This document shows positions 1 to 64,000 of a DNA stretch of 64,000 bases, one piece after another (positions within the stretch are counted from its first letter, which is position 1; every line of letters begins with the position of its first letter). The DNA is taken from contig QFDA01000006.1 in the NCBI GenBank assembly GCA_003130815.1, forward strand, positions 1 to 64,000, written 5' to 3'. Position numbers and translations under genes: made by a program. Origin of the DNA: Bacteroidetes bacterium SCGC AAA795-G10 (lineage in GTDB: Bacteria; Bacteroidota; Bacteroidia; Flavobacteriales; Flavobacteriaceae). Under the pieces are notes generated by a model. That model worked only from the letters and a program-made list of their open reading frames with translations, did not search any database and was not told the DNA's origin.

Positions 1-1
1 G

Positions 2-310
2 GGAGGTTTATCCGAAGAATTAAGTGAGATAACAGCAGCGATAGGATTGGAATATTGCTTTCAAGATTCTCTTTCAATAAGAACTGGATTTTTCAACGAA
101 AGTCAAAATAAAGGCTCTCGGCGATATTTAACAATGGGAGCTGGCTTTAATCTTAATCTTTTTGAAATTGATCTTTCCTATTTATTTTCAACATCTCGAG
201 TTAGAAACCCGTTGGAAAATACCATCCGTTTTTCATTATCAATCAATCTAGACCAATCTTCTTCTCAAACATCTGATGAGAATATGAGTAATGTTGATAT
301 TGGAGACTAA
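2..310 (+). CDS. porV: Type IX secretion outer membrane protein PorV (C-terminal part)
   Basis: This is the C-terminal end of a gene whose start lies outside the window; the open frame runs from base 2 to the TAA at 308-310. The visible residues look like the last strands of a FadL-type beta barrel: alternating hydrophobic segments, the stretch RTGFFNESQNKGSRRYLTMG, and a last strand NPLENTIRFSLSINLD. These match what I know of PorV (LptO), the outer-membrane barrel that shuttles substrates between the type IX translocon and the PorU attachment complex. The family usually ends soon after the last strand, but this copy has about 18 extra polar residues (SSSQTSDENMSNVDIGD). In flavobacteria porV often lies upstream of the pyruvate dehydrogenase genes, as it does here, which supports the call. 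PorQ or another PorV-like barrel is the main alternative. Confidence 0.82.
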   Translation, partial: GGLSEELSEITAAIGLEYCFQDSLSIRTGFFNESQNKGSRRYLTMGAGFNLNLFEIDLSYLFSTSRVRNPLENTIRFSLSINLDQSSSQTSDENMSNVDIGD

Positions 311-363
311 TTAGAATAAATAGAATAATTAATGGCTCAATTTAAATAAGAATTAACTAATTT

Positions 364-371
364 TATGTTTG
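364..371 (+). promoter_or_regulatory. Probable -7 promoter element for pdhA-pdhC
   Basis: TATGTTTG matches the Bacteroidota -7 consensus TAnnTTTG. It lies 25 bases before the pdhA ATG. No clear TTG is found 19-21 bases upstream, where only TTTAAA occurs, so the -33 half is weak. Confidence 0.4.
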
Positions 372-396
372 ATTAATGGATGTATTTTAGGATTTT

Positions 397-1395
397 ATGA
401 AGAAAATAACAAAGCAAACTTATTTAGATTGGTATGAGAACATGCTTTTTTGGAGAAAGTTTGAGGACAAGCTTGCTGGAGTTTACATTCAACAAAAGGT
501 AAGAGGCTTTCTTCACTTATATAATGGACAGGAAGCAGTTCTCGCAGGCTCGCTTCATGCTATGGAAATTGGTAAAGACCGAATGATAACTGCGTATCGA
601 AATCATGTTCAACCTATTGGTATGGGTGTTGATCCGAAGCATGTAATGGCAGAATTATATGGTAAGGCTACAGGTACATCTCAAGGACTTGGTGGGTCAA
701 TGCATATTTTTTCTAAAGAACACAAGTTTCATGGAGGACATGGAATCGTTGGAGGTCAGATTCCTCTTGGTGCTGGAATGGCTTTTGGTGATAAATATTT
801 CAATCGTGATAATGTGACTCTCTGTTTTATGGGCGATGGAGCTGTTAGGCAAGGATCTCTTCATGAGACTCTAAACTTGGCAACACTTTGGCAACTTCCA
901 GTTGTTTTTGTTGTCGAAAATAATGGATACGCCATGGGAACATCAGTAGCACGCACAGCTTCGCATGTAGAAATCTGGAAGCTAGGCTTAGGATATGATA
1001 TGCCTTGTGAGCCATGTGATGGAATGGATCCTGTTGCTGTAGCCAAAACTATGGATAAAGCAATTAATCTTGCTCGTAAAGGAGGAGGACCCTCATTTTT
1101 AGAAATGAAAACCTATAGATATCGCGGACACTCAATGTCGGATGCTCAGCACTATAGAACTAAAGATGAGGTAGAAGAGTATAGAAAAATTGATCCAATA
1201 ACTCAAGTAAAGGAGATTATTCTAAAAAATAAATATGCGACTCAAAAACATTTAGATTCAATTGATGCTTCCGTTAAAGAACGTGTAAGTGAGTGTGAAA
1301 AATTTGCTGAATCTTCTCCTTATCCAGAAAAAAGTTTGATGTATGACGCTGTTTATGAAGATAACGATTATCCATTTATAAAACATAAATTGTAG
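397..1395 (+). CDS. pdhA: Pyruvate dehydrogenase E1 component, alpha subunit
   Basis: Alpha chain of the thiamine-diphosphate-dependent E1 that decarboxylates pyruvate and acetylates the lipoyl groups of E2 in the cytoplasmic pyruvate dehydrogenase complex. The thiamine diphosphate motif is complete: GDG at residues 146-148 and NN at 175-176, about 27 residues apart as expected. GHGIVGGQIPLGAGMAFG (about 114-131) and the loop YRYRGHSMSDAQ are typical of alpha chains. At 332 residues it has the usual length. The ATG at 397 follows a promoter-like element and is the only sensible start. The E2 gene follows after 3 bases. The E1-beta gene is not between them or elsewhere in the window, which is normal for flavobacteria, where it lies at another locus. 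A branched-chain 2-oxoacid E1 is a less likely alternative. Confidence 0.95.
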   Translation: MKKITKQTYLDWYENMLFWRKFEDKLAGVYIQQKVRGFLHLYNGQEAVLAGSLHAMEIGKDRMITAYRNHVQPIGMGVDPKHVMAELYGKATGTSQGLGGSMHIFSKEHKFHGGHGIVGGQIPLGAGMAFGDKYFNRDNVTLCFMGDGAVRQGSLHETLNLATLWQLPVVFVVENNGYAMGTSVARTASHVEIWKLGLGYDMPCEPCDGMDPVAVAKTMDKAINLARKGGGPSFLEMKTYRYRGHSMSDAQHYRTKDEVEEYRKIDPITQVKEIILKNKYATQKHLDSIDASVKERVSECEKFAESSPYPEKSLMYDAVYEDNDYPFIKHKL

Positions 1396-1398
1396 TTT

Positions 1399-3012
1399 AT
1401 GGCTGAAATTATAAATATGCCAAGGTTGAGTGACACTATGGAAGAAGGTACTGTCGCTAAATGGTTCAAAAAAGTTGGTGATCAGATTAATGAGGGAGAT
1501 ATATTAGCTGAAATTGAAACTGATAAAGCAACAATGGAATTTGAATCTTTCAATGAGGGAGAGTTACTTCATATTGGAATTCAAGAGGGTGGAACGGCAC
1601 CAGTGGATACACTTTTGGCAATAATTGGAGAAAAAGGAGAAGATATTTCTAATATAATTAATGGAGATTCTAGCGAAAAAGAAGAAAATGATAATATTTC
1701 TGAAACAACAAAAACAGTTTCAGAAGATGATTCCAAAACTGTTATACCTGATGAAGTAGAAATAATAAATATGCCAAGGTTAAGTGATACTATGGAAGAA
1801 GGAACTGTTGCGAAATGGTTTAAAAAAGTTGGTGATAAGGTTAATGAAGGAGACATTTTAGCTGAAATAGAAACTGATAAAGCAACAATGGAATTTGAAT
1901 CATTTTATCAAGGTGAACTTCTCCACATTGGGCTTGAAGAAGGACAGTCAGCTGCGGTTGACAGTCTCTTAGCAATTATCGGAAAAACAGGGACTGACAT
2001 AAATAAGATAATTTCTTCATTGAATAATAATCAAAACTCAATAAGTGAATCGTCACAACTAATATCTCCTGAAATTAAAGACAATACTGAACAGAATTTG
2101 ACCGTTGTTGAGCAAGAATCTAAACCTCAATTGATTGAAACGAAAGTAAATTCAAATGGTAGAATTATTGCCTCACCTTTAGCAAAAAAGTTAGCTGAGG
2201 AAAAGGGAATTAACTTAAACTCTGTGATAGGCTCAGGAGAGTTTGGAAGGATTATTAAACGAGATATAGACAACTTTAAATCAAAAGCTTTAGGAAGTAA
2301 TCTTTTAAAACCTAATGCATCACTTGGCAAGGAATCTATTACTAAGATTGCAAATTCTCAAATGAGAAAGACAATTGCAAAGCGTTTATCTAGTTCTAAA
2401 TTTTCTGCACCTCACTACTATCTTGGTGTAGAATTCGATATGGATAATACAATTTCTTTTAGAAATCAGTTTAATTCTTTACCTGATACTAAAATATCTT
2501 TTAATGATATCATAATTAAAGCCTGTGCGCTATCACTAAAACATCATCCTGAAGTAAATGCTAAATGGGAAGATGATCAAATAACTCAACACCACCACGT
2601 GCACATTGGTGTTGCAGTAGCTGTTGATGAAGGATTATTAGTTCCGGTTGTTAAGTTTGCTGATGAGCAAAATCTTCCTCAAATAGGATCAATAGTTAAG
2701 GACTTTGCTTTACGTGCCAGGGAGAAAAAATTGAAACCTGAAGAAATGGATGCTAGTACATTTACAATTTCTAATCTTGGAATGTTTGGAATACAAGAAT
2801 TTACATCTATCATTAATCAACCTAATGGTGCAATTTTATCAGTTGGTGCAATAGTTAAAAAGCCTGTAGTTAAAGATGATAAAATAGTTGTAGGAAATAC
2901 GTTAAAACTAACTTTAGCATGCGATCATAGAGTAGTTGATGGGGCCATGGGAGCTCAATTTTTACAAACGCTAAAAGATTACATTGAAAATCCATTAAAA
3001 ATGATCTTATAG
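1399..3012 (+). CDS. pdhC: Dihydrolipoamide acetyltransferase (E2 of pyruvate dehydrogenase), two lipoyl domains
   Basis: Core acyltransferase of the pyruvate dehydrogenase complex; it moves the acetyl group from lipoamide to CoA. Domains in order: lipoyl domain 1 (residues about 1-80, lipoylated Lys43 in ETDKATMEF), an acidic Ser/Thr linker, lipoyl domain 2 (about 119-200, Lys161 in the same motif), a linker, the peripheral subunit-binding domain (about 253-293, ASPLAKKLAEEKG), and the catalytic domain (about 310-537) with DHRVVDG at 509-515, whose His510 and Asp514 are the catalytic pair. The two lipoyl domains are nearly identical in protein and DNA, pointing to recent duplication or gene conversion. 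It is co-transcribed with pdhA just upstream. No E3 gene is present here. Confidence 0.95.
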   Translation: MAEIINMPRLSDTMEEGTVAKWFKKVGDQINEGDILAEIETDKATMEFESFNEGELLHIGIQEGGTAPVDTLLAIIGEKGEDISNIINGDSSEKEENDNISETTKTVSEDDSKTVIPDEVEIINMPRLSDTMEEGTVAKWFKKVGDKVNEGDILAEIETDKATMEFESFYQGELLHIGLEEGQSAAVDSLLAIIGKTGTDINKIISSLNNNQNSISESSQLISPEIKDNTEQNLTVVEQESKPQLIETKVNSNGRIIASPLAKKLAEEKGINLNSVIGSGEFGRIIKRDIDNFKSKALGSNLLKPNASLGKESITKIANSQMRKTIAKRLSSSKFSAPHYYLGVEFDMDNTISFRNQFNSLPDTKISFNDIIIKACALSLKHHPEVNAKWEDDQITQHHHVHIGVAVAVDEGLLVPVVKFADEQNLPQIGSIVKDFALRAREKKLKPEEMDASTFTISNLGMFGIQEFTSIINQPNGAILSVGAIVKKPVVKDDKIVVGNTLKLTLACDHRVVDGAMGAQFLQTLKDYIENPLKMIL

Positions 3013-3047
3013 TGGTATATTCTTGTTTGATCATTATGTAAATTAAA

Positions 3048-3725
3048 ATGTCAAAAACTATAATCGTAACAGGGGCTAGTAGAGGAATTGGTCACGAAAT
3101 TGTAAAAATTGCAGAAAAAAAAGGCCACAGGGTATATTCTATTTCAAGGAATATAAAAGCACTCAAAGATTACTCTTTTAAATATCCAAGACAAGTTGAT
3201 TTAGCTAATGAAGATTCTATTGATAAATTTTCTTTGGAAGTTAAAAATGATGGTGTGAAGGTAGATGCACTTATTAATAATGCTGGTGCCTTTTTAAACA
3301 AACCCTTCGAAAAAATTTCAAAAAAAGAGTTTGAATATATTTTTCAAGTTAATGTTTTTGGACTGTCTTCAATTACACGTAAGGTTTTGCCAATAATAGA
3401 TAGCAAAGGGCATATTGTTAATATAACCAGTATGGGTGGAATTAATGGAGCCGCAAAATTTACTGGGTTAAGTGCTTACAGTAGCAGCAAGGGAGCTGTA
3501 AATATTTTAACTGAATTATTAGCTGAAGAATACAAAGAAAAAGGACCATCATTCAATGCTCTTGCCTTTGGAGCTGTTCAAACTGAAATGTTGGAAGAAG
3601 CATTTCCTGGTCTTAAAGCACCAATATCAGCAAAAGAAATTGCTGATTTTATATTAGATTTTTCTTTGCAGGGACAGAAATTTTTTAATGGCAAAATTAT
3701 ACCTGTATCTTCAACAACACCATAA
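3048..3725 (+). CDS. Short-chain dehydrogenase/reductase (SDR)
   Basis: A cytoplasmic NAD(P)-dependent oxidoreductase of the classical SDR family; the substrate cannot be read from sequence. The nucleotide-binding motif TGASRGIGHE is at about residues 7-16, NNAG at about 77-80, the active-site Ser in NITSMGG, and the catalytic Tyr and Lys in YSSSKGA near residues 144-148. At 225 residues it is slightly short, and its C-terminal substrate loop is reduced. It starts 35 bases after pdhC and may be read with it. The next gene begins only 7 bases downstream. Confidence 0.88.
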   Translation: MSKTIIVTGASRGIGHEIVKIAEKKGHRVYSISRNIKALKDYSFKYPRQVDLANEDSIDKFSLEVKNDGVKVDALINNAGAFLNKPFEKISKKEFEYIFQVNVFGLSSITRKVLPIIDSKGHIVNITSMGGINGAAKFTGLSAYSSSKGAVNILTELLAEEYKEKGPSFNALAFGAVQTEMLEEAFPGLKAPISAKEIADFILDFSLQGQKFFNGKIIPVSSTTP

Positions 3726-3732
3726 GAGTTTA

Positions 3733-4326
3733 ATGGAAAACTTTTTAAAATTAATTCCAGAAAAATCAAAAAAAAAAGTAGTTAGTCTTTTACACTTAGA
3801 ACCTGTAATTGTTAGAGTTACAAAAAAAAGGATTTCCAAACATGGGGACTTTAGAAAAAAAGCAAATGGAGACTTTTTTATTACAATAAACGAGTCAACA
3901 AACCCATATCGCTTTTTGATCACCTTACTTCATGAAATAGCACATTATATCGTTTACAAGAAATACTCGAATATATCAAAACCTCATGGACCGGAATGGA
4001 AGTTAGCATACAGAAAAATATTACTCCCATTTTTAAATGACCAAGTTTTCCCAGATCAAATATGCAGGTGTTTAGCACAATATATAAGAAACCCAAAAGC
4101 AAGTACAGATAGAGATTTAAATCTTTTTATGGCATTAAGAAAATATGATAAAAAAGAAAATTACTCACTCATTCTTGAAATAGAAAAAGGTCAGAGCTTT
4201 AGAATAAAATCTGGTAGAAAGTTCATTAAATTGAATAAGCGACGAAAACTTTATGAATGCAGAGAAGTGAGTTCTAATAGAATTTATCTTTTTAGTCCTC
4301 AAATCGAGGTAATACCAAGTTTATGA
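3733..4326 (+). CDS. SprT-like zinc-metalloprotease-fold protein
   Basis: 197 residues. The motif HEIAH (His67, Glu68, His71) within LLHEIAHYIV followed by a third possible ligand in PHGPEWK (His85) is the SprT/SprT-like pattern, a zinc metallopeptidase fold related to eukaryotic Spartan. Whether it is an active protease is unknown. The C-terminal half lacks the four-cysteine zinc ribbon of many SprT proteins: it has only isolated cysteines, although the terminal segment KLNKRRKLYECREVSSNRIY resembles a degraded ribbon. The ATG at 3733 is preferred, because the longer open frame would overlap the SDR gene by 38 bases. Its 3' end overlaps the convergent ABC transporter gene by 6 bases. Confidence 0.75.
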   Translation: MENFLKLIPEKSKKKVVSLLHLEPVIVRVTKKRISKHGDFRKKANGDFFITINESTNPYRFLITLLHEIAHYIVYKKYSNISKPHGPEWKLAYRKILLPFLNDQVFPDQICRCLAQYIRNPKASTDRDLNLFMALRKYDKKENYSLILEIEKGQSFRIKSGRKFIKLNKRRKLYECREVSSNRIYLFSPQIEVIPSL

Positions 4327-5091
4327 CTTATTTTTTTTCAGATACATTTTTCTCACTTCTTTAAATAAATCTGAAGAGTATACGAAGTTGGAAACAGCTT
4401 CATTATCTGTGTTGAAAATATCTTTATTAGATCCCTCCCAAGCCTTTTTACCATTTAGTAAAAAAACTATTTTTTCTCCAATTTCCATTACTGAATTCAT
4501 ATCATGAGTATTGATTACAGTCGTTATGTTATACTCTTCTGTGATTTCTTGTATTAAATTGTCTATAAGAATTGCTGTTTTAGGATCCAAGCCTGAGTTG
4601 GGCTCATCACAAAAAAGATATTTGGGATTCATAACTATAGACCTTGCTATAGCAACCCTTTTTTTCATTCCTCCAGATATTTCATCAGGATACTTTTCAT
4701 TAGCATTAATTAAATTAACTCTTTTAATTACTTGATTTGCCCTTTCACGAACTTCATCATCATCTTTTTTTGTGAACATTTGCATGGGAAACATTATATT
4801 TTCCTCAACTGTCATTGAATCAAACAGCGCACTACCCTGAAAAACCATTCCTATCTCTTGTCTAAGTACAGTACGCTCTTTTGTAGTCATTAGATTTATG
4901 GGACTGTTTTCAAAAAAGATTTGTCCTGAGTTAGTTTCAAAAAGACCCAACAAACATTTTAAGAAAACTGTTTTTCCAGATCCACTTTGTCCAATTATTA
5001 AATTGGTTTTACCTTTTTCAAAGATTGTTGATATTCCTTTAAGAACAGGTGATTTATCAAATTCTTTGGATATGTTTTTTACCTTTATCAT
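4321..5091 (-). CDS. ABC transporter ATP-binding protein, MlaF type
   Basis: ATPase of a lipid-transport ABC system of the Mla/MCE kind, acting with the permease encoded just upstream. The Walker A motif GQSGSGKT is at about residues 34-41, the Q-loop in MVFQGSALFDSMTVEENI, the signature in EISGGMKKRVAIARS, Walker B in YLFCDEPNSGLDP, and the switch histidine in NTHDM. The phrase QGSALFDSMTVEEN and the replacement of the usual LSGGQ by ISGGMKKR are typical of MlaF. At 256 residues it is full length. The permease stop and this start abut at 5091/5092. No MlaD-like substrate-binding gene is adjacent, so the partner must be encoded elsewhere. Confidence 0.88.
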   Translation of the reverse strand: MIKVKNISKEFDKSPVLKGISTIFEKGKTNLIIGQSGSGKTVFLKCLLGLFETNSGQIFFENSPINLMTTKERTVLRQEIGMVFQGSALFDSMTVEENIMFPMQMFTKKDDDEVRERANQVIKRVNLINANEKYPDEISGGMKKRVAIARSIVMNPKYLFCDEPNSGLDPKTAILIDNLIQEITEEYNITTVINTHDMNSVMEIGEKIVFLLNGKKAWEGSNKDIFNTDNEAVSNFVYSSDLFKEVRKMYLKKNKS

Positions 5092-5829
5092 CTATGTTAA
5101 TAAAAGTTGAGTTATAAGGTAATTAAGCAAAATAATCACTACACTAGTCCAAACAAATGAAACCGTACTAGCCTTTCCAACTTCTAAAGCTCCTCCTGTC
5201 ATAAAATATCCATGAAATGAAGGAATTGTTGCAAGAATGAATGAAAAAAAAGCAGTTTTTATGAATGCATAAGTAACATGGAAAGGTGTAAAATCTAATT
5301 GTATACCTTGAATAAATTCGCCGCTGGTTGAAAATCCTCCATAAACACATGCTATATAACCACCAAAAATTCCTAAGAACATAGATATGCATATCACCAA
5401 AGGATAAAGTAAAAGCGCGATAATTTTTGGGAAGATAAGGTAGTTATATGTATTGATTCCCATTACTTCAAGTGCATCAATTTGTTCTGTTACTCTCATG
5501 GTTCCGATACTTGAGGTGATATAAGAACCAACTTTTCCGGCCATTATAATTGAAATAAAAGTTGGAGCAAATTCCAAAATTATCGACTGCCGAGTAGCAA
5601 AACCGATTAAGTCTTTTGGTAAAAACGGATTTTCAAGATTTAAAGCTGTTTGAATTGAAACAACACCTCCAACAAAAAACGATATAAATGAAACAATACC
5701 AAGTGATCCAATTATTAAAGATTCTATATCCTTAAATATAAGCTGTCTGAGTACTTTCCATTTAGTGAATTTTCCAAACACATTTTGAAGCATCAAGAAA
5801 TATTTTCCTATGTTTGAAATGACTCTCAT
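5092..5829 (-). CDS. MlaE-family ABC transporter permease
   Basis: Inner-membrane permease of a phospholipid-transport ABC system. 245 residues with about five hydrophobic segments. The MlaE signature regions are visible: FVGGVVSIQTALNL, the coupling region VAGKVGS-like stretch IIMAGKVGSYITSSIGTMRVTEQIDALEVMGIN split around residues 115-147, and the conserved C-terminal segment GGALEVGKASTVSFVWTSV. It is the first gene of a two-gene operon with the ATPase. A TAnnTTTG element lies 7 bases before the ATG. The system probably helps maintain outer-membrane lipid asymmetry, by analogy with Mla. Confidence 0.87.
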   Translation of the reverse strand: MRVISNIGKYFLMLQNVFGKFTKWKVLRQLIFKDIESLIIGSLGIVSFISFFVGGVVSIQTALNLENPFLPKDLIGFATRQSIILEFAPTFISIIMAGKVGSYITSSIGTMRVTEQIDALEVMGINTYNYLIFPKIIALLLYPLVICISMFLGIFGGYIACVYGGFSTSGEFIQGIQLDFTPFHVTYAFIKTAFFSFILATIPSFHGYFMTGGALEVGKASTVSFVWTSVVIILLNYLITQLLLT

Positions 5830-5836
5830 ACCCTAT

Positions 5837-5844
5837 CAAAGTTA
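5837..5844 (-). promoter_or_regulatory. Possible -7 element for the mlaE-mlaF pair
   Basis: Read on the minus strand, TAACTTTG matches TAnnTTTG and ends 7 bases before the permease ATG. There is no TTG at the right spacing upstream, so confidence is limited. Confidence 0.35.
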
Positions 5845-5894
5845 TTAATTTTAAGCAAAAACTTAAGTTAAAAAAATTGAATTTAAACACTAAA

Positions 5895-6950
5895 CTAAAT
5901 TTGATAGGTGATTGCGTTTATGTTCATTCCCGCACCAACTGAAGCAAAAAGTATTAGATCATTTTTCCTTAAACTATGTCCGCAATAGTTTCTATTTATT
6001 ACTAGATCGAATAAAGTAGGTACTGTAGCTACAGAACTATTTCCAAATTCTTGAATATTCATTGGCAATATATTTTCTGGCATTTTTTTGTTGTAAAGAC
6101 CATAAAATCTATTAATTATAGCTTCATCCATTTTTAAGTTTGCTTGGTGTAAAAATATTTTTTTAAGTTCACTTAACGATCTTCCTGATGATTCCAAACA
6201 ACTTTTTAATGCTAGTGGTACTTTACTTAGGGCAAATTCATAAACTTTTCTTCCGTGCATTTTAATATATTTTGAATTTCCAACTTTATCATTTGCGGTA
6301 CCATAAAATATAAAATCTGCTTCACCTTCACTTGTATATGTTACTGTTTTATGAGATAATATTCCTCCTTGCTCATTTGATTTTTCAATTATTGTTGCTC
6401 CAGCTCCGTCAGCATATATCATAGAGTCTCTGTCTGTGTGATCCAACACCCTTGATAAAGTGTCTGCCCCTATTACAAGGCATTTTTCAGCCATTCCTGC
6501 TTTAATAAATGCTGTTGCTTGTATAACACCTTCAACCCATCCAGGACAACCAAATAAAATATCATAAGCAACACAGTTTGGATTTTTAATTTCCAATCCA
6601 GCTTTTACCTTTGATGCGAGACATGGGAGAGTATCTATTTGATTTGATTCAAAAGTTATGTCCCCTACATTATGCGCAACTATTATATAATCAATTGATT
6701 CACGATTAATTTTAGCATTATCAATTGATTTGTTTGCTGCTTCAATGGCAATGTCAGTCACAGTTTGGTTATCTTCAATATATCTCCTTTGTTCGATGCC
6801 TGTAATTGACTTAAACTTTTCAATAATTACCTCGTTCGAATTTTTAATTGAGTCACCATTAATGTCGAAAAATTGGTGATTAGAAAAACTTTTATTTTGC
6901 TCTACTTTTGAAGGGATTACACTGCCAGTACCTGTAATTTTTATGTTCAT
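5895..6950 (-). CDS. 3-oxoacyl-ACP synthase III family protein (FabH-like)
   Basis: A thiolase-fold condensing enzyme of the FabH family, 351 residues from the ATG at 6950. The active site is complete: Cys135 in ILFGCPGWVEG, His268 in FLHQANLKMD and Asn304 in EFGNSSVATVP. This is a stand-alone copy, not in a fab operon, as is usual for this flavobacterial paralogue. It may start fatty acid chains or condense another acyl substrate, and OleA-like activity cannot be excluded. The longer frame starting at 6974 adds eight residues (MNYFCVTI) that are not part of the family and would run across a promoter-like element at 6961-6968, so the inner ATG is chosen. Confidence 0.87.
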   Translation of the reverse strand: MNIKITGTGSVIPSKVEQNKSFSNHQFFDINGDSIKNSNEVIIEKFKSITGIEQRRYIEDNQTVTDIAIEAANKSIDNAKINRESIDYIIVAHNVGDITFESNQIDTLPCLASKVKAGLEIKNPNCVAYDILFGCPGWVEGVIQATAFIKAGMAEKCLVIGADTLSRVLDHTDRDSMIYADGAGATIIEKSNEQGGILSHKTVTYTSEGEADFIFYGTANDKVGNSKYIKMHGRKVYEFALSKVPLALKSCLESSGRSLSELKKIFLHQANLKMDEAIINRFYGLYNKKMPENILPMNIQEFGNSSVATVPTLFDLVINRNYCGHSLRKNDLILFASVGAGMNINAITYQI

Positions 6951-6960
6951 GATAGTTACA

Positions 6961-6968
6961 CAAAAGTA
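6961..6968 (-). promoter_or_regulatory. Possible -7 element for the FabH-like gene
   Basis: TACTTTTG on the minus strand fits TAnnTTTG and lies 10 bases before the ATG at 6950. The nearest upstream TTG is only 14 bases away, so the -33 half is not convincing. Confidence 0.35.
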
Positions 6969-7058
6969 ATTCAATAAAGAGCCAAAATGTGAAAGGTCTT
7001 GAAAGTGCTACGAAGTCTAAGCCTTTTAAAGTGTTAAATTAATTTTTTATATAAAAAT

Positions 7059-9920
7059 TTAAATATCTGATAATGAGATGCCTACATACGACTCTATGGG
7101 GTCACATGTGCAAACTAGATTACGATCGCCATAAGCTTCATCGACACGTCTAACAGAGGGCCAAAATTTATTTTTAGAAACAAACTCTAAAGGAAATGCA
7201 GCTTTTTGCCTTGAATATGGAAATTCCCAAACATCTGAAGTAACCATTTCAAGTGTGTGAGGTGCATTTTTTAATATAGCAGTATCATTTTCATTGTCTG
7301 AGGCAATTTCCATCCTAATAGAAATCATTGCATCACAAAAGCGATCGATTTCTTCTAGATTTTCACTTTCTGTTGGTTCTATCATCATAGTTCCCGCTAC
7401 AGGAAAAGACACTGTTGGTGCGTGAAAGCCATAATCCATTAAACGTTTGGCAATATCAACGACTTCAATTCCTTTGTTCTTAAATGGTCTACAGTCAATA
7501 ATTAGCTCATGTGCAGAGCGGCCTTTTTCACCTGAATAAAGAATATCATATGCTCCGTCCAAGCGTTTTTGAATATAGTTTGCATTTAAAATTGCTACCT
7601 CTGTAGCTTTTCGAAGTCCGTCACCACCAAGCATTTTAATGTACCCATAGGAAATGAGACACGCTAAAGCAGATCCATATGGAGCTCCAGATATCGATGT
7701 TATTGCATTTAGACCTCCGGTCTTTACCACTGGATTTCCAGGTAAAAAGGGTTTCAGATGAGATGCAACTGATATAGGGCCTACTCCTGGTCCTCCACCA
7801 CCATGTGGAATTGCAAAAGTTTTATGTAGATTCAAGTGGCAAACGTCAGCTCCAATTTGAGCAGGACTTGTCAAACCTACTTGTGCATTCATATTAGCTC
7901 CATCCATATATACTTGACCACCACAATCGTGAATAAGTTTTGTTATATCTTTAATTCTGGTTTCAAAAACTCCATGGGTACTTGGATAGGTTATCATCAA
8001 AGCTGCTAAATTGTCTTTGTGAATTTGTGCTTTTTCGTTGATATCATTCCAATCAATATTTCCTTTTGTATCTGTATTTATAACCACTACTTCCATTCCA
8101 GCCATAACTGCAGAAGCTGGATTTGTTCCGTGAGCTGAAGCTGGTATCAAACAAATATTTCGTTTTTTTTGGTTTTGATTCTCATGATAAGCACGAATAA
8201 CCATTAATCCTGCATATTCTCCCTGTGCTCCAGAGTTTGGTTGGAGTGATGTATCTGCAAAACCAGTGATTTTTGTTAATTGTAATTTTAATTCATTGAG
8301 CATTTTCTGATACCCGATAACTTGGTCTGAGGGTACAAAAGGATGAATGCTACCCCAATTTGAATCACTAAGTGGTAGCATTTCTGCAGCAGCATTCAAT
8401 TTCATTGTGCATGAACCTAGCGAGATCATCGAATGATTTAGAGCTAAATCTTTTCTCTCTAAATATTTAATATATCTCATCAATGCAGTTTCAGAGTGAT
8501 AACTGTTAAAAATTTTATGTGTTAAAATTTCACCTGACTTAATTAGTGATTTTGGAATATAACTCTCTTCAGTCTTTGATTCACTAATTTTTTTAATAGA
8601 GTTAGATGAACTTTTAAATATTGATACTATTTTATCAATATCTTTATCTGTGACAGCTTCATTTAGCGAAATACAAATCGTATTTCTGTCTGGATAATAA
8701 AAGTTGACCTTATTTAGCTCAGCTTTCTTTTTAATATTTACAACGTTTGTCTTAATTTGTAGTGTATCAAAAAAATGTTTATTTATTTGTTTAAACCCTA
8801 GTTCGGAAAGTTTTAAGTTTAGATCAACAGTTTTTTGATGTATTGAGTTGGAAATGTTGTATAAACCCTTGGGACCATGATAAACCACATACATTCCTGC
8901 CATAACAGCTAAAAGAACTTGTGCAGTACATATATTTGAGGTAGCACGATCTCTTTTTATATGTTGTTCTCTGGTTTGCAATGCCATGCGTAAAGCTGGA
9001 TTTTCATTAAGGTCTTTTGTTTTACCTATAATTCTTCCAGGTATATTTCTTTTATACTTATCACGAGTTGCAAAAAAAGCTGCATGGGGGCCACCATAAC
9101 CCATCGGAATCCCAAATCTTTGTGTTGTACCAACCACAACATCTGCTCCAAAAGTACCAGGACTTTCTAACATAACAAGACTCATTAGGTCAGCAGCAAC
9201 AACTGAGCAAACATGATTATCTTTCGCATTGTTAATCCAACTCTTTAGATTTGGAATTTCTCCTTTTACTCCTGGGTATTGAAATAGTGAGCCAAAAAAA
9301 GTAGAGTCATATTCAAGTTTATTAGCATCACCAACTACAAGGTTTATTCCAAGTGGAGCACTCCTTGTTTTTAAAACTGAAAGTGTCTGGGGTAGTACGT
9401 TTTCATCTACAAAAAATTTAAAAGCCTCGTGTTTTTTTTGTTCTTTAGTTTGTGATCCAAAAAGCATTGTCATGGCTTCTGCAGCAGCTGTACTTTCATC
9501 TAAGAGCGATGCGTTAGCTAGTTCCATTCCGGTTAATTCACATATAATAGTTTGAAAATTAAACAGAGCCTCTAATCTACCTTGAGCAATTTCTGCTTGA
9601 TATGGAGTGTAAGCAGTATACCAGCTTGGATTTTCAAGAATGTTTCTCTGAATAACTGCGGGAGTTACTGTATCGTGGTACCCCAACCCAATATATGTCT
9701 TAAATACCTTGTTATCTCTTCCTAAAGAATTGATGTGTTTTGTAAATTCTGCTTCACTTATTCCATCTGGTAAATCTAATGGTTTTTTTAAACGTATTGA
9801 ATCTGGTATTGTTTCATCGAGAAGATTCTCAATTGATTTTACTCCAATTTTAGATAGAATTTTTTTTATTTGATTTTCATCTGGACCCAAATGTCTATTT
9901 ACAAACATTTCTCTTTTCAT
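7059..9920 (-). CDS. gcvP: Glycine dehydrogenase (aminomethyl-transferring), P protein
   Basis: The P protein of the glycine cleavage system: it decarboxylates glycine with pyridoxal phosphate and passes the aminomethyl group to the lipoyl H protein. At 953 residues it is the single-chain form with both the N-terminal and C-terminal halves. The PLP lysine is in LNLHKTFAIPHGGGGPG, near residue 700. Other conserved stretches are RHLGPDE at the N terminus, YTPYQAEIAQGRLE, SLGSCTMKLNAA and the C-terminal PVAGTMMIEPTESE. The genes for T, H and L proteins are not in the window. It is a single-gene unit flanked by short intergenic regions. Confidence 0.97.
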   Translation of the reverse strand: MKREMFVNRHLGPDENQIKKILSKIGVKSIENLLDETIPDSIRLKKPLDLPDGISEAEFTKHINSLGRDNKVFKTYIGLGYHDTVTPAVIQRNILENPSWYTAYTPYQAEIAQGRLEALFNFQTIICELTGMELANASLLDESTAAAEAMTMLFGSQTKEQKKHEAFKFFVDENVLPQTLSVLKTRSAPLGINLVVGDANKLEYDSTFFGSLFQYPGVKGEIPNLKSWINNAKDNHVCSVVAADLMSLVMLESPGTFGADVVVGTTQRFGIPMGYGGPHAAFFATRDKYKRNIPGRIIGKTKDLNENPALRMALQTREQHIKRDRATSNICTAQVLLAVMAGMYVVYHGPKGLYNISNSIHQKTVDLNLKLSELGFKQINKHFFDTLQIKTNVVNIKKKAELNKVNFYYPDRNTICISLNEAVTDKDIDKIVSIFKSSSNSIKKISESKTEESYIPKSLIKSGEILTHKIFNSYHSETALMRYIKYLERKDLALNHSMISLGSCTMKLNAAAEMLPLSDSNWGSIHPFVPSDQVIGYQKMLNELKLQLTKITGFADTSLQPNSGAQGEYAGLMVIRAYHENQNQKKRNICLIPASAHGTNPASAVMAGMEVVVINTDTKGNIDWNDINEKAQIHKDNLAALMITYPSTHGVFETRIKDITKLIHDCGGQVYMDGANMNAQVGLTSPAQIGADVCHLNLHKTFAIPHGGGGPGVGPISVASHLKPFLPGNPVVKTGGLNAITSISGAPYGSALACLISYGYIKMLGGDGLRKATEVAILNANYIQKRLDGAYDILYSGEKGRSAHELIIDCRPFKNKGIEVVDIAKRLMDYGFHAPTVSFPVAGTMMIEPTESENLEEIDRFCDAMISIRMEIASDNENDTAILKNAPHTLEMVTSDVWEFPYSRQKAAFPLEFVSKNKFWPSVRRVDEAYGDRNLVCTCDPIESYVGISLSDI

Positions 9921-10042
9921 ATATCATCTTTTTCATCAGTAAATTTACATTTTCCATGCAACATTTTAAAGATGGATTTTTTCTTATTTTAAAAATTTTA
10001 TGAAAAATTATTTGACTTGTTCGAAAGTTTCGATATTTGTGT

Positions 10043-10866
10043 GTGAAAAATTTTCTAAAAAAGCTTTTTGATTTTTATATAAACTCCAGTATTCACGTAG
10101 CCTTATCAGTTGTTTCATTATCATACTTATCTATTGCTCTAAGTTATAAAAACGCAACTCCTTTATTGTTAATATTTATTTTTTGTTGCGCCTGTTTTTC
10201 GTATAATTTCATAAAGTTTTTCCCTGTCTTTTTAAATAAAAAAAAAATTTTCGTCTAAAATTTATTTTCTTTATATCGATAGGATGCATTTTATTAGCTG
10301 CTCAACAATTTTTTAACTTAAAACTTGCAACAAAAATTTTTGTTTTTTTTGGAGCTATCATAGTACTATTATACACTATCCCTTTGAAGAACAATAAAAA
10401 TTTAAGAGACGTTAAGGGTTTTAAAATTTTTCTTGTAGTTATTGGCTGGTTATCACTTGTTGTTGGAGTTCCAATTTCGATGGCTCAAAAATTTAATATT
10501 GATTTATTTTTTCAGCTTTTAATGATTCAAGGAATTTATATTTTCGTTGCTACGATACCATTTGAAATTAGGGATTTAGACCAGGATCAGCCTAATGCTT
10601 TGACTATAGCTCAAATTTTGGGAATATTTAATGTAAAATTATTGGGCTATCTTCTTTTGATAATAAATCTAATTTTTACATTTTTTTCATTTGGAGTTTT
10701 TTCTGCATTTAGTTTAAGTTCCGCCATTAGTTTTTTATCATTAATCTTGTTGCTTTATATAGTCACTCCTACGCATTCAAAATATCTAACTAGTTTTTGG
10801 GTTGAATCAATACCAATTTTTTGGAGTGTTATTTACTATTTACTTAACTTTAATATGACTATGTAA
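10043..10866 (+). pseudogene. UbiA-like integral membrane protein, interrupted by a frameshift in an A10 run
   Basis: Two adjacent open frames together make one flavobacterial membrane protein of about 274 residues. The first part (10043 to the stop at 10258) begins VKNFLKKLFDFYINSSIHVA. The second frame is open from about 10240 and continues NFRLKFIFFISIGC and on to 10866. The junction lies in ten A residues at 10238-10247; one added A would restore a single frame. The whole resembles a UbiA-like family known to me from flavobacteria, with PFEIRDLDQD as the aspartate-rich motif and a terminal SFWVESIPIFW. It has about eight hydrophobic segments and only one Asp-rich motif, so prenyltransferase activity is uncertain. 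The GTG at 10043 fits the family start best; TTG at 10037 is possible. It may be a true mutation, a slippage site or a sequencing error. Confidence 0.75.
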
Positions 10867-10879
10867 AATTTGAAAATAA

Positions 10880-12577
10880 TTGTTTTATAATCTTTCTTTT
10901 ATTCAAAAACGTTGTTGCCTATTATTTATAATTTTTATTTTTCTTTCGTGTAAATCTGCAGGAGATAAATTCTTTTCTAAAAGGGATATAAAAAAAAGTC
11001 AATCCTTAATAGGTGTTAACTTTAACAAAAAAAAGTTGGATACTTTATATCCCTATTTGCAGCGTAATAGAGCTGGATATGATGGCATGAGAAATTTTTC
11101 ATTAAGATACGATCAGATACCTAGCCTATTATTTAATCCGCATCCAATTAAATTTAAGATACCGAAAAGCAAAGAAATAAAATCAAATTTTGGTAGTATT
11201 GAAAAAGTGAGACTTCCAAAAAATTTAGATGAGATAGCGTTTTATACAGTACCACAACTTCATGCTCTTATTAAGTCTAAAAAGATAACATCCTTAGAAC
11301 TAACTAAACTATACATAAAGCGACTTAAACAGCACAACTCTTCACTTTTTTGTGTAATAAATTTAACGGAAGACTTAGCCCTTAAGCAAGCAAAAAGAGC
11401 GGATAGTCTTCTTAAAAATGGAATTATATTGGGGCCATTACACGGAATACCTTATGGCTTGAAGGATCTTATTTCAGTAGAGGGTTATCCTACAACTTGG
11501 GGTGCTTATCCGTATAAAAATCAAAGAATTAACAAAACCGCAACAATTGCTAGGGAGCTGGAGAAATCAGGTGCTGTACTTGTAGCTAAATTAGTTTCTG
11601 GTTCATTAGCAAGAGGAGATGTTTGGTTCGGAGGTATGACGCGAAATCCTTGGGATCCTAAACAAGGGGCAAGTGGTTCCTCTGCTGGTTCGGGTTCAGC
11701 AACTGCAGCTGGATTGGTAGGATTTTCAATTGGAACAGAGACCCTTGGCTCTATAGTTTCACCAAGTACCCGTAATGGTATAACTGGATTAAGACCCACT
11801 TATGGGAGAGTAAGCAGGAATGGAGTAATGAGCCTTTCTTGGTCTATGGATAAAGTTGGACCAATGTGTCGCTCCGCTATTGGGTGTGCTATCGTTTTTG
11901 AAGCTATTTACGGCAAAGATCCTTTAGATCCTACATCTGTTGATGCTTCTTATTTTTTCAATATAAAATCAAAACCTGAGAAATATAAAATTGGATATTT
12001 GAAGGATCTAATTGAAAAAGATACAACAGATAGTGGTGACAACATTCGCGATGTAATCAAATTATTAAAACAAAATGGGATAAGTCTGTTGCCAATAAAT
12101 CTACCTAAAAATTACCCTTTTAAGGTTTTTGATATAATCTTAAGATCTGAATCAGGAGCACATTTTGATGAATTAGTTAGAAGTGGTAAAGTAGATAATA
12201 TGGTTCAACAAAATCAGAAATCTAGAGCTAATAGCCTAAGACAATCACGCTTCATCCCTGCTGTTGAATATATACAAGCAAATAGATTTAGATCTAAATT
12301 AATTGAAGAGATGCATTCGATAATGGAAGAAATTGATGTCTTAATTAGTCCAACAACAGGTGGAAACCAATTAATGATTACAAATTTAACGGGCCATCCA
12401 GTCGTATGCGTACCAACAGGTTTTGATTCTGAAAATCATCCTACTAGCATAAGTTTTTTAGGCAACTTGTATCAGGAAGAAAAAATTCTTGAATTTGCTA
12501 ACTTCTTTCAAAAAATTACTAATCATCATCTAAAATACCCTCCATTGTATTATAGCAGTGGAGAAAATGTTAACTAA
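10880..12577 (+). CDS. Amidase-family lipoprotein
   Basis: An enzyme of the amidase signature family, 565 residues. The Ser-cisSer-Lys triad can be placed: Lys in HGIPYGLKDLIS, the cis-Ser in GASGSSAGSGSATAAG, and the nucleophile Ser in GTETLGSIVSPS. The N terminus is a lipoprotein signal, LLFIIFIFLSCKS, with the lipobox Cys at about residue 24, so the mature enzyme is expected to be membrane-anchored in the periplasm or outer membrane. The substrate is unknown; secreted members act on amides or peptides. The start is the TTG at 10880, 13 bases after the preceding gene; it gives a proper signal peptide. A small lipoprotein rhodanese follows after 20 bases. Confidence 0.87.
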   Translation: MFYNLSFIQKRCCLLFIIFIFLSCKSAGDKFFSKRDIKKSQSLIGVNFNKKKLDTLYPYLQRNRAGYDGMRNFSLRYDQIPSLLFNPHPIKFKIPKSKEIKSNFGSIEKVRLPKNLDEIAFYTVPQLHALIKSKKITSLELTKLYIKRLKQHNSSLFCVINLTEDLALKQAKRADSLLKNGIILGPLHGIPYGLKDLISVEGYPTTWGAYPYKNQRINKTATIARELEKSGAVLVAKLVSGSLARGDVWFGGMTRNPWDPKQGASGSSAGSGSATAAGLVGFSIGTETLGSIVSPSTRNGITGLRPTYGRVSRNGVMSLSWSMDKVGPMCRSAIGCAIVFEAIYGKDPLDPTSVDASYFFNIKSKPEKYKIGYLKDLIEKDTTDSGDNIRDVIKLLKQNGISLLPINLPKNYPFKVFDIILRSESGAHFDELVRSGKVDNMVQQNQKSRANSLRQSRFIPAVEYIQANRFRSKLIEEMHSIMEEIDVLISPTTGGNQLMITNLTGHPVVCVPTGFDSENHPTSISFLGNLYQEEKILEFANFFQKITNHHLKYPPLYYSSGENVN

Positions 12578-12597
12578 ATAATTTAATAAATTATAAA

Positions 12598-12939
12598 ATG
12601 AAAAAAATCTTAATAATATTTATCTTTTTATCATGCTCACAAAAAAAATCTAACATACATATTGTAGAAAAAGAAGATTTTCAAATATTGTTAAATAAAG
12701 AGGTACAATTAATAGACGTAAGAACTCCAAATGAATATGGAAACGGTTTTATTGCTAATGCAGAAAATATAAATTTTAAATCAAAGGATTTTTTATCACA
12801 AATCTCAAAGCTTGATAAAAGTAAACCTGTACTTCTTTATTGTTCTGCTGGAGGAAGAAGTGCTAAAGCTTCCAAAATCTTTGATTCACTAGGGTTTAAA
12901 GAAATATATGATCTTAAAGGAGGATATCTTTCTTGGTAG
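12598..12939 (+). CDS. Rhodanese-like domain lipoprotein
   Basis: 113 residues. A very short lipoprotein signal (ILIIFIFLSC, Cys13) is followed by a single rhodanese domain (about 25-113) with LIDVRTPNEY and the active-site loop YCSAGGRSAKA, whose Cys would carry the persulfide. It is therefore a predicted extracytoplasmic sulfurtransferase or sulfur/thiol-handling protein. The segment IFIFLSC is identical to that of the amidase upstream, and the two genes are probably co-transcribed. The substrate cannot be inferred. Confidence 0.88.
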   Translation: MKKILIIFIFLSCSQKKSNIHIVEKEDFQILLNKEVQLIDVRTPNEYGNGFIANAENINFKSKDFLSQISKLDKSKPVLLYCSAGGRSAKASKIFDSLGFKEIYDLKGGYLSW

Positions 12940-13007
12940 AAAAAAGTATATTTAAAGACAATTAACTTTTAGTATTTTTTATCAAATAAGAATAAAATAT
13001 TAATATA

Positions 13008-15050
13008 CTATATCAATCCAGCTCTTTTCAAAAGTGCTGACGAATTAGGCACTTTACCTCTAAACTTTTTATATAAAATCATAGGGTGTTCAGTTCCTCC
13101 TTTAGAAAGTATATTATCTTGAAACTTGGCTGAGGTTTTTTTGTCAAAAATTCCATTTTCCAAAAAAAGTTCAAATGCATGTGCTTCTATAACTTCTGCC
13201 CATTTGTAGCTATAATATCCTGCTGCATATCCTCCCTGGAAGATATGCGAAAAGGAAGTACTTAAACAATTTTCATCAATATCTTTTGTGAATTGAAATC
13301 TTTCAATTACACTTTTTTCGTGTTTTTTTACATTTTTTATCTTATTTGAATTTTTTGTGTGGTAGGACATATCAAGATATCCCAAACTTAGCTGGCGTAG
13401 CGTATGTAGGCCTTGTTGAAAATTTTTAATTTTCTTTATCTTTTCAATAAATTTTCGAGGCAGTGCTTTTCCGGTCTTGTAATGTTTTGCATAAATTAAA
13501 ATTGCTTCCTTTTCATAACACCAGTTTTCCATTATTTGGCTTGGAAGCTCTACAAAATCCCAGTAAACATTTGTACCACTTAAACTACTATAGCTCGTAT
13601 TCGCTAAAATTCCATGAAGTGCATGTCCGAATTCATGAAATAAAGTAGTAACCTCTTGAAATGTTAATAGTGAAGGCTTGGTTTTTGTAGGTCTCGAAAA
13701 ATTACAAACAATTGAAACATGAGGTCTTTGGTTTTTTTTCTGAGAGCGAAAACTCGTCATCCACGCTCCATCCCTTTTACCAGGTCTTGGGAAAAAGTCT
13801 GCATACAGAAGGGCATAGAATTTGTTATTTTTATACACTTCAAAAACTCGAACCTCATTATTATATCTTTGAATATCATAATTTTCCTTAAACTCGAGAT
13901 CATAAAGTTTTTTAAGGATCTCAAATATTCCACTTAAGACATTATCGAGAGAAAAAAAGGGTTTTAATTCCAGTTCATCTAAGTCAAGTTCAGCTTTTTT
14001 CATTTTTTCACTTACAAAGGCACTGTCCCATTTCTCAATTTTTTTCAAGTTTAATTTGCTTTTAGCATAAGTATTCATAGCCTTCCATTCTTTTTCAGCG
14101 GCAGGGAATGCTTTTATTGCTAAGTCATCTAAAAATTTTTTTACTTCTGAAACAGAGCTAGCCATTCTTTCCTCTAAAATAAACTCAGCATGTGAATTGT
14201 ATCCCAAGAGTTTTGCCCTTTCTTTTCTGAGTGAAATGATTTGGATAATTATCTCAGTATTATTGTTTTTATTTTTTTGATAACCTCTTCTCCCAAAAGC
14301 GAGAGTAATTTCTTTTCTAAGTTCTCTTTCCTCTGAATATGTTATAAAAGGAATATATATAGGATAATCAAGAGTAATAATCCATCCTTTTTTACCTTTT
14401 TTATCGGCTATTGATTTTGTCATTTCAACTAGTGAATCAGGTAAACCTCTAAGTTTTTTTTCATCTTTAATATGGAGTTCGTATGCTTGAGTTTCTGCTA
14501 AAATATTTTGGCCAAAAGACAAAGATAATTTAGCCAATTTAGCATCGATTATCCTTAGTTTTTTCTTCTCACTCTCACCAAGTAATGCTCCATTTCTAAC
14601 AAAACCCTTGTATTGTTTTTCCAGAAGAGTTTTTTGTTCAGAATTTAATTTTTTTTGGTCGGTATTTTCGTATACATAGCGAATCCTATCAAATAAAACT
14701 TCATTAAGATTAATATCATTTTGAAATTTTGTTAACAACGGAGCAGCTTGACTGGTAATAAGTTGAATTTCATCTGTAGTTTCTGCACTATTCAAGTTGA
14801 ATAATATAGAGCTATTTCTGCCCAAAATACTTCCGCATGACTCTAATGCTAGATTTGTATTTTCGAAAGTTGGTTTGTCAGCATTATTACAAATTACACG
14901 AATATTATCTAGAGCTAGATTTATACCTTTTTTTATAGCTGGAATAAAATGTTTCGATTTTATTTTATCGAAAGGGATTGAATCAAAATCAGTTTTGAAA
15001 TGGGATAGTAAAGGATTACTCAAGGTTATTGTTTTTAATTTTTCTTCCAC
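13008..15050 (-). CDS. M3-family oligopeptidase (thimet/oligopeptidase A type)
   Basis: A zinc metallopeptidase of family M3 (680 residues, the usual length for OpdA/Dcp). The zinc motif is [11 protein letters not shown], and the downstream glutamate region [12 protein letters not shown] is present. No signal peptide is visible (the N terminus is polar), so it probably degrades oligopeptides in the cytoplasm. The start at 15050 overlaps the end of purE by 35 bases. A later start would cut into [19 protein letters not shown], which is typical of the family. It is the last gene of a purK-purE-peptidase run. Confidence 0.92.
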
Positions 15051-15513
15051 TTTGAATAACCTTTTCTTTCATACTGTTTTTATACTTTAAGATTTTCTTT
15101 TGAATTTCCTTATTTTCAATTCCTAGTATTTGTGCGGCAAGAATGCCAGCATTTTTAGCTCCATTTAAAGCAACTGTTGCTACAGGTACACCTCCAGGCA
15201 TTTGCAATATTGATAGAATTGAGTCCCAACCTTCTAATGAATTTTTTGATTTAATTGGTACTCCAATAACAGGAACTGGTGATAAGGATGCTATCATACC
15301 AGGTAAATGTGCTGCACCTCCAGCTCCAGCTATGATAACTTTAATACCCCTTTTGTGTGCCTCACTTCCAAATAATGACATTTTTTCAGGCGTCCGATGG
15401 GCTGAGACTATATCTACTTCAACTTTTATTTTGAATTCATTAAGAATTTCTATTGCTTCATTCATCACAGGTAGGTCTGATTGACTTCCCATAATTATAC
15501 TAACTTTTGTCAT
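15016..15513 (-). CDS. purE: N5-carboxyaminoimidazole ribonucleotide mutase
   Basis: Class I PurE, 165 residues; it converts N5-CAIR to CAIR in purine synthesis. Diagnostic stretches are [21 protein letters not shown] (with the catalytic His) and [12 protein letters not shown] near the middle, then PVIGVPIKS. It pairs with PurK, encoded 1 base upstream in the same operon, consistent with the bacterial two-step carboxylation route. Confidence 0.97.
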
Positions 15514-15514
15514 A

Positions 15515-16672
15515 TCATTTTGTAATTACTTCAATTGTCTGTTTTACTTCTTCCGCAATCATACGTGCTGTATTTAAATCTTTATTTATAACCGTTATAT
15601 GTCCCATTTTTCTGTAGGGACGTGTTTTTTTCTTACCATAAATGTGCGGATTTACACCTTCAATAGCTAAAATGTGTTCAATATTTTTGAATTTCACTAA
15701 TCCAGAACAACCCTCTTTTCCAACCAAATTAACCATTACACCAGCTACTTTGTTTGAAGTTTCTCCGAGTGGTAAGTCAAGAATTGCTCTTATATGTTGC
15801 TCAAACTGAGATGTGTATGCTGCTTCAATAGTATAGTGACCACTGTTGTGGGGTCTTGGAGCGACTTCATTTACTAATATGTCTCCATCTGAAGTTAGAA
15901 ATAACTCAACAGCTAGTATGCCTACATGATTAAATGACTTGGAAACAGCAAGTGCAATTTTTTCAGCTTTTTTAGATATGCTTTTTGATATTCGAGCTGG
16001 GCTCAAAACATATTCTACTTGATTTGCTTGAGGATGAAATTCCATTTCAACAGATGGATAAAATTTAGTTTCACCCTTGGGACTTCTACATACAATAATT
16101 CCTAACTCTTTATCAATATTTACTAACTCTTCAGCAAGACAGGCTCCTCGGCTTACTTCCTCAAGGTCTTGATTTGACCTAACAATTTTTACTCCAAATC
16201 CATCATATCCCATTGATTCAGATTTCCAAACAAATGGGAAAGAAACAAGACCGCGAGCAACTTCATCTTTTAATTTTTCTTTTGAATCAAATAATTTAAA
16301 CTGAGCAGTTGGAATTTTATTTTTCTTGTAAAATTTCTTTTGACTACACTTATTCTGTATAGTTTTAATTATGTTTGGTTGAGGATATACTTTTATTCCC
16401 TCTTTTTCTAAATCACTTAGTGCATGAGTATTTACATTTTCTATTTCGATTGTAAGAATATCAACACTTTTACCGAATCTAAATACATCCTGATAGTCCA
16501 TTAAATCTCCTTTAACAAACTCGTTGCATGATGTTTTAGAAGGTGCTTCCATGTTTGGGTCCATTACTTTTGTATATATATCCCATTTCGTTGTGGTATT
16601 AAGTAGCATTTTACCTAACTGTCCACCTCCCAAAATTCCAATTTTTTGCTTTCCAGAAAAGAAACTCATCAT
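15515..16672 (-). CDS. purK: 5-(carboxyamino)imidazole ribonucleotide synthase
   Basis: ATP-grasp enzyme that makes N5-CAIR from AIR, ATP and bicarbonate; 385 residues. The N-terminal segment [14 protein letters not shown], the ATP-grasp region ([17 protein letters not shown]) and the motif [16 protein letters not shown] are typical of PurK. It is the first gene of the purK-purE operon. The ATG at 16672 is followed directly by a second ATG at 16669, and either could be used. A promoter-like element lies 10 bases upstream. Confidence 0.96.
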
Positions 16673-16682
16673 CTACTTTTGT

Positions 16683-16690
16683 CAAAAATA
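16683..16690 (-). promoter_or_regulatory. Possible -7 element for purK-purE
   Basis: TATTTTTG on the minus strand matches TAnnTTTG and lies 10 bases before the purK ATG. No matching -33 TTG is seen at the expected distance. Confidence 0.38.
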
Positions 16691-16755
16691 CGGATAAGTT
16701 TTTTGGATAGGAAAAAAGCCATGTAAAATAGGTATATTTAAACAAAATTGTCTTT

Positions 16756-17328
16756 ATGATCAATATAGTTTTATTTGGAAAGCCTGGAGCCGGAAAAGGA
16801 ACTCAAGCTAATTTTCTAAAAAAAAAATACAGTCTAATCCACATTTCTACAGGAGATTTATTTCGTTACAATATTAAAAATAAAACTGAATTAGGGAAAC
16901 TGGCAAAATCATTTATGGATAAAGGAGATTTGGTTCCCGATAAGGTAACAATTAAAATGTTAGAAGAAGAAGTAAAGAGAAATACAAATGCAAAAGGATT
17001 TCTATTCGATGGATTTCCAAGGACTAAATCCCAAGCTGAAGCACTAGATAATTTTTTAGACAAAAACAAAATGGAAATTAGTGCAACAATTTCATTGGAA
17101 GCCAACGATAATATTTTAATAAAAAGACTATTAGAGCGTGGCAAATCAAGTGGAAGAATTGATGATCAAAATGAATCAAAAATTATAAATCGGTTCAAAG
17201 AATACAATGAGAAAACAGCTCCATTAATGGCATATTACAATGGCCAAAATAAATTTTATACTGTAAGTGGTATTGGCAGTATAGATATTATAACCAATCG
17301 TTTGGTTGAGGTTATAGATAGTTTATAA
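16756..17328 (+). CDS. adk: Adenylate kinase
   Basis: Cytoplasmic nucleoside monophosphate kinase, 190 residues, ATP + AMP to 2 ADP. The P-loop [10 protein letters not shown] is at residues 7-16. [26 protein letters not shown] and [15 protein letters not shown] follow. The LID is the short form without zinc cysteines, usual in Bacteroidota. It starts the adk-obgE unit: 8 bases separate it from obgE. A near-match to a -7 element (TATATTTA at 16733-16740) lies upstream but is not exact. Confidence 0.97.
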
Positions 17329-17336
17329 ATCTAAAA

Positions 17337-18338
17337 ATGACTGAGGGTAATTTTGTTGATTATGTAAAGCTATTTGTTCGCTCAGGAAATGGAGGCAAAG
17401 GTTCAATTCATCTTCACAGAGAAAAATATATCGATAAAGGAGGGCCAGATGGAGGAGATGGTGGCCGTGGGGGTCACATTATAATTCGTGCTAACCATCA
17501 AATGTGGACTCTCTATAAATATAAATTTAAAAAACATTTTTCAGCAGGCAATGGAGAACATGGTAGCAAAAATCGAAAAAGTGGGTCACAAGGAGATGAT
17601 TGCATTATTGAAGTTCCAGTAGGAACTGTTGTGAGAGATACAAAAACAAATAAAATCATTTTCGAAATAACAGATAATAACCAAGAAAAGATTCTTCTTG
17701 AAGGCGGTCTGGGAGGACAAGGAAATTGGCATTTTAAGTCTTCTGTAAGACAAACTCCACGTTATGCTCAGCCTGGTCTAGAGGGTAACAATCTACAGAT
17801 TACTTTAGAATTAAAATTACTTGCTGATGTAGGTTTGGTAGGTTTACCAAATGCAGGGAAATCTACACTTCTTGCAACTTTAACTTCTGCCAAACCAAAA
17901 ATTGCAGACTATGAATTTACTACGCTGAAACCAAATCTGGGTATTGTTCAAAATTATGATTTTCAATCTTATGTTATTGCTGATATTCCAGGAATCATAA
18001 AAGGGGCCTCTAGCGGTAGAGGTTTGGGGCATTATTTCCTTAGGCATATTGAGCGAAACTCTATTTTACTTTTTGTCATTCCGTCAGATACAAAAAATCT
18101 TAAAGAAGAATATAATATTCTTTTAAATGAGCTTAAGACTTACAATCTAGAATTGCTAGACAAAGATTATGTTGTTATTCTTTCAAAGTCTGACCTTCTT
18201 GATTTAGAATTAGAAAAAAAGTATGCTGAGGAAATGAAATCAATATTTAAAGATATTCCTCATCTAATTGTTTCAAGTATTACACGACATAATTTAAATG
18301 AATTGAAAGACCTTCTTTGGAAAATGTTAAATAAGTAA
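17337..18338 (+). CDS. obgE: GTPase Obg
   Basis: Ribosome-associated GTPase involved in large-subunit assembly and stress control. 333 residues: the glycine-rich Obg fold at about 1-160 ([33 protein letters not shown]) and a G domain at about 162-333 with [20 protein letters not shown] and SKSDL. No C-terminal OCT extension is present. Adk upstream is a common flavobacterial neighbour. The next gene begins after 1 base. Confidence 0.97.
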
Positions 18339-18339
18339 T

Positions 18340-19251
18340 ATGGATATTAATATTAAAGTTTTTTTATTTCTTTTATTTGTGAGTTTTGCGCGGTCGCAAG
18401 ACTCAACACCCACAGTATTTTATTCATTTAAATCCGATCTTAATTATCAGAAAACACTAAATAATTTAAAAACATCTTACAATAAAACAAAAGATAAAAA
18501 GCTAATAGATTCAATTGCACAACTATCTTTTACTTATAAAGATTGGGAAAATTCAATAAAATTTTTGCAAATGAGTTTAAATATCAAACCAAACTCAAAA
18601 TACTTTTTTTTACTTGGTGCTGCTTCAGGATTCAGATCGCTTGAGGTATCAATATTTTCATCAACAAAGTATGTCAAAATCATGAAGAGAGCTTTTCAAG
18701 AAGCTATAAATCTTGAACCAAAAAATATACTTTTTTTAATCGCTCAAGTTGATGTTCTCGTTTCAATACCATCAATTTTTGGCGGAAGCGTTGATGAAGC
18801 GAAAAGTTACATTAAAAGAATCAAAGAATTAAATCCAATAGAAGGTCTAGTCGCTGAGGGGCTTTTTTATGAAAAAACAAATGATATTGAAGAAGCAGCT
18901 AAAACTTACAATAAATTATTTCATGATTTGTTATCAACCTTTAACAGCTGTTCGGATTCTTTTTTAGATTATTTAAAAAGGAACAGAAGAAATTTGGCCT
19001 ATGATATAGGTAGGATCGCATCTGACTATCAATTAGAACCAGAGTGGGGTATTTGTGCACTTTCATTTTATGAAGAAAGACATATTCTTCGGGATTCAAT
19101 TCCTTTACCTTGGGTTTATTATCATATTGCGAAATTAGAAAAAATGCAAGGTGATATATCGCGAATGAAAATTTTTATTTCCAAAGTCAAACCATATGAA
19201 AATGACTATCCCTCAATTTCCAATTTAATTAATGGATTGATCCAACAATGA
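18340..19251 (+). CDS. Secreted tetratricopeptide-repeat protein of unknown function
   Basis: 303 residues. A signal peptide (KVFLFLLFVSFARSQ, cleavage probably near residue 20) is followed by helical repeats resembling TPRs, for example DWENSIKFLQMSLNIKPNSK and AFQEAINLEPKNILFLIAQ. A short conserved-looking motif PSIFGGSVDEAK lies mid-protein. It is predicted to be periplasmic. It sits tightly between obgE (1 base) and mpl (4-base overlap), so it is read in the same unit, but I do not recognise a specific function. Confidence 0.7.
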   Translation: MDINIKVFLFLLFVSFARSQDSTPTVFYSFKSDLNYQKTLNNLKTSYNKTKDKKLIDSIAQLSFTYKDWENSIKFLQMSLNIKPNSKYFFLLGAASGFRSLEVSIFSSTKYVKIMKRAFQEAINLEPKNILFLIAQVDVLVSIPSIFGGSVDEAKSYIKRIKELNPIEGLVAEGLFYEKTNDIEEAAKTYNKLFHDLLSTFNSCSDSFLDYLKRNRRNLAYDIGRIASDYQLEPEWGICALSFYEERHILRDSIPLPWVYYHIAKLEKMQGDISRMKIFISKVKPYENDYPSISNLINGLIQQ

Positions 19252-20609
19252 ATTTACATTTTATAGCAATAGGTGGAAGTGCAATGCATAGTTTGGCTAT
19301 CGCAATGGATCGTCTTGGACATAAAGTTAGTGGAAGTGATGATTCTATTTTTGAGCCATCTAAAAGTAATTTAAAAAATGCTGGATTACTACCATCAAGT
19401 TTGGGTTGGTTCCCTAATAAAATAAATTTAGAAATCGACATTGTGATTTTAGGAATGCATTCTAAAAAAGATAATCCTGAATTATTAAAAGCTCAAAATA
19501 TAGGATTAAATATTCAATCTTATCCCGAGTTTTTATCAGAAATTTCAAAGAATAAAACAAAAGTAGTTATAGCAGGTAGTCATGGAAAAACGACTATTAC
19601 ATCAATGATTATACATGTTCTAAAATACCATGGTGTTGATATAGATTTCATGGTTGGTGCACCTGAAATAAATACTAATGAAACATTTGAAATTTCAGAA
19701 AAAAATAATTTCATTTTGATTGAAGGAGACGAATATTTGTCCTCACCTATTGACAGTAAGCCAAAATTTTTGTGGTACAAACCTGAAATTGCATTAATAA
19801 GTGGGATTGCCTGGGACCACGTAAATGTGTACCCAGTATTTGATGAATATGTAGAACAATTTAATAGTTTCATTTCATCGATTCGACCAGGTGGTGTTTT
19901 AATTTTTAATGAGCAAGATAAATTACTTAAAGAACTGGTTGAAAAAAATTCAAGTCTCATTAAAAAAATTCCATACAGAATTTCTAATTTTTTTATCGAT
20001 AAGGGTATAACTTATCTCGAGACGTCAGAAGGAAAAATACCTTTATCTATTTTCGGGAATCATAACCTATCAAATCTATCTGGAGCTATGTGGATTGCAC
20101 AAATGATGGGTATAAATTCTTCTGATTTTTATGAAGCTATTCCTACTTTTAGGGGAGCCTCAAAGCGTTTAGAATGCCTAGCAAAAGGTAAAACTTCACT
20201 ACTTTTTAAAGACTTTGCTCATGCTCCGAGTAAAGTAAAAGCGACAGTGGACGCAGTTGATACACAGTTTTTTGATTTTGAAATTACATTCTGCCTTGAG
20301 CTGCACACATTTAGTAGTTTAGATTTGGAGTTTCTAAATCAATACGCTGATACGTTAAAAAAAACAAGTAATTCAATTATTTTTTATGATCCGGTTGTTT
20401 TAAAAAATAAAAGCAGAAGACCAATTTCGGAGGATTATATTAAAAAGGCTTTCGATCACTCAACTCTAAAATTATTCACCGATAAAAATGCTCTAATGAA
20501 TTATTTAATTGAAAAAAATTATGTTAAACATGTTTTAGTTTTTATGAGCTCTGGGAATTTTGGTGGCATAGATTGGGAAATTATTAAATCACATATTAGG
20601 AAATTTTAA
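19248..20609 (+). CDS. mpl: UDP-N-acetylmuramate:L-alanyl-gamma-D-glutamyl-meso-diaminopimelate ligase
   Basis: A Mur-ligase paralogue used in peptidoglycan recycling: it joins the recovered tripeptide to UDP-MurNAc. 453 residues. The N-terminal Rossmann motif IAIGGSAMHSLA differs from the MurC GIGGxGM form, and the P-loop is GSHGKTTITSM. DFAHAPSKVKATVDA and FCLELHTFSSL are typical of Mpl. MurC is encoded separately at 43262-44599, so this is not the main L-alanine ligase. Its start overlaps the TPR gene by 4 bases. It agrees with the meso-diaminopimelate motif in MurE. Confidence 0.93.
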   Translation: MNLHFIAIGGSAMHSLAIAMDRLGHKVSGSDDSIFEPSKSNLKNAGLLPSSLGWFPNKINLEIDIVILGMHSKKDNPELLKAQNIGLNIQSYPEFLSEISKNKTKVVIAGSHGKTTITSMIIHVLKYHGVDIDFMVGAPEINTNETFEISEKNNFILIEGDEYLSSPIDSKPKFLWYKPEIALISGIAWDHVNVYPVFDEYVEQFNSFISSIRPGGVLIFNEQDKLLKELVEKNSSLIKKIPYRISNFFIDKGITYLETSEGKIPLSIFGNHNLSNLSGAMWIAQMMGINSSDFYEAIPTFRGASKRLECLAKGKTSLLFKDFAHAPSKVKATVDAVDTQFFDFEITFCLELHTFSSLDLEFLNQYADTLKKTSNSIIFYDPVVLKNKSRRPISEDYIKKAFDHSTLKLFTDKNALMNYLIEKNYVKHVLVFMSSGNFGGIDWEIIKSHIRKF

Positions 20610-20636
20610 TTTTTTTAAAAATTACTTTTACCGTTT

Positions 20637-20644
20637 TATTTTTG
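20637..20644 (+). promoter_or_regulatory. Possible -7 element for the 20666 gene
   Basis: TATTTTTG fits TAnnTTTG and lies 21 bases before the ATG at 20666. The sequence 20 bases upstream is T-rich but has no TTG. Confidence 0.33.
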
Positions 20645-20665
20645 AAAATAATTTAACAGTTTCAG

Positions 20666-21958
20666 ATGTTTTTAGTTTACACTCATAAAATTACTCCTCG
20701 GATAAGATATATTTTCAAACACATATTTGAAAATATGCTCATGATCAATTTTGATCTAACTACTAAAGTTGAAATTTTTGTTGCGCATTCTGGTCCTAAA
20801 CTTAGTTATTCAAATAAGCCGTTAGGGGATGAATTTTTTGTAAAATCTCATAATTTGCTCTTTGAGCAGGGAATAGGCCCACAAAAGTTAAAACTTGATT
20901 TTTGGGATGAACTTCCAATCTTTTTTTTAACAAATGCAGAATGCAATTGTCCTTTTGACATATTTGCTGCTAGTTTTTTTCTTTTGACCCGTTATGAAGA
21001 GTGTATGCCATATTTGAAAACAAATTCGGGATATTTTGATCCATCTCAAAGTATTTCAATGAAATTTGATTTTTTAGAATTACCAATTATTGATTTATGG
21101 GTATCTAAGTTTCAAAAACAATTAGCTTCAAATTTCCATCAAACAGTAAAGAAAAGAGATCATAAGGCATCTAAAAAAATTCTATTAGAAGTACCTCTAG
21201 CATTTAGATATTCTAATCGTTCATTTCTTGAAAATCTAGAGGACTTTATTTCTTCGATATGGAAGTTAAATTTTAGACAATTAATTATCCAAATTTTAGT
21301 GTTGATCCGATTAAAAAATGACCCATTTGACACTTTTGATTTTTGGGATGAATGGTTTAATAATACACCAATTAAGCCCCAGATATTCTTTCTTTTTTCT
21401 CAAAGCTCATCTTATCAAGTTACGACTTCAATTTTTAATCTTAGATTTAGAAAAATTATTAAAAAAACTGGTGATTTTTTTTCTTTAGGTCTACTTACTT
21501 CTGTTAAAGCTCAAATTGATTCAAAAAAGCAAATCCAAAGAGAAAAAAGTGATTTCCAAAAATTGACCAATAGAACAATATTTGATGTCCGATTGAGCAA
21601 TGGTATCATCAACTTAAGAAAAGATTATGAAATGCTCTATGAAAATGAATTCAAAAATGATTTCAGTATGGGCTATTTGGATCGAATTGGCTTTCGTGCT
21701 GGTACTGCAACCCCATATTATTTTTATGATGTTTCAAGGGAATTTCAACTTTCATTAAAATTAACACCTATTTTTGCAACAGAAGAGTCTTTAAAAAAAA
21801 TTATTAATCCATCCCCTTTTGAAAAGTTGAGAGCAGTTTATGAAATGCTTCCATTGGAATCCTCAATTCTAAGTATAGTTTTAACAAATGGTTTTTTGGA
21901 TCCTAATTTGAAAAATGATAACTTACAAAAAGGTCTTTTAGATTTTATTAGTGATTAA
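20666..21958 (+). CDS. DUF7033/polysaccharide-deacetylase-like protein, probably catalytically inactive
   Basis: 430 residues. It has the overall layout of a flavobacterial family with an N-terminal DUF7033-type region (about 1-165; TRYEECMPYLKTNSGYFDPSQS and PIIDLWVSKFQKQL) and a C-terminal region related to NodB-type polysaccharide deacetylases (NDPFDTFDFWDEW, MGYLDRIGFRAGTATPYYFY). Positions that in relatives, as I remember them, carry the metal-binding Asp and His (a D-V-D start and later His motifs) read here as AFRYSN, GLLTSVKAQ and SIVLTNGFL, so the metal site appears lost. There is no clear signal peptide. The HAD gene downstream overlaps it by 8 bases, a neighbour pair that I know from other flavobacteria. 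Function unknown. Confidence 0.65.
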   Translation: MFLVYTHKITPRIRYIFKHIFENMLMINFDLTTKVEIFVAHSGPKLSYSNKPLGDEFFVKSHNLLFEQGIGPQKLKLDFWDELPIFFLTNAECNCPFDIFAASFFLLTRYEECMPYLKTNSGYFDPSQSISMKFDFLELPIIDLWVSKFQKQLASNFHQTVKKRDHKASKKILLEVPLAFRYSNRSFLENLEDFISSIWKLNFRQLIIQILVLIRLKNDPFDTFDFWDEWFNNTPIKPQIFFLFSQSSSYQVTTSIFNLRFRKIIKKTGDFFSLGLLTSVKAQIDSKKQIQREKSDFQKLTNRTIFDVRLSNGIINLRKDYEMLYENEFKNDFSMGYLDRIGFRAGTATPYYFYDVSREFQLSLKLTPIFATEESLKKIINPSPFEKLRAVYEMLPLESSILSIVLTNGFLDPNLKNDNLQKGLLDFISD

Positions 21959-22646
21959 TGTAAATCGAATTACAGATATTTTTTTTGATTTAGATCATAC
22001 TCTGTGGGATTTTGAAAAAAATTCAGCACTCACATTTGAATTAATTTTCAGAAAATTATGTTGCAAAGTAGAATTAGAAGATTTTCTAGTTTATTACAAT
22101 CCAATTAATCAAAGATGTTGGAAGTTATATAGAGAAAATAAAATAAGTGAAAAAGAATTGCGAATACAAAGATTAATTCAAACTTTCAATTCTATGAATG
22201 TTCAGATTAAAGAGAAAAAGTTAAAGGAGATATCAAACCTTTACATTGAAAACCTTCCCAAGTTTCCTTATTTGTTCGACGGAGCAAATGATTTGTTGAA
22301 CCATTTAAAAAAAAAATACAGATTACATGTTATAACAAATGGATTTCATAAAGTGCAGAATTTTAAGATAAAAAATTCTGGACTTGAACCTTACTTCAAT
22401 TTCATATTTACAGCAGAAAAAGTTGGTTTCAAAAAACCGAATCCGAAAATATTTGAAACTGCTATGAAAACTGCTGGCTCCACTCCTTGTTCTTCGCTAA
22501 TGATAGGTGATAGTTTTGAAGCTGATATAAAAGGAGCATTGAAACTTGGAATGCAAGCATTACATTTTAATTCACACAATGAACCTGAACATAAGAGCTG
22601 TACTATCAGATATTCTTTAAAAGATATCAAACAAATTTTCGAATGA
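21951..22646 (+). CDS. YjjG-family HAD nucleotidase
   Basis: A haloacid dehalogenase-type phosphatase of 231 residues, of the YjjG kind that removes phosphate from noncanonical pyrimidine nucleotides. Motif I is FFDLDHTLWDF (Asp13 nucleophile, Asp15), motif II is HVITNG, the motif III Lys is in GFKKPNPKIFE, and motif IV is MIGDSFEADI. The start is the GTG at 21951; the only nearby ATG is followed at once by a stop. It overlaps the previous gene by 8 bases. Confidence 0.88.
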   Translation: MINVNRITDIFFDLDHTLWDFEKNSALTFELIFRKLCCKVELEDFLVYYNPINQRCWKLYRENKISEKELRIQRLIQTFNSMNVQIKEKKLKEISNLYIENLPKFPYLFDGANDLLNHLKKKYRLHVITNGFHKVQNFKIKNSGLEPYFNFIFTAEKVGFKKPNPKIFETAMKTAGSTPCSSLMIGDSFEADIKGALKLGMQALHFNSHNEPEHKSCTIRYSLKDIKQIFE

Positions 22647-22656
22647 AATAGATTAT

Positions 22657-22688
22657 TTGTAGAATGCCAACTATAATGCTTATTTTTG
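22657..22688 (+). promoter_or_regulatory. Promoter of the MazG-like gene and aroA
   Basis: TTG at 22657-22659, a 21-base spacer and TATTTTTG at 22681-22688: both halves of the Bacteroidota consensus at an accepted spacing. Only 3 bases separate the -7 box from the ATG at 22692, so transcription should start in or next to the start codon. Confidence 0.7.
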
Positions 22689-22691
22689 ATA

Positions 22692-23021
22692 ATGGACTTA
22701 ACTGGGGCTCAAAAACAAGTTGATGATTGGATCAAATCACACGGGGTAAGATATTTTTCTGAATTAACAAACATGGCACAACTTACTGAGGAGGTTGGTG
22801 AAGTTGCACGAATAATTTCAAGACAATATGGGGAACAATCTTACAAAAATTCAGATAAAGATAAAGATCTCGGTGAGGAATTAGCAGATGTAATTTTTGT
22901 TGCAATTTGTCTTGCTAACCAAACAGGAATAAATCTTAGCGATGCTTTTGAAAAAAAACTAAACATAAAGAAAATACGTGACCATCAACGCCATCATAAC
23001 AACCCAAAGCTAAAATCTTAG
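22692..23021 (+). CDS. MazG-like nucleotide pyrophosphohydrolase
   Basis: 109 residues of a single MazG-type all-helical domain; such enzymes hydrolyse nucleoside triphosphates to monophosphate and pyrophosphate, probably to clean the pool. The metal-binding glutamates are visible in LTEEVGEVARI and DLGEELADVIF (EExxE and ExxxD pattern). The family sequence begins just before ALTGAQ-like residues, so the ATG at 22692 is right; the TTG at 22686 would lie inside the promoter. The ORF ends 7 bases before aroA. The exact substrate is unknown. Confidence 0.88.
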   Translation: MDLTGAQKQVDDWIKSHGVRYFSELTNMAQLTEEVGEVARIISRQYGEQSYKNSDKDKDLGEELADVIFVAICLANQTGINLSDAFEKKLNIKKIRDHQRHHNNPKLKS

Positions 23022-23028
23022 ATCATCA

Positions 23029-24252
23029 ATGCATCTTGATATAAAGCATATCACCAGAGAATGTAGAGGCAAACTAAATATTACTGGTTCAAAAAGTGAA
23101 ACAAATAGATTATTACTACTACAAGCATTTATCCCAGGATTTAAAATAAAAAATAAATCCAACTCTGAAGACAGCAACTTAATGAGTGCTGCCCTTAGGT
23201 CAAAGGCTGAAATTATCAATGTAAATCATGCCGGAACTGCAATGCGTTTTCTTACTGCCTATTTTTCTCAAATCGATGGGCGAGAAATTATAATTACCGG
23301 CTCAAAAAGAATGCAAGAAAGACCAATTAAAATACTCGTTGACGCTTTAAATTCCATTGGTGCTGATATTAGTTATGAGAAAAAAAATGGTTTTCCTCCG
23401 TTGCGAATTAAAGGGAAAAAGCTAGAGGGTGGTTTAATAACTCTTCCAGCGAACATAAGCAGTCAATTCATTTCAGCTTTGATTATGCTTGGCCCATTTG
23501 TAGAAAACGGTATTAAGTTAAAATTGACTGGAGAAATTACTTCAAGGGCATATATAAAAATGACTCTGCTATTGTTAGAAAGATTTGGAATAAAAACTAA
23601 ATTTGAAGGGCAAACGATAAAGGTTGAATTTAATAATAGCCCAAAAAAAATAGATCAAATAGTCGAATCAGACTGGAGTTCAGCATCATATATTTTTAGT
23701 ATTGTTGCACTTTCTAAAGAGTCGGAAATTTCATTAAAAACTTTTAAGCCAAAAAGTTTACAGGGAGATTCTGTCATACAAAAAATTTACAAAAAACTTG
23801 GTGTGTCGTCTTTTTTTAAAGGTAATGACCTTCTATTAAAAAAGGTGAACTCCAAACTACCCAAAAAAATATATTACGATTTGTCAAATTCACCAGACAT
23901 AGCTCAGACTATTACTGTAACCTGTTTTGGATTGGGTATAGAATGTGAATTAGTTGGTTTGCATACTTTAAAATTTAAAGAAACAGATAGACTTTTTGCA
24001 CTTTACACTGAATTAAAAAAATTGGGTGCTAATGTTATAGTTACTGATAAAAGTCTTTATTTGTCGTCAAATAGCTCATATGTTAATAATTGTTCTATTG
24101 CAACTTATGATGACCATAGAATGGCAATGGCTTTTGCTCCGTTATCACTTAAAATTCCATTATCCATCCAAAACCCATCGGTTGTTTCAAAATCTTATCC
24201 TGATTTTTGGAAAGATCTTATTCAATTAAACTTTGATATTAAAAATAGATAA
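23029..24252 (+). CDS. aroA: 3-phosphoshikimate 1-carboxyvinyltransferase (EPSP synthase)
   Basis: The shikimate-pathway enzyme that joins phosphoenolpyruvate to shikimate-3-phosphate. 407 residues, slightly short because the N-terminal substrate motif is compact ([14 protein letters not shown]). Other family marks are [33 protein letters not shown] and the C-terminal [12 protein letters not shown]. It follows the MazG-like gene after 7 bases and probably shares its promoter. No other aromatic amino acid genes are adjacent. Confidence 0.95.
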
Positions 24253-24264
24253 TTGCAATTTTAC

Positions 24265-24296
24265 TTGACAACGACTTAATCAAGTTGGTATATTTG
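24265..24296 (+). promoter_or_regulatory. Promoter of queA
   Basis: TTG at 24265-24267, a 21-base spacer and TATATTTG at 24289-24296 match the Bacteroidota promoter. The ATG chosen for queA lies 15 bases after the -7 box, giving a leader of roughly ten bases. Confidence 0.72.
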
Positions 24297-24311
24297 CAAA
24301 CAAAAAAACCA

Positions 24312-25361
24312 ATGAAGCTTTCCGACTTTCAATTTGAACTACCCAATAAACTTTTAGCACAGAGACCTTCTCAGGACAGAGACGAATCTAGGCTGATGGT
24401 CCTTCATAGAAAGGAAGAAAAAATTGAGCATCATATATTTAAGGATATCATCAACTTTTTTGATGAAGATGATGTAATGATTTTAAATAACACGAAAGTC
24501 TTTCCTGCTCGTCTTTTTGGAAACAAAGAAAAAACAGGAGCACGAATTGAAGTATTTTTACTTAGAGAATTGAATAAAGAACAAAGACTTTGGGATGTAT
24601 TAGTTGACCCTGCAAGAAAAATTAGAATTGGTAATAAGCTTTATTTTGGAGATGACGATAGTTTAGTTGCTGAGGTTATTGATAATACTACTTCAAGAGG
24701 AAGAACTCTTCGTTTTCTTTTTGACGGAAGTTATGAACAATTTAGAATAAAACTAAAAGAGCTAGGTCAAACACCTTTACCAAAATATATAAAAAGACCC
24801 TTGGAAGATGAGGATAAAGAACGCTATCAAACAATTTATGCAAAGCATGAAGGTGCGGTTGCGGCACCAACAGCAGGACTTCATTTTTCAAAACATTTGC
24901 TTAAACGTTTGGAGATAAAAGGTATTAACATTGCGGAACTCACTTTGCATGTTGGACTAGGAACTTTTAGCCCAGTGGAAGTAGAAGATTTATCTAAGCA
25001 TAAAATGGACTCAGAAGAGTTAATTATCGATAAATTGGCTGTTGAAAAAGTTAATAAAGCAAAACTAAAACGAAAAAAAATATGTGCAGTTGGGACAACA
25101 GTTATGAGAGGTCTTGAGAGTTCTGTATCATCTTCGGGAATGTTAAATCAATATGAAGGATGGACCCATAAATTTATTTTTCCACCTTATGACTTTTCTA
25201 TTGCAAATTGTATGATTACAAACTTCCATACACCCAAATCTACTCTAATGATGATGGTCTCCGCATTTGCCGGAACAGACTTTATAAAGCATGCATATAA
25301 AACTGCTATTAAAGAAAAGTATAACTTCTATTCATATGGAGATGCAATGTTTATAGTATAA
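24312..25361 (+). CDS. queA: S-adenosylmethionine:tRNA ribosyltransferase-isomerase
   Basis: Makes epoxyqueuosine in tRNA anticodons from the preQ1 base and SAM. 349 residues from the ATG at 24312. Typical stretches: [19 protein letters not shown] at the N terminus, [56 protein letters not shown] near the C terminus. The longer frame from TTG at 24285 would run through the promoter, so it is rejected. The other queuosine genes are not nearby. Confidence 0.96.
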
Positions 25362-25398
25362 ACTTACAATATCATATTTTCCTATTTTACTTTCATTT

Positions 25399-26448
25399 GT
25401 GAAAAATTTCAAAAAAGACATAAGGAGTCTTAGCAAACTTGAATTACAAAACTTTTTTCAGTCAAATCAAATTTCACCATATAAAGGAACTCAAGTTTAT
25501 AAATGGCTTTGGGAAAAAGGAATTCTTAATTTTGATGAAATGACAAATCTTTCATTATCCCATAGATTATTATTGAGAAAAAACTTTCTGATAAGATATT
25601 TAAGAATAAAAAATAAACAATACAGCATAGATAAAACTATAAAATATTCTATTAATCTTCATGATAATTTAGCAGTTGAATCGGTATTAATTCCTGCTTC
25701 AAAAAGAATAACAGCATGTATTTCTTCACAAGTTGGGTGCAGTTTAGATTGCGTTTTTTGTGCGACTTCAATTTTAAAACGGATGCGTAATTTAAATACA
25801 GATGAAATTTTTGATCAAGTTTTTTTGATGAATCAAGAAAGCTTATTGAATTTTAAAAGACCAATATCTAACATTGTATTTATGGGAATGGGCGAACCTC
25901 TAATGAATTATAATAATGTTTTAAAAGCAATTCAAAAATTGACAAGTAATGATGGATTGAGAATGTCATCAAAAAGAATCACACTCTCAACCTCAGGTAT
26001 TCCCAAGATTATTAGGAAGATTGCTGATGAAAAGGTAAAATTTAGACTTGCAGTTTCATTGCACAGTGCGATACAAAATGTTAGAGAAAAAATTATGCCT
26101 TTTGCGAATAAATTTAAATTGGACGAACTGCTAGATTCACTAATGTATTGGTACACTAAGACAAAAAGTATTATAACTATTGAGTATATTGTATGGGAAG
26201 GAATTAATGACAAAACAACTGATATAAAGGCTTTAGTTGAATTTTGCAAAAAAATTCCTTCTAAAGTTAATTTAATTCAATATAACCCTGTAGATAATTT
26301 CAAAACACGTGAGGCAAGCCAAGATATCATAAATGCTTATATTAATGCTCTTAGCTTTTCTAATATAAAAGTCACATATAGAAAATCTAGAGGTAAAGAT
26401 ATAGATGCAGCATGCGGTCAATTAGCAAATAAATTAATCTCAAACTGA
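25399..26448 (+). CDS. rlmN: 23S rRNA/tRNA adenine C2-methyltransferase RlmN
   Basis: A radical-SAM enzyme that methylates C2 of adenosine in 23S rRNA and some tRNAs. 349 residues. The 4Fe-4S motif CxxxCxxC is GCSLDCVFCAT preceded by SSQVGC, and the C-terminal methyl-carrying cysteine is in DIDAACGQL. FMGMGEPLMNYNNV and LAVSLHSA are also diagnostic. The start is a GTG at 25399; the sequence just before it, TTCATTTG, is one base from TAnnTTTG, so this transcript could also be leaderless. Confidence 0.96.
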   Translation: MKNFKKDIRSLSKLELQNFFQSNQISPYKGTQVYKWLWEKGILNFDEMTNLSLSHRLLLRKNFLIRYLRIKNKQYSIDKTIKYSINLHDNLAVESVLIPASKRITACISSQVGCSLDCVFCATSILKRMRNLNTDEIFDQVFLMNQESLLNFKRPISNIVFMGMGEPLMNYNNVLKAIQKLTSNDGLRMSSKRITLSTSGIPKIIRKIADEKVKFRLAVSLHSAIQNVREKIMPFANKFKLDELLDSLMYWYTKTKSIITIEYIVWEGINDKTTDIKALVEFCKKIPSKVNLIQYNPVDNFKTREASQDIINAYINALSFSNIKVTYRKSRGKDIDAACGQLANKLISN

Positions 26449-26496
26449 TACCTTTTTTTGAATTTTATGATTTTCGGATAATATATATCAATATAA

Positions 26497-27474
26497 ATGA
26501 AAGTTGTTGAAAAAATCAAAAAACCAATTTATGATGAGATGGAAGTCTTTGAAAAGAAATTTAGAGATTCCATGTCATCAAATGTTTCGTTACTCAATAG
26601 AATAACTAATTTTATTCTAAACAGGAAGGGTAAACAAATGCGACCGATGTTTGTTTTTCTAGTATCTAAAATGTTTGGAAATGGTAAGGTAAATGAACGA
26701 ACTTATAGGGGAGCAGCTGTAATTGAATTGATTCACACTGCAACTCTAGTCCACGACGATGTGGTTGATGAAAGTTACAAACGAAGAGGTTTTTTTTCAA
26801 TAAATGCATTATGGAAAAATAAAATTGCGGTACTAATTGGTGACTATCTTTTGTCAAAAGGGTTATTATTGTCTATAGAGAATGAAGATTTTGACATATT
26901 AAAAATTATATCGGTAGCCGTTAGAGAAATGAGTCAAGGTGAATTATTACAAATTGAAAAAACAAGATCATTAGATATTACATTAGATACCTATTTTGAA
27001 ATTATACGTCAAAAAACTGCAACCCTGCTAGCTTCATGTTGTGCAATTGGTGCAAAGGCCGCAAACTGTGATAAAAAAGAAGTCCAGAAAATGCACAAGT
27101 TAGGCGAATTAATTGGTATGGCATTTCAAATCAAAGATGATCTATTCGATTATGGGAAAAAGAAAATTGGGAAACCCATTGGTATTGATATAAAAGAAAA
27201 GAAAATGACTCTACCACTAATTCACGTTTTAAATAAATCTAGTAAATCTGAAAAAAGATTTATAATTAATACGATAAAAAATAGTAGTAAAAATAAAATT
27301 GAAGTTAAAAAGTTAATTCATTTAGTAAAGGAAAAAGGGGGTATAGAATTTGCTGAAAAAAAAATGAATTTTTACCGTCAAAATGCAATTAAAATACTGC
27401 ATGAATTTCCGAAGAATAATTATCGCGATTCACTTGAACTAATGCTAAACTACGTTATCGAGAGAAACCTTTAA
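26497..27474 (+). CDS. All-trans polyprenyl diphosphate synthase
   Basis: An elongating isoprenoid synthase, 325 residues, most likely making the side-chain precursor of menaquinone. Both aspartate-rich motifs are present: DDVVD in LVHDDVVDES (first, about residues 87-91) and DDLFD in FQIKDDLFDYG (second). The lysine-rich GRKGKQMRPM-type substrate region reads RKGKQMRPMFVF. Chain length cannot be read with certainty; the octaprenyl-synthase (IspB-like) group fits best. Confidence 0.9.
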   Translation: MKVVEKIKKPIYDEMEVFEKKFRDSMSSNVSLLNRITNFILNRKGKQMRPMFVFLVSKMFGNGKVNERTYRGAAVIELIHTATLVHDDVVDESYKRRGFFSINALWKNKIAVLIGDYLLSKGLLLSIENEDFDILKIISVAVREMSQGELLQIEKTRSLDITLDTYFEIIRQKTATLLASCCAIGAKAANCDKKEVQKMHKLGELIGMAFQIKDDLFDYGKKKIGKPIGIDIKEKKMTLPLIHVLNKSSKSEKRFIINTIKNSSKNKIEVKKLIHLVKEKGGIEFAEKKMNFYRQNAIKILHEFPKNNYRDSLELMLNYVIERNL

Positions 27475-27531
27475 CAGATTTTTTCTTCTTTTAGTTTGGT
27501 AATAAATTGATAAATTTATAAAAAGATCAGT

Positions 27532-29499
27532 TTGATATCGAAAAAAACAATAGATCAAGTATTTCAAACAGCTAGAGTAGAAGAGGTTGTAGGAGACTTT
27601 GTTACATTAAAAAAATCAGGTGCAAATTTCAAAGGTCTTAGTCCTTTCTCGCAGGAACGCACCCCAAGTTTTATGGTGTCTCCAGTCAAACAAATTTGGA
27701 AAGATTTTAGTAGTGGAAAAGGTGGAAATATTGTTGCATTTTTAATGGAGCATGAACATTTTAGCTATCCTGAGGCAATAAAATATTTAGCAAATAAGTA
27801 TAATATTGAAGTTGAGGAAACAACAACTAATGAAGAGGAAAAAGAAAAACGAAATCATTTAGAAAGCCTCTATTTGGTAAATCAATTTGCCCAAGAAAAC
27901 TTTTCAAAAAATTTGTGGGAGTCATCTGAAGGAAAGTCAATTGGTCTAAGTTATTTTAGGGAAAGAGGATTTGAAGAAAATACAATACGTTTTTTTGGAT
28001 TGGGATATTCACTAAAAAAAATTGATAATTTGTACAGTGAGTCGTTGGTTCATGGCTATGATAATAAATACCTATTGGAAACAGGTTTAGTTATTAAAAA
28101 TGATAAAGGATACATTGACCGCTTTAGAGGTAGGGTTGTTTTTCCAATTAAGAGTATGGCAGGAAGAATTCTTGGATTTGGAGGAAGGACACTTATTTCT
28201 GAAACTAAAGTAGCCAAGTATATTAATTCACCAGAAAGTGACGCATATAGCAAAGGAGTAGTTTTATATGGTTTACATGAGGCTAAAAAAGCAATAGCAA
28301 GGGAGGATTCATGCTATTTAGTTGAAGGATATACTGATGTTATTCAAATGTATCAAAAGGGAATTGAAAATGTAGTCTCTTCATCTGGAACCGCACTTAC
28401 CCTTGAGCAAATTAGATTGATAAGAAGATTAACTTCGAATATAATTATTTTATTTGATGGTGATTTAGCAGGGCAAAGGGCAGCATTAAGAGGAATAGAT
28501 TTAGTTTTACAGGAAGGTATGAATGTAAGAGTTTGTTTTTTTCCTAATGGAGAAGATCCAGACAGCTTTGTTAAAGGCAACGAACTAGAAAAAGTAAAAA
28601 CATACCTTTCAGAACAAGCAAATGACTTTATTCAATTTAAAATAAAACTTCTTCTTAAAGAGTCTGACGGTGATCCAATTAAAAAAGCTCAGACTGTTCG
28701 AGATATTGTTTCAAGTATATCTAAAATACCTGATGCAATTAAACGAGAGATTTACATAAAAGAATGTGCTCTTGCAATGGAAGTTTCAGAGCAAGTTTTG
28801 TTTGATGCCCTTGCCCAAGAAAAAAGCAAAAAAAATAAGCTGGTCAAAAATAAAATGATGATTCCCGAGACCAAAAACGATTCCTTTACAACTGAAAAAA
28901 AAAGAAAACCAAATCTATATAATCCTATTTTAAATCTAGAGAAACAGATTTTAAGTATTCTTATTCATTATGGAAGTTATGAAGCTTTTTTTGATGAAGT
29001 TTTGATCTTCTCTGACTCAGATGGAAATTTAGTTGAAGAATCTAAAGTAGTGCAATCAAAAGTCTTTGAAAAAGTTTTTTTAGACTTACAGCAAGACGAG
29101 ATAGAAATGATTCAACCTGAATATCAATCCTTATATACGCAGATAATAGAATCTTATCAAAGAGAGGGTAAAATAAGAACTGAAAAAATAGTTCAACAAA
29201 AAGATATTAATACAGTAAAATTACTTACAGATATATTATTATCTGACGAAGAACATCAGCTTCACGCTTGGGAAAAGAAAAATATCTTTGTAAAAGATCG
29301 AAAAAGTGTTGTAGGCCAGCTTGTGAGTGAAACTATTTTAACTTTTAGGAGACATCTCGTTGACCAAAAAATTCAAAATATTATAAAAATGGCAGAAAAC
29401 CAAGGGGACAATTACAATGAAATAGAATTTCTGGAAGAAGTAATTCAGTATCAAAACTTAAAAAAATTACTTTCTCGAAAATTAAATAGAGTACTTTAA
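27532..29499 (+). CDS. dnaG: DNA primase
   Basis: Makes RNA primers for replication. 655 residues: an N-terminal CHC2-type domain (about 1-100), the TOPRIM catalytic core (about 110-370; YLVEGYTDVIQ and ILFDGDLAGQRAAL with its acidic metal ligands), and a helicase-binding C-terminal region. The zinc finger has the right shape but no zinc ligands: where others have CPFH and CFGC this protein has SPFS (residues 37-40) and DFSS (58-61). I recall the same loss in other flavobacterial primases. The start is the TTG at 27532, which gives the family N terminus ISKKTIDQVFQTARVEEV. Confidence 0.96.
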   Translation: MISKKTIDQVFQTARVEEVVGDFVTLKKSGANFKGLSPFSQERTPSFMVSPVKQIWKDFSSGKGGNIVAFLMEHEHFSYPEAIKYLANKYNIEVEETTTNEEEKEKRNHLESLYLVNQFAQENFSKNLWESSEGKSIGLSYFRERGFEENTIRFFGLGYSLKKIDNLYSESLVHGYDNKYLLETGLVIKNDKGYIDRFRGRVVFPIKSMAGRILGFGGRTLISETKVAKYINSPESDAYSKGVVLYGLHEAKKAIAREDSCYLVEGYTDVIQMYQKGIENVVSSSGTALTLEQIRLIRRLTSNIIILFDGDLAGQRAALRGIDLVLQEGMNVRVCFFPNGEDPDSFVKGNELEKVKTYLSEQANDFIQFKIKLLLKESDGDPIKKAQTVRDIVSSISKIPDAIKREIYIKECALAMEVSEQVLFDALAQEKSKKNKLVKNKMMIPETKNDSFTTEKKRKPNLYNPILNLEKQILSILIHYGSYEAFFDEVLIFSDSDGNLVEESKVVQSKVFEKVFLDLQQDEIEMIQPEYQSLYTQIIESYQREGKIRTEKIVQQKDINTVKLLTDILLSDEEHQLHAWEKKNIFVKDRKSVVGQLVSETILTFRRHLVDQKIQNIIKMAENQGDNYNEIEFLEEVIQYQNLKKLLSRKLNRVL

Positions 29500-29548
29500 A
29501 GTGTTTACTTCAAAATTATCATTAATTCTGTTAATTTTCTCTCCTCAG

Positions 29549-29567
29549 AAAGATCAAAAGATCTTTT
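29549..29567 (+). terminator. Weak hairpin after dnaG
   Basis: AAAGATC, four A, GATCTTT, then one more T: a 7-base-pair stem that is AT-rich with no long T-run. It lies between the convergent ends of dnaG and nadE (107-base gap) and could serve either; otherwise I see nothing in this gap. Confidence 0.3.
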
Positions 29568-29606
29568 GTATGTTAGAAAGACCCTATTATTTCAATTAAT
29601 TTAGTT

Positions 29607-30401
29607 TTATTGTAATAAGTTTTTTGGTATAAAACATACAGGAATAGGATTCATTTTGTGTTGATTTTTCTTATTGAAATTTAGATATATATCGAATACT
29701 TCAGTTTCTCGTGTTGTAAAATTAGATTTGGACAACTTATTTTTATGAGCTTCCATAGCCCATTCAAGTTCAGGATAACTTGCTCCTATTTGATCTTGAT
29801 CAGATCGATTATCTTCCCACAGACCGTCAGTTGGTAAAGCTTTTTGTATAGAATCTAATATTTTTAAATGTTTTGCTAATGAATAAACCTGAGTTTTATT
29901 TAAATCAGCTATAGGGCTAATGTCAACGCCTCCATCTCCGTATTTTGTATAAAATCCAACTCCAAAGTCCTCAACCTTATTTCCTGTCCCCGCAACTAAA
30001 TAATTATTTAGTGCAGCAAAATAATATAAACTTGTCATTCTAAGTCTAGCACGGGTATTGGCCAAGCTATGAAATTGCGCGTCATGATTTTTTGTCTCAG
30101 GAATTATCTCTGTAAAAGAGGAGAAGACTTTATCAAGAGATATTCTTGATGACGACACATTTTTGAAATTTTTTTTTAGCCAGTTTATATGATCCGAAGC
30201 TCTAGAATCTTGGGATGATTGTTGTTTAATTGGCATTTCTAAACAAAGTAATTTAAAACCTGTTTTTGCACAAAGTGTAGAGGTTACAGCAGAGTCAATT
30301 CCTCCAGAAACACCTACAACAAAGCCTTGCATTTTAGATTTATTTAAATAATCCTTTAACCATTTTATAATATGTCTTTCTACTTTTTCTCCTGATTTCA
30401 T
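29607..30401 (-). CDS. nadE: Ammonia-dependent NAD(+) synthetase
   Basis: Last step of NAD synthesis, amidating deamido-NAD with ammonia. 264 residues, without the N-terminal glutaminase domain. The PP-loop is VVGVSGGIDSAVTS (about residues 24-37), followed by GTGNKVEDFGVGFYTKYGDGG and the ATP-site stretch LPTDGLWEDNRSDQDQIG. It lies next to the gliding genes gldB-gldC, here on opposite strands with promoters back to back. Confidence 0.95.
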   Translation of the reverse strand: MKSGEKVERHIIKWLKDYLNKSKMQGFVVGVSGGIDSAVTSTLCAKTGFKLLCLEMPIKQQSSQDSRASDHINWLKKNFKNVSSSRISLDKVFSSFTEIIPETKNHDAQFHSLANTRARLRMTSLYYFAALNNYLVAGTGNKVEDFGVGFYTKYGDGGVDISPIADLNKTQVYSLAKHLKILDSIQKALPTDGLWEDNRSDQDQIGASYPELEWAMEAHKNKLSKSNFTTRETEVFDIYLNFNKKNQHKMNPIPVCFIPKNLLQ

Positions 30402-30421
30402 TTTTTAATTGTTAAAAAAAA

Positions 30422-30429
30422 TAAATTTG
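30422..30429 (+). promoter_or_regulatory. Probable -7 element for gldB-gldC
   Basis: TAAATTTG matches TAnnTTTG and ends 23 bases before the gldB ATG at 30453. No TTG is present at 19-21 bases upstream; the nearest is 10 bases away. It is 2 bases from the opposing nadE -7 box. Confidence 0.42.
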
Positions 30430-30431
30430 CA

Positions 30432-30462
30432 CAAAATTACATTTTTGTAAATATGATAGCAA
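30432..30462 (-). promoter_or_regulatory. Promoter of nadE
   Basis: On the minus strand: TTG at 30460-30462, a 20-base spacer and TAATTTTG at 30432-30439. Both halves match the Bacteroidota consensus. The -33 half lies inside the first codons of gldB. The leader to the nadE ATG at 30401 is about 25 bases. Confidence 0.65.
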
Positions 30463-31451
30463 ATCTTAAAACGGTACTTAAAGTTTTTTTTTCTTTTTCT
30501 CACTTCTACCTTACAATTTTTGTTTTATTTGTTTTTTTTTACTCATGTAATAATCGAAATAATAATGAAAAAAGAAAACCAATTTCATTGAGTTTTGAAA
30601 GGTTTGATTTAAAGTTTTATAATCAACCACCAAGTGTAATTCCAAAACTAAAAAAAGATTATTCTTTTTTATTTCCAAAACAATTTTCGGATAGTATCTG
30701 GGAAAATAGACAAAAGGATAGTTTACAATTAATTCTCCAAAACGCTGTTCAAAATGAGTTTCCAGATTTATTGGATGTTGAAAGTGAAATAACAGATTTA
30801 TTTGAAAAAATAAAATTTCAATTTCCTGAAATTAATCTATCAAGAGTTATATTTTTAACTAATAATGTTGACTATCAGTTAAAGACTGTGTTTGCTGACA
30901 GTATACTTTTGATTTCACTAGACACTTTCTTGGGCTCTAATCATAATCTTTATAACGGTATTCCTAGTTATATTAAAAAAGAATTAGATAGAAAATATAT
31001 TACATCTCAAATTGTAGATAAATTTGCAACGTATAGTTTCCCTCCTCCAAATGAACGAACTTTTCTTGCCAAAATATTGTATGAGGGTAAAAAAATGTAT
31101 TTGAAAGATATATTTCTACCGCACCTAAAGGATAATATAAAAATCGCTTATACTGAAGAGGAAATTAAATGGGCAAAAGAAAATGAACGTTTAATTTGGC
31201 AGTATTTTGTAGAAAAACAAATTTTATTTAAAACGGACTCTGACTTAGTGGGACGTTTCTTAGAACCGGCACCATTTTCTAAATTTTATTTGCAAATTGA
31301 TAATGAATCACCCGGTAAAATAGGTGTTTGGCTGGGTTGGCAAATAGTCAGAAGCTATTGCAAGCAAAACCCAGATACATCAATAATAGAACTTATAAAT
31401 CTTTCTTCACAAGAACTTTTTAATCTTTCAAAGTACAAACCAAAACAATAA
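30453..31451 (+). CDS. gldB: Gliding motility lipoprotein GldB
   Basis: Lipoprotein needed for gliding in Flavobacterium johnsoniae and found widely in the phylum even in non-gliders. 332 residues: a signal with a long N-region and a lipobox-like end FVLFVFFYSCNNR (Cys about residue 32), then the GldB body. The C-terminal stretch FYLQIDNESPGKIGVWLGWQ and the IVRSY that follows are the best family marks. Its biochemical role is still unclear. gldC starts inside the stop codon, so the two are translationally coupled. Confidence 0.93.
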   Translation: MIANLKTVLKVFFSFSHFYLTIFVLFVFFYSCNNRNNNEKRKPISLSFERFDLKFYNQPPSVIPKLKKDYSFLFPKQFSDSIWENRQKDSLQLILQNAVQNEFPDLLDVESEITDLFEKIKFQFPEINLSRVIFLTNNVDYQLKTVFADSILLISLDTFLGSNHNLYNGIPSYIKKELDRKYITSQIVDKFATYSFPPPNERTFLAKILYEGKKMYLKDIFLPHLKDNIKIAYTEEEIKWAKENERLIWQYFVEKQILFKTDSDLVGRFLEPAPFSKFYLQIDNESPGKIGVWLGWQIVRSYCKQNPDTSIIELINLSSQELFNLSKYKPKQ

Positions 31452-31789
31452 TGACAACGAACAAAAAAACTAAAATTACAATTGATGTTAATTTAGATGA
31501 AAATAAAATACCAGAAAAAATAAGTTGGACAGCTAAAGATGGTGGTATTTCAAAAATGGAATCAAAGGCCATATTACTTTCATTTTGGGATTCAGAAAAT
31601 CAAGAAACACTAAAAATGGATTTATGGGTTAAAGATATGCCATTGGATCAGATGAAATTATTTTTTCATCAGACGTTTGTATCTATGAGTGATACATTTT
31701 ATAAAGCGACTAATGACGAGAAGATGACTCAAACAATAAGAGACTTCTGTGATTATTTTGCAGAAGTTTACAAGTTGAAAAAAAATTAA
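31451..31789 (+). CDS. gldC: Gliding motility protein GldC
   Basis: 112-residue cytoplasmic protein without signal peptide, conserved next to gldB in flavobacteria. Marks: ISWTAKDGGI, ETLKMDLWVKDMPLDQMKLF and RDFCDYFAEVYKLKK at the end. In F. johnsoniae GldC helps gliding but is not essential. It overlaps gldB by 1 base, and its stop overlaps the convergent engB stop by 4 bases. Confidence 0.94.
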   Translation: MTTNKKTKITIDVNLDENKIPEKISWTAKDGGISKMESKAILLSFWDSENQETLKMDLWVKDMPLDQMKLFFHQTFVSMSDTFYKATNDEKMTQTIRDFCDYFAEVYKLKKN

Positions 31790-32403
31790 TTTTTCTTAAA
31801 CTTATAAAACTCAGAGTTAAGAATTTCAATGTACTCTAAAACTTTTTCTTTACCTGTATTTTTTTTAGAAGATGATACAAAAATTGGGGGGATAGATTCC
31901 CAATTATTCTGACACATTTTGTTTTTGTATTCGAGAATATTTTTTTCAATTAAATTTATTCTCAACTTATCAGATTTCGTAAAAATTATTGAAAAAGAAA
32001 TCAAATTTTTGTTTAGCCATAACATAAATTCAATATCAAAGTTTTGAGGCTGATGACGAATGTCAACCAATAAAAAAGCATTTATTAATTGTTTTCTTTT
32101 TTTAAAATATTTTTTTATGAGTGTTTCAATTTTATTTTTTTGAATTTTAGATAATCTTGCATATCCATAACCAGGCAGATCTACTAGGTACCAGCTTTCA
32201 TTGATAAGATAATGATTAATTAATATTGTTTTACCTGGAGTAGAAGAGGTTTTGGCTAATTTTTTTTTATTACAAATCGAATTTATTAAAGATGACTTAC
32301 CAACATTAGATCTTCCAATGAAAGCGTATTCTGGCAAATCATTTTTTGGGCACATTTCTACATCAGTGTTACTAATAATAAAGCGGCTTGATTTGACTTG
32401 CAT
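31786..32403 (-). CDS. engB: Ribosome biogenesis GTP-binding protein YsxC/EngB
   Basis: Small GTPase needed for 50S assembly, 205 residues. G1 is GRSNVGKSSLIN, then the switch region SSTPGKTILIN, G3 is LVDLPGYG, G4 is TKSDK, G5 is VSSSKK. It is downstream of the hydrolase by 6 bases and probably co-transcribed. Confidence 0.95.
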   Translation of the reverse strand: MQVKSSRFIISNTDVEMCPKNDLPEYAFIGRSNVGKSSLINSICNKKKLAKTSSTPGKTILINHYLINESWYLVDLPGYGYARLSKIQKNKIETLIKKYFKKRKQLINAFLLVDIRHQPQNFDIEFMLWLNKNLISFSIIFTKSDKLRINLIEKNILEYKNKMCQNNWESIPPIFVSSSKKNTGKEKVLEYIEILNSEFYKFKKN

Positions 32404-32409
32404 GGTTTT

Positions 32410-33171
32410 TCAGAAATTTCTAGCTTCAAGCCAACCCTCTAAAATTGTATTAAATTTTTGTGGATGTTCCATCATAGGGGCGTGTCCACATTTATCAATC
32501 CAATACAAATTTGAATCAGGAAGCAATTCATGAAATTCTTTAGCAACATTAGGAGGCGTTACAGTGTCCTGTTTACCCCAGATTATTGCAGTAGGAGTTT
32601 TTATTTTTGGTAATTCATTTGCCATATTATGTCTAATTGCGCTTTTTGCAAGTGCTAAAGTACGTAACAATTTATTTCTGTCATTGACTGATTCAAAGAC
32701 CCTATCAACAATTTCTTTGCTTGCTATTTTAGGATCATAAAATACAGCCTCACTTTTCTTCTTAATATATTCATAATCTCCTCGTTTTGGATATCCATCG
32801 CCCATATTATTTTCATACAAACCTGAACTACCAGTTAAAACAAGACCTTTAACTAACTTAGGATTGCTTTTTATAAAAAGAAGGCCTACATGACCTCCTA
32901 GAGAATTACCGAGCAAAATAATATTCCTAAGCTTTCTAAATGATATAAACTTATAAAGGTAATCTGAAAGTGATTTCACAGAGGTATCAAGAATTGGCAT
33001 TGAATAAACTGGAAGTTCTGGTATAATTACACGATATTTTTTACCTGGGAAATGATTCATCACTCCCGAAAAATTACTCAACCCACCCATTAAGCCGTGA
33101 AGAATAATGATCGGTTGTCCAGCTCCAGATTCCACGTAACGGAACTTATGTTTTTGAATTATATTATTCAT
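32410..33171 (-). CDS. Alpha/beta hydrolase
   Basis: 253-residue alpha/beta-hydrolase fold. The oxyanion motif is LHGLMGGLSNF, the nucleophile Ser is in LLGNSLGGHVG, the acid is in IIWGKQDTVTPP, and the His is in KCGHAPMMEHP, so the triad is complete. It has no signal peptide. It is a conserved neighbour of engB and mraZ in flavobacteria; the substrate is unknown. The start is the ATG at 33171. Confidence 0.92.
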   Translation of the reverse strand: MNNIIQKHKFRYVESGAGQPIIILHGLMGGLSNFSGVMNHFPGKKYRVIIPELPVYSMPILDTSVKSLSDYLYKFISFRKLRNIILLGNSLGGHVGLLFIKSNPKLVKGLVLTGSSGLYENNMGDGYPKRGDYEYIKKKSEAVFYDPKIASKEIVDRVFESVNDRNKLLRTLALAKSAIRHNMANELPKIKTPTAIIWGKQDTVTPPNVAKEFHELLPDSNLYWIDKCGHAPMMEHPQKFNTILEGWLEARNF

Positions 33172-33199
33172 TATCCCTGAATCCTACAAAATTTAAATT

Positions 33200-33207
33200 C
33201 AAATATA
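33200..33207 (-). promoter_or_regulatory. Possible -7 element for the hydrolase-engB operon
   Basis: TATATTTG on the minus strand matches TAnnTTTG, 28 bases before the hydrolase ATG. The position expected for -33 falls at the edge of the perfect inverted repeat at 33226-33255. Confidence 0.45.
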
Positions 33208-33225
33208 GACATTTACAACATAGCT

Positions 33226-33255
33226 AATACTTTTTATTTCAATCCAAAAAGTATT
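33226..33255. repeat. Perfect 10-base inverted repeat between the hydrolase and mraZ genes
   Basis: AATACTTTTT and AAAAAGTATT are exact reverse complements separated by 10 bases. It lies between two divergent transcription units, so it is not an ordinary terminator. It could be an operator for the hydrolase side or a cruciform-prone spacer. Confidence 0.55.
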
Positions 33256-33290
33256 ATGAATATGATTTAAAAGTGTCAAAACTTATTAAC

Positions 33291-33320
33291 AATGTGGTGA
33301 AATGTGGTAAAATGTGGTAA
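33291..33320 (+). promoter_or_regulatory. MraZ operator: three tandem 10-base repeats
   Basis: AATGTGGTGA, AATGTGGTAA and AATGTGGTAA follow each other without spacing, so GTGG recurs every 10 bases on one face of the helix. MraZ of other bacteria binds three or four such 10-base-period repeats in front of its own gene. The repeat ends 8 bases before the -7 box, covering the -33 region, as expected for self-repression. Confidence 0.8.
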
Positions 33321-33328
33321 ATAAAATT

Positions 33329-33336
33329 TATATTTG
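33329..33336 (+). promoter_or_regulatory. -7 element of the mraZ promoter
   Basis: TATATTTG matches TAnnTTTG exactly. It lies 19 bases before the GTG start of mraZ. No TTG -33 is present; its place is taken by the MraZ repeats. Confidence 0.6.
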
Positions 33337-33355
33337 ATATAAATCATAATGTTGA

Positions 33356-33823
33356 GTGGAACATCTTATTGGAACATACGAATGTAAAGTTGATACTAAA
33401 GGTCGGGTAATGATGCCAATTGCTTTAAAAAAGCAACTTTCAAAATTAATTAATGAAGGTTTTGTTTTGAAAAGATCTGTATTTAACCATTGCATTGAAA
33501 TGTATCCTCTAAGTGAGTGGTCTAAACTTATGGATAAATTAAATGGCTTAAATAGATTCAACAAGAAAAATAATGACTTTATTCGTCGGTTTACTGCTGG
33601 TGTTAAATCAGTTGAAATGGATAATTCTGGACGATTCCTAATCTCCAAAGATTTAATAAAACACGCTTCCATAGATAAAGAAATTGTAGTATCGTCATCA
33701 GTCAATATTCTAGAAATTTGGAATAAATCAACATATGAGAAAGTAATTAATGAGACTACTTTGAATTTTGGAGCATTAGCTGAAGAAGTAATGGGTGACA
33801 AAAATTATGGAAGCATATCATAA
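33356..33823 (+). CDS. mraZ: Transcriptional regulator MraZ
   Basis: DNA-binding regulator at the head of the dcw cluster, 155 residues, made of two AbrB-like MraZ half-repeats (about 7-60 and 80-140). LIGTYECKVDTKGRVMMP and KSVEMDNSGRFLIS are the two half motifs with the conserved D-x-K/S-GR. It starts at the GTG at 33356, the only start not cut off by an upstream in-frame stop (TGA at 33353). A three-copy operator lies upstream. It overlaps rsmH by 17 bases. Confidence 0.95.
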   Translation: MEHLIGTYECKVDTKGRVMMPIALKKQLSKLINEGFVLKRSVFNHCIEMYPLSEWSKLMDKLNGLNRFNKKNNDFIRRFTAGVKSVEMDNSGRFLISKDLIKHASIDKEIVVSSSVNILEIWNKSTYEKVINETTLNFGALAEEVMGDKNYGSIS

Positions 33824-34706
33824 ATCAGTTTTAACGGAAGAGGTATTAAAAGGACTAAAAATTTATCCTAGCGGTGTTTATGTTGATGCTACATATGGAG
33901 GCGGAGGTCATTCAAGAGAAATTTTAAAAAAGTTAAATGAAGATGGAAAATTATTTGGTTTTGATCAAGATCCAGATTCTACTATAAACAAAATAGATGA
34001 TAGTCGTTTTGAATTAATAGTTGCAAATTTTTCTTTCTTAACTCAATATTTAAAATATTATCAAATTGATTCTGTAGACGGAATACTTGCTGATTTGGGC
34101 GTTTCATCATATCAATTTGATGAACAATCAAGGGGTTTTTCAATACGAAAATCTGGAAGATTAGATATGCGTATGAATAAAACCCAAAGTTTGGATGCTT
34201 ATAAGGTGATTAATTCTTATGATGAAAAATCATTGAATCAAATATTCAGAAGATATGGTGAATTGAGAAATGCAAAAAAAATTACTCAGAATATTCTTGA
34301 CTTTAGAAGAAAAAATGATATATGCACAACTTGTGATTTGATCGATGTATTGAAACCACTTACTCCAAAGAGACTGAAAAATAAGTTTTTAGCACAAATT
34401 TTTCAAGCAATTCGAATTGAAGTAAATAATGAACTTGGGGTTTTAAAATCACTGTTAAAACAATCTTGCAGTCTACTGAAATCAGGTGGGCGTTTGGTTT
34501 GCATATCCTACCATTCGTTAGAAGATCGTTGTGTAAAACATTTTTTTCAAAACGGAAATTTCAATAAGCAAGAGAATAAGGATTTTTTTGGAAACCCACT
34601 AAAAGTTCTTAATAGAGTTGGAAGATTAATTATCCCCTCTAATGAGGAGATAAAATCAAATCCAAGGTCTAGAAGTGCTAAACTTAGAATTGCCCAAAAA
34701 AAATGA
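33807..34706 (+). CDS. rsmH: 16S rRNA (cytosine(1402)-N(4))-methyltransferase
   Basis: SAM-dependent enzyme modifying C1402 of 16S rRNA, conserved second gene of the dcw cluster. 299 residues from ATG 33807 (303 if the GTG at 33795 is used). Marks: YHKSVLTEEVLKGLKIYPSG, VDATYGGGGHSREIL, ILADLGVSSYQFD, RGFSIRKSGRLDMRMN and CISYHSLEDRCVKHFF. The inner ATG is preferred since it matches the family N terminus. Confidence 0.95.
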   Translation: MEAYHKSVLTEEVLKGLKIYPSGVYVDATYGGGGHSREILKKLNEDGKLFGFDQDPDSTINKIDDSRFELIVANFSFLTQYLKYYQIDSVDGILADLGVSSYQFDEQSRGFSIRKSGRLDMRMNKTQSLDAYKVINSYDEKSLNQIFRRYGELRNAKKITQNILDFRRKNDICTTCDLIDVLKPLTPKRLKNKFLAQIFQAIRIEVNNELGVLKSLLKQSCSLLKSGGRLVCISYHSLEDRCVKHFFQNGNFNKQENKDFFGNPLKVLNRVGRLIIPSNEEIKSNPRSRSAKLRIAQKK

Positions 34707-35014
34707 AAAACTTAAAATCTTTTTTAAACATTGACTTTTTGGTTAAAGATAATTCTTCAAAAAACTGGAAAATGATTCTTTTTATTTCAATGTTGGCCGT
34801 TATTATGATTTCAAGTGGTCACAGTGCAGACAAAAAGATTTTTAAAATTTCGTCACTGAGCACTACTATAAAATCTTTAAAAAGTGATTTCATACAAGTC
34901 AAACAGGAGCTTTTGATTTTAAAAAAAGAATCATCTGTGAGTCAAAAATTATTATCTAGAGACATTGTCCCAGCATCAATTCCACCCATCAAAATTATTG
35001 TATCTGATGAATGA
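34703..35014 (+). CDS. ftsL: FtsL-like cell division protein
   Basis: 103 residues with one transmembrane segment (about 24-40, MILFISMLAVIMISSG) followed by a coiled-coil-like stretch (KISSLSTTIKSLKSDFIQVKQ). Position between rsmH and ftsI and the layout identify it as the Bacteroidota FtsL-like protein, a bitopic divisome component. Sequence identity to FtsL of other phyla is always low, so the call rests on size, topology and place. It overlaps rsmH by 4 bases and ftsI by 8. Confidence 0.85.
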   Translation: MKNLKSFLNIDFLVKDNSSKNWKMILFISMLAVIMISSGHSADKKIFKISSLSTTIKSLKSDFIQVKQELLILKKESSVSQKLLSRDIVPASIPPIKIIVSDE

Positions 35015-36998
35015 TAAACAAAATTTTTTTAAACGATTGATGTTGAGGTTTTACTTTTTTGCATCGCTACTTATATTATTTTCTTTTCTATTAATAGGAA
35101 AGTTAGTATATATTCAATTTTATCAAAACAATGAAGACCTTGACATTCGACCTGATACTCTTGTCAAGAATGTAGTCTTAGAGCCAAGTAGAGGAGATAT
35201 TTTTTCAGCTGACGGAAATATTTTAGCAACTTCAATTCCCCGTTTTGATTTATATTGGGATGCAATAATTCCTTCGCAATTTTTATTCAACTCACAAAAA
35301 AATGATTTGGCAGATTCAATATCAGCTTTTAAAGAGACACCAAGCCAAATAATCATAAATAAACTCGAAAGTGCCAGAAAACAAAAAAATAGATATTTAC
35401 CTATTGCGAAAGGATTAAGTTTTTCTGAATACAAAAGGTTCAAATCATTTCCCATTTTTAATCAAAGTCTATATCGTGGAGGATTAATTGTTGAACAAGA
35501 TATTAAAAGAGAAAACCCACTTGGTAAATTAGCTGAAAGAACAATAGGCTATGAAATTAAAGGTAAAAATGGTTCTTTTTTTAGAGTTGGCCTAGAAGGA
35601 GCTTTTTCAGAATTTTTGAGCGGTAACCCTGGGCTTAGATTGAAACAAAAAATTGCGAATGGACAATGGAAACCTATTAGTGATTCCAATGAAAAAGAAC
35701 CAACAGAAGGCTATGATTTATACACAACTTTAGATGTAAAATTTCAGGATATTGTCCATAATGCACTTCTTTCTCAACTAGAAAAGTACAAGGCTGAACA
35801 CGGAACTGCTATTCTAATGGAAGTTGAAAGTGGCGCAATAAAAGCTATCGCAAACCTTGGAAGAACTCACGAAGGAAAATACTTTGAAAAATTAAACTAT
35901 GCAGTGGGAGAAACCAATGAACCAGGATCGACGTTTAAACTAATGGCTATTATTGCAGCTCTAGAAGATAATGTAATTGACGAAAAATCAATCGTAGATA
36001 CTGGTAAAGGCGAATTGACTTTTTTCAAAAAATATAAAGTTAAGGATTCTAAAAAAGGAGGTTATGGTCTTATAACTGCAGCAAAAGCTTTCGAGGTTTC
36101 TTCAAATGTGGGATTAGTGAAAATCATTTATGATAATTACAAAAAAAATCCTGAAAAATTTGTAGATAGACTTTATAATATGGGCTTGAACAAAGATCTC
36201 GAACTTCCTATACTTGGTGAGGGAATACCTAAAATTCCACACCCTTCAGATTCTGATTGGGATGGCCTAGACTTACCTTGGATGGCATATGGCTATGGTG
36301 TTAGCTTTACTCCACTACAAATTTTAGCATTCTATAATGCAATTGCAAATAATGGTGAGTTGGTAAAACCTCGTTTTTTAAGTAAGATTAGTAATAAAGG
36401 AAATTCACCAGCAAAAATATTTAAAAAACAAATTTTAAACCCATCAATTTGTTCCAAAGAAACTTTGAAAAAGGTAAAAAAAATGATGTTGAACGTGGTT
36501 GAAAAAAAATGGGGAACTGCACATAAGATCAAAGATTCGTCACTTAAAATGGCTGGTAAAACAGGAACTTGTCAGGTAGACTATCATAAAAATGATGTTC
36601 AATATATCTCTAGTTTTGTTGGGTATTATCCAGCAGATAAGCCAAAATATTCTTGCATAGTCGTAATCCATAGACCCAATAAATCTATCGGTTACTATGG
36701 TGCAACAGTCGCTGCACCAGTATTTAAATCAATAGCAAAAAAAATATACAATAATATTCCTTTTGAAGTTAAAATAAGTTCAGAATCGGTTTCTAATCTA
36801 GATAAAATTAATAGCAGATTAAAAATAAAAAATGAAGTACCTGATGTTGCTGGTCTTTCAAATGAAGATGCAATAAAGGTTCTCAAAAAAATTGGTTTAA
36901 GAGTAGAAGTTAGAGGAAAAGGAAAAGTAAAATCACAATCAATAAAACCAGGAACTAAGATACAAATTAATCAAAAAATTATACTTGAGTTAACTTGA
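35007..36998 (+). CDS. ftsI: Penicillin-binding protein FtsI (PBP3-type transpeptidase) with PASTA domain
   Basis: Septal peptidoglycan transpeptidase. 663 residues from ATG 35007: one transmembrane segment (about 10-30), a dimerisation domain, then the transpeptidase with SxxK in GSTFKLMA, SxN in VSSNVGL and KTG in AGKTGTCQ. A C-terminal PASTA domain covers about 610-663 (VPDVAGLSNEDAIKVLKKIG). The longer frame from 34965 would overlap ftsL by 50 bases; the ATG at 35007 is preferred. Confidence 0.95.
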   Translation: MNDKQNFFKRLMLRFYFFASLLILFSFLLIGKLVYIQFYQNNEDLDIRPDTLVKNVVLEPSRGDIFSADGNILATSIPRFDLYWDAIIPSQFLFNSQKNDLADSISAFKETPSQIIINKLESARKQKNRYLPIAKGLSFSEYKRFKSFPIFNQSLYRGGLIVEQDIKRENPLGKLAERTIGYEIKGKNGSFFRVGLEGAFSEFLSGNPGLRLKQKIANGQWKPISDSNEKEPTEGYDLYTTLDVKFQDIVHNALLSQLEKYKAEHGTAILMEVESGAIKAIANLGRTHEGKYFEKLNYAVGETNEPGSTFKLMAIIAALEDNVIDEKSIVDTGKGELTFFKKYKVKDSKKGGYGLITAAKAFEVSSNVGLVKIIYDNYKKNPEKFVDRLYNMGLNKDLELPILGEGIPKIPHPSDSDWDGLDLPWMAYGYGVSFTPLQILAFYNAIANNGELVKPRFLSKISNKGNSPAKIFKKQILNPSICSKETLKKVKKMMLNVVEKKWGTAHKIKDSSLKMAGKTGTCQVDYHKNDVQYISSFVGYYPADKPKYSCIVVIHRPNKSIGYYGATVAAPVFKSIAKKIYNNIPFEVKISSESVSNLDKINSRLKIKNEVPDVAGLSNEDAIKVLKKIGLRVEVRGKGKVKSQSIKPGTKIQINQKIILELT

Positions 36999-38452
36999 AA
37001 CAATTACAAGATATATTATATAAAGTGCCTATTGAAGGAATTTTTGGAAATCCAAAAGTCACAATATCTTCGATAAGCTTTGACAGTAGAAACATTAAAA
37101 AAAATTATTTATTTGTTGCTCAAAAGGGCAATCAATTAGACGGAAATAAATTTATTCCCAAAGCGATTGAAAATGGGGCAACAGCAATCGTATGTGAATC
37201 AATGCCTGACATACTAGATGTTGATGTGACGTTTATATTAGTTAAGAATGCATCTTTGGCTTTAGGGATAATTTCATCAAATTTTTATTCCAACCCCTCT
37301 AAAGAACTAAGTTTAGTAGGTATTACTGGCACAAATGGTAAAACGTCAGTAGTATGTTTATTATATGAATTATTTTCTAGCTTGGGTTTAGCGAGTGGTT
37401 TAATTTCTACAGTAAAAGTTAAATTTTCTAATAATGAATTCGAAAACAAGTATACAACACCTGATTCTATAACTATTAATAATTATTTAAGGCAAATGGT
37501 TGATTTAGGTGTAAAATATTGTTTTATGGAAGTATCTTCTCATGGTATTTCACAACACCGAATAGAGGGTCTTAATTTTTCAGGTGGAGTGTTTACAAAT
37601 ATCACCCACGACCATCTCGACTACCATGGTACTTTCAAAAATTATAGAGATGTAAAAAAATATTTTTTTGATATTCTTCCCAAGAATGCATTTGCATTAA
37701 CAAATCTTGATGATAAAAATGGACCATTTATGATCCAAAACACAAAAGCAAAAAAGTATACATATTCTACAAATCAAAATTCAGACTTTAAATTAAAAAT
37801 ACTAGAGTGTCAATTTTCTGGGATGTTGTTGAAAATTGAAAACAGGGAGGTCTGGACTAATTTGGTTGGCAATTATAATAGCCAAAATCTTTTAGCTGCT
37901 TTCGCAGTAGCAGATATATTTGAGATTCCTAAAATAAATATTTTGAAAAATATTAGTTTATTAAAATCTGCTGACGGTCGTTTTCAAACATTTACCTCAG
38001 AAGATGATATTACTGTCATAGTTGATTATGCACACACACCAAAAGCTCTAGAAAATATTTTAGAAACAATAAATAAAATTAGAACACGAAATGAAACATT
38101 TCTAGTTCTAATTGGTTGTGGCGGTAATCGTGATCGTAAAAAAAGACCGATGATGGGAAAAATTGCTTCCGAATTATGTGACAAGGTAATATTCACTTCA
38201 GATAATCCTAGAAATGAAGATCCTTCTAAAATAATATCTGAAATGATGGAAGGTGTCGCAGCTGAAAACTATAAAAAAACAGTCAAAATCTCAGTAAGAG
38301 AAGAAGCAATTATGATGTCTAAACAATTAGTCAAAAAGGGTGATATTGTTCTTATAGCTGGAAAGGGGCACGAATCCTATCAAGAAATTAATGGAAAACT
38401 TTATCCTTTTAATGATTTAAACATTGCAAAAAAATATTTTAAAACGGGTTAG
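36995..38452 (+). CDS. murE: UDP-N-acetylmuramoyl-L-alanyl-D-glutamate--2,6-diaminopimelate ligase
   Basis: Adds meso-diaminopimelate to the muropeptide precursor. 485 residues. The P-loop is [11 protein letters not shown] (about 108-118), the carbamylated-Lys region reads [14 protein letters not shown], and the DNPR motif ([10 protein letters not shown], near 407) identifies the diaminopimelate-adding form rather than the lysine form. It begins with a TTG whose bases overlap the ftsI stop codon. Confidence 0.96.
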
Positions 38453-38453
38453 T

Positions 38454-39671
38454 ATGTTTTATTACTTATTTGAATTTTTTGAAAAACAATATAATCTTAC
38501 TGGAGCTAGTTTATTTCAATATATTTCCTTCAGAGCATCAATAGCGGTTGTGTTTTCAACAAGTTTCTCAATGCTTTTTGGTAAAAAATTTATAAAATTT
38601 TTAAAGAAAAAACAAATAGGTGAAAATATAAGAGATCTGGGATTAAAGGGGCAAATTGAAAAACAGGGAACTCCTTCGATGGGAGGTTTAATTATTATTT
38701 TTGGAACTCTTATACCAGTGTTTTTATTAGCAAAACTTGATAATATTTATATAGTTTTATTGATTTCAACTGTTTTGTGGATTGGTTTTATAGGATGGCT
38801 TGATGATTACATAAAGATTTTCAAAAAAAATAAAAAGGGATTAAAAGGAAAATTTAAAGTTTTTGGTCAAATAATATTAGGTGCTTTTGTAGGGACGGTT
38901 CTTTTTTTTCATCCAGAGGTGACTTTGAGGACTAAGGCAAAATCAAATATTAGCAAAATTGTAACTAGTGGGACTACTATTACGAATAAAGTAAAAGCGA
39001 GCTTAACTACCATCCCTTTGTTTAAAAATAATCAATTTGATTATTACAACTTAATTAAATGGTCAGGTATTAATAGAAAATATACTTGGATAATTTTTAT
39101 TCCAATTGTAATATTTATTATTACAGCAGTTTCAAATGGGGCAAATCTAACTGATGGTATTGACGGATTGGCAGCTGGAAGTTCTGCTATAATTGTATTT
39201 GTATTGGCAATATTTTCATTTGTATCAGGTAATATAAATTTTGCATCCTATTTAAATATTATGTACATACCGAACATAGGTGAGATAGTTGTTTTTATAT
39301 CTGCATTTTTAGGAGCTCTAATTGGCTTTTTATGGTTTAATGCCTATCCTGCAGAAATTTTTATGGGTGACACCGGTAGTCTTACAATAGGAGCTGTCAT
39401 TTCAGTCATTTCAATTATTATTAGAAAAGAATTACTTATTCCAATTCTTTGTGGTGTATTTTTTATAGAAACACTATCTGTAATTTTTCAAGTAAGCTAT
39501 TTCAAATATTCAAGATCAAAGACAGGAGTTGGTAAACGAATTTTTAAAATGGCCCCATTACATCACCATTACCAAAAGCTGGGTTTTCATGAGAGTAAAA
39601 TAGTTGCAAGATTCTGGATTTTAGGAATCGTACTTGCAGTTATAACAATTGTTACTTTAAAAATTAGGTGA
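38454..39671 (+). CDS. mraY: Phospho-N-acetylmuramoyl-pentapeptide transferase
   Basis: Integral membrane enzyme that makes lipid I from UDP-MurNAc-pentapeptide and undecaprenyl phosphate. 405 residues, about ten transmembrane helices. Key stretches: [35 protein letters not shown] split around residues 109-130, [20 protein letters not shown] and [10 protein letters not shown]. The insertion at about 155-200 is usual for Bacteroidota. Start chosen at the ATG 1 base after the murE stop. Confidence 0.96.
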
Positions 39672-41005
39672 TGTATAAAAAGTTAGCAGTTTTGGGCGCA
39701 GGTGAGAGTGGAATTGGTGCAGCTATTTTAGGTAGGAAAAATGGTTATGAAGTTTTTGTTTCAGAGAAGAAAAAAATTGACACTAAACTAAAAAAAATGC
39801 TATCTGAAGAGGGAATTAAATGGGAATCAGGAAAACATTCAATAGAAAATTTAATTTCAGCTGATTACGTAGTAAAAAGCCCTGGTATCTCATCTAATAT
39901 CCAAGTAATTAAATCCTTAAAAGAAAAGGGTAAAAATGTAATTTCTGAAATTGAATTTGCTGCATTACATACATCTGCAACTTTGATAGGGATTACAGGA
40001 ACAAATGGAAAAACTACAACTACACTTTTAACTTATCAAATATTGAAGGATGCAGGGCTTAATGTCGGAATTGCGGGAAATATAGGGAATAGTTTTTCAT
40101 TACAAGTAGCCAAAATGGACTTTGATGTATACGTGCTTGAAATAAGTAGTTTTCAGTTAGATGATATACATAAATTTTCACCTCACATAGCAGTAATTAC
40201 AAATATAACTGATGATCACCTCGATCGCTATAATTTTAATTTTGAAAATTATGTAAAAGCCAAATTGAAAATCGTAAAAAATCAGTCTAGAAAAGATTTT
40301 TTTCTTTTTAACTCCAATGATCGGATAATAATGAAAGCATTAGCACATACAAATGTTAAAGCAAGAAAGATTCTAATTTCAGAAACACCTGTAAATGAGG
40401 GTGTTTACGTGAATAATAAAAATTTTATTGTTAAACTAAAAAACAAAGCAACTATGATAAACTTTACAAATTTTACTTTATCAGGGCGACATAATTTACT
40501 AAACGCGATGGCTGCATCTACAATAGCCAGTATATTAGATATTAGTAAAGACTCCATTAGAGAAAGCTTAACCCATTTTAAGGGGGCTCCACACAGGATG
40601 GAAAAAGTCCTAACAATACAAAGAGTTAAATATATAGATGACTCTAAAGCAACAAATATTAATGCCACATTTTTCGCTCTTGATAGCATTAATACACCTA
40701 TAGTTTGGATTGCTGGAGGAGTAGACAAAGGAAACAATTACAAGTCACTTTTGCCTCTAGTTAGAAAAAAAGTTAAAGCAATTATATGCCTAGGAACAAA
40801 TAATGAAAAATTGTACAATACTTTTCAAAATGTAGTTGAAATTATCGTTGAAACTCAATCAATGAGTGAAGCAGTGAAAATTTCAAATAAAATAGCATTA
40901 GCTAAAGAAACTGTTGTTCTTTCACCAGCTTGTGCAAGTTTTGATTTATTTAAGAATTATGAAGACAGAGGTAATCAATTCAAAGAAGCTGTAAGAAATT
41001 TATAA
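39671..41005 (+). CDS. murD: UDP-N-acetylmuramoyl-L-alanine--D-glutamate ligase
   Basis: Adds D-glutamate to the muropeptide. 444 residues. N-terminal AVLGAGESGIGAAIL, P-loop [21 protein letters not shown] and WIAGGVDKGNNY near the C terminus. The ATG shares bases with the mraY stop (TGATG arrangement). MurF is not in the cluster; in flavobacteria it is found elsewhere. Confidence 0.96.
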   Translation: MYKKLAVLGAGESGIGAAILGRKNGYEVFVSEKKKIDTKLKKMLSEEGIKWESGKHSIENLISADYVVKSPGISSNIQVIKSLKEKGKNVISEIEFAALHTSATLIGITGTNGKTTTTLLTYQILKDAGLNVGIAGNIGNSFSLQVAKMDFDVYVLEISSFQLDDIHKFSPHIAVITNITDDHLDRYNFNFENYVKAKLKIVKNQSRKDFFLFNSNDRIIMKALAHTNVKARKILISETPVNEGVYVNNKNFIVKLKNKATMINFTNFTLSGRHNLLNAMAASTIASILDISKDSIRESLTHFKGAPHRMEKVLTIQRVKYIDDSKATNINATFFALDSINTPIVWIAGGVDKGNNYKSLLPLVRKKVKAIICLGTNNEKLYNTFQNVVEIIVETQSMSEAVKISNKIALAKETVVLSPACASFDLFKNYEDRGNQFKEAVRNL

Positions 41006-41008
41006 TTA

Positions 41009-42196
41009 ATGTTAGATTCATTAAAGGGTGATAAGGTTTTATGGGGTATTGTAGCATTATTAGCTATATTTTCCTTTTTACCAATTTTTAGTTCGAGTAC
41101 AAATTTAGTATATGTTGTAGGTAAAGGGACTCCCTGGGGATATTTCTTTAAACATTTTATTATACTAAGTATAGGGTTCCTTTTAATGTTTTCAACCCAT
41201 AAAATTCCATTCAAATACTTTAAAGGGATTTCAATTCTGATGCTTCCAATTGTAATTCTTTTGCTTGTATATACTCTATCCCAGGGTACAATAATTTCTG
41301 GAGCAAATGCGAGTAGATGGATTAAAATTCCGATTGTAGGGATAAGCTTTCAAACTTCTACACTTGCATCTATAGTTTTAATGGTTTATTCTGCGAAATA
41401 TTTATCAAAGATGCAAACTTTAGATTTTAATATTAAAAATTCATTATTACATTTTTGGCTCCCAGTATTTCTAATTGTGCTTTTAATTTTACCTTCAAAT
41501 TTATCGACTGCTGTTCTTTTATTTGGGAATGTTCTAATGTTAGCTTTTTTGGCTAGCTATCCATTAAAATATCTAATTAGTATAATAATTTTAGGTTTTA
41601 TATCACTATTAATTTTCATAAGTATTGCTAGAACTTTTCCCGAAATTTTTCCGAACAGAATTGATACTTGGATTAATAGAATTGAAAATTTTAAAACGGG
41701 CGAAAGTACTGACGGTAATTATCAATTATCTAGAGCAAAAACTGCTATAGTAAGCGGTAAACTTCTTGGATTAGGAGCTGGTAAAAGTAGAATGAAAAAT
41801 TTTTTACCCCAGAGTTCTTCTGATTTTATTTATGCAATTATAGTTGAAGAATTTGGTCTTATTGGAGGTGTAGCTCTAATTTTACTTTATGTTTTATTGT
41901 TATACAGGATAATAGTAATTTCTTATAAAACTAAAAGTTCATTTGGTAAATTAACTGTAATAGGATTAGGAATACCTGTTGTAACTCAAGCATTTGTCAA
42001 TATTGGTGTGGCTCTTGAAGTAATTCCAGTTACCGGACAAAACCTACCTATGATAAGTAGTGGTGGCACATCTGCATGGGTAACTTGCATAGCTATGGGA
42101 ATTATTCTAAGTGTAAGTTCCAAAATTGAAACAGATAATGATTTAAATATAGAAAACAATAATAATCCTTTAAATGTTTTAAGTGAGATCCATTAA
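41009..42196 (+). CDS. ftsW: Lipid II-polymerising glycosyltransferase FtsW
   Basis: SEDS-family septal peptidoglycan polymerase, 395 residues, about ten transmembrane helices. Typical stretches: SGANASRWIKIP, QPSNLSTA-like LPSNLSTAVLLFG, the acid in DFIYAIIVEEFGLIGG, and PVTGQNLPMISSGGTS near the C terminus. It partners with FtsI encoded five genes upstream in the same cluster and overlaps murG by 14 bases. Confidence 0.96.
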   Translation: MLDSLKGDKVLWGIVALLAIFSFLPIFSSSTNLVYVVGKGTPWGYFFKHFIILSIGFLLMFSTHKIPFKYFKGISILMLPIVILLLVYTLSQGTIISGANASRWIKIPIVGISFQTSTLASIVLMVYSAKYLSKMQTLDFNIKNSLLHFWLPVFLIVLLILPSNLSTAVLLFGNVLMLAFLASYPLKYLISIIILGFISLLIFISIARTFPEIFPNRIDTWINRIENFKTGESTDGNYQLSRAKTAIVSGKLLGLGAGKSRMKNFLPQSSSDFIYAIIVEEFGLIGGVALILLYVLLLYRIIVISYKTKSSFGKLTVIGLGIPVVTQAFVNIGVALEVIPVTGQNLPMISSGGTSAWVTCIAMGIILSVSSKIETDNDLNIENNNNPLNVLSEIH

Positions 42197-43265
42197 AATT
42201 ATAATATCTGGAGGTGGTACTGGAGGCCATATCTATCCAGCATTAGCTATTGCTTCTGGGATAAAAGATAATTACAAAAACTCTGAGATATTATTTGTTG
42301 GAGCAAGAGGAAAAATGGAAATGGACAGAATACCTAAAGAAGGATTTCCAATAAAAGGTCTTTGGATAAGCGGATTTAAAAGATCGCTATCATTTTCTAA
42401 TTTATTATTTCCTTTAAAATTAATAGTTAGCTTGTTTCATTCTTTACTTATTATCTTAAGATTTAAACCGCATATAGTGATTGGAACAGGTGGATTTGCA
42501 AGTGGACCTCTTTTACAAGTTGCTACATGGCTTAATTATCCAACTCTTATTCAAGAACAAAACTCTTATCCAGGTATAACTAACCGTATCTTAAGTAAAA
42601 AGGTAGATCGTATTTGCGTAGCATTTGAAAATATGGAAAAATTTTTCCCAAAATCAAAAATTAAAATTACAGGCAACCCTGTTAGAGATTATTTAATTAA
42701 TCTCAAACCAAATAAAACTTCTAGACAATTTTTTGATTTGGATCTAAATAAAAAAACTTTGGTAGTTATTGGAGGTAGTTTAGGCTCAAGAAGCATTAAT
42801 AATCTAATAAAGTCTGAATTAGAATATATTATGAGCTTCGGACTCCAAATAATTTGGCAGTGTGGAACAATTTATTATGAAAATCTGAAGAGATTAAACT
42901 CAAAAGTGATTTTTATCAAGCCTTATATTGATAAAATGGAACATTTATATAGTGTTGCTGATTTTATAATATCTCGTGCTGGTGCAGGAAGTATCTCAGA
43001 ACTGAGTTGTGTAGCAAAACCATCCCTTCTTATTCCCTCTCCAAATGTTTCTGAAAATCACCAATGGCATAATGCAAATGTTTTAGCCAAAAAGAATGCT
43101 GTTTTATTAATCAAAGAAGAGGAGCTTAAGAAAAAATTTAGAAGCCTTTTCTTGCAACTTGTGTCAGATAAAAAAAAACAGAAACAACTTAAAAAGAATT
43201 TAAAAAGTTTTGCTTTACCCAATGCTACAAAAAAAATTGTTGAAGTAATAAAAGAGCTTTTATGA
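42183..43265 (+). CDS. murG: UDP-N-acetylglucosamine--undecaprenyl-pyrophosphoryl-MurNAc-pentapeptide transferase
   Basis: GT28 enzyme that makes lipid II at the inner membrane face. 360 residues. G loops: ISGGGTGGHIYPALAIA at the N terminus, GTGGFASGP, and GGSLGSRSIN at the C-terminal domain; QEQNSYPG and ISRAGAGSISEL are also typical. The start is the GTG at 42183, inside the end of ftsW. Confidence 0.96.
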   Translation: MRSIKIIISGGGTGGHIYPALAIASGIKDNYKNSEILFVGARGKMEMDRIPKEGFPIKGLWISGFKRSLSFSNLLFPLKLIVSLFHSLLIILRFKPHIVIGTGGFASGPLLQVATWLNYPTLIQEQNSYPGITNRILSKKVDRICVAFENMEKFFPKSKIKITGNPVRDYLINLKPNKTSRQFFDLDLNKKTLVVIGGSLGSRSINNLIKSELEYIMSFGLQIIWQCGTIYYENLKRLNSKVIFIKPYIDKMEHLYSVADFIISRAGAGSISELSCVAKPSLLIPSPNVSENHQWHNANVLAKKNAVLLIKEEELKKKFRSLFLQLVSDKKKQKQLKKNLKSFALPNATKKIVEVIKELL

Positions 43266-44599
43266 AAAGTAATTCAATAAATACTTATTTTTTTATTGGC
43301 ATTGGTGGTGTTGGAATGTCAGCCCTTGCAAGATTTTGTTTCCACTCGGGTCACAAGGTCTATGGACATGATAAAACCCGATCAGATATAACAAATGCAC
43401 TTATATGTGAAGGCATTCAAATTTTTTATAAAAAATCATTAAATGCATTACCAAAATTTTTACTTTCTGAAGATATAATAGTAGTTTATTCTGCTGCGAT
43501 TAAATTTAATCACTTACTGTTATCCTTCTATTTGCAGCAGAGGAATGTAGTAATGAAACGTTCAGAATTTCTTGCATCATTGTGTAATAATAAAAAAACC
43601 TTAGCTATAGCTGGAACCCATGGGAAAACTACAACATCTTTAATTTTAACTCATTTTTTTTCAGAGACAAAACAATTATTTACATCTTTAATGGGAGGTT
43701 TTTTCAGTGGTATTAAATCTAACCTAATTAAATCAGGATCAGATACATTTATAGTTGAGGCTGATGAATACGACAGATCTTTTTTACAATTATATCCAAC
43801 TTTAGCTTGTATAACATCAATAGAACCTGACCATTTAGATATATACACAACTAAAAAAGAATTTTTAAGGGCTTTTATTCAATTTTCAAGTCAAGTTGAA
43901 AAAGAGCTGATCGTTTCTCATGGACTCCCTTTTAAGGGAATAACATTTGGAATAGATGTTTCTTCTGATTATCAAGCAAAAAAGCTAAAAAAAATAAAAC
44001 ATGGATATAGATTTGATTTAAAAACTCCCTACGAAACATATAAAGATGTTTGCCTAAATTTAATTGGAAAACATAATGTTTCAAATGCTATTGCTGCAAT
44101 TGCAATAGCTGAACAATCTGGTTTAAATGCAAGTGAATTCTTACATACTTTGAAAAATTTTCCTGGAGTTTACCGAAGAATGAATCTTTACAAGTGGAAC
44201 GAATCTATAATAATTGATGATTATGCACATCACCCTTCAGAAATCTACAGTGTATATAATGCTGTAAGAAATTTTTACCCGTTATATAAAAACTGTGTTG
44301 TCTTTCAACCTCATTTATATTCAAGAACTAGGGATTTTATGAAAGAATTTTCAATTGTACTAAGCATGTTTGATGAGATCATACTACTAGATATTTATCC
44401 TGCTAGAGAAACGCCAATTGAGGGCATAAATTCAAAAGTTTTATTGAACAATATTTCAAAAAGAAAAAAACGTTCGATAAGCAAAACAAAAATTAAAACT
44501 GCACTTGAAGAAAGCGATGCTAAAATTTTTGCGATTCTTGGAGCTGGAGATATTGGGCAAGAAATTAAAAAGTTAAATCTTGAAAGAATTGGATTATGA
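43262..44599 (+). CDS. murC: UDP-N-acetylmuramate--L-alanine ligase
   Basis: Adds the first residue of the stem peptide. 445 residues. N-terminal IGIGGVGMSALARF, P-loop IAGTHGKTTTS, EADEYDRSFLQL, and DDYAHHPSEI in the C-terminal domain. It overlaps murG and ftsQ by 4 bases each. Distinct from the Mpl at 19248-20609. Confidence 0.96.
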   Translation: MKSNSINTYFFIGIGGVGMSALARFCFHSGHKVYGHDKTRSDITNALICEGIQIFYKKSLNALPKFLLSEDIIVVYSAAIKFNHLLLSFYLQQRNVVMKRSEFLASLCNNKKTLAIAGTHGKTTTSLILTHFFSETKQLFTSLMGGFFSGIKSNLIKSGSDTFIVEADEYDRSFLQLYPTLACITSIEPDHLDIYTTKKEFLRAFIQFSSQVEKELIVSHGLPFKGITFGIDVSSDYQAKKLKKIKHGYRFDLKTPYETYKDVCLNLIGKHNVSNAIAAIAIAEQSGLNASEFLHTLKNFPGVYRRMNLYKWNESIIIDDYAHHPSEIYSVYNAVRNFYPLYKNCVVFQPHLYSRTRDFMKEFSIVLSMFDEIILLDIYPARETPIEGINSKVLLNNISKRKKRSISKTKIKTALEESDAKIFAILGAGDIGQEIKKLNLERIGL

Positions 44600-45309
44600 A
44601 AAGTAGCAGATCAATTCTATTTTTATTAATAAATACTTTTCTTTTTGTTATGTGCCTGTATGTTTCTCACATTAGACATAATTCTAAAAATGATCTAAAC
44701 CTTCAAATATTATATTTAGAGAAGCCATTGATATTAAATGATTCTGTAGTTAATAAATTGTTAACACAAAATCTATCGGGTAAGTTACTCCTGAAGAAAG
44801 ATGATTTAGATTTGAATATACTAGAGAATCAGATGAAAAGCATTCCTGAAGTAGAAAACGTTGAATTCTATATTGACCTTGAAAAAAATTTATTTTTAAG
44901 TATTACAGAGCGAAAACCACTTTTTAAAGTAGAATCCTCACCGCCATATTTTTCTGACTCAAATGGGATTCTTTTTAAATATAAATCGCTTGATTCTTCT
45001 GGTATTCCTTCTTTTAAAACCAGTTCTTCAACACTATCTTTGGGTACTACTGCAGAATTCATAAAAAATTTAAAAGCTGATGTGTTTTTGAATAATGAGC
45101 TTGAAACAATTTTTTTGAAAAATAACAAATACGAAATAAAATTGAAATCTTATGATTTTAAAATAATTTTTGGCAGACCAACAAGTGTAAGGAAAAAAAT
45201 TAAAAAGCTCAAAGTATTTTGTGCATATACAAATATTAGGGATAGTGCAAATATTTACACAAAAATTAACCTTAGCTATGATAATCAGATTGTAGCTTCA
45301 ACATCATAG
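44596..45309 (+). CDS. ftsQ: FtsQ-like cell division protein
   Basis: 237 residues: an N-terminal transmembrane segment (SILFLLINTFLFVMCLYVS, about 5-23) and an extracytoplasmic part with a POTRA-like region (about 30-100; NILENQMKSIPEVENVEFYI). The place between murC and ftsA identifies it. Such proteins link the divisome and are poorly conserved in sequence. 6 bases before ftsA. Confidence 0.87.
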   Translation: MKSSRSILFLLINTFLFVMCLYVSHIRHNSKNDLNLQILYLEKPLILNDSVVNKLLTQNLSGKLLLKKDDLDLNILENQMKSIPEVENVEFYIDLEKNLFLSITERKPLFKVESSPPYFSDSNGILFKYKSLDSSGIPSFKTSSSTLSLGTTAEFIKNLKADVFLNNELETIFLKNNKYEIKLKSYDFKIIFGRPTSVRKKIKKLKVFCAYTNIRDSANIYTKINLSYDNQIVASTS

Positions 45310-45315
45310 ATATTT

Positions 45316-46620
45316 ATGGAACAATTAAACTTTTCAGTCGGACTTGATATTGGTACTACTAAAATTGTTGCATTAGTAGGAAAAAAAAATGAATTTAATA
45401 AAGTTGAAATCCTTGGTGTGGGGAAATCCAAAAGTCTAGGAGTACATCGTGGAGTTGTTAACAATATAACGCAGACTATACAGTCTATTCAACAGGCTGT
45501 TGAAAATGCTAATTCTAATTCTGCACTAAACATTAAAGATGTAGTTGTAGGTATCGCTGGGCAGCACATAAGAAGTATTCAACACAGTGACTATATCACT
45601 AGGGAAAATCCTGAATCAGTAATCAATGAAGAAGATATTCAAACGTTGATTCAGCAAGTTTATAAGCTAGTGATGTTACCTGGTGAAGAAATAATACATG
45701 TATTACCCCAAGAATATAAAGTTGACGGTCAGGGTGAAATAAAAGAGCCTGTCGGCATGCACGGGGGTAGACTTGAGGCTAATTTTCATGTAGTTGTTGG
45801 ACAGGTCACATCAATAAAAAATATTGGAAGATGCATTAAAAGTGCTGGTTTAGCGATGGCCGGTATTACTCTCGAACCATTAGCCTCTTCAGAAGCGGTA
45901 CTAAGTTTTGAAGAAAAAGAAGCTGGTGTTGCCCTTATCGATATCGGGGGGGGGACAACAGACTTAGCAATTTTTAAAGACGGTATTATAAGGCATACAG
46001 CTGTAATACCATATGGTGGAAACGTCATTACAGAGGACATAAAAGAGGGATGTTCAATTATTGAAAAACAAGCTGAATTATTAAAAATAAAATTTGGATC
46101 TGCCTGGCCTGGAGAAAATCGTGATACAGAAATTGTTTCGATACCAGGATTAAAGGGACATGATCCAAAAGAAGTTTCTTTAAAGACCCTTTCAAAAATT
46201 ATTAATGCTCGTGTTGTAGAGATTATTGAACAAGTTTTTTTGGAAATAAAGAATTATGGGCATACAGATCAGAAAAAGAAGCTTATAGCTGGAATTGTTT
46301 TAACAGGAGGGGGAAGTCAGTTAAAACATCTTAAGCAACTTGTAGAGTATGTGACAGGTATGGATACTCGAGTTGGATATCCAAGCGAACATTTAGCTGG
46401 TAATACCATAGATTCAGTTTCTAGTCCACTTTTTGCTACGTCGGTTGGTTTATTGATGAATGCACTCGACGAAATATCTCCTAGAAATATTGACAATTAT
46501 GATCAAGACAAAACAGATAATTTAGAAAATGATCAAACAGATAATAATTTTTCAAAAAAGCGGAAATCAATTTTAGATCGTTTCGGGGAAAAATTAAAAG
46601 AATTTTTAGACAACGCATAA
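45316..46620 (+). CDS. ftsA: Cell division protein FtsA
   Basis: Actin-like protein tethering FtsZ to the membrane, 434 residues. Phosphate-1 motif VGLDIGTTKIVALVG, phosphate-2 region ALIDIGGGTTDLAIF, and adenosine motif GIVLTGGGSQL. The C-terminal tail KSILDRFGEKLKEFLDNA is the amphipathic membrane-targeting helix. A seven-G run at 45950-45956 encodes part of the second phosphate motif. Confidence 0.97.
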   Translation: MEQLNFSVGLDIGTTKIVALVGKKNEFNKVEILGVGKSKSLGVHRGVVNNITQTIQSIQQAVENANSNSALNIKDVVVGIAGQHIRSIQHSDYITRENPESVINEEDIQTLIQQVYKLVMLPGEEIIHVLPQEYKVDGQGEIKEPVGMHGGRLEANFHVVVGQVTSIKNIGRCIKSAGLAMAGITLEPLASSEAVLSFEEKEAGVALIDIGGGTTDLAIFKDGIIRHTAVIPYGGNVITEDIKEGCSIIEKQAELLKIKFGSAWPGENRDTEIVSIPGLKGHDPKEVSLKTLSKIINARVVEIIEQVFLEIKNYGHTDQKKKLIAGIVLTGGGSQLKHLKQLVEYVTGMDTRVGYPSEHLAGNTIDSVSSPLFATSVGLLMNALDEISPRNIDNYDQDKTDNLENDQTDNNFSKKRKSILDRFGEKLKEFLDNA

Positions 46621-46631
46621 TATTTTATAAT

Positions 46632-48536
46632 ATGTACAACGATGAAACAAGAGGAATAAACTTCGATTTACCAAAAAATCAGAGTAATGTAATTAAAGTG
46701 ATTGGTGTAGGTGGAGGAGGCAGTAACGCAATAAATTATATGTTTCAACAAGGTATTAAGGGTGTAGATTTTGTTATAACTAACACAGATGCCCAAGCAC
46801 TTTCCGAAAGTGGAGTTCCAATAAAAATTCAGTTAGGGGCAACCTTAACAGAAGGATTAGGGGCAGGAGCTAATCCTGAGATTGGGGCAATGGCAGCTAA
46901 AGAAAGTGAAGGTCAAATAAAAAGTATTTTATCTACTCAAACTAAAATGATATTTATAACTGCAGGAATGGGCGGCGGAACAGGAACTGGTGCAGCACCT
47001 GTAATAGCTCAGATGGCAAAAGGAATGGATATTCTTACTGTAGGTATAGTAACAATGCCATTTCACTTTGAGGGTAGATTAAGATTAGACCAGGCACAAA
47101 AAGGACTTGAAAAGTTAAAAGAAACAGTTGATGCATTAATAGTTATAAATAACAATAAATTAAGAGAGGTGTATGGAAATCTTGGTTTTAAGTCTGGATT
47201 TGCAAAGGCAGACGAAGTTTTAGCTACTGCAGCGCGAGGTATAGCTGAGGTAATTACTCATCACTTTACACAAAATATTGATTTGAAAGATGCAAAAACC
47301 GTACTTACTAATTCAGGGACTGCTATCATGGGTTCCGCATGTGCATCTGGAAGTAATAGAGCTCAGGAAGCTATTAATAAAGCTCTTGATTCCCCACTAT
47401 TAAATGACAATAAAATTAATGGATCTAAAAATGTTTTGTTGTTGATTGTATCTGGCACTGACGAAATTACAATTGATGAAATAGGAGAAATAAATGATTA
47501 TATTCAAACTGAGGCTGGAAATCAAACAAATATCATAATGGGTGTAGGTGAAGACGAAAACTTAGGTAATGAAATCTCTGTGACTGTAATAGCCACAGGT
47601 TTTGCGCAAGAGCAACAAAATGAAATATCAAATACTGAGGCAAAAAAAATAATTCATTCTTTGGAAGATGATCAAAAAATTGTACGCAATCTAAGCGATG
47701 AAAATTTTAATTTAAAAAATCAGGAAAAAAGTGAAAATCCACTAAATCCAATGGAAATTGAAGAAAAAAAAGAAATTAATTCTGAGCAATTAATTCCAAT
47801 GAATTCGATTTTATATGATATTGAAGTAGATGCTGATGTTTTGGAGCCATTTATCGATCAAAATATTGATGTATATGATTCTTTAACAACTACAAGCAAA
47901 TCTTCAATTACTAAAGAACACGAAAGTCTTTTTGAACCTCATTTTGATTCTGTAGTTGAAGAAAAAGTAGAATCTGTAATCAAAGAGGATACTTTAACAA
48001 CAGATTCTGTTAATGATATGGATACTCAAAATGAATATACATTCAATAATTTAGACGAATCAGTTTTGAACATGGATGTTATTGATCATGAAATAGTTGA
48101 TTTTATAGATCAAGTTGAAATTGATTTTGATGCACCTATTTCTGAAAATAAATACGAGAAACAAAATTTTTTAGAAAATGTATCTACAAAAATAGATTTT
48201 AATAAAACAACATCAGAGGTAAAATTTGAAGTTAAAAGTGATGAGGAATCAACTATTGAAACACAAGAAAACAAATCATTTGTAAAAACTATCAATGAAA
48301 CAGTATCTTCAGAATCAAGTAAAAGAAAGTCTCATCTAGAAAAATTTAACCACAAATTTTCGAATCAGTATAGTAAAATTGAAGACTTAGAAAAAGAACC
48401 AGCATATAAAAGAAAAGGTCTTAAAATTGAAAGCTCATCTGAAGATGTTCCTTCACGGCTTTCTCTTGATAACGACAGTAATGATGATTTGCAAATAAGA
48501 TCGAATAATTCTTTTTTACACGATAACGTAGATTAG
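46632..48536 (+). CDS. ftsZ: Cell division protein FtsZ
   Basis: Tubulin-like GTPase forming the Z ring. 634 residues: the GTPase and C-terminal core (about 15-325, GGGTGTG at 114-120), then an unusually long, acidic, low-complexity linker (about 340-600) and a conserved flavobacterial tail with PAYKRKGL and the end NNSFLHDNVD. The long linker is normal in this phylum. It is the last core dcw gene; the YqeY-like gene follows after 2 bases. Confidence 0.97.
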   Translation: MYNDETRGINFDLPKNQSNVIKVIGVGGGGSNAINYMFQQGIKGVDFVITNTDAQALSESGVPIKIQLGATLTEGLGAGANPEIGAMAAKESEGQIKSILSTQTKMIFITAGMGGGTGTGAAPVIAQMAKGMDILTVGIVTMPFHFEGRLRLDQAQKGLEKLKETVDALIVINNNKLREVYGNLGFKSGFAKADEVLATAARGIAEVITHHFTQNIDLKDAKTVLTNSGTAIMGSACASGSNRAQEAINKALDSPLLNDNKINGSKNVLLLIVSGTDEITIDEIGEINDYIQTEAGNQTNIIMGVGEDENLGNEISVTVIATGFAQEQQNEISNTEAKKIIHSLEDDQKIVRNLSDENFNLKNQEKSENPLNPMEIEEKKEINSEQLIPMNSILYDIEVDADVLEPFIDQNIDVYDSLTTTSKSSITKEHESLFEPHFDSVVEEKVESVIKEDTLTTDSVNDMDTQNEYTFNNLDESVLNMDVIDHEIVDFIDQVEIDFDAPISENKYEKQNFLENVSTKIDFNKTTSEVKFEVKSDEESTIETQENKSFVKTINETVSSESSKRKSHLEKFNHKFSNQYSKIEDLEKEPAYKRKGLKIESSSEDVPSRLSLDNDSNDDLQIRSNNSFLHDNVD

Positions 48537-48538
48537 TT

Positions 48539-48991
48539 ATGGGAATTTTAGAGAATTTTGACAGCGAATTAAAAAACGCAATTAAAACTAAAGATAGCTT
48601 AAAGCTTGATTCGTTAAGAGCAATTAAGTCAGCTGTTCTTTTAGCCCAAACAGCAAAGAATTCTAATGGATCCTTAGAGGATGTTGAAATTATTAAACTT
48701 TTACAACGACTTGTAAAACAACGCAAAGAAAGTGCTCAAATATACAGAGATCAAGATCGTGATGACTTGGCTGAACCGGAAGAGTTACAGGCGGAAATTA
48801 TAAGTTCTTATTTACCCGAACAACTATCAGAGAGCGAGTTACTCAAAGTTGTTAGAGAAACAATTTCAGAAATCGACGCTAAAGGTATTAAGGACATGGG
48901 GAAAACTATAGGGATTGTAAATAAAAAAGTTAGTGGTAAAGCAGAAGGAAAACTAATTGCTTCTCTTGTGAAAAAAGAACTTTCAGAATAG
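48539..48991 (+). CDS. GatB/YqeY-domain protein
   Basis: 150 residues, two helical parts resembling the tail domain of GatB (tRNA-dependent amidotransferase), with RLVKQRKESAQIYRDQDRDD and IGIVNKKVSGKAEGKLIASL as marks. The function of free-standing YqeY proteins is not established; a role in tRNA or amide metabolism is suspected. It follows ftsZ in flavobacteria regularly. Confidence 0.92.
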   Translation: MGILENFDSELKNAIKTKDSLKLDSLRAIKSAVLLAQTAKNSNGSLEDVEIIKLLQRLVKQRKESAQIYRDQDRDDLAEPEELQAEIISSYLPEQLSESELLKVVRETISEIDAKGIKDMGKTIGIVNKKVSGKAEGKLIASLVKKELSE

Positions 48992-49085
48992 ATTTATTTC
49001 TATAGAAGCCATAATCAACTAAATAGTTTTTAAAATATTTGTATTTTAATATGATGTTATAAAAGACGTATTTTTTAGACTATTA

Positions 49086-49159
49086 GGCCCAGTAGTTCAA
49101 CTGGATAGAATATCAGATTTCGGCTCTGAGGGTTGGGGGTTCGAATCCTCCCTGGGTCA
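49086..49159 (+). tRNA. tRNA-Arg, anticodon UCG
   Basis: A 74-base cloverleaf: acceptor GGCCCAG (49086-49092) with CTGGGTC (49152-49158), D stem 49095-49098/49108-49111, anticodon stem 49113-49117/49125-49129 with loop TTTCGGC (anticodon TCG at 49120-49122), T stem 49135-49139/49147-49151 with loop TTCGAAT, discriminator A at 49159. CCA is not encoded. It reads CGA arginine codons. Confidence 0.93.
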
Positions 49160-49239
49160 CTTAATAAGTTTTAATTTTTTAATAAACTAGGATCAATTTT
49201 AGAATCTATAAATTTTTAAGTAAAAATTAATTTAATTCA

Positions 49240-52200
49240 TTGAACGATTTACATCAAATTGAAATTAAAGAGGCAAAGAAATTTCTTAAAATTCATTATG
49301 ATGTAGATGGCCAAATTAGCTCTTTGCCTGGCGAAATAGAACAAAATTTTAAGGTTGATACAAAAACAAATTGTTATGTATTTAAGATAAATAATAATTT
49401 TTCTGATAATAATTTTTTTGATTTTCAAGATAAACTTTTAACGCATCTGAGTGGATTTAATGCTCCTATTCACATAAAAAGTGTTGAAGGTAACCCATAT
49501 GTTTTATTAAATAGAAATGGGAGGAGGTTATGTTTACGATTACTTAATTGGATCTCCGGTAGAATATGGAAAAATGTAAATCCAAAAACTGAAGAATTAA
49601 GATATAAGTTGGGAGTATGTTGCGGAAGCATAACTCAAAAATTATTATCATTTAATCATCCTTTTTCAAATAGAAAATTTGAATGGGATCTGGCACAATC
49701 TATTTGGGTTAAAAAGTACTTAAGTAAATTCAATGATGAAAAAAAAGTAATAATAAACTTTTTTTTAGATCATTTTAAGGAAAATTATAACGAGTACAAA
49801 AATCTAAAAAAAAGTGTTGTACACAATGACGCAAATGATTATAACATTATCGTTAATTATGATTATTTAAATCCAAAAGTTGTTTCACTTATTGATTATG
49901 GAGATGCTATATATACGCAAATAATTAATGATTTAGCAATTACATGTGCATATGCAATTATGAATGTTGAAGATCCGCTTGATGCCGCTATTGCTATCAT
50001 CAAAGGTTATCATCTTAGCAATCCACTTGACGAAAATGATTTAAAATATTTATACAATCTTATTGGTATAAGGCTAATAATTTCAGTCACTAAATCAATG
50101 ATTGGTAGAACCAAAATGTCATTTAATGATTATCTATGGATAAGTGAAAAGTCCGCTTGGGGATTACTAAAAAAATGGGCAGCAGTAAATTCAGAATTTG
50201 CACACTATAGGTTTCGTGAGGCATGTGGTTTTGAGCCGCACCCTAATTACACAAATTTTTTAAAATGGAACAAGAATAACAAGACATCTTTGTTAACACT
50301 TTTTCCTTCTATATCTAAAACAAAGGTGCAAAACCTAAATTTAAGTTTTGAGAGCACATGGTTAGGGAGAAAAGAAGAGTTCGATGATTTAGATATTTTT
50401 CAACATAAAATAGCATTGATACAAAAAAAGTATGCTAATAAAATTATCGCAGGTGGATATTTAGAAAGTAGACCAATATATACCTCTAGGGAATATGATA
50501 GAATTGGCAATGAAGGGACCGAAAAAAGATGTCTTCATCTTGGTCTAGATTTTTGGCTTCCATCAAATACACCAATACATTTGCCTTATGATGGCCAAAT
50601 TAAAATAGTTTCAAATGATTTTGGGGAAAAAGCTTTTGGTCCAATGGTAATCGTTAAGCACAAAAACAAAAATTTTTCTTTTTACACTCTTTATGGTCAT
50701 TTAAGTGTAAAATCATTAACTAAAATTCGGGTAGGAGATAAATTAAAAAAGGGAGATTTTTTGGGCTGGATTGGCGATTCACATGAAAATGGTAATTGGG
50801 CACCACATCTTCATTTTCAAATATTACTCTCCCTTCTAAATATGGGTGAGAATTTTCCTGGCGTAGGTTACCAAAAGCATATAAAATCATGGAAGTCAAT
50901 ATGTCCAGAACCTGATTTGATTTTTTTAGAAGATACCTCAACAGCGGTCTCAAATGAGACTCAAAAAAAAATAATTATTGATAGGGAAAACACCTTAGGT
51001 AAAGGATTATCACTTCAATATAAAAATCCACTCCATATTGTAAGAGGTGAAGGTATATTTTTAATTGATAGGGATGGAAGAAATTATATGGACATGATAA
51101 ATAATGTTGCTCATGTAGGACATGAACATCCAGATGTTGTAAAGGCAGGACAATTACAAATGGGTCAGCTTAATACAAATTCTCGTTATTTACATCCAAA
51201 TATTACACGATTGGCAAAGAGATTAATAGCTACTTTACCCTCAGATCTTAGTATCGTTCATTTTGTTAATTCTGGAAGTGAAGCAAATGAACTCGCACTA
51301 AGAATGATAAAAACAGTCACAGGGTCAGATGAAATTTTAGTCTCTAAATATGGCTATCATGGAAATACTAAAAGCTGTATTAACATTAGTTCATACAAAT
51401 TTGATGGAAAAGGTGGAGAAGGCAAGCCAAACAGTACAAACGTTTTTCCTATACCTGACTCATATAGAGGGGTTTATCGTGGAGAAAATACTGCTAACAG
51501 CTACGTAAAAGAGATAGAAGCTCAAATAAAAATGCTAAAAAAGAAAAAAAAGAAGTTAGGTGGGTTAATTATAGAGCCTATAATATCTTGTGGTGGACAG
51601 GTAGAGTTACCTAAAGGATTTTTATCTAAAGCGTTTGATCTAGTAAAAAAGGAGAAAGGAATATGCGTTGTGGACGAGGTTCAAACAGGTTGTGGTAGAG
51701 TGGGTTCTCATTTTTGGGGCTTTCAATTGCACAGTGTAATTCCTGATATAGTAACAATTGGAAAACCACTTGGAAATGGCCATCCAGTTGCAGCAGTGGT
51801 TTGTAAAAACGAAATTGCAAATAAATTCAACAATGGAATGGAATTTTTTAACACATTCGGTGGAAATCCTGTTTCATGTGCAATAGCAAATAAAGTTTTA
51901 GAAATTGTACAAAATGAAAAACTTCAACAAAATGCTTTTAAAGTTGGAAATTTTTTAAAAAAGGGAATTAAAAAATTGGTTGAAAATTCAGCTAATTATT
52001 TTAATGTAAGAGGTCAAGGCCTTTTTCTTGGAATTGAATTTGTTGATGAAAATCTTTTACCCAAGGCTGATAAAGCCAACTATGTAGTAGACAGAATGAA
52101 ATTTTTTGGTATTCTTTTAAGTACTGATGGACCAGATAAAAATGTTATAAAAATTAAACCTCCTCTTATTTTTTCAATAGATAACGCGAAATTTTTTTTA

Positions 52201-52245
52201 AAACTTTTTTCTAAAATTATCAACGAGGACTTCATGTCAAAATGA
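49240..52245 (+). CDS. Fusion: APH-type kinase - M23 peptidase - class III aminotransferase/phospholyase
   Basis: 1001 residues in one uninterrupted frame. Domain 1 (about 1-345) is an aminoglycoside-phosphotransferase-like small-molecule kinase: catalytic loop [13 protein letters not shown] (Asp197, Asn202) and metal site IDYGD (Asp219). Domain 2 (about 385-560) is an M23 (LytM) metallopeptidase fold with all expected zinc ligands, HLGLD (His433, Asp437) and HLH (523-525). Domain 3 (about 575-1001) is a class III PLP enzyme with VDEVQTG (Asp812) and the PLP lysine Lys842 in [11 protein letters not shown]. Known relatives are the hydroxylysine kinase/phosphohydroxylysine phospholyase and ethanolamine-phosphate phospholyase families, where kinase and PLP lyase act in sequence; that is the best guess here. 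No signal peptide is visible. The start is the TTG at 49240. Confidence 0.88.
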
Positions 52246-52308
52246 TTAAAATGTCTTTAATTGAATGAATTAATTTTTTTTGTAACTTAGTTTAAACAAA
52301 AGAGTAAA

Positions 52309-52488
52309 ATGAGCGAGTTAGTTATTGTTCTTATCGGTGCAGTTATTATAGTAGGTGGAGTTATTTTATACGCTGTTATTTCAACTGCAACTGGATTAGA
52401 AGAAGATGAGAATCAAAATTATATTCCGGATTGGATCGAAAGAAGATTTCCAAAAATCTTCAAGGGAAGCAAAGACCTAGATAAATAA
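52309..52488 (+). CDS. Small single-pass membrane protein, unknown
   Basis: A 59-residue ORF from ATG 52309 to TAA 52488. It has a hydrophobic segment at about residues 4-25 (LVIVLIGAVIIVGGVILYAV) and a charged tail ending with IPDWIERRFPKIFKGSKDLDK split around residue 50. The clear topology, ATG start and a GC and codon pattern like its neighbours favour a real gene. It lies alone between the fusion gene and the OmpA gene. I do not recognise its family. Confidence 0.65.
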   Translation: MSELVIVLIGAVIIVGGVILYAVISTATGLEEDENQNYIPDWIERRFPKIFKGSKDLDK

Positions 52489-52566
52489 TTTGTTTATATC
52501 CGGGTCATTCAAGAAACAATCACTTAAACGATTAATCATTTATTTTGGTAATTACATTCATTGTGC

Positions 52567-53883
52567 ATGAAATTTTTTAAAAGCTCAATAATATTATTTT
52601 TATTACTTTTTGTAAACAGACTTATCGCCCAATCACAAGAAAATCCATGGATCTTTTCTGTTAATGCATCTATTATTAATCTTCAGGGTGATCTTAATGA
52701 GAAAGGAGTAAATTTTGGTTTACCAGCATTAAGTTTTAGTCGCCATTTGGGTGGGGGTATTTCAATTGGAGCTCAGACCTCAATTGCAGATGTAGAAAAC
52801 TTTTCAACATCATATAGTTATAGATCATTAGATGGTTTTGCTAAAATTAATTTAGGAAAAGGTAACTTTATTCCAAGCTTAATAGGTGGTTACGGTTTCT
52901 CTCAATTTGCTGACGGTCTAGAAAGAGAAGGGTTTTTCCCTTCAACTGAAACAAGTAGGACGGTGTTTGGAGGGCTTGGATTTTCAATTTATTTAAGTAA
53001 TAAATTAGCTATAAATCTACAATCAACTTATCGTTCAATGAATGAAAACGATGGTTTTGATCACTTACAGCACAATTTCGGTATAAGCTTAGGCTTTGGT
53101 TCGAATGATTCAGATAAAGATGGAGTATCTGATAAGAAGGATAAGTGTCCGACAGTGCCCGGACTAAAGAAATATGAAGGTTGTCCTGATACAGATGGTG
53201 ATGGAATTATTGACAAAGACGATAAATGTCCTGAGGTTAAAGGTTTAGAAGAATTTAGTGGATGTTTGGATTCTGACAATGATGGAATTCCTGATCCTGA
53301 GGATGCATGCCCCAACAAAAAAGGAAACAATGAAATGAGTGGTTGCCCTGACTCTGACGGAGATAATGTCCCAGATAATTTAGATAAATGTATAGATAAA
53401 TCAGGACCAAAGGAAAACGACGGTTGCCCTTGGCCTGATACTGACGGGGATGGTGTTAATGATAATGAAGATCTGTGTAAGGACGAAAAAGGAACTCTAG
53501 AGAATAATGGATGTCCTGAACTCTCAGAGGAAATTGTAAAAACACTCAATGAGTTTGGATCACGAATCAACTTTCCAGCCAACAGTTTCCAAATAATTGG
53601 CCGTAAAACCATTGAAAATTTAATAAATATCAAAAAGCTTCTAGATGAGAATATTGATGGCAACCTTATAATAGAAGGTTACTCTTCATCAGATGGAGAC
53701 GAACAATATAATGTTCGATTATCTTTAGAAAGGGCACAATCTGTAAAGGATTATTTGATCAAACTAGGTGTTGCTCCTGAAAGACTAGAAGTTAAGGGCT
53801 ATGGTGAGAAAAACCCTCTCGAAGATAATGAGAGTCCTGGGGGAAGAGCAGTAAATAGAAGAGTTCAGTTTAAATCAAATTAA
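52567..53883 (+). CDS. OmpA-family outer membrane protein with thrombospondin type 3 repeats
   Basis: 438 residues from ATG 52567. Signal peptide ([15 protein letters not shown], cleavage about residue 21), a beta-barrel-like N-terminal region (about 25-180), five calcium-binding type 3 repeats (about 182-320) of the form DSDxDGxxDxxDxCPxxxG, then an OmpA peptidoglycan-binding domain (about 330-438) with [12 protein letters not shown] and [13 protein letters not shown]. It probably anchors the outer membrane to peptidoglycan, with a calcium-stiffened linker. Its stop overlaps the convergent rpe stop by 4 bases. Confidence 0.93.
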
Positions 53884-54530
53884 AACTCTTTCAACTTATC
53901 TATATTAATTTTGGGATTTTCTGATTTAAAAATATAATTCCCTGCTACTAGAACATTTGCACCGTACGAAATTAATTTATTTGCATTTATATCATTTACT
54001 CCCCCATCAATTTCAATTAGGCAACTAATATTTTTATTTTCAATTATTTCTCTTAATTGACTAATTTTCTTGTAGGTATTTTCTATAAATGTTTGGCCTC
54101 CAAAGCCAGGATTAACACTCATTAAACATACTAGGTCAATATCTTCTATTATGTCAATTAATAAATTTATGTTTGAGTGTGGATTAAGTGCTACTCCAGC
54201 TTTCATTCCTAAGTCCTTAATTTTTTGAATACTTCGGTGTAGATGACTACAAGCTTCATAATGAACTGTTAGGATTTTTGAACCTAGTTTTGAAAATGTT
54301 TCAATGTAACGATCTGGATCTATGATCATCAAATGAACATCAAGTTGTTTTGTAGAAAGTTTTGAGATAGTTTCTACAATAGGCATCCCAAAAGAAATAT
54401 TTGGAACAAATATTCCATCCATTATATCCAAATGAAGCCAATCTGCATTTGAATCATTTATTAATTTAATATCTCGTTCTAAGTTGCCGAAATCAGCTGC
54501 AAGAATTGAAGGTGCAATTTTGACTGACAT
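53880..54530 (-). CDS. rpe: Ribulose-phosphate 3-epimerase
   Basis: TIM-barrel enzyme of the pentose phosphate pathway interconverting ribulose-5-P and xylulose-5-P, 216 residues. Marks: [41 protein letters not shown] and [11 protein letters not shown] (catalytic Asp and metal His residues all present). It is downstream of rpoD by 36 bases, probably co-transcribed. Confidence 0.96.
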
Positions 54531-54566
54531 TTTTCTAATAAAGTTTTGGGATCAAATTAGAAAAAT

Positions 54567-55430
54567 TTAACCTAAATATGTTTTAAGAATCTTACTTCGC
54601 GAAGTATGTTTTAGCCTCCGGATAGCCTTTTCTTTAATCTGTCTAACGCGTTCTCTCGTTAAATCGAATGTTTCACCAATTTCTTCTAAAGTCATAGCAT
54701 GTTGATTTGCTAATCCAAAGTATAGACGAACAACGTCTGCCTCTCTTGGAGTTAATGTTTCAAGTGCTCTTTCAATTTCAGTCCTAAGAGATTCATGTAA
54801 TAATGTTTTGTCTGGATTAGGGGATTCACCGCTGTTTAGTACGTCATATAAATTTGAATCTTCTCCTTCAACTAAAGGTGCATCCATTGATACATGTCGC
54901 CCAGAATTCTTTAATGATTCTTTTACATCATTAATAGTCATGTCTAATTCTTTGGCAATTTCTTCTGCCGAAGGAGCCCTCTCATGTGCTTGCTCTAAAA
55001 AGGCGTAGGTTTTATTAATTTTATTTATGGAGCCAATTTTATTTAATGGTAGTCGAACTATTCTAGATTGTTCTGCCAAAGCTTGCAAAATTGATTGGCG
55101 AATCCACCAAACCGCGTAAGATATAAATTTAAAACCTCTAGTTTCGTCAAACCTTTGGGCTGCTTTTATTAATCCTAAATTACCTTCATTAATTAAATCT
55201 GGAAGAGTCAGTCCTTGGTTTTGATACTGTTTTGCCACAGATACTACAAATCTTAAATTTGCTTTGGTAAGTTTTTCAAGAGCAATTTGATCACCAGCCT
55301 TTATTTTTTGAGCTAACTCTACTTCTTCTTCGGCTGTTATTAGGTCAACTTTACCAATTTCTTGTAGATATTTATCAAGTGAAGCTGTTTCACGATTTGT
55401 AACTTGCTTAGTTATTTTAAGTTGCCTCAT
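54567..55430 (-). CDS. rpoD: Primary sigma factor RpoD (SigA type)
   Basis: Housekeeping sigma-70 factor of Bacteroidota, 287 residues. It lacks region 1.1. Region 1.2 starts with [16 protein letters not shown]; region 2 has [20 protein letters not shown] and [16 protein letters not shown]; region 3 is [13 protein letters not shown]; region 4.2 is [20 protein letters not shown]. Such factors read the TTG/TAnnTTTG promoters found throughout this window. No promoter-like match was found just upstream. Confidence 0.96.
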
Positions 55431-55497
55431 TTCTAATAAAGATTAAATATTATTTGTAATACGTTAAAAATGTGAAAATGTTTCAAAATTTTAAAAA

Positions 55498-57627
55498 TTA
55501 TTCTTTTTTATCTGGTCTTGGAAACAAAGCTTTTCGTGATATTTTCTCTTTTCGTGTTCTTGAATCTATCCCAAAATATTTAACTTCTAGTATATCTCCC
55601 ATTTTGACCACATCAGTTACATTCTCTGTTCTTTCCCATGCAAGTTCACTTACATGAAGAAGAATTTCGTTCCCTGGGGCTTTTGTGTATTCAACTACAG
55701 CTCCAAAATCTAATATTTTAATAACTTTTACTTCATATTTTTCACCTACTTTGGGCTTAAATGTTATGGAATCAATTTTAGATTCAACCATAGCTATTCC
55801 ATCAGTTGATGTTCCTAAAATTTCAATGATACCTTCTTCAGTTTTTGGGTCTTCACTAACCACAATTGTACAACCTGACTCTTTCTGTAGTTCTTGAATA
55901 ATTTTACCACCTGGACCGATCAGTGCCCCTATATAGTCATTAGGAATTCTTCGATATACCATCTTCGGTGCATGTTCTTTTACATGATCATTTGGGGAAG
56001 AAATTGTTTTTGTAATATGTTCTAATATTTCTAACCTTCCTTTTCTGGCTTGTTCAAGTGCTTTAGTCATTATATCGAAACTTAGTCCTTTGATTTTAAT
56101 GTCCATTTGACAAGCAGTTATCCCATCGGAAGTTCCTGTTACTTTAAAATCCATATCGCCGAGGTGGTCTTCATCACCTAAAATGTCGGATAGAACAGCA
56201 AATTTATCCTTTTCACCTATTAGTCCCATAGCTATTCCAGATACTGGTTTTTTAATCTTAATTCCAGCATCCATTAAAGCCATAGTTCCAGCACAAACAG
56301 AAGCCATAGATGAAGAACCATTAGATTCTAAAACTTCGGAAACGATTCTAACTGTATATGGGCAATCAGTTGGGATTACATTTTTCAGCGCTCTTTGAGC
56401 CAAATTCCCATGACCTATTTCTCGCCTTGAGGTACCACGAAGAGGTCTGGCTTCTCCAGTTGAAAATGGCGGAAAGTTGTAGTGTAAATAAAATCTCTCT
56501 TCATCTTGTTCGGTTGGTAAGTCAATAACATTTGCCTCTTTGGAAGTTCCTAAAGTGGCGGTTGCAAGGGCTTGAGTTTCACCTCTTGTAAAAATTGATG
56601 ATCCGTGTGCGGATGGAAGGTAATCAACTTCACACCAAATGGGTCGAATTTCAGATGTCTTCCTCCCATCAAGACGAACACCTTCGTTTAAAACTAAATC
56701 TCGAACGGCCTTTTTTTGGGACTCTTTCAAGTATCGTGAAATTAAATCTGATTTTTCATCTTTTTCTTCCTCAGAAAATTTTTCCAAAACTTTATCTTTT
56801 ATCTCTGAAAATTGTTCAGACCTCTCTCCTTTGGATAATCCTTTTTTTGCTACATCGTAAAAATTTTGATAAGTAGCGTCAATAATTTGTTTTTCTAACA
56901 CATCATCTGATGCCTCATTTTCATAAGCTCTTATATCCTTTTTCCCAAATGACTTAGCCAGAGCAATTTGAGCATTTATTTGATCCTTTATGGCAGACTG
57001 TCCGTATGATATTGCATCAAGCATTTCCTCTTCAGTAATTTCATTAAATTCACCCTCAACCATTGCAATCGAGTTCTCACTAGCACCTATCATAATATCA
57101 ATATCGGATGTGAGTAACTGTTTTTTACTAGGATTAATAACAAACATTCCATCTACTCTACCTACGCGCACTTCTGATATAGGATATTCAAACGGTATAT
57201 CAGAGAGTTGGATTGCTGCGGAGGCAGCAAGACCAGCAAGTGCGTCAGGCATTACATCTTCGTCATGAGACATAAGCTGAATCATAACTTGAGTTTCTGC
57301 GTGATAATCACTTGGAAACAAAGGGCGTAGCACTCTATCAACCAATCTCATTGTTAGAATTTCTTGATCACTTGGACGAGCTTCTCTTTTAAAAAAACCA
57401 CCTGGGAATCTTCCAGCAGCAGCAAACTTCTCTCGGTAGTCTACTGTCAAAGGTAAAAAGTCAACTGGACTTGGAGTTCTTGAAGAAACAACAGTCGCTA
57501 AAAGCATACATTTACCCATTTTAACAACAACGGAGCCGTCTGCTTGTTTTGCGAGTTTTCCGGTTTCTATAATAATTTTTCTTCCATCTTCAAGATGAAT
57601 TTCTTCAGATAAAACTTTAGGTATCAT
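55498..57627 (-). CDS. pnp: Polyribonucleotide nucleotidyltransferase
   Basis: 3'-5' phosphorolytic exoribonuclease, 709 residues: two RNase PH domains (about 1-145 and 310-540), an alpha-helical linker, a KH domain (about 555-620, [16 protein letters not shown]) and an S1 domain (about 620-690, [18 protein letters not shown]). Other marks are [14 protein letters not shown] and [18 protein letters not shown]. Its arrangement rpsO-pnp is common across bacteria, with 77 bases between them. Confidence 0.97.
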
Positions 57628-57704
57628 TTTTCATTTTTAGATTATAACTTTGATTGTTGTGTGTCGCTTTAACCAATGAAAAACAAAATGTCTGATTAAT
57701 TTCA

Positions 57705-57974
57705 CTATTTACGTAAACCTAATTCTTTCACGATATTTCTGTATCTTTCAATATCCTTTGACTTTAAATAATCGAGGAGACTTCTGCGTTTACCAACTAA
57801 ACGAACTAATGATCTTTCAGTGTTGAAGTCTTTTCTGTTAGATTTAAGGTGATTAGACAGGTGTTGTATTCTGTGAGTAAAAAGTGCTATTTGGCCTTCT
57901 GGTGATCCAGTATTTGTTTTCGAATTTCCAAATTTTTTGAAAATTTCTTCTTTAATTTCTTTTGAGTTATACAT
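57705..57974 (-). CDS. rpsO: 30S ribosomal protein S15
   Basis: 89 residues, the usual length. Marks: TGSPEGQIALFTHRIQHLSNHLKSN split around residues 21-45 and LVRLVGKRRSLLDYLKSKD. Binds the central domain of 16S rRNA. It lies upstream of pnp in the same unit. In E. coli S15 represses its own translation, and the 5' leader here, roughly 40 bases, could have a similar role, but I see no clear pseudoknot. Confidence 0.97.
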   Translation of the reverse strand: MYNSKEIKEEIFKKFGNSKTNTGSPEGQIALFTHRIQHLSNHLKSNRKDFNTERSLVRLVGKRRSLLDYLKSKDIERYRNIVKELGLRK

Positions 57975-58020
57975 GCCAATATTAATATTAATAGTTTTTA
58001 TGTACTTAACAATAAAGCCG

Positions 58021-58050
58021 CAAATATACGAGTAATCTAAATTAAACCAA
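58021..58050 (-). promoter_or_regulatory. Promoter of rpsO-pnp
   Basis: Minus strand: TTG at 58048-58050, exactly 19 bases, then TATATTTG at 58021-58028. This is the best match to the Bacteroidota consensus in the window. The -7 box lies 46 bases before the rpsO ATG. Confidence 0.78.
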
Positions 58051-58088
58051 CAATTTTAACAAAAATTAAAATGAGTTATTTACATGAT

Positions 58089-58946
58089 TTATATTCTTAT
58101 TTCTTGATTCAAAATTAAATCTATGTATAAGTTAATATTTTTCTTTAATTGGTTTCTGTGTGATATAAAATCTAAAAATCCCTTTTGTAATTGAAATTCA
58201 CTTGTCTGAAAACCTTCTGGTAAATCTTTACCAGTAGTATCTTTTACAACACGTGGTCCGGCAAAAGCAATTAGAGCTTTAGGTTCTGCAATATTAATAT
58301 CACCTAACATAGCATATGATGCTGTTATACCTCCAGTAGTAGGATCTGTGCAAAGTGAAATATATGGTATTTTAGCTTCTGCGAGTTGAGTCAATTTTGC
58401 TGCAGTTTTTGCCATTTGCATTAATGAGGTTGCTGATTCCATCATTCTAGCTCCTCCTGATTTTGAAATAATCAATAAAGGCAGACTGTGTTTAATGCAA
58501 TAGTCAGTTGCTCTTGAAATTTTTTCTCCAACTACTGACCCCATTGAACCACCAATAAACCTGAAGTCCATACAAGCGATTACTATTTTCTTACCCTTAG
58601 AGTTGCCAACTGCAGTTCTAATAGCGTCATAAAGGCCTGTTTTTTTATGAGCCTCTTTTAAACGATTTATATATTTTTTTGAATCTTCAAATTTTAAAAA
58701 ATCTTTAGATTTTAAATCAATATCAAATTCTTTGAATTCATTATCATCAAATAATATTTCGAAATATTCTTTACTACCTATATGAACATGATAATCATCC
58801 TCAGGACTTACATAATTATTATCGGCAAGTTCTTTAGCTTCAATTATTTTACCTGTGGGAGTTTGATACCAAAGACCCTTGGGAATATCTTTTTTTTCTT
58901 CAGTTTTGGTACGAATACCTTTTTCACTCCTTTTAAACCAACTCAT
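58089..58946 (-). CDS. accD: Acetyl-CoA carboxylase carboxyltransferase subunit beta
   Basis: Beta chain of the carboxyltransferase making malonyl-CoA for fatty acid synthesis, 285 residues. The crotonase-like core is clear ([46 protein letters not shown] and FAGPRVV). The N-terminal zinc ribbon of most AccD proteins is present in shape but without cysteines: [17 protein letters not shown] and [10 protein letters not shown] take the place of the two CxxC pairs. It is downstream of fbaA by 37 bases. Confidence 0.95.
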
Positions 58947-58983
58947 TTGTACAATTTAATTTCAATATATAAATTATGGATAT

Positions 58984-60051
58984 CTATAGTGTATTTATAT
59001 TGTTTAAGTCTTGAAAAGCTTTTTCAAGGCGTTTTTTAAAGCTTTCTTCACCTAAGCGTAACCATTTTCTTGGATCATAATATTTTTTGTTAGGGATATC
59101 TATACCATCTGGATTTCCAATCTGATTTTTTAAATAATCTATTTCCTCATTCATATAATCTCTTATTCCCTCTGTAAATGCAAATTGCAGGTCAGTGTCA
59201 ATATTCATTTTAACTACTCCATAGCTGATTGCTTCAATAATCTCCTTTTTACTTGATCCAGATCCTCCATGAAAAACAAAGTCTACAGTGTTTTTAGGTA
59301 CTTTAAATGTTTCAGAAATATATTGTTGGGAATTTTTTAAAATTTTTGGTGTTAATTTAACATTTCCCGGTTTATAAACACCATGGACATTTCCAAAAGC
59401 AGCAGCTATTGTAAATTGAGAACTTATTTTTCTTAATTCTTCAAATGCAAAAGCAACCTCATGTGGTTGAGTATAAAGTTTTGAGGCATCAATGTCAGAA
59501 TTATCTACACCGTCTTCCTCGCCTCCAGTGACTCCAAGTTCAATTTCAAGAGTCATTTCCATTTTTGACATTCGCTTTAAATAGTCTTTACAAATATTGA
59601 TATTTTCTTCTAATGGTTCTTCTGATAAATCAATCATGTGAGAGCTAAACAGTGGTTTATTATATGCTTCAAAATTTATTTCACTTGCGTTTATTAGACC
59701 ATCTATCCAAGGCAATAATTTTTTAGCACAATGATCTGTGTGGAGTATTACAGTAGCATTATATAGTTTTGCAAGTTCATGAACATGTTTTGCACCACTT
59801 ATGGCGCCAGCTATTGCAGAACTTTGATTTTTATTTACAAGACCTTTTCCAGCGTTAAATTGAGCTCCACCATTTGAAAATTGAATAATTACAGGACTGT
59901 TAAGTTTAGAAGCTGTCTCGAGAACTGCATTTATACTATTACTTCCAATGACATTAACAGCTGGAATAGCAAATTTTTTTTCTTTAGCAAGTTTAAAAAT
60001 CTTTTGAACATCTTTTCCAGTAATAACACCGGACGGTATAGAATTACTCAT
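58984..60051 (-). CDS. fbaA: Class II fructose-bisphosphate aldolase
   Basis: Zinc-dependent aldolase of glycolysis and gluconeogenesis, 355 residues from ATG 60051. Zinc ligands: His in LHTDHCAKK, then VHGVYKPGNVKL and DFVFHGGSGSSKKEI. The TTG at 60054 would add one residue only. The length and motifs place it in class IIa. It is followed by accD in the same direction. Confidence 0.95.
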   Translation of the reverse strand: MSNSIPSGVITGKDVQKIFKLAKEKKFAIPAVNVIGSNSINAVLETASKLNSPVIIQFSNGGAQFNAGKGLVNKNQSSAIAGAISGAKHVHELAKLYNATVILHTDHCAKKLLPWIDGLINASEINFEAYNKPLFSSHMIDLSEEPLEENINICKDYLKRMSKMEMTLEIELGVTGGEEDGVDNSDIDASKLYTQPHEVAFAFEELRKISSQFTIAAAFGNVHGVYKPGNVKLTPKILKNSQQYISETFKVPKNTVDFVFHGGSGSSKKEIIEAISYGVVKMNIDTDLQFAFTEGIRDYMNEEIDYLKNQIGNPDGIDIPNKKYYDPRKWLRLGEESFKKRLEKAFQDLNNINTL

Positions 60052-60066
60052 CAATTTGGTTTGTTA

Positions 60067-60074
60067 CAAATATA
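60067..60074 (-). promoter_or_regulatory. Probable -7 element of fbaA-accD
   Basis: TATATTTG on the minus strand matches TAnnTTTG, 15 bases before the fbaA ATG. No TTG occurs 19-21 bases upstream. It lies in the 36-base gap to tamL. Confidence 0.45.
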
Positions 60075-60087
60075 AAATTATTTGTTT

Positions 60088-62640
60088 TCAGAAAGGATAA
60101 TTTATACCAATATTAAGCACCGCATTTCTAATATTAAATTCTGAAAACCAACGTTGGTTATTTACAAGAGCAGGGTTGTAAGTTTTAAAACCTGTATCAA
60201 ATCTAAAAACAAAAAAGTCAAAATCGTACCTAAACCCAAAACCAGAACCAATTGCAAGTTCACTTAAGTCCTTTAGGCTTGAAAAATTCATGTTATCATC
60301 GTCAACATCATCCCACAAATTCCAAATATTTCCTACATCAATAAAAAACCCTCCATTTAATGGTCCACTGATAGGAAACCTATATTCAAGGTTAAAAGCT
60401 AATTTAAAATTGGCTTCATTGAATTCATTAATATTATTACTGCTTCCTGGGCCTAATTCGTATGCTCTCCAAGCCCTATTGTCATTTGCTCCTCCAGAAA
60501 AATATGAACGAGCAAAAGGAACGTTTGATGAATTACCATATGGAATTGCAATTCCTGAAAATGCATGAAATGCAAATATCCGTTCCCTCCCGAATGACCA
60601 ATGTTTAATGTAGTCTATTTCTGTTTTTATATATTGCGATGGACTAACTCCGCCAAGTGTATAATTATTTAGTTCATTCTGTTTCCCGTTAATACTTTTT
60701 AAAAAGAGTTTTAAAAAGTTGCCAACCAAATCAATTTTCCATCTGAATTGATAGAAGTTTTCATCAAAAATACTCTCTTGATTGTTGATATTTAAATTAA
60801 AAGAAGATCCTAATATTAAATTGTTTGCAGTTAATCTGTCATAGCGTTCTTTTAAAGTGTTAACACTTTTGTACTCTTCGTCTTCTAACGTTAGATTAGT
60901 TTCATCATTCAGGACATCAAAAATAAAATTATTTACACCATCCGGAATAACTAGATTACCTTCAATATCAAATATTGATTCATCTAAGCTGATGTCTTTT
61001 GCAATTGTATTTAGTCTATCGTAAGAATTTCTATAAACATTGAAGTAATTGGAAACGTTTCTATTATTTATAAATTCAAGATCAATTAGTTTAAATTGCA
61101 TCTTTTTTTTATCGTTTGGTTTCCAATCAAATTGATAATTTACCTTAAAAAATTGCTTATCTAAACCAACATTTTCCTGAAGGCTTGATCCTAAAATAAT
61201 TTCAGTTTTTGGATACATTGATGCTGGAAATAAATCATTTTTAAAAGTTGGGAGAAGTAATCTAGACACACTCAATTTTATGTCAGCGCCTAATTCAAAA
61301 ATATTAAAGAATTGATCACCAGTCCTAGAGATATCTCGTGATGCCCCTAAAGTATTTTTGATATTTATTTCTAAAAGTTCTGCACCATGAAAAATATTTC
61401 TTATGCCCAAACCTCCACCTACACCTATACCAAAATCTTGAATATTTGAATGTGATAAATCCAAATCAAAACCCAATGAAAATCTTTCTCTAGGACTTAA
61501 TAGAATTGTTGTATTAAGTTCAGCATCATTGTCTTTAAGCATTGTATAATTAATATTTGGATATTTGAAATTTTTTAAACTTGTGAAATAACGATAGGTT
61601 AAATTTCTATCTAAATCACTATAAAGTTTCCCCTTCTTTAACGTAATTCCATAAGTAATAGCTTTAGGATTATATTTTAATTTACCTTCACTAAAAATAT
61701 TAAAACCTCTGTAGGTAATTGAGTCATTATATTCAGCAAGATTCGTAATTTGATTTTTATTGTTTATGAAGATTGAAACATCTTTTATCTTATATTTTTT
61801 ATATGGTAATTTGATTATAGAATCCTCTACACGCTTTTGAATATTTGAAATCTTAATATTTATAGGAATTTTTAAATCCTTACCTGTACTATCTATTGAA
61901 GCTGTAAATTGAATACTATTTTGTTGAAAATTGTATACACCATTGTTGCGAAATATTGTAAATAACCGTTCTCTTTCATCCTCAAATTTATTTATTTCAA
62001 AGGGCTCTCCTTGTTTAATTATTTGGTCTTTCAAATTTTCTTTATACAAAATGTATAGTTCTGGGGATTCAATGGATGCTTTAATTGAATCAATTAAATA
62101 TCTCTCTTTAGGTTTGATTAAGTATTTTACTACTAGATTTTTTTTGTTAAGTTTTTCAGTTTCTGACTCAACCTCTACATTAAAATATCCCAAATTTTTA
62201 TAATACTGAACTATATTATCTTTCGATATCTTCAAATCTAAGCTGTCATAAACTGCTGGAGCTTCTCCTGTTTTTTTTAGCCAATCATTAAATTTGACTG
62301 CATAGTTGTTTAAGGCCTTTATCTGTTTGTCTGTAATCCAATTTTCTAATCTTTTTCTTCTTTTCTCTTTTTTATTTAACCATTTTTGGAATTGACCCTC
62401 AGGATCAGGATGTGAGGTTTCGTAAAGTATTTTTTTAAATGGTATACCTAAAATTTTTTTATTAGATTTTGTTTTGATCACAAAATTTATGGGATTATTT
62501 TTTAAAATAATTCCATCTTCATATATTTCATTTTTGTCAATTATGTACTCTGAGCTTTTGAAAAAACGTGTACCAGAACAACTTCCAAAAAGTAATGTAA
62601 GGAAAAATAGATTGACTAATTTTGTCAAAAATTTGTGCAC
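60088..62640 (-). CDS. tamL: BamA/TamA-family outer membrane lipoprotein TamL
   Basis: 850 residues. A lipoprotein signal ends with FLTLLFGSCSG (Cys about residue 21), unusual for the Omp85 superfamily but typical for TamL of Bacteroidota. POTRA-like domains fill about 100-350 (for example VQYYKNLGYFNVEVESE), and the C-terminal half is a 16-strand barrel with ARSYFSGGANDNRAWRAYEL and the end NAVLNIGINYPF. By analogy with TamA it helps assemble outer-membrane proteins or transport lipids. The start is the GTG at 62640, as no ATG is available. The partner TamB is not in the window. Confidence 0.92.
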   Translation of the reverse strand: MHKFLTKLVNLFFLTLLFGSCSGTRFFKSSEYIIDKNEIYEDGIILKNNPINFVIKTKSNKKILGIPFKKILYETSHPDPEGQFQKWLNKKEKRRKRLENWITDKQIKALNNYAVKFNDWLKKTGEAPAVYDSLDLKISKDNIVQYYKNLGYFNVEVESETEKLNKKNLVVKYLIKPKERYLIDSIKASIESPELYILYKENLKDQIIKQGEPFEINKFEDERERLFTIFRNNGVYNFQQNSIQFTASIDSTGKDLKIPINIKISNIQKRVEDSIIKLPYKKYKIKDVSIFINNKNQITNLAEYNDSITYRGFNIFSEGKLKYNPKAITYGITLKKGKLYSDLDRNLTYRYFTSLKNFKYPNINYTMLKDNDAELNTTILLSPRERFSLGFDLDLSHSNIQDFGIGVGGGLGIRNIFHGAELLEINIKNTLGASRDISRTGDQFFNIFELGADIKLSVSRLLLPTFKNDLFPASMYPKTEIILGSSLQENVGLDKQFFKVNYQFDWKPNDKKKMQFKLIDLEFINNRNVSNYFNVYRNSYDRLNTIAKDISLDESIFDIEGNLVIPDGVNNFIFDVLNDETNLTLEDEEYKSVNTLKERYDRLTANNLILGSSFNLNINNQESIFDENFYQFRWKIDLVGNFLKLFLKSINGKQNELNNYTLGGVSPSQYIKTEIDYIKHWSFGRERIFAFHAFSGIAIPYGNSSNVPFARSYFSGGANDNRAWRAYELGPGSSNNINEFNEANFKLAFNLEYRFPISGPLNGGFFIDVGNIWNLWDDVDDDNMNFSSLKDLSELAIGSGFGFRYDFDFFVFRFDTGFKTYNPALVNNQRWFSEFNIRNAVLNIGINYPF

Positions 62641-62662
62641 TAAGTTATATGTTTTTATAAAT

Positions 62663-62670
62663 CAAAAATA
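62663..62670 (-). promoter_or_regulatory. Possible -7 element of tamL
   Basis: TATTTTTG on the minus strand fits TAnnTTTG, 22 bases before the GTG. The nearest upstream TTG is 25 bases away, too far. Confidence 0.33.
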
Positions 62671-62680
62671 AGTCATTTTT

Positions 62681-63394
62681 ATGGTGAGTAAGAATCAACT
62701 TAAACAAATACTTAAATTAAAGCATAAAAAATATAGAACAAGATTTGGATATTTTGTTGCTGAAGGTGAAAAAATAGTTAATGATCTAATTAATTCTTCT
62801 TGGCATGCTCAATCTCTATATTCATTGGAAGATAATTTTCATCCAAAAGCTATTAAAATTGATTTTTCGGTAATGAAAAAAATTTCTCATTTAAAAACTC
62901 CAAGTCCAGTTCTAGGTGTTTTTAAAATACCCAATAAAATAAAGATAAAACCTAGCTTACTGACTTTAGCAATCGATAAATTAATTGATCCAGGAAATTT
63001 GGGTTCTATAATTCGTCTTTGTGACTGGTTTGGTGTTGATGAATTAGTTTGTAGTTCGGACACTGTTGATTGTTATAACTCAAAAGTAATCCAGTCTAGT
63101 ATGGGTTCAATAGCAAGAGTTAGGTGCAATTATCAGCCTAACTTAGAAGATTATTTAAAATCACTTAAAAAGCCTATTTTTGGCGCCACGTTGGACGGTC
63201 AATCAATATATAAAAAAAATCTTCCTATAGAAGCCACATATGTCTTCGGAAATGAGTCAAATGGGATTTCAGATCCTATAAATAAAATTCTTGATGAAAA
63301 ACTTACAATTCCTAATCAAAGGTTAATAGATGGAGCAAATAGTTTAAACGTAGCTACATCAGCAGCCATTTTCTTGAGTGAAATTTTTAGATAG
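62681..63394 (+). CDS. TrmH/SpoU-family RNA 2'-O-methyltransferase
   Basis: 237 residues: an N-terminal substrate-binding domain (about 1-85, KYRTRFGYFVAEGEKIV) and a SPOUT domain with the three motifs KLIDPGNLGSIIRLCDWFG, YVFGNESNGIS and IPNQRLIDGANSLNVATSAA near the C terminus. Modifies rRNA or tRNA ribose; the target is unknown. It is divergent from tamL, a conserved flavobacterial pairing. Confidence 0.93.
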   Translation: MVSKNQLKQILKLKHKKYRTRFGYFVAEGEKIVNDLINSSWHAQSLYSLEDNFHPKAIKIDFSVMKKISHLKTPSPVLGVFKIPNKIKIKPSLLTLAIDKLIDPGNLGSIIRLCDWFGVDELVCSSDTVDCYNSKVIQSSMGSIARVRCNYQPNLEDYLKSLKKPIFGATLDGQSIYKKNLPIEATYVFGNESNGISDPINKILDEKLTIPNQRLIDGANSLNVATSAAIFLSEIFR

Positions 63395-63400
63395 GTTTAA

Positions 63401-64000
63401 TTATTCAAATGTTATAATTAATGATATTCCTCTGCTAAACATGTTAATTATATTTTTAGTCCAAGGACTTTCTTTTGAAGCATCTTGAATCAATTCATTT
63501 TGTAGTGAAAAAATCCCTCTTAATGATGGAGAAAATTTAAAATAGTACAAGTAAAATTCAAAGCCTAGCCCTAATTCATAGTTAAAACTTTTTGTGGTAG
63601 TTCTGAAAACGTTACTTGCATTATCATCACTATTATTTTCATTACTTGAAAGATTAAAATCGGTTGAGACTCCCATTAATATGAAAGGGCGAAAATTATT
63701 AATTCTTTTCGCATTAATTTTTAAATATAAGGGCAAATGAATATAAGTTGATTTGATTTCTCGGAGCCTATCTGATTCCCTTGTAAACTCTATGTATTCA
63801 GGATATACCAAATCTCTTTGGTTATAATAAAGTCCAGGTTCAAATCTTAAATTAAGGAAATTATTAATTCTTAAGTCACCTATGAGTCCAACATTAAATC
63901 CGTTTTTTTGGTTTACTGTGATATCTTTAAACATTAATTCTTTATAATATGAATCAATATATTCGAATTTAAAATCATATTGATTTGTACCCAAAAAATA
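63401..64000 (-). CDS. porT: Type IX secretion protein PorT (N terminus beyond the window)
   Basis: At least 199 residues; the reading frame stays open to base 64000 (YFLGTNQYDF is the first visible part), so the start and the signal peptide lie outside the window. It is an outer-membrane beta-barrel protein needed for type IX secretion. Marks: GFNVGLIGDLRINNFLNLRF, GVSTDFNLSSNENNSDDNAS, FNYELGLGFEFYLYYFKFSP and the SPWTKNI near the end. It has the usual C terminus. With porV at the left edge, it shows that the organism has a type IX secretion system. It ends 6 bases from the convergent methyltransferase gene. Confidence 0.9.
   Translation of the reverse strand, partial: YFLGTNQYDFKFEYIDSYYKELMFKDITVNQKNGFNVGLIGDLRINNFLNLRFEPGLYYNQRDLVYPEYIEFTRESDRLREIKSTYIHLPLYLKINAKRINNFRPFILMGVSTDFNLSSNENNSDDNASNVFRTTTKSFNYELGLGFEFYLYYFKFSPSLRGIFSLQNELIQDASKESPWTKNIINMFSRGISLIITFE

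What the first reader, a model, noticed from the sequence alone, without database searches (positions are those of the whole stretch)
49240..52245. Three-domain fusion of a sugar/amino-alcohol-type kinase, an M23 peptidase fold and a PLP phospholyase
One uninterrupted 1001-codon frame joins an APH-type kinase (Asp197, Asn202, Asp219 all present), an M23 domain with all zinc ligands (His433, Asp437, His523, His525) and a class III PLP enzyme (Asp812, Lys842). In animals, hydroxylysine kinase and phosphohydroxylysine phospholyase belong to the same two families as domains 1 and 3 and act one after the other, as does ethanolamine-phosphate phospholyase. So the inference is a substrate-channelling enzyme: the kinase phosphorylates an amino alcohol and the PLP domain removes phosphate and ammonia. 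The purpose of a cell-wall-type peptidase domain in the middle, in a protein without a visible export signal, is unexplained: it could process amino-alcohol-containing peptides or be a binding module.
Basis: partly seen in the sequence, partly recalled or inferred. Interest (0 to 1): 0.8.

Follow-up and report, generated by a model that had tools for sequence, protein, structure and literature searches.

The report
Likely three-in-one hydroxylysine-degrading enzyme
One long bacterial protein joins a kinase, a zinc-peptidase domain and a vitamin-B6 lyase, and the genes that travel with its relatives suggest that it helps bacteria eat hydroxylysine, the sugar-bearing amino acid of animal collagen.

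Summary
In detail: one 1001-codon frame (TTG start) with Pfam APH, M23 and Aminotran_3 domains and every named residue present. The architecture is catalogued: NCBIfam PRK06148, 'hypothetical protein'; from recall, Veiga-da-Cunha 2012 used such fusions to find the human hydroxylysine enzymes. Domain 3 groups with the phospholyases ETNPPL and A1RDF1, apart from transaminases (100/100). New here is the substrate evidence: 38 of 80 related loci carry glycosidase genes (GH63/GH2) or at least two hydroxyproline-catabolism genes nearby. In 296 Bacteroidota genomes a hydroxyproline-entry gene occurs in 23 of 27 with the fusion against 43 of 259 without it or its shorter relatives; the control urocanase shows no link (18/27, 163/259). 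Best reading: a cytosolic 5-hydroxylysine kinase plus phosphohydroxylysine phospholyase for collagen breakdown. The M23 zinc site is intact in 105 of 107 chains, and a free-standing form seldom shares a genome with the fusion (1 of 60); it is probably an active peptidase, target unknown. Substrate and channelling are inferred.

The parts
49240..50274 (+). Domain 1 (about residues 1-345): APH-fold kinase, likely 5-hydroxylysine kinase
   Evidence: Pfam APH 31-251; D197, N202, D219 in 107/107 aligned proteins
50281..50964 (+). Domain 2 (residues 348-575): M23 metallopeptidase fold with an extra N-terminal cap (window [12 protein letters not shown], residues 405-416); Pfam core at residues 433-528
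50953..52242 (+). Domain 3 (residues 572-1001): class III fold-type I PLP enzyme of the phospholyase clade; Lys842 at 51763-51765
   Evidence: Pfam Aminotran_3; 47% identical to human ETNPPL over 406 columns; tree
49086..49160 (+). tRNA-Arg(tcg) immediately upstream; not part of the system
   Evidence: ARAGORN

Best explanation
The protein is most likely a cytosolic enzyme for 5-hydroxylysine that comes from animal collagen. In relatives, apparently exported GH63 and GH2 or GH42 enzymes would strip the Glc-alpha1,2-Gal sugar from hydroxylysine, and the amino acid (or a short peptide) would enter the cell. Domain 1 phosphorylates the 5-hydroxyl. Domain 3 then eliminates phosphate and ammonia with PLP to give 2-aminoadipate 6-semialdehyde, which feeds lysine-type catabolism (pathway from general knowledge). 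The M23 domain is probably an active zinc peptidase in the cytosol that frees amino acids from small peptides; its target is a guess. Shown here: the architecture, intact site residues, the phospholyase clade, gene linkage and genome co-occurrence in relatives. Inferred: the substrate, the order of steps, M23 activity and any channelling.
For: (1) The PLP domain lies in a 41-row clade (100/100) with ETNPPL and A1RDF1, outside the other class III enzymes. (2) In 80 Bacteroidota loci, 24 have a YgjK-like GH63 gene (21 of them directly upstream, mostly at gaps of 0-11 bp) and 24 a GH2 beta-galactosidase gene; 18 have at least two of five hydroxyproline-catabolism families; 38 have either kind. 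Collagen carries Glc-alpha1,2-Gal-beta1,5-Hyl (PMC8537180, passages). (3) Other groups agree: DHDPS, 4-hydroxyproline epimerase and DAO genes directly before the fusion in 3 of 5 fetched f43 loci (L123, L125, L126); galactokinase, DHDPS-family and fusion genes in a row in 5 of 7 f51 loci (the other two are cut by a contig end); GH63, GH42 and kinase-PLP in 3 of 3 loci of one genus with the M23-less form. (4) In 296 genomes, 4-hydroxyproline epimerase or trans-3-hydroxyproline dehydratase is in 23/27 against 43/259 (p=6e-13); genus level p=4e-4 and 6e-4 for each gene; control urocanase 18/27 against 163/259 (p=0.83). (5) The window's own genome has DAO, epimerase, ALDH and DHDPS genes side by side (L111). 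(6) Three rhizobial copies sit beside amino-acid ABC transporter genes, two of them with an Lrp/AsnC regulator gene.
Against: The window's own genus shows neither the GH63 gene (0 of 40 relatives at E<=1e-50; the same query rings in other genomes) nor a linked hydroxyproline set. 42 of 80 loci lack both kinds of marker (some are cut by contig ends). Five fetched three-domain loci (L120, L121, L124, L127, L130) show none of the marker genes, and 3 of 27 fusion genomes lack all three. GH63 is linked weakly at genome level (4/37 against 4/259, p=0.01) and not for three-domain genomes alone (1/27, p=0.39). Related genomes are not independent samples. No residue test here separates phosphohydroxylysine from phosphoethanolamine lyases, and the nearest solved relative, human ETNPPL, is named for phosphoethanolamine. 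The kinase has no PDB sequence match at E<=1.
Confidence: 0.68

Rival explanations
1. Ethanolamine (or another amino alcohol) is the substrate: domain 1 makes phosphoethanolamine and domain 3 yields acetaldehyde, ammonia and phosphate.
For: The nearest solved relative is human ETNPPL (6tor, 399 bits; first in the fold search), which falls among the fusions in the tree.
Against: Context genes point to collagen amino acids and sugars. Ethanolamine ammonia-lyase EutB occurs in 0 of 37 genomes with the fusion or its shorter relatives and in 8 of 259 others, though alternative routes could exclude each other. Amino-acid transporter genes adjoin three rhizobial copies.
Confidence: 0.17
2. A cell-wall recycling enzyme: the M23 domain cuts peptidoglycan peptides and the other two domains act on a wall-derived amino compound.
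For: The M23 fold is closest to wall peptidases, and the window gene follows a mur/fts cluster.
Against: A tRNA-Arg lies between. Homologues of the neighbouring FtsA, FtsZ and YqeY genes occur in 5 of the 80 loci only (L016, L017, L022, L055, L083); a Mur-ligase-type relative also lies in L080. I annotated only part of the neighbour clusters. GH63 and beta-galactosidase neighbours remain where the chain has no M23 (L129, L152, L153).
Confidence: 0.06
3. Domain 3 is an ordinary class III transaminase and the fusion has another role.
For: General family resemblance: 25-29% identity to other class III enzymes and 32% to a decarboxylase.
Against: The tree separates it at 100/100. L685, W826, N846 and F870 are fixed in all 41 clade members and occur in at most 1 of 11 others at each site.
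Confidence: 0.03
4. The M23 domain is only a binding or spacer module.
For: Kinase and PLP domains also occur directly fused without it (L129, L147, L148, L152-L154), and its zinc site is degenerate in the PRK06149-type L122 and in Streptomyces L131.
Against: All five site residues are kept in 105 of 107 chains and in 7 of 7 stand-alone relatives examined, which is not expected of a spacer.
Confidence: 0.2

Closest known systems
NCBIfam PRK06148 (NF004799), 'hypothetical protein'
   Same: Full-length match, positions 9-1010 of 1015, 1030 bits; same layout
   Different: Below the curated cut-off of 1128; the family carries no function
NCBIfam PRK06149 (NF004800), aminotransferase
   Same: Matches end to end at 605 bits, cut-off 973
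   Different: Two proteins that I take for this type (L122, L131; not scored against the model here) have a degenerate M23 site
Human ETNPPL (6tor), ethanolamine-phosphate phospho-lyase
   Same: 47% identity, same clade, TM-score 0.91 on the target's length
   Different: Single-domain chain of 499 residues; named for phosphoethanolamine
A1RDF1 phospholyase (5g4i), Arthrobacter aurescens
   Same: 36% identity, same clade
   Different: Chain of 446 residues without kinase or M23; groups with split kinase + PLP gene pairs (L132, L133)
Animal hydroxylysine kinase and phosphohydroxylysine phospholyase (recalled; title of Veiga-da-Cunha 2012 seen in a reference list)
   Same: Same two-step logic in the same two superfamilies
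   Different: Separate animal proteins with no M23; neither sequence was available here
M23 peptidases (ShyA, lysostaphin, LytM)
   Different: Those act outside the cytosol on cell walls (recalled); this one lies inside a chain without export signal and has an N-terminal cap

Membership tests
PRK06148 (NF004799) | Kinase-M23-PLP layout over the whole model | tested here: met
PRK06148 (NF004799) | Score at or above the curated cut-off (1128) | tested here: not met
   1030 bits; the best same-genus copy scores 1115, while 18 of 296 Bacteroidota genomes pass
PLP phospholyases (ETNPPL/A1RDF1 group) | Groups with known phospholyases and not with transaminases | tested here: met
   100/100
PLP phospholyases (ETNPPL/A1RDF1 group) | PLP lysine and aspartate | tested here: met
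   K842 and D812 in 107/107
PLP phospholyases (ETNPPL/A1RDF1 group) | Release of phosphate and ammonia from a phosphorylated amine | not testable with these tools
   Needs an assay
Class III transaminases | Falls among transaminases in a tree | tested here: not met
   labels are best NCBIfam models, some below their cut-offs, and 3 of the 10 comparison rows were not labelled
Hydroxylysine kinase (HYKK) group | APH fold with HxDxxxxN and a later Asp (motif names recalled) | tested here: met
Hydroxylysine kinase (HYKK) group | Closer to HYKK than to other APH kinases | not tested
   No HYKK sequence was available; no PDB sequence match at E<=1
M23 metallopeptidases | HxxxD and HxH zinc ligands and the further His (motif names recalled) | tested here: met
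   H433, D437, H487, H523, H525
M23 metallopeptidases | M23 fold | tested here: met
M23 metallopeptidases | Peptidase activity | not testable with these tools
   Needs an assay

The most novel reading that the evidence does not exclude
One polypeptide performs three chained steps on collagen remnants: the M23 domain cuts hydroxylysine out of short peptides in the cytosol, the kinase phosphorylates it and the PLP domain splits off phosphate and ammonia. In one branch of Bacteroidota the gene split, the M23 leaving as a free enzyme and the kinase-lyase pair staying fused, so that the peptidase is kept either in the chain or beside it.
Probability: 0.25. Interest if true: 0.75.

Novelty: new member of a known kind. 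Interest (0 to 1): 0.55.

Why it matters
The family is catalogued as 'hypothetical protein', and database records call its members 'aminotransferase class III-fold' enzymes. Hydroxyproline and collagen-type sugar genes around it give a specific, testable substrate and would place bacterial hydroxylysine use in collagen turnover, marine turnover included. The M23 subfamily without export signal, fused or free, had no function that I could find; its partner genes now suggest what to test.

Tried and rejected
Paper searches (all 10 used). In the listings that I saw (titles and starts of abstracts; one search listed 25 of 69, 10 of 19, 15 of 20) no paper was on a bacterial hydroxylysine pathway, on this fusion or on a collagen-sugar locus. 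The one paper with the term PRK06148 (PMC8249566) was seen in the listing only. Of PMC8154272 and PMC8537180 I saw passages only. Most subscription papers are not held, so this does not show that nothing is in print.

GH63 as a genome-wide marker was weak. Ethanolamine ammonia-lyase as a marker was negative. The mur/fts neighbourhood as a functional clue was set aside. The M23 tree suggests that the stand-alone M23 arose by gene splitting (95/93 with the Bacteroidota fusions), but the AU test does not reject all active fused forms as one clade (p=0.146), and the outgroup rows are very long branches. Splitting is an idea only. In the kinase tree the M23-less forms are one clade (96/89); in the PLP tree they fall in two places with modest support, so one or two losses are possible. 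An early ORF picker chose wrong frames in L123 and L124; tblastn replaced it for those and eleven other loci. No active-site distances were measured, because only sequences, not model coordinates, were listed in the script box.

The 107 proteins include the window and leave out copies covering 930 or fewer residues. Two of the 60 genomes (G344, G364) were ambiguous and were counted both ways. Neighbour families were identified on representatives and spread to their clusters by BLAST.

Full report

The architecture is known. NCBIfam has a full-length model, PRK06148, named 'hypothetical protein'; the window protein matches 9-1010 of 1015 at 1030 bits, under the curated cut-off of 1128. A genome scan kept the best 80 of 561 confirmed relatives, all with titles of Bacteroidota groups. 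Among plasmids, 66 of 377 matching records cover at least 80% of the query; the 40 best listed are rhizobial, at about 36% identity, and a Streptomyces plasmid matches end to end at 27%. From recall, the abstract of Veiga-da-Cunha 2012 (J Biol Chem) already says that bacterial homologues form bi- or tri-functional proteins with a kinase, and that this led to the human hydroxylysine enzymes. That paper is not held; only its title was seen, in the reference list of PMC8154272.

Domain 3 is a phospholyase by descent. A tree of 52 sequences puts the fusions, the M23-less and split forms, ETNPPL and A1RDF1 in one clade of 41 (100/100). Ten other class III enzymes from fetched loci and dialkylglycine decarboxylase lie outside. 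Seven of the ten were labelled by best NCBIfam model: ornithine (2), acetylornithine-type (2, below cut-off), GABA (below cut-off) and DAPA transaminases, and one 'hypothetical' subfamily. Several sites are fixed in the 41 and rare in the other 11, among them L685, W826, N846 and F870. The kinase tree is similar in outline, with the M23-less kinase-PLP proteins as one clade (96/89) beside the Bacteroidota three-domain proteins (99/98); the PLP tree puts them in two places with modest support. Three-domain proteins lie outside that group as well, so loss of the M23 is simpler than repeated gain.

The neighbours point to collagen. Of the 80 loci, 24 have a gene like E. coli YgjK (GH63) and 24 a GH2 beta-galactosidase gene, 26 either; 18 have at least two of five hydroxyproline-catabolism families; 6 have both kinds and 38 at least one. 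Flanks are cut by contig ends in some loci, so these are lower bounds. The families were identified on representatives. For trans-3-hydroxyproline dehydratase the best NCBIfam model is below its cut-off (381 against 540) and the best PDB match is named 'proline racemase'; the pyrroline-2-carboxylate reductase is above its cut-off (380 against 322); DAO, DHDPS and aldehyde dehydrogenase are Pfam assignments. By eye, the glycosidases carry lipoprotein-type or export signals and the fusion none. Collagen carries Glc-alpha1,2-Gal-beta1,5-Hyl (PMC8537180, passages). That YgjK prefers the Glc-alpha1,2-Gal unit is recalled and comes from no call.

Other lineages repeat this in part. Of five fetched f43 loci, three have DHDPS, 4-hydroxyproline epimerase and DAO genes directly before the fusion (L123, L125, L126); two show none (L124, L127). 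Of seven f51 loci, five have galactokinase, a DHDPS-family gene and the fusion in a row, the other two being cut by a contig end; all seven have an aminopeptidase P gene nearby. The f55 locus L116 has only the aminopeptidase P gene, and L120, L121 and L130 show no marker. In L128 the order is GH63, fusion, GH2. In three loci of one genus with the M23-less form the order is GH63, GH42, kinase-PLP (L129, L152, L153); the other M23-less loci were fetched with short flanks only. Three rhizobial copies sit beside an amino-acid ABC transporter gene (L096, L097, L134), two of them with an Lrp/AsnC regulator gene (L097, L134).

Co-occurrence with a control. In the same 296 Bacteroidota genomes, a fusion covering the whole model was found in 27 and shorter relatives (two-domain or PLP only) in 10. 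4-hydroxyproline epimerase: 16/27, 5/10, 40/259. Trans-3-hydroxyproline dehydratase: 11/27, 4/10, 5/259. Either: 23/27, 6/10, 43/259 (p=6e-13 for 27 against 259). At genus level p is 4e-4 (11/17 against 24/115) and 6e-4 (6/17 against 5/115). Urocanase as control: 18/27, 9/10, 163/259, no link. EutB: 0/37 against 8/259. GH63: 1/27, 3/10, 4/259. Of the 16 three-domain genomes with the epimerase, 5 have it within about 2.5 kb of the fusion (G067, G123, G277, G280, G331; coordinates). Relatedness inflates these p values.

The window's own lineage. Its fusion sits after a tRNA-Arg and a mur/fts cluster, with an OmpA-family gene downstream. No GH63 was found in 40 relatives at E<=1e-50. A proline-racemase-family gene occurs in 22 of 25 genomes of the genus, and in the window's genome it lies in a DAO, epimerase, ALDH, DHDPS row (L111). 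So this lineage keeps hydroxyproline genes and the fusion, unlinked, without the GH63 gene.

The M23 domain. Its five site residues are kept in 105 of 107 chains; the exceptions are L122, a second copy in genome G051 that I take for the PRK06149 type, and the Streptomyces copy L131. The same M23, cap included in most, exists as free proteins of about 215-260 residues, with all site residues in 7 of 7 examined. In 60 Flavobacteriaceae genomes of different genera, 18 have it fused and 23 free, 1 of these both, and 2 are unclear; about 7 would be expected to have both (p=4e-4). Of seven genomes with a two-domain-length chain (G063, G164, G177, G178, G241, G283, G323; frames), five have the free M23 and G177 and G178 do not. 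It also occurs where no fusion relative was found at the threshold used (G059, G122), so it has a use of its own. In G241 it lies between an M20 peptidase gene and an alanine-racemase-like gene. I read it as an active cytosolic peptidase; a role on hydroxylysine peptides is a guess.

Verdict. Hydroxylysine is the most likely substrate. The layout is a catalogued one, so novelty is limited to the substrate evidence and the fused-or-free M23.

Noticed in passing
L161:7103-7777 (-), and similar in L159, L160, L162-L165: A free-standing M23 protein without visible signal peptide, all zinc-site residues present, closely related to the M23 domain of the fusion.
   Followed up: partly
L122:8008-10953 (+): A second fusion, apparently of the PRK06149 type, in genome G051 that also has the ordinary one (L120); its M23 site is degenerate.
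   Followed up: partly
Tree: Human ETNPPL falls among the bacterial fusion proteins (33-row fork, 91/93), so the animal enzyme may descend from a bacterial gene of this kind.
   Followed up: no
Plasmid records: 42 Klebsiella plasmid records match the query at E<=1e-60; the six listed match over the PLP domain only and are annotated as aspartate aminotransferase family protein.
   Followed up: no
window 52309-52488 (+): A short frame (59 residues given to Pfam, no match) with a hydrophobic start, between the fusion and the OmpA-family gene.
   Followed up: no
G012:C73:56218-58440: In one genus member the fusion is broken (two matching pieces, a stop reported in one); described only.
   Followed up: no
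G130, G154, G268, G312: Four genomes have the YgjK-like GH63 gene without the fusion or its shorter relatives at the thresholds used.
   Followed up: no
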